Shown here: positions 1 through 11,076 of the stretch, piece by piece
Position numbering within the stretch: the first letter of the stretch is position 1
How the letters are laid out: every line of letters begins with the position of its first letter
Assembly: GCA_030697085.1 (NCBI GenBank)
Contig: JAUYQT010000694.1
Span: 1-11,076 of the forward strand
Source of the DNA: Azonexus sp.
Lineage (GTDB): Bacteria; Pseudomonadota; Gammaproteobacteria; Burkholderiales; Rhodocyclaceae
Direction of reading: 5' to 3'
DNA length: 11,076 nt
Notes under the pieces: generated by a model
Seen by the model: only the letters and a program-made list of their open reading frames with translations
What the model was told of the DNA's origin: nothing
The model's database searches: none
Position numbers and translations under genes: made by a program

Positions 1-5
1 GAGCC

Positions 6-650
6 ATGCCCGAGCGCGAAAATAATAGCCTGACTTTCAAGCTGGTCTATTACGGGCCGGCGCAGAGCGGCAAAACTACCAATCTGCTGCGTCTGCATGA
101 TCTGCTTTTGCCTGAACTCAAGGGCGAGCTGATGACGATGGAAACGAAGGATGACCGGACCTTGTTTTTCGATCTGTTACCGCTGGGTTTTCGCGCCCCT
201 TCTGGTCTCTTGATCAAGTTTCGCCTGTTTACCGTGCCGGGGCAGGTCGCCCATGACGGCACGCGCAAGGCGGTTTTGTCGCGGGCGGACGGCATCGTTT
301 TTGTCGCCGATTCATGTCGTTCACAAGAAACCAATAATGCCGAATCTTTCCAGAGCCTGGCAGAAAACTGCCATCGTGTTGGTCTGGATTTCGAACATTT
401 GCCCCTCGTTGTTCAGTTCAACAAACGCGATTTATCGACCGCCGTGCCGGAGGCCGAAATTCGCGAGCGTTGGTCGGCCGCACCCTGGCCGCTGGTTTTT
501 GCCGTGGCGCTCAACGGCCAGGGCGTCGAGGCCAGTTTTGAGGCCTTGTTGCGTGCCTTGTATCGCCACCATGTTGATGTTCTGGCGTTGGCTGCGGTCC
601 ACGGCCTGAATGAGGCAAATTTTGTCGCCGGGGCGCTCGGGCGGCGATGA
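6..650 (+). CDS. MglA-like small Ras-family GTPase
   Basis: Predicted cytosolic GTP-binding switch protein of 214 residues. The P-loop GPAQSGKTT is at residues 17-25. A switch-I-like stretch DDRTLFFDLLP lies at 49-59, and its R51 matches the catalytic-finger arginine position known in MglA proteins. The switch II motif is TVPGQ (76-80) instead of the usual DxxG; this TxPGQ form is the hallmark of the bacterial MglA subgroup. NKRD (139-142) gives guanine specificity. Family members set cell polarity and the activity of type IV pilus motors in gliding and twitching bacteria, usually with a Roadblock (MglB) GAP. No MglB is seen here, but only 5 bases precede the start, so one could lie upstream. 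The stop overlaps the kinase start as ATGA, so the two are probably translationally coupled. The upstream edge is cut, so an earlier start cannot be fully excluded, but the length suits the family. Confidence 0.9.
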   Translation: MPERENNSLTFKLVYYGPAQSGKTTNLLRLHDLLLPELKGELMTMETKDDRTLFFDLLPLGFRAPSGLLIKFRLFTVPGQVAHDGTRKAVLSRADGIVFVADSCRSQETNNAESFQSLAENCHRVGLDFEHLPLVVQFNKRDLSTAVPEAEIRERWSAAPWPLVFAVALNGQGVEASFEALLRALYRHHVDVLALAAVHGLNEANFVAGALGRR

Positions 651-1855
651 GTGATTTCGCCTTCGATCACGAGTGGCATCTCGGCGAACTGCTTGATGCC
701 ACGGCGCTGGCCCGGCTTGGCCCGGCCTTGAGCCAATTATTGCCAGCAGATCTGGCGATTCTGGATTTCGACGAGCGATTGCTGTGGGGCGTGCTCGCCC
801 CGAATGCCCGGCGCCAGCCTTTGGTGCTGGAGCTTGAAGCGATTGGTTTTGTCGCCAGTGCGGCCGCCAGCCCACCGGTGCTGGACAGTTTGGCTCAACT
901 GCTGACCACTTTGCTGCGCGCCGAGTTGCGCTTCAAAATGGCCTCGACGCTGCACCTTGCCGCGGTAGCTGAGGATTTTGAATCGCTGAAACGCGAGCAT
1001 GCCCGGCTGCTTGAATCTGAAATGCGTTACCGCAAGCTTTCCGAAGAGCTGGAAGCTCGTGTCAAGACGCAGGTGGCGCAGTTGGAAGAACGCCAGCAAA
1101 TGCTCTATGAGGCTGAAAAACTCGCCTCGGTCGGCCAGCTCGCGGCCGGTATGGCGCATGAAATCAATAATCCGCTCGGTTTTGTCCGCAGCAACCTGAG
1201 CACTTTCAAAATCTATCTGGCTCAATTTTCCCAACTCAAGGCCCGGTTGGCTGAAGGCAATGCGGCCTGGGCGGCGCTTGATCTCGATTTTACGCTCGAG
1301 GATGGCGTCGATCTGCTCGCCGAGAGCGCCAAAGGGATCGACCGGATTGCCCGTATCGTTAGTGATTTAAAGGGCTTTTCCAACGTTGACCGCGCCACTG
1401 AGGAATTTGCCGATATCAACACCTGTTTGCGCCATGCCGTCAGCGTGATCGAAGGTCAGTTACCGCCGGGCATCAGCCTCAAACTCGATCTTTTACCCTT
1501 GCCCAACCTGGTTTGCCTGCCGGGGCATTTGAATCAGCTTTTCTTCAATATTTTGCAGAATGGCGTGCAGGCGATTCAGGATGCCGGGCGGCCTGGCGTG
1601 GTTCGCATCAGTAGCGCGGCCGATGATGCCGGGATAACGGTGCAGATTCATGATGACGGGATCGGCATGGGGGCAGCGCAGCGCGAGAAGGCTTTTCAGC
1701 CTTTCTACACGACTCGCGCCGTTGGCGCGGGTGCCGGTTTGGGGCTGTCGACGGCGCACAATATCGTGCTGGCGCACAGTGGCCGTATCGAAATTGACAG
1801 TCAGCCGGATGTCGGCACGACGCTAAGTATTTTTTTCCCGATTCCCCATGGCTGA
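647..1855 (+). CDS. Soluble sensor histidine kinase, orthodox HisKA/HATPase type
   Basis: A 402-residue two-component kinase. Residues 1-110 form an N-terminal region I do not recognise, which may be the sensor. Residues 110-158 are strongly charged and heptad-like, a likely coiled-coil signalling helix. The H box AAGMAHEINNPLGF carries the phosphoacceptor H171. The ATPase domain has an N box (NILQNGVQAI, N301 and N305), G1 (DDGIG, 336-340), an F box (FQPFYTT, 350-356) and G2 (GAGLGLS, 362-368). All catalytic motifs look intact. No membrane segment or signal peptide is visible, so it should sense an internal cue or a protein partner. It has no receiver domain of its own. Its natural target is the receiver-ATPase fusion encoded next, whose start codon overlaps the end of this gene by 8 nt. 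The start overlaps the GTPase stop by 4 nt. The kinase assignment is very safe; the pairing is inferred from context. Confidence 0.94.
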   Translation: MSDFAFDHEWHLGELLDATALARLGPALSQLLPADLAILDFDERLLWGVLAPNARRQPLVLELEAIGFVASAAASPPVLDSLAQLLTTLLRAELRFKMASTLHLAAVAEDFESLKREHARLLESEMRYRKLSEELEARVKTQVAQLEERQQMLYEAEKLASVGQLAAGMAHEINNPLGFVRSNLSTFKIYLAQFSQLKARLAEGNAAWAALDLDFTLEDGVDLLAESAKGIDRIARIVSDLKGFSNVDRATEEFADINTCLRHAVSVIEGQLPPGISLKLDLLPLPNLVCLPGHLNQLFFNILQNGVQAIQDAGRPGVVRISSAADDAGITVQIHDDGIGMGAAQREKAFQPFYTTRAVGAGAGLGLSTAHNIVLAHSGRIEIDSQPDVGTTLSIFFPIPHG

Positions 1856-4088
1856 TTACGCCAGCCTGTTCACCGGTAAAACCGCTGCACCGCAAGCGCC
1901 GGCGACGCATTTGACGCCGCCGAAGTATCGCCTGCTGCTGGTCGATGATGAGTTGGGTATCGTCAAGGCACTGACCCGTGTTTTCCGCCAGGAGAATTAC
2001 GAGGTGATGATCGCCGCCAGCGGTAAGGAGGGGCTGGAACGCCTGGCTGAGGGGCCGGTGCATCTGGTGATCAGCGATTTCATGATGCCCGGCATGAACG
2101 GCGCGCAGTTTCTGCATGAGGTGAAGCTGCGCTCGCCGGAAACCATCCGCATCATGCTGACCGGGCAGGCCAATACTGATGCGGTGATGGGGGCGATTAA
2201 CGAAGGCGCGGTCTATAAGTTCATTCTCAAACCGTGGAACGATGACGATCTGCGCGTCACTGTGGCGCTGGCGCTGGAGCAGTTCGATCTGATCGCCCGC
2301 AACAAGGTGCTGAAAACTGAAAATGCCCAGAAGGCGAAGGAAATTTCGGCGCTCTCAAAGCTGGCGGCAACGCATCGCAGTCGCCTCGGCATCATGCTGC
2401 ACAAGAAAAATCTGCTCTCGTCCGCCCAGTTGCAAGAGCTGAGTCTGCTTCAGGAGCGCCGCAAGGAGCCGCTGATTGCGCTGCTGCTGGAAAAAGACTG
2501 GGTTAATGAGCGACACATCCGTGATCTGCTGAAGAAGGACATGCTGATCGAGGAGGTGCAGTTGCCGGAGTTTCGCGTCGATCCGGTGTTGGCCGAATTG
2601 ATCCCGCACAGCTTTTGCCAGCGTCAGCTGGTCGTGCCGCTCAAACTCGACGGCAAGCGGTTGCTGCTCTGCATGGCCGACCCGCTTGATGAGGGTTTGA
2701 TTGACGAAGTGCGTTTCACTGCCGGCCTCGACCTGAATGTCGTGACTGCCAACATCGAGGCGATCCGCAAAAAAATTGATGAAATTTATGGCACTGGTAA
2801 TGTCGATTTCAAGGAGCTGGAAAGTATTGTTGGCTCACCCGACCCTTATGAAGGGATCGAGATTGTCATTGAAGATGACGACATCACCCGGCTTGAAGAT
2901 TTGCTGCGCGATACCGAGTCGCCACCCGCGATCCGTATTGCCAACGCGATCATCGTTGAGGCCATTCGGCTAGGCGCTTCGGATATTCATATTCAGCCGC
3001 GGACAAAAAGTGTGGTGGTGCGCTACCGGATCGATGGCGTATTGATCGACAAAATCCATATTCCGCACCAGATGCACCAGTCGCTGGTTTCGCGCTTGAA
3101 GATCATGTCGGAGCTTGATATTTCCGAGCGCCGTCGGCCGCAGGATGGGCGGATTACGGTGAAAACGCCGATGCGGATGGTCGATCTGCGCATTTCCACC
3201 TTGCCGACGATCAATGGTGAAAAAGTCGTCATGCGGATTCTTGACCGTAATTCGGCAGTGCATGGCCTCGACAAGCTGGGTTTTTCGCCATTTGATCTGG
3301 CCCGCGTTAACGACATGGTGGCGCGGCCACAAGGCATCATTCTGGCTACCGGGCCGACCGGCAGCGGTAAGACAACAACGTTGTATTCGCTGTTGCAGCA
3401 CGACGCGACGCCGGAAAAAAATTACGTCACGATCGAAGATCCGGTCGAGTATTACCTCGATATGGCCGGTCAGGTGCTGGTCCGCGAGAAAATTGGCCTG
3501 ACTTTCCCGAATATTCTGCGCGCCCTGTTGCGGCAGGACCCGGATGTCGTGCTGCTCGGCGAAATCCGTGATTTTGAAACGGCCGAGGTCGCCTTTCATG
3601 CGGCGCTGACGGGGCACCTGGTCTACTCAACCTTGCACACCAATTCGGCGATTGCCACCATTGCCCGCCTGTTCGACCTGGGCTTGAAGCCATATGTCGT
3701 GGCGACGGCGTTGGAGGGCATTATTGCCCAGCGTCTTGTTCGCCAGGTTTGCCCGCTTTGTCGTGAAGAAGTTGCGGTCGATAAGGTCTTGCGTGATCGT
3801 TTGGGTCGCGCTTTTGCCCCGATTGAGCGCGTCTACCGCGGCAAAGGTTGCAGCAATTGTCAGGGCAGTGGCTATAAAGGGCGGGTCGGGTTGTATGAAG
3901 TTTTGACTCTGGATGACGAGTTGCGTGACCGTATCGGCGGCGGCGCCAGCGTGCTCGAAATTCGCAAGGCGGTGCGCCAAAAAGGATTGCGCGGCATTGC
4001 CCATCACAGTGTTGAAAGAGTTCAGGCGGGGGCGACCAGCCTGGAAGAAATATTGAGAGTGCTCGGACCTCAGGCCGGCGAGGATTGA
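1848..4088 (+). CDS. Response-regulator receiver fused to PilB/GspE-type assembly ATPase
   Basis: A 746-residue fusion. Residues 27-145 are a CheY-like receiver with acidic pair D33/D34, phosphoacceptor D77 (ISDFMMPG), T105 and K128 (LKPW). A charged helical linker (about 150-175) follows. An N-terminal GspE/MshEN-like domain (about 176-310) comes next, then a full type II/IV secretion ATPase. That ATPase has Walker A GPTGSGKT (502-509), an Asp box (VTIEDPVEY, 527-535), Walker B (PDVVLLGEIRD, 565-575), a His box (LTGHLVYSTLHTN, 587-599) and a tetracysteine zinc site C635/C638/C668/C671. PilB proteins are usually about 565 residues, so the receiver accounts for the extra length. Such ATPases are cytosolic hexamers that drive pilus or pseudopilus polymerisation. 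No ribosome binding site precedes the ATG, and the gene starts inside the kinase gene, so coupled translation is likely. No pilin or platform gene is in the window, so whether it serves a type IV pilus, MSHA pilus or type II secretion is unresolved. Confidence 0.93.
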   Translation: MADYASLFTGKTAAPQAPATHLTPPKYRLLLVDDELGIVKALTRVFRQENYEVMIAASGKEGLERLAEGPVHLVISDFMMPGMNGAQFLHEVKLRSPETIRIMLTGQANTDAVMGAINEGAVYKFILKPWNDDDLRVTVALALEQFDLIARNKVLKTENAQKAKEISALSKLAATHRSRLGIMLHKKNLLSSAQLQELSLLQERRKEPLIALLLEKDWVNERHIRDLLKKDMLIEEVQLPEFRVDPVLAELIPHSFCQRQLVVPLKLDGKRLLLCMADPLDEGLIDEVRFTAGLDLNVVTANIEAIRKKIDEIYGTGNVDFKELESIVGSPDPYEGIEIVIEDDDITRLEDLLRDTESPPAIRIANAIIVEAIRLGASDIHIQPRTKSVVVRYRIDGVLIDKIHIPHQMHQSLVSRLKIMSELDISERRRPQDGRITVKTPMRMVDLRISTLPTINGEKVVMRILDRNSAVHGLDKLGFSPFDLARVNDMVARPQGIILATGPTGSGKTTTLYSLLQHDATPEKNYVTIEDPVEYYLDMAGQVLVREKIGLTFPNILRALLRQDPDVVLLGEIRDFETAEVAFHAALTGHLVYSTLHTNSAIATIARLFDLGLKPYVVATALEGIIAQRLVRQVCPLCREEVAVDKVLRDRLGRAFAPIERVYRGKGCSNCQGSGYKGRVGLYEVLTLDDELRDRIGGGASVLEIRKAVRQKGLRGIAHHSVERVQAGATSLEEILRVLGPQAGED

Positions 4089-4137
4089 AAATCGACGCGT
4101 TTGTCTGGAGCTGGTTTTTCAGCCTGATGCCACCGCC

Positions 4138-5286
4138 TTAAAGACCCAGAAAATCACCAACTTCTGTCGATTGAGCCATTGTGTCGGCATAGCCGAGATC
4201 GATCAGTGCCCGTGTATAAGGCTTTTCAAAGAGTAGATAGCTGGTCAGCGCCCCACCGCGGCGGTTCATTGCACCAACGCCGCTGAGCATGAGTTTGATC
4301 GCCCAGGGCAGGGCGGTGGCATGTTCGGCGGCAATCCGGTCGAGACGCTCGGAGGGGGCGATGATCAGGGTTTTGATCGGACGCAGGGGAATTGTCGACT
4401 GCGCGCGAATCTCGGGTGGAATCGAGGATAGCGTCTGATTTATCCGCTGCATGCGTTCGATGTCGACTTCCAGGCTATCAAGAAAAATGCTGGAAAGTGC
4501 ATGGCCGGCGATTTGCGCCAGCGAGGGGTGGGATTCGACCCTTTGCCGCTCAAGATGCTCGTTTTTTCGACTGCTACCCACGATCAGTACCCGTTCGGCA
4601 CCGAGGTGAATGGCCGGCGAGATGGGTGCCAGCTGGCGCATTGAGCCATCGCCAAAATATTCGCGGTGAATGCGGGCCGGTGGAAAAACGAAGGGAATGG
4701 CGCTCGAGGCGAGCAGGTGCGGCACGGCGATTTTTGAACGGATGCCGATGCGTTGGACACGTCGCCAAGGGTGGGCGGAGGCGTGGCCCTGAAAAAAGCT
4801 GATGCTTTCTCCCGACTCATAACCGGATGCGGTAATGCTCACCGCGTGCAGGGCACCTTTGGCAATGGAGCGTTCAATGCCGCTGAAATCGAGATTCCGG
4901 GTTAATAAGTCGCCCAGTGGCGAGTTATCGAGCAGCGAACGAGGCGGGTTGCGAATGAGCCAGCCGGCGACCAGTAGCGATAGCCAGCGGGCACCCGATG
5001 CGCCAATGCCCATGGGGTCGGCGCGGTAGATGTCGCCAGCATGCATGTTGCGCCAGACGCCAGCCAGAATGGATACCGCCTTGCCAAAATTGTCGGCCAG
5101 GCAAGCAATGCCGGCCGCATTGATGGCGCCGGCCGAGGTGCCGCAGAGAATGGGGAACGGGTTGCGGCGCCGGTCGCTGGAGAGTTTGGCAACGGCCAGC
5201 AGGAAGCCGACCTGATAGGCGGCACGGGCGCCGCCACCGGTCAGGATGAGTGCAGTTCGCAGGTTTGTCGGGGAAGCGTTAGTCAC
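4138..5286 (-). CDS. Patatin-like phospholipase family protein
   Basis: A 382-residue predicted serine acyl hydrolase of the patatin fold, acting on phospholipid or acyl-ester bonds through a Ser-Asp dyad. The oxyanion-hole motif GGGARAAY is at residues 17-24. The nucleophile elbow GTSAG (49-53) gives S51. The catalytic aspartate is D213 in FGDGS, where most relatives have DGG or DGA. No signal peptide is visible. The C-terminal 100 residues go beyond the core domain and are not recognised. The start is GTG; there is no purine-rich ribosome binding site in front of it, but a short ORF with a strong one overlaps it (see 5279-5356), so coupled translation may set expression. A well-formed promoter lies at 5407-5435. 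The gene converges on the receiver-ATPase gene with a 49-bp gap in which I see no strong terminator. The family call is firm; the substrate is unknown. Confidence 0.9.
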   Translation of the reverse strand: MTNASPTNLRTALILTGGGARAAYQVGFLLAVAKLSSDRRRNPFPILCGTSAGAINAAGIACLADNFGKAVSILAGVWRNMHAGDIYRADPMGIGASGARWLSLLVAGWLIRNPPRSLLDNSPLGDLLTRNLDFSGIERSIAKGALHAVSITASGYESGESISFFQGHASAHPWRRVQRIGIRSKIAVPHLLASSAIPFVFPPARIHREYFGDGSMRQLAPISPAIHLGAERVLIVGSSRKNEHLERQRVESHPSLAQIAGHALSSIFLDSLEVDIERMQRINQTLSSIPPEIRAQSTIPLRPIKTLIIAPSERLDRIAAEHATALPWAIKLMLSGVGAMNRRGGALTSYLLFEKPYTRALIDLGYADTMAQSTEVGDFLGL

Positions 5287-5356
5287 GGGCGGTCATGAAT
5301 GACATGTTGCCAATCCAGCCGTTGCGGTCAGCTCTCTGACTTATGTATGCGTTCAT
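5279..5356 (-). CDS. Possible 25-codon leader ORF overlapping the phospholipase start
   Basis: An ATG-initiated ORF of 25 residues (begins MNAYISQRAD, ends MTARD). The ribosome binding site AAGGGG at 5361-5366 (minus strand) is 4 nt from the ATG. Its TAA stop lies 5 nt inside the GTG-initiated phospholipase gene, in another frame, giving an 8-nt overlap. The downstream GTG lacks its own ribosome binding site, which is the usual setting for translational coupling. The peptide resembles nothing I recognise. It could also be the remnant of an earlier N-terminus, or chance. Confidence 0.35.
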   Translation of the reverse strand: MNAYISQRADRNGWIGNMSFMTARD

Positions 5357-5368
5357 TTTTCCCCTTGT

Positions 5369-5390
5369 TCCGGTGTCTCGCCGGATTTTT
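5369..5390. other. Small hairpin in phospholipase leader
   Basis: The arms TCCGG (5369-5373) and CCGGA (5381-5385) enclose a 7-nt loop, and TTTTT follows on the plus strand. On the minus strand it falls in the predicted leader just ahead of the short ORF ribosome binding site. On the plus strand it resembles a weak intrinsic terminator, yet no plus-strand gene ends here. Its role is unclear. Confidence 0.3.
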
Positions 5391-5406
5391 GTGTCGTGGC
5401 AAGCGC

Positions 5407-5435
5407 AGTATAGGGGGATATTTTTTTTCGCTCAA
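5407..5435 (-). promoter_or_regulatory. Sigma-70-like promoter for the phospholipase gene
   Basis: On the minus strand, TTGAGC (5435-5430) and TATACT (5412-5407) are separated by exactly 17 nt, a close match to the housekeeping consensus. The spacer holds an A8 run and a C5 run. The queD TGA stop codon (5434-5432) lies inside the -35 hexamer, so the phospholipase can be transcribed independently even though it follows queD on the same strand. The expected transcript start is near 5400, giving a leader of about 115 nt. Confidence 0.6.
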
Positions 5436-5884
5436 TCGAGCCGGGTGCGAAGCGCGTCAGCCCAGCAGTTGGGCGTTTCGTAAAGACGAACCTGATGCAG
5501 TTGAAGGTGATTGCCGTAAGTGTCGCGGTAGACCGCGTCCAGGCATTCAAAAGCAATGCGTGCCAGGTTTTCGGCTGTTGGCACACGGTCGAGAATGACG
5601 GTTTTGTGATCGGGCAAGGAGGCGAGAAAGTCGACAATCAGCTGGTCGCCAGCAAAGGCGAGAAACGCATGATCCCAGGCATCGACCAGGTGTTGCTTGG
5701 CGAGATCCTTGACCTGCGAAAAGTCCATCACCATGCCATTGGCGGCATCGCCCGATTTGTCGATCACGCTGCCCGAGAGGGTGATCTCGATGGTGTAGCG
5801 ATGCCCGTGCAGATGGCGGCACTGGCTTTTATGATCGGGGATGCGGTGCCCGGCATCGAATTCCAGACGGCGGGTGATAAACAT
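5432..5884 (-). CDS. queD: 6-carboxy-5,6,7,8-tetrahydropterin synthase
   Basis: A 150-residue cytosolic enzyme of the PTPS/QueD family. It converts 7,8-dihydroneopterin triphosphate to 6-carboxytetrahydropterin, an early step towards preQ0 and the tRNA base queuosine. The zinc histidines are H13 (DAGHRIP) and H26/H28 in CRHLHGH. C22 in that same CxxxHGH motif is the catalytic cysteine that marks QueD-type enzymes. D71/H72 (WDHAFLA) and E105 (PTAEN) fit the conserved active-site positions, and YE at 135-136 fits the pterin-anchoring glutamate. It is somewhat longer than the E. coli protein (about 120 residues), with an insertion around residues 35-50 and a short C-terminal extension. The start is ATG, 44 bp from the divergent radical SAM gene, and a perfect TATAAT lies 29 nt upstream. 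No other queuosine gene is seen in the window. Confidence 0.92.
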   Translation of the reverse strand: MFITRRLEFDAGHRIPDHKSQCRHLHGHRYTIEITLSGSVIDKSGDAANGMVMDFSQVKDLAKQHLVDAWDHAFLAFAGDQLIVDFLASLPDHKTVILDRVPTAENLARIAFECLDAVYRDTYGNHLQLHQVRLYETPNCWADALRTRLD

Positions 5885-5913
5885 GGGCGCAATGCTCTTC
5901 GGAAGGGGCGAGG

Positions 5914-5919
5914 ATTATA
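5914..5919 (-). promoter_or_regulatory. Candidate -10 box of queD
   Basis: A perfect TATAAT on the minus strand, about 30 nt upstream of the queD ATG. The -35 region at the expected spacing (TCGGTG, 5942-5937) is poor. The hexamer overlaps a TATACA on the plus strand (5916-5921) that could serve the divergent radical SAM gene. Confidence 0.5.
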
Positions 5920-5928
5920 CAATGCGGC

Positions 5929-6765
5929 ATGCTCACCACCGACGATCACCGCCGCGATAGCGCCGGCCTGCTTTATGTTTATCCGGTCATCTCACGCCGC
6001 GCTGGCGGCGTTTCGATCGGCATCAACCTCAACACCAATAACGCTTGTAACTGGGCCTGCCTTTACTGCCAGGTTGAAAATCTGACACGTGGCGGTCCGC
6101 CACCGATTGACCTGGATCGTCTCGAACGTGAACTGGTGAGTTTTCTGGATGATGCGTTGAACGGTGATTTCATGCTGCGCCAGGTGCCACCGGAAGCGCG
6201 TCAATTGAAGGATATTGCCTTTTCCGGTAATGGCGAGCCGACCAGCGCGCCGGAGTTTTCTGAGGCGGTTGAGCGGGTCGCTACTGTGTTGGAACGCTTC
6301 AATCTGCGTGGAAAACTGTTGGTTCGCCTGATCACCAACGGCAGCTTGCTGCATCGTTCCGAGGTGCAGCGCGGCATTAAATTATTGGGCGAGATGGGCG
6401 GTGAGGTCTGGTTCAAGATCGATCGTGTTGAAGCGTCCGATGTTGCCGAGATCAACGGCATACCACTTCTGGCCGAGAAAATTTTCCGTCATCTGGAAAT
6501 TTGTGTTGGCCTGGCGTCTACCTGGGTGCAGACCTGCTGGTTCGCGCTGGATGGGCTGGCCCCGGATGCTGCGGCGCGAGAAGCTTATTGCGCATTATTG
6601 AAGCCCCTGGCCGGGCAACTGGCGGGTGTTCATCTTTATGGTTTGGCGCGGCCCTCGATGCAGCCTGCTGCGCTACGTCTTGGTCGTTTGTCAGCGGTCG
6701 AACTGACCGCTTTTGCTGAAGAGATAGAAGGAAAAACGGGCATTCGGGTGATGGTTTCCCCGTAA
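5929..6765 (+). CDS. Radical SAM protein of unknown substrate
   Basis: A 278-residue protein with the radical S-adenosylmethionine cluster motif CNWACLYC (C40, C44, C47; CX3CX2C), which binds a 4Fe-4S cluster and cleaves SAM to a 5'-deoxyadenosyl radical. GNGEP at 100-104 is the conserved GGEP-type SAM-binding element. The overall look is of the broad COG0731-like group of Fe-S oxidoreductases, whose members include uncharacterised bacterial proteins. It lies back to back with queD, but it is longer than typical QueE and has GNGEPTS in place of the TGGEP usual there, so I do not call it queE. There are no auxiliary-cluster cysteine groups that I can see. The start is ATG; the best purine-rich sequence (GAGGA, 5910-5914) is too far away for it and suits an out-of-frame ATG at 5922. 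The substrate and pathway are not known from the sequence. Confidence 0.85.
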   Translation: MLTTDDHRRDSAGLLYVYPVISRRAGGVSIGINLNTNNACNWACLYCQVENLTRGGPPPIDLDRLERELVSFLDDALNGDFMLRQVPPEARQLKDIAFSGNGEPTSAPEFSEAVERVATVLERFNLRGKLLVRLITNGSLLHRSEVQRGIKLLGEMGGEVWFKIDRVEASDVAEINGIPLLAEKIFRHLEICVGLASTWVQTCWFALDGLAPDAAAREAYCALLKPLAGQLAGVHLYGLARPSMQPAALRLGRLSAVELTAFAEEIEGKTGIRVMVSP

Positions 6766-6787
6766 TGCCCATTGCTGCGGTCAACCG

Positions 6788-6817
6788 TGAAATTTAGCCG
6801 AATTCGGCTAAATTTCA
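6788..6817. terminator. Perfect 30-bp palindrome between convergent genes, likely bidirectional terminator
   Basis: A perfect inverted repeat centred on GAATTC, with half-site TGAAATTTAGCCGAA. It sits 22 nt after the radical SAM stop and 9 nt after the minus-strand HTH gene stop. In RNA it gives an AGCCG/CGGCT stem flanked by A-rich and U-rich arms on both strands, as expected for a bidirectional intrinsic terminator. On the plus strand TGTTTTT follows shortly after. A dimeric regulator operator is the alternative. Confidence 0.6.
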
Positions 6818-6826
6818 GACTGTTTT

Positions 6827-7132
6827 TCAGGCCGCTTTTTTGGCGTGGCTGCGTGCTGACTTCTTCAGAGACTTGAACAGTTCCGGTTCCTGCGACTTCA
6901 GATAGTCGACCACATCCCAGTCTTCGCGCTTGATTGCCTTGATGTCGATCTGCTCAACGTGCACCAGACGCAACAATTCGCGTACCGGCTTCGGCATGTT
7001 ACGACCACTTTCGTAACGTGAGCCACCGCTCTGGGTAACGCCCAGAGTGGACCAGAATTGCTGCTGATTGAGGCCAAGCTTGCGACGAATTTCGCGAGCG
7101 TCAATTTTTTCGATGGTTTTGACTGCGGTCAT
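6827..7132 (-). CDS. Small XRE-like helix-turn-helix DNA-binding protein
   Basis: A 101-residue predicted transcriptional regulator. The HTH lies at about residues 20-45 (LGLNQQQFWSTLGVTQSGGS), with the following RYESGR typical of Xre/Cro recognition-helix ends. The C-terminus is Lys/Ala-rich (KKSARSHAKKAA), suggesting non-specific nucleic-acid contact. The ATG has a strong ribosome binding site, GGAGAAGG, 4 nt upstream. HigA-type antitoxins have a similar size and fold, but no recognisable RelE/HigB-type toxin neighbours it; a possible 53-codon ORF upstream overlaps its start (7129-7290). It converges with the radical SAM gene across the 30-bp palindrome. AT-rich DNA upstream could hold its own operator. 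The target genes are unknown. Confidence 0.82.
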   Translation of the reverse strand: MTAVKTIEKIDAREIRRKLGLNQQQFWSTLGVTQSGGSRYESGRNMPKPVRELLRLVHVEQIDIKAIKREDWDVVDYLKSQEPELFKSLKKSARSHAKKAA

Positions 7133-7290
7133 TTTGCCTTCTCCAACGCTAGTATCATAAGATTACCCAAGCATCCTAGCGATATATGACTTAGGTGATA
7201 TGTTGAAGTGTATATATGGATATGACGTTTTACAAGTGCAAATGCCATAAATATTTTTTTTGGCATCTTATACTTAAGTGTTGGATCCAT
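7129..7290 (-). CDS. Possible 53-codon small protein ORF upstream of the HTH gene
   Basis: An ATG-initiated ORF (starts MDPTLKYKMPKK) with GGAGG 3 nt upstream, which is close spacing. Its TGA overlaps the HTH gene start as ATGA. The product would be basic and partly hydrophobic (IFMAFALV, then LGCLGNLMILAL). Composition differs sharply from the neighbours because the DNA is AT-rich. I recognise no family. It may be a small co-translated partner or simply an open frame in a regulatory region; the ATGA overlap and the purine-rich site are the only arguments for it. Confidence 0.22.
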   Translation of the reverse strand: MDPTLKYKMPKKIFMAFALVKRHIHIYTSTYHLSHISLGCLGNLMILALEKAK

Positions 7291-7406
7291 ATGCCTCCAG
7301 CAAGTTCCTGTCAATCTGATTAGCCTTTTGCCAATTGGCCTTCCCGAAATTCGAGTGATGCTCTAACATCGATTGAGTTAATCAAAATATGTTTCGGGAG
7401 ACTTCA
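7133..7406. promoter_or_regulatory. AT-rich divergent regulatory region
   Basis: A 274-bp gap between the minus-strand HTH gene and the plus-strand CBS gene. By hand count 7181-7280 has 29 G/C in 100 bases, far below the flanking genes. It contains ATGCCA/TGGCAT arms (7242-7247, 7261-7266) around a T-rich loop, repeated GATATGAC-like words, a TATGAT-type -10 on the minus strand near the HTH gene, and TCCCGAAA/TTTCGGGA arms (7342-7349, 7392-7399). Both flanking promoters probably lie here, but no complete -35/-10 pair is convincing. Confidence 0.45.
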
Positions 7407-7853
7407 ATGCAGGTTAGAGAGATTATTCAGCTCAAGGGTGGAACGCTGTACACAGCGACACCGCAGCAGTCCCTGGTCTCGGCCATTGAGACCATGGCTG
7501 ATCTTGATGTCGGTTCGCTGGTTGTCATGCATGATGGAAAAATGGCCGGCATGCTGACTTTTCGCGAGGTCTTGGTGGCGCTCAAGGCAAGCACTTCATG
7601 TTCGGATGGTTTGCTGGTCGGCGACGTCATGGTGAAGTCACCGGTTACCGCCTTCCCTGATATGGAGGCCAATGACCTGCGCCGCTTGATGATCGAAAAA
7701 CATTCGCGTTATTTGCCGGTGCTGGAGGGCGATTTGCTGATGGGCGTGATTTCATTTCTCGACGTTGCCAAGGCGGTTTTGGAAGAGCAGAGCTTTGAGA
7801 ACAGGATGCTGAAGAGTTACATCAAGAATTGGCCTGACGAACCGCAGATTTGA
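7407..7853 (+). CDS. Two-CBS-domain protein
   Basis: A 148-residue cytosolic protein consisting almost only of a tandem CBS pair (Bateman module), a fold that binds adenine nucleotides or SAM and reports energy state. CBS1 covers about residues 5-65 (TPQQSLVSAIETMADLDVGS, then GMLTFREVLVAL). CBS2 covers about 72-130 (VGDVMVKSPVTAFPDMEAND, then LMGVISFLDVAKAVL). No catalytic domain is attached, so it probably acts on a partner protein. I chose the ATG at 7407 because GGGAG (7396-7400) lies 6 nt upstream; an ATG at 7389 would add six residues but has no ribosome binding site. A strong terminator follows 14 nt after the stop, so it looks like a single-gene transcript. The ribosome binding site is part of an inverted repeat with 7342-7349. 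The partner is unknown. Confidence 0.87.
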   Translation: MQVREIIQLKGGTLYTATPQQSLVSAIETMADLDVGSLVVMHDGKMAGMLTFREVLVALKASTSCSDGLLVGDVMVKSPVTAFPDMEANDLRRLMIEKHSRYLPVLEGDLLMGVISFLDVAKAVLEEQSFENRMLKSYIKNWPDEPQI

Positions 7854-7867
7854 TTGGCATACTCCGC

Positions 7868-7892
7868 AAAAAGCAGCTTCGGCTGCTTTTTT
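7868..7892 (+). terminator. Rho-independent terminator after CBS gene
   Basis: The arms AAAAAGCAGC and GCTGCTTTTT flank a TTCG tetraloop, and a further T follows: a textbook intrinsic terminator 14 nt after the CBS stop. The A/T symmetry would also let it work, less well, on the minus strand. Confidence 0.92.
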
Positions 7893-8002
7893 GTCGCCAA
7901 GCGCTGGTCTCAATGCTTGCACTGCGGTCAACCGCGTGAAAGATGGCTTTTTCTTGCCATGATAAAATCCCGCCTTCCCTCTCTTGATAAAGCCTTCTTC
8001 CC

Positions 8003-9103
8003 ATGTCCGGCAATACTTTCGGCACTCTATTTACCGTCACCTCCTTCGGCGAATCGCACGGCCCGGCAATTGGTTGTGTGGTCGATGGCTGTCCGCCCGG
8101 ATTGGCTTTGTGTGAAGCAGACATTCAAGGGGAACTGGATCGGCGCAAACCGGGTACTTCACGCCATGTCACGCAGCGCCGAGAGCCCGATAGCGTCGAA
8201 ATTCTCTCGGGTGTTTTCGAAGGCAAGACGACGGGAACGCCGATTGCGTTATTGATCCGCAATCAGGATCAGCGCAGCAAGGATTACGGCAATATTGCCG
8301 ACACCTTCCGGCCCGGTCATGCCGATTACACCTATACCCACAAATATGGTTTTCGCGATTATCGTGGTGGTGGCCGATCCTCAGCCCGAGAGACCGCGGT
8401 GCGGGTGGCCGCCGGGGCGATTGCCCGAAAATGGCTGAATGAGCGCTACGGCGTCAGTATTCGTGGCTGGATGAGCGCATTGGGGCCAATCGGGATTCCA
8501 TTTGTTTCGGCCGACGAGATCGATCGCAATGCATTTTTTGCCCCTAATGCAGCCATTGTCCCCGAACTGGAAGGTTATATGGACAGCCTGCGCAAGTCGC
8601 TGGATTCCGTCGGTGCGCAAATTACGGTTACCGCGACCGGCGTCCCGCCGGGTTGGGGCGAGCCGGTTTATGACCGTCTGGATGCTGAAATCGCCTATGC
8701 GATGATGGGTATCAACGCGGTAAAGGGAGTGGAAATTGGTGCCGGATTTGCCTCTGTAGCGCAAAAAGGGAGCGAGCACGGCGATGAAATGACGCCCGCT
8801 GGTTTTGCCAGCAATCATGCTGGCGGTGTGCTGGGAGGCATTTCGACCGGGCAGGAAATCGTTGTCAATATGGCGATCAAGCCCACCTCGTCGATCGCTC
8901 AGGCGCGCCGCTCGATCGATGCGCATGGCGCGGCGATTGAAGTGGCGACCGAGGGGCGGCATGATCCCTGCGTCGGCATTCGCGCCACGCCGATTGCCGA
9001 AGCAATGCTGGCACTTGTCCTCATTGATCATGCATTACGCCACCGGGCGCAATGTGGTGATGTGGTCTGCGCCACGCCCCGCATACCGGGAAAAATCGAA
9101 TAA
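8003..9103 (+). CDS. aroC: Chorismate synthase
   Basis: A 366-residue enzyme that eliminates phosphate from 5-enolpyruvylshikimate 3-phosphate to give chorismate, the last step of the shikimate pathway, using reduced FMN as cofactor. The N-terminal [10 protein letters not shown] and GESHG (16-20, with the conserved histidine H19) form the first family signature. The [13 protein letters not shown] and [11 protein letters not shown] stretches supply FMN and substrate contacts and match the second signature. Length fits the bacterial enzyme (E. coli 361). The protein is complete with no frameshift. It is 149 bp from the CBS gene, with the terminator between, so it needs its own promoter; a TAAAAT (7963-7968) could be a -10, but there is no good -35. 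A DUF465 gene follows after 52 bp. Confidence 0.98.
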
Positions 9104-9155
9104 AGTTTTAATTTCGTTGCTGTTAAAAGCGGCCAAGTCGTCAGGGAGTAAGAAA

Positions 9156-9422
9156 ATGCAAATTGAACATCACGATCTTCACCATGAGTTCCCGGATATG
9201 AGTGACGCTATTCAGTCACTAAAAACAGGTAATGCTCATTTTTCCAAGCTGTTGGCCAGCTATCATCGCCTGACCGGAAGCGTTGAGAGCCTCGAAGAGC
9301 ACGACATGCCGGTGGCTGATTTCACGCTCGAAGATATGAAAAAACAGCGTGTCAAATTAAAGGATGAGCTCTACCACATGCTGCTCGCTTTTCGCTCCGG
9401 CCAGCAGACCGCCAAGGCTTAA
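9156..9422 (+). CDS. DUF465 / YdcH family small protein
   Basis: An 88-residue helical, highly charged protein of the DUF465 family. The typical opening EHHDLHHEFPD and the ending KKQRVKLKDELYHMLLAF are clear. The middle segment (HFSKLLASYHRLTGSVESLE) suits a two-helix coiled-coil hairpin. The frame stays open far upstream into aroC, but the start is fixed at 9156 by GGGAG (9144-9148) at 7 nt and by the family N-terminus. The function of the family is not established. It is 52 bp after aroC and could share its transcript. The stop is followed by a GC-rich hairpin that covers the start of the next gene. Confidence 0.9.
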   Translation: MQIEHHDLHHEFPDMSDAIQSLKTGNAHFSKLLASYHRLTGSVESLEEHDMPVADFTLEDMKKQRVKLKDELYHMLLAFRSGQQTAKA

Positions 9423-9442
9423 ATAGCCCCTTTGCCCGATTG

Positions 9443-9468
9443 TGCATCCGGTAAAATTGCCGGATGCA
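9443..9468 (+). promoter_or_regulatory. Hairpin covering the MFS start codon
   Basis: A 9-bp perfect stem, TGCATCCGG (9443-9451) with CCGGATGCA (9460-9468), and an AT-rich 8-nt loop that can close further by two A-T pairs and a T-G pair. The transporter ATG (9464-9466) lies in the descending arm. No T tract follows, so it is not a standard terminator. It would hide the start codon when folded. Confidence 0.45.
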
Positions 9469-10645
9469 TGCTTTGCCTTACTGGCGCCTTTCGGGCTATT
9501 ACTTTTTTTACTTCGCCTTCATTGGCGCCTTTTCGCCCTACTTTGGGCTCTATCTCCAATCCCTGAATTTTTCCGCCTGGGACATCGGCTTGCTGATGTC
9601 GCAGATGCAGTTGATGCGTCTGTTCGGCCCTAACTTGTGGGGCTGGCTGGCCGATCGCTTCGGGCGGCGAATGCTGATCATTCGTCTGGCGGCAGTCATT
9701 AGTCTGGCCGGCTTCAGTGCTTTTTTCTGGCTCGATAAATTGCCCGGCATGTTGCTCGCAATGGCCTTGCTCGCTTTCTTCTGGAGCGCCGCGCTGCCGC
9801 TGGTTGAAACACTGACTTTCGATCATCTGCGTGATGAGCGCGGTCGCTACAGTCGAATACGGCTGTGGGGTTCAATCGGTTTTATTGTTGCGGTGATGCT
9901 CACCGGGGCATTGCTTGATATCGCGCCGCCGGTCGGTGTTGTCTGGGTTTGTTGGGGAATTCTGCTCGGCATCCTGGCGCTTGCCATCGTCGTGCCGGAA
10001 GCGCCGCTGGTCGCTCATTCCGATACAGATCAGTCGATCGGTGAAATTCTGCGGCAACCGCGCGTTCGGGCGCTCATGGCCGCCTGTTTTGCGATGTCGG
10101 CCGCGCATGGCGCTTTTTATGTTTTCTATTCAATTCACTTGGCCGAGCATGGCTATAGCAAAACCCAGGTTGGTAGCCTGTGGTCATTAGGTGTGCTGGC
10201 TGAAATTGTGGTCTTCATGCTGATGGCGCGTCTTTCCGTGCGTTTTTCGTTGCGGCTCATTCTGCTCGCCAGCTTTGCTGCAGCAGTTTTACGTTTTTTG
10301 CTGATGGGCTGGGGTGTCGAGTCGGTGGTCATTATGGTGTTGGTGCAACTGATGCATGGCCTGACCTTTGGCGCCTATCACGCCTCCGCAATTGCCGCGG
10401 TCAACGAGTGGTTTCCAGGGCGGGCGCAGGGACGTGGTCAGGCTTTGTATTCCAGCCTTTCGTTCGGGGCGGGCGGCTTGCTTGGTGCATTGATCAGCGG
10501 CTACACCTGGGAATCACTGGGGGCGGGTTGGACCTTTACGCTCAGCGCAGTCTTTGCAGTGATCGGCTTCTGGCTGGTTTGGGGTTGGGTGGGCAAGAAT
10601 GCAGCGACGATAGAAACAACGGCTGGCCCCGCGATCATAGAATAA
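9464..10645 (+). CDS. MFS transporter, HcaT-like (MFS_1_like) family
   Basis: A 393-residue inner-membrane protein with about 12 hydrophobic segments, of the major facilitator superfamily. Motif A, GWLADRFGRR, is at residues 60-69 in the loop after the second segment. The N-terminal PYWRLSGYYFFYFAFIGAFS and the overall length match the group containing the E. coli 3-phenylpropionate transporter HcaT, often annotated as a PPP-family or nucleoside-type symporter. The substrate cannot be told from the sequence. The start is limited by an in-frame TAA at 9452, and ATG 9464 gives the expected N-terminus, yet no ribosome binding site precedes it and the codon sits in a hairpin. It lies 41 bp after the DUF465 gene. 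Export or import of an aromatic acid would fit the aroC neighbour, but that is a guess. Confidence 0.88.
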   Translation: MHALPYWRLSGYYFFYFAFIGAFSPYFGLYLQSLNFSAWDIGLLMSQMQLMRLFGPNLWGWLADRFGRRMLIIRLAAVISLAGFSAFFWLDKLPGMLLAMALLAFFWSAALPLVETLTFDHLRDERGRYSRIRLWGSIGFIVAVMLTGALLDIAPPVGVVWVCWGILLGILALAIVVPEAPLVAHSDTDQSIGEILRQPRVRALMAACFAMSAAHGAFYVFYSIHLAEHGYSKTQVGSLWSLGVLAEIVVFMLMARLSVRFSLRLILLASFAAAVLRFLLMGWGVESVVIMVLVQLMHGLTFGAYHASAIAAVNEWFPGRAQGRGQALYSSLSFGAGGLLGALISGYTWESLGAGWTFTLSAVFAVIGFWLVWGWVGKNAATIETTAGPAIIE

Positions 10646-10733
10646 GGGCGGCCCCTGCGGTCGACGCGTCGGGAAGGCAAAAATCGTTGATCCTGTGCAA
10701 TAATTCAATGCTTTACAGCCCACCTTACGCCCT

Positions 10734-11076
10734 ATGTCGAAGACCCTTTACGACAAGCTTTGGGAGAATCATGTTGTCCATCAGGAAGTTGATGGTACGG
10801 CGCTTCTCTACATTGACCGTCACCTCGTCCATGAAGTGACTAGCCCACAGGCTTTTGAAGGCCTCAAACTGGCCGGCCGCAAACCTTGGCGGATTTCGTC
10901 CATCGTCGCGACGGCTGACCACAACACGCCGACTGATCATTGGGAAGAGGGGATTAAAGACCCGATTTCCCGCCAGCAGGTAGAAACGCTGGATGCCAAT
11001 ATTCGCGAAGTTGGCGCCTTGGCCTATTTTCCCTTCAAGGATCCAAGACAAGGAATCGTCCATGTGGTTGGCCCCG
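10734..11076 (+). CDS. leuC: 3-isopropylmalate dehydratase large subunit, 5' part only
   Basis: The first 114 residues of LeuC, cut by the window end (the full protein is normally about 465-470 residues). With LeuD it isomerises 2-isopropylmalate to 3-isopropylmalate in leucine biosynthesis, using a 4Fe-4S cluster whose cysteines lie beyond this fragment. The N-terminus [15 protein letters not shown], the block [29 protein letters not shown] and the run [10 protein letters not shown] are diagnostic. The ATG at 10734 gives the normal family start; there is no strong ribosome binding site. Upstream, TGC followed by AATAAT (10696-10704) could be an extended -10 promoter element without a good -35. 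The gap to the MFS gene is 88 bp with no clear terminator. Confidence 0.96.

Follow-up and report, generated by a model that had tools for sequence, protein, structure and literature searches.

The three overlapping genes at the start of the window (the whole stretch of DNA analyzed, 11,076 nucleotides, which is an entire contig) encode an MglA-type small GTPase, a soluble histidine kinase and a receiver-bearing ATPase of the pilus/secretion type (Table 1). This trio is a real, conserved and tightly packed unit. The GTPase and the receiver-ATPase occur in identical sets of 42 out of 149 related genomes (at E up to 1e-8 for the GTPase and E < 1e-100 for the N-terminus of the receiver-ATPase), and the other 107 contain neither protein at these limits. 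In all 42, the two genes lie on one contig and the same strand, with starts 1840-1968 bases apart. The identity of the two genome sets places the arrangement far beyond chance. Sequence comparison suggests that in some bacteria phosphorylation may act directly on a spare pilus motor to turn it on or off, alongside a GTPase seemingly stuck in its active state.

Gene order and the surrounding operon

The first-pass annotation had interpreted the genes as an MglA-type GTPase, a histidine kinase and a receiver-bearing ATPase; its three ORFs and both overlaps stand as listed in Table 1, and the domains are borne out by Pfam and PDB matches. It had also described the trio as 'one compact device' and proposed a survey of its conservation across relatives. 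The unit is indeed kept, with the gene order retained at 72 of 73 loci, mostly from Beta- and Gammaproteobacteria, but the description understates the system, since the trio is usually part of a larger signaling operon. The start of the kinase gene lies within or directly against the end of the GTPase gene at 58 of 72 loci, and the kinase and ATPase genes overlap or abut at 36 of 73. The three proteins show correlated pairwise distances (r of 0.95-0.97, 69 loci), values that shared phylogeny alone can yield.

Table 1. Features of the trio; nucleotide positions refer to the window, residue positions to the respective protein.
Feature	Position	Strand	Details
MglA-type small GTPase	6..650	+	214 aa; ORF, Pfam, PDB sequence matches
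GTPase motifs	P-loop 17-25; Arg51-Thr52; TVPGQ 76-80; NKRD 139-142		residues, from alignment
GTPase/kinase overlap, ATGA	647..650	+	4 nt
Soluble histidine kinase	647..1855	+	402 aa; HisKA and HATPase_c
Kinase parts	mini-GAF-like N-terminal domain ~12-75; long helix 76-199; HisKA with His171; HATPase_c 293-400		residues
Kinase/ATPase overlap	1848..1855	+	8 nt
Receiver-MshEN-T2SSE ATPase	1848..4088	+	746 aa; Pfam domains
ATPase domains	Response_reg 30-139; MshEN 237-316; T2SSE 357-737		residues, Pfam
ATPase sites	Asp77; Walker A 501-509; four Cys 635, 638, 668, 671		residues
Degraded MshEN c-di-GMP motifs	179-231		ATPase residues, from alignment

Genomic neighborhood analysis, with genes called by codon usage (a caller that errs, for example by shortening the chorismate synthase in the window), places the trio in relatives mostly at the tail of the operon. 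The usual order is kinases, a receiver-HD-GYP protein, a small receiver protein and then the trio, often with adjoining GGDEF-EAL genes. The small receiver protein, encoded directly upstream of the trio at 54 of 73 loci, belongs to one subfamily with the receiver of the ATPase (hhalign probability 100, 37% identity). It combines a receiver with a tail that ends on PGITxV..DG. In the present contig the upstream portion of the operon is out of view, because the contig, and with it the window, starts 5 bases before the GTPase gene. That the three genes are neighbors by chance, or through a general clustering of signaling genes, is exceedingly improbable: kinase and c-di-GMP genes do abound in the wider neighborhood, as general clustering would have it, but this explanation is already contradicted by the identical genome sets, the near-fixed spacing and the retained order.

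Residues retained and lost in the three proteins

Judged from the alignments, key catalytic residues are kept in all three proteins. In the receiver-ATPase, Asp77, Thr105, Lys128, Asp33, Lys508, Glu572 and the four cysteines are present in 55 of 55 aligned sequences and Asp34 in 54, so that the acidic pair, phospho-acceptor aspartate, Thr/Ser and lysine of response regulator receivers are all found. The aspartate that had been proposed as the phosphotransfer target, D77, is thus the conserved receiver aspartate, and the residues examined for phosphotransfer and ATPase action are kept across relatives. Among 107 called receiver-ATPases, the Walker A motif occurs in every one, as does the phospho-acceptor aspartate (97 by a looser pattern and 10 by eye; a strict pattern recovers 59).

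The MshEN domain has diverged from the c-di-GMP receptor type, which is defined by two 24-residue motifs (RLGxx...LxxxLxxQ). The first is partly retained, while the second is lost in all 55 sequences, its Gly never being present and its Gln replaced by Asp or Glu. The protein also scores below the cut-offs of the models for known motors: 546.1 bits against 675.65 for the PilB equivalog (TIGR02538), 544 against 630.25 for the GspE equivalog (TIGR02533) and 452.2 against 850 for TfpB (NF053534). In a phylogenetic tree, 11 receiver-ATPase rows form a clade of their own apart from PilB, GspE and MshE-like rows (support 98/99).

The kinase contains the phospho-acceptor histidine, N box, G boxes and DHp/CA fold of two-component histidine kinases, with His171 kept in 63 of 63 aligned sequences. 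The nearest kinase model among the matches listed is T2SS_HK (NF038348), at 184.4 bits and below its cut-off of 450.

The GTPase matches Pfam Arf (29.4 bits), and the PDB sequences matching it at E up to 0.001 are all named MglA (4 of 4, best E 2.3e-42). MglA group 1, as defined in the accessible text of PMC4316618, combines the P-loop GxxxxGK[T/S], an Arg beside the G2 Thr, TVPGQ and [NT]KxD. The GTPase falls within this definition, and the P-loop Gly/Lys/Thr, Arg51, TVPGQ and NKxD are kept in 49 of 49 aligned orthologs. It departs from cycling MglA proteins at Ala19, which aligns with Gly21 of Myxococcus MglA; alanine stands there in all 49 aligned rows, in the best 120 listed database relatives and at 73 of 73 loci. 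This class of change at position 21 was read by Milner et al. 2014, in the portion available, as locking MglA in its GTP form. Furthermore, a search for Roadblock/MglB (PF03259) gave no match in the 42 trio genomes, though a very divergent Roadblock could escape it; all 9 of the 149 genomes with a match (8 over the cut-off) lie outside the trio set. The genome-encoded Roadblock/LC7 partner that defines the MglA/MglB GTPase-GAP module is thus undetected here, and directly upstream of the trio in relatives, where an MglB gene had been anticipated, no MglB was seen; the gene there is most often that of the small receiver protein.

Because alanine occupies the Gly21 position and no Roadblock/MglB match occurs in the 42 genomes, the GTPase is more likely to be held in the GTP form than to act as a cycling switch, and the suggestion that GTP state is one of two inputs to the device finds no support. 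Retention of the catalytic pair Arg51 and Gln80 counts against a simply locked GTPase. It is possible, if less probable, that the GTPase cycles with a differently folded GAP or exchange factor, for which the kinase's mini-GAF and the small receiver protein's coiled-coil tail are examples; the N-terminal domain of the kinase and the small receiver protein are concrete candidates for MglA partners. Against cycling stand the alanine fixed among loci and database relatives and the lack of a profile match between the kinase and Roadblock in a comparison with only 4 Roadblock rows (hhalign probability 0.3).

A putative signal-gated pilus motor and competing explanations

The sequences themselves show the gene order, the co-inheritance, the conserved residues of the active sites, the lack of a canonical second c-di-GMP motif and no detected MglB. 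The explanation we prefer, at a probability of about 0.5, is that the ATPase is a PilB paralog under phosphorylation control, placed by an MglA without MglB and acting in trans on type IVa pili. Sensor kinases would pass phosphate to the related receivers of the HD-GYP protein, the small receiver protein and the ATPase. Phosphorylation of Asp77 would turn this paralog of the extension ATPase PilB on or off. The co-made GTPase, mostly in the GTP form, may serve as polar or docking partner of the ATPase or the kinase. Presumably a hexamer, the ATPase would then form a second extension motor gated by the signal, working in trans at the base of a machine whose genes lie elsewhere, most probably the type IVa pilus with its PilC; c-di-GMP would be tuned by the HD-GYP and GGDEF-EAL proteins. 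A more far-reaching version, which we offer tentatively and consider doubtful, is that response regulator and motor are one and the same: a PilB-type ATPase would have exchanged c-di-GMP sensing for a phosphorylatable receiver and be docked by a naturally GTP-locked MglA, with MglB replaced by the co-made kinase (mini-GAF) or the small receiver protein.

Action in trans had been proposed in the first-pass annotation from the apparent want of structural pilus genes. None was found among the nine window ORFs scanned with Pfam (the regions 9156-9422, 9464-10645 and 10734-end lay outside the scan), and no pilus gene family appears among the recurrent neighbors in relatives (15 of 22 listed clusters scanned), so the motor would indeed act in trans. 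A standard PilB is present alongside the trio: the PilB equivalog was found in 40 of 41 tested trio genomes compared with 152 of the 398 genomes in a sample of the phylum, a comparison uncorrected for descent, and in 4 of 4 receiver-ATPase genomes within that sample. Among close relatives this co-occurrence says little, because T4aP is near universal there. In Myxococcus, GTP-bound MglA acts through SgmX to promote pili and position PilB, which is in line with the preferred explanation; MglA and PilB gave no two-hybrid signal there, which counts against it (both from the accessible sections of PMC7519303). The score of the ATPase below the PilB equivalog cut-off likewise counts against a PilB-paralog motor.

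The same gene context would also suit a receiver-ATPase that is a regulator and not a motor, its hexamers competing with or joining PilB, or reporting ATPase or pilus state to the kinase. The ATPase is accompanied by kinases and receivers, with no platform protein or pilin in the scanned recurrent neighbors; its clade is separate from PilB, GspE and MshE-like proteins; and PilB is presented as a signaling protein in Myxococcus in the available part of PMC5544727. A passive decoy, however, would not need the examined catalytic residues, including the zinc cysteines, which are invariant in all 55 sequences, and we regard this reading as unlikely. We give similarly little credence to an ATPase that powers another machine, an MSHA-like pilus or type II secretion system. 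Within the genus, the MSHA-like MshG (E < 1e-100) occurs in 25 of 34 trio genomes and 18 of 42 others (Fisher p 0.010), and in 30 of 42 trio genomes overall, an enrichment that leaves room for a different target machine in some species. Trio genomes also encode more T2SSF proteins (4.04 per genome versus 3.25, p 0.0025, completeness at least 90%). A balance test for an extra ATPase (T2SSE minus T2SSF) gives p 0.089 at the same completeness, with at most 12 T2SSE candidates scored per genome, a ceiling reached in five of the 26 trio genomes and one of the 30 others. Against this reading, 12 of the 42 trio genomes contain no MSHA-like MshG at that threshold, eight of them 98-100% complete, and the five MSHA-like loci examined each carry their own 569-aa ATPase. 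An MSHA-like locus as obligate target was dropped on account of these 12 genomes; an early sample of 11 genomes, in which the locus was present in 5 of 5 trio genomes and 0 of 6 others, had been biased toward genomes with few T2SSF. The label 'MSHA-like' is our assumption from gene order and from the ATPase of locus L184, which exceeds the cut-off of NF053729 ('MshE-related', a c-di-GMP motif model); an NCBIfam scan of nine proteins (six from L184, three from L188) returned no msh-named equivalog.

Relation to known systems

Named strains that have the trio belong to Dechloromonas, Azonexus, Zoogloea and Marinobacter (from record titles). No description of it, or of a receiver-bearing PilB, was found in the literature searched, which mostly did not include subscription papers or preprints. 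Pilus extension motors are otherwise steered, in the sources as far as available, by adaptors (SgmX, FimX, PilZ) or c-di-GMP; the trio has a putative phosphorylation input wired into the motor chain itself, with a GTPase gene adjoining. It makes two questions directly testable: how MglA proteins manage in the absence of MglB, and what purpose a second PilB-like ATPase serves.

Among the closest parallels is the MglA/MglB/RomR module of Myxococcus xanthus, which shares the group 1 signature (Arg finger, TVPGQ, NKxD) and the ties to receiver proteins and type IV pilus motors. Unlike that module, the trio has Ala at position 21 and no detected MglB in its 42 genomes, and its motor carries the receiver and belongs to the operon, whereas in Myxococcus the genes for these partners lie away from mglA (accessible text of PMC4316618). 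The MglA of Bdellovibrio bacteriovorus, as described in the available portion of PMC3983030, resembles the present GTPase in having no MglB and in carrying Ser, and so not Gly, at position 21; cells deleted for it no longer entered prey and showed reduced piliation. Its partners in that account, a TPR protein and RomR, contrast with the co-made kinase and ATPase of the trio.

Among motors, the receiver-ATPase shares the full T2SSE motor with PilB and TfpB, the two extension ATPases of Acinetobacter baylyi (PMC11656802, in part), and differs in its N-terminal receiver, its scores below the PilB, GspE and TfpB cut-offs and its separate clade. With MshE-type c-di-GMP-binding ATPases it shares the MshEN domain but not the second 24-residue motif; receiver-MshEN associations are mentioned in the accessible text of PMC5013675. 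The conservons (Cvn) of Streptomyces likewise encode a histidine kinase together with an MglA-family GTPase. According to the same sections of PMC4316618, however, their GTPase belongs to group 2, they include an MglB homolog and no response regulator, and a motor ATPase is absent from their four named proteins.

Conservation of the trio

The ORF list of the window bears out the coordinates and overlaps that the first-pass annotation gave for the three genes (see table). Pfam, NCBIfam and PDB sequence comparisons likewise agree with its reading of the products as an MglA-like GTPase, a HisKA and HATPase_c kinase, and a protein in which a complete T2SSE ATPase is combined with a receiver and an MshEN domain (the receiver-ATPase). 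Judged by conserved residues, all three proteins look active. Among 55 aligned receiver-ATPases, receiver positions Asp33, Asp77 (the phospho-acceptor), Thr105 and Lys128 are invariant, as are Walker A Lys508, Glu572, His590, His597 and four zinc cysteines; the Walker A pattern is present in 107/107 called receiver-ATPases. In 63 aligned kinases, His171 never varies, nor do most of the nucleotide-binding positions inspected. The GTPase, a group 1 MglA by the definition published in PMC4316618, has an invariant P-loop Gly, Lys and Thr, Arg51, TVPGQ and NKxD (49 aligned GTPases).

Coordinates of features in the window and related sequences
Feature	Sequence	Positions	Strand
MglA-type GTPase gene	window	6-650	
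Histidine kinase gene	window	647-1855	
Receiver-ATPase gene	window	1848-4088	
Patatin-like phospholipase gene	window	4138-5286	-
Small protein, RsaL-like helix-turn-helix domain (PF22495)	window	6827-7132	-
Receiver-HD-GYP homologue, cut by contig end	contig C297 (L117)	3-1310	
Small receiver with conserved tail	locus L039	7574-8146	
DUF6901 protein	locus L068	3079-3762	

A species-genome scan with the ATPase gave 79 loci, from the best 80 of 154 stretches, with at least 4 kb of upstream sequence in 72 of the 79. Left out were L063, L064 and L068 (too short), L072, L100 and L109 (uncalled fragments) and L116 (Halobacillus, an unrelated ATPase). Conservation of the trio as a unit, proposed earlier, holds in relatives: the GTPase-kinase-ATPase order on one strand recurs in 72 of 73 places, window included, a count conditional on ATPase presence; the sole exception (L084) has the GTPase on the other strand. 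An independent test, co-occurrence in 149 relatives, is stronger evidence. The ATPase N-terminus (E below 1e-100) and the GTPase (E up to 1e-8) retrieve the identical 42 genomes, in which both genes share contig and strand with starts 1840-1968 bases apart. Among the 42, G001 matches the N-terminus over residues 1-231 only, and the next best genome (G136, 2e-49) matches residues 194-346 only, without the receiver. In an even phylum sample of 398 genomes, searched with the receiver-ATPase alone (E up to 1e-60), four carry it, the window's own included. Thus, within the tested genomes, the unit has a patchy distribution but is inseparable. Across 69 loci, the three proteins give pairwise distances that correlate at 0.947-0.971, in line with co-inheritance, with a contribution from shared species history. 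By sequence comparison, the trio module itself can be considered well established.

A larger signalling operon

The window is the entire contig C729 of an 868-contig assembly and starts 5 bases before the GTPase, so the upstream part was out of the earlier reader's view. At the score limits used, a receiver-HD-GYP gene lies upstream of the trio in at least 51 of the 73 places and a small receiver gene in at least 54, with median spacings of -4 bases between the two (47 pairs) and 8 bases from small receiver to GTPase (54 pairs). Scans of two loci, L039 and L077, show extra kinases and a GGDEF-EAL protein flanking these receiver genes; members of these families turn up in 59 and 49 loci. The small receiver belongs to the same subfamily as the ATPase receiver (hhalign probability 100, 37% identity); a common kinase may therefore serve both. 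The tail of most small receivers is conserved (consensus PGITxVxWxxDGSVLLD, alignment A3), and through it they might bind the GTPase or kinase. In L096, L097 and L105, the genes for kinase, receiver-HD-GYP and small receiver instead lie downstream on the opposite strand; rearrangement of the module can therefore leave the trio unbroken. Within the window's own genome, contig C297 ends inside a receiver-HD-GYP homologue; before this gene, at the relatives' sensor-kinase position, stands a 1176-aa ORF. The homologue is probably the missing upstream neighbor, the small receiver gene having been lost in the gap.

Downstream, the ATPase gene of Dechloromonas hankyongensis (L039) is followed after 3 bases by a hemerythrin-PAS-kinase gene; in the window, a patatin-like phospholipase gene converges on the ATPase there instead, and no terminator-like site was found at positions 3900-4400. 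No pilus or secretion component occurs among the 15 clusters scanned with Pfam (one member each or more) of the 22 most recurrent neighbor clusters listed, the other 7 being confined to at most 6 loci each. Those scanned comprise kinases, receivers, GGDEF-EAL, GGDEF, HD, MCP, MatE and EamA transporters, CBS, esterase, aldehyde dehydrogenase and DUF6901 proteins, the last near the ATPase in L068 and four Pseudomonas-type loci.

Departures in the MshEN domain and the GTPase

Despite the c-di-GMP enzymes around it, direct c-di-GMP control of the receiver-ATPase seems unlikely. Judged against the c-di-GMP motif described in PMC5013675, motif I is partly kept, while motif II lacks its Gly in 55/55 aligned proteins, has its Arg replaced (Pro in 49/55) and its Gln changed to Asp or Glu (55/55). 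XpsE lost c-di-GMP binding through changes at several motif positions, and MshEN is recorded together with receivers (PMC5013675).

The GTPase has Ala at the position of Myxococcus MglA Gly21 in 49/49 aligned rows, 120 best-listed database relatives and 73/73 loci. Bdellovibrio MglA, with Ser there, was inferred to be permanently GTP-bound, and Ala or Ser occurs in 5/9 species without MglB (Milner et al., PMC3983030). The suggested search for an MglB partner came back empty: Roadblock/LC7 is found in 0/42 trio genomes and in 9/149 relatives (8 over cut-off), a zero overlap with a chance of about 0.046, descent ignored, and in agreement with the MglB-less species. A GTP-locked protein is therefore more likely than a cycling switch; against locking, the catalytic pair Arg51 and Gln80 is kept.

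Target machine and known pilus systems

The receiver-ATPase falls below the curated cut-offs of PilB, GspE and TfpB. In a 21-row tree with several long branches, 11 receiver-ATPases form their own clade against PilB, GspE and MshE-like rows (98/99 support). The window's genome has PilB over cut-off (825 bits), followed by an apparent start of pilC, and further T2SSE genes on C514, C282 and C387 (partial matches); gene order suggests gspE, an MSHA- or T2SS-like ATPase and pilT/pilU, respectively. The C282 T2SSE (L120, 568 aa), which is not the same as PilB, GspE or the trio ATPase, precedes a 399-aa ORF resembling a platform protein (putative).

PilB exceeds its cut-off in 40/41 trio genomes tested (41 of the 79 loci, L084 among them, mostly Gammaproteobacteria by title), the sole miss being a Sulfurisoma MAG; in the phylum sample it occurs in 152/398 genomes and in 4/4 with the receiver-ATPase. 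An MSHA-like machine was considered as obligatory partner: its platform protein is enriched with the trio in the genus (25/34 versus 18/42, p 0.010), yet is absent from 12/42 trio genomes, eight of them 98-100% complete. Separately, MSHA-like pilus loci occur in five relatives (L184-L188), always with an ATPase of 569 aa; that of L184, the only one scanned, exceeds the cut-off of the c-di-GMP motif model NF053729. When the T2SSF proteins of five trio genomes were compared with the MSHA-like platform-protein list, only PilC, and perhaps a broad GspF-like group as well, emerged as possible T2SSF shared by all trio genomes. The T4aP would therefore be the likeliest target, though not proven.

A phosphorylation-gated motor is likely. 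The operon would bring together a second extension ATPase, an MglA lacking MglB, and receiver proteins, the motor itself being fused to a receiver; no title or abstract start in the literature searched describes the trio. The trio ATPase would be a second extension ATPase as in Acinetobacter, which has PilB and TfpB (PMC11656802). In Myxococcus, MglA-GTP promotes pilus formation via SgmX, a protein important for placing PilB, and no two-hybrid contact was seen between MglA and PilB (PMC7519303). MglA is also bound by RomR, which is a receiver protein (PMC3441718).
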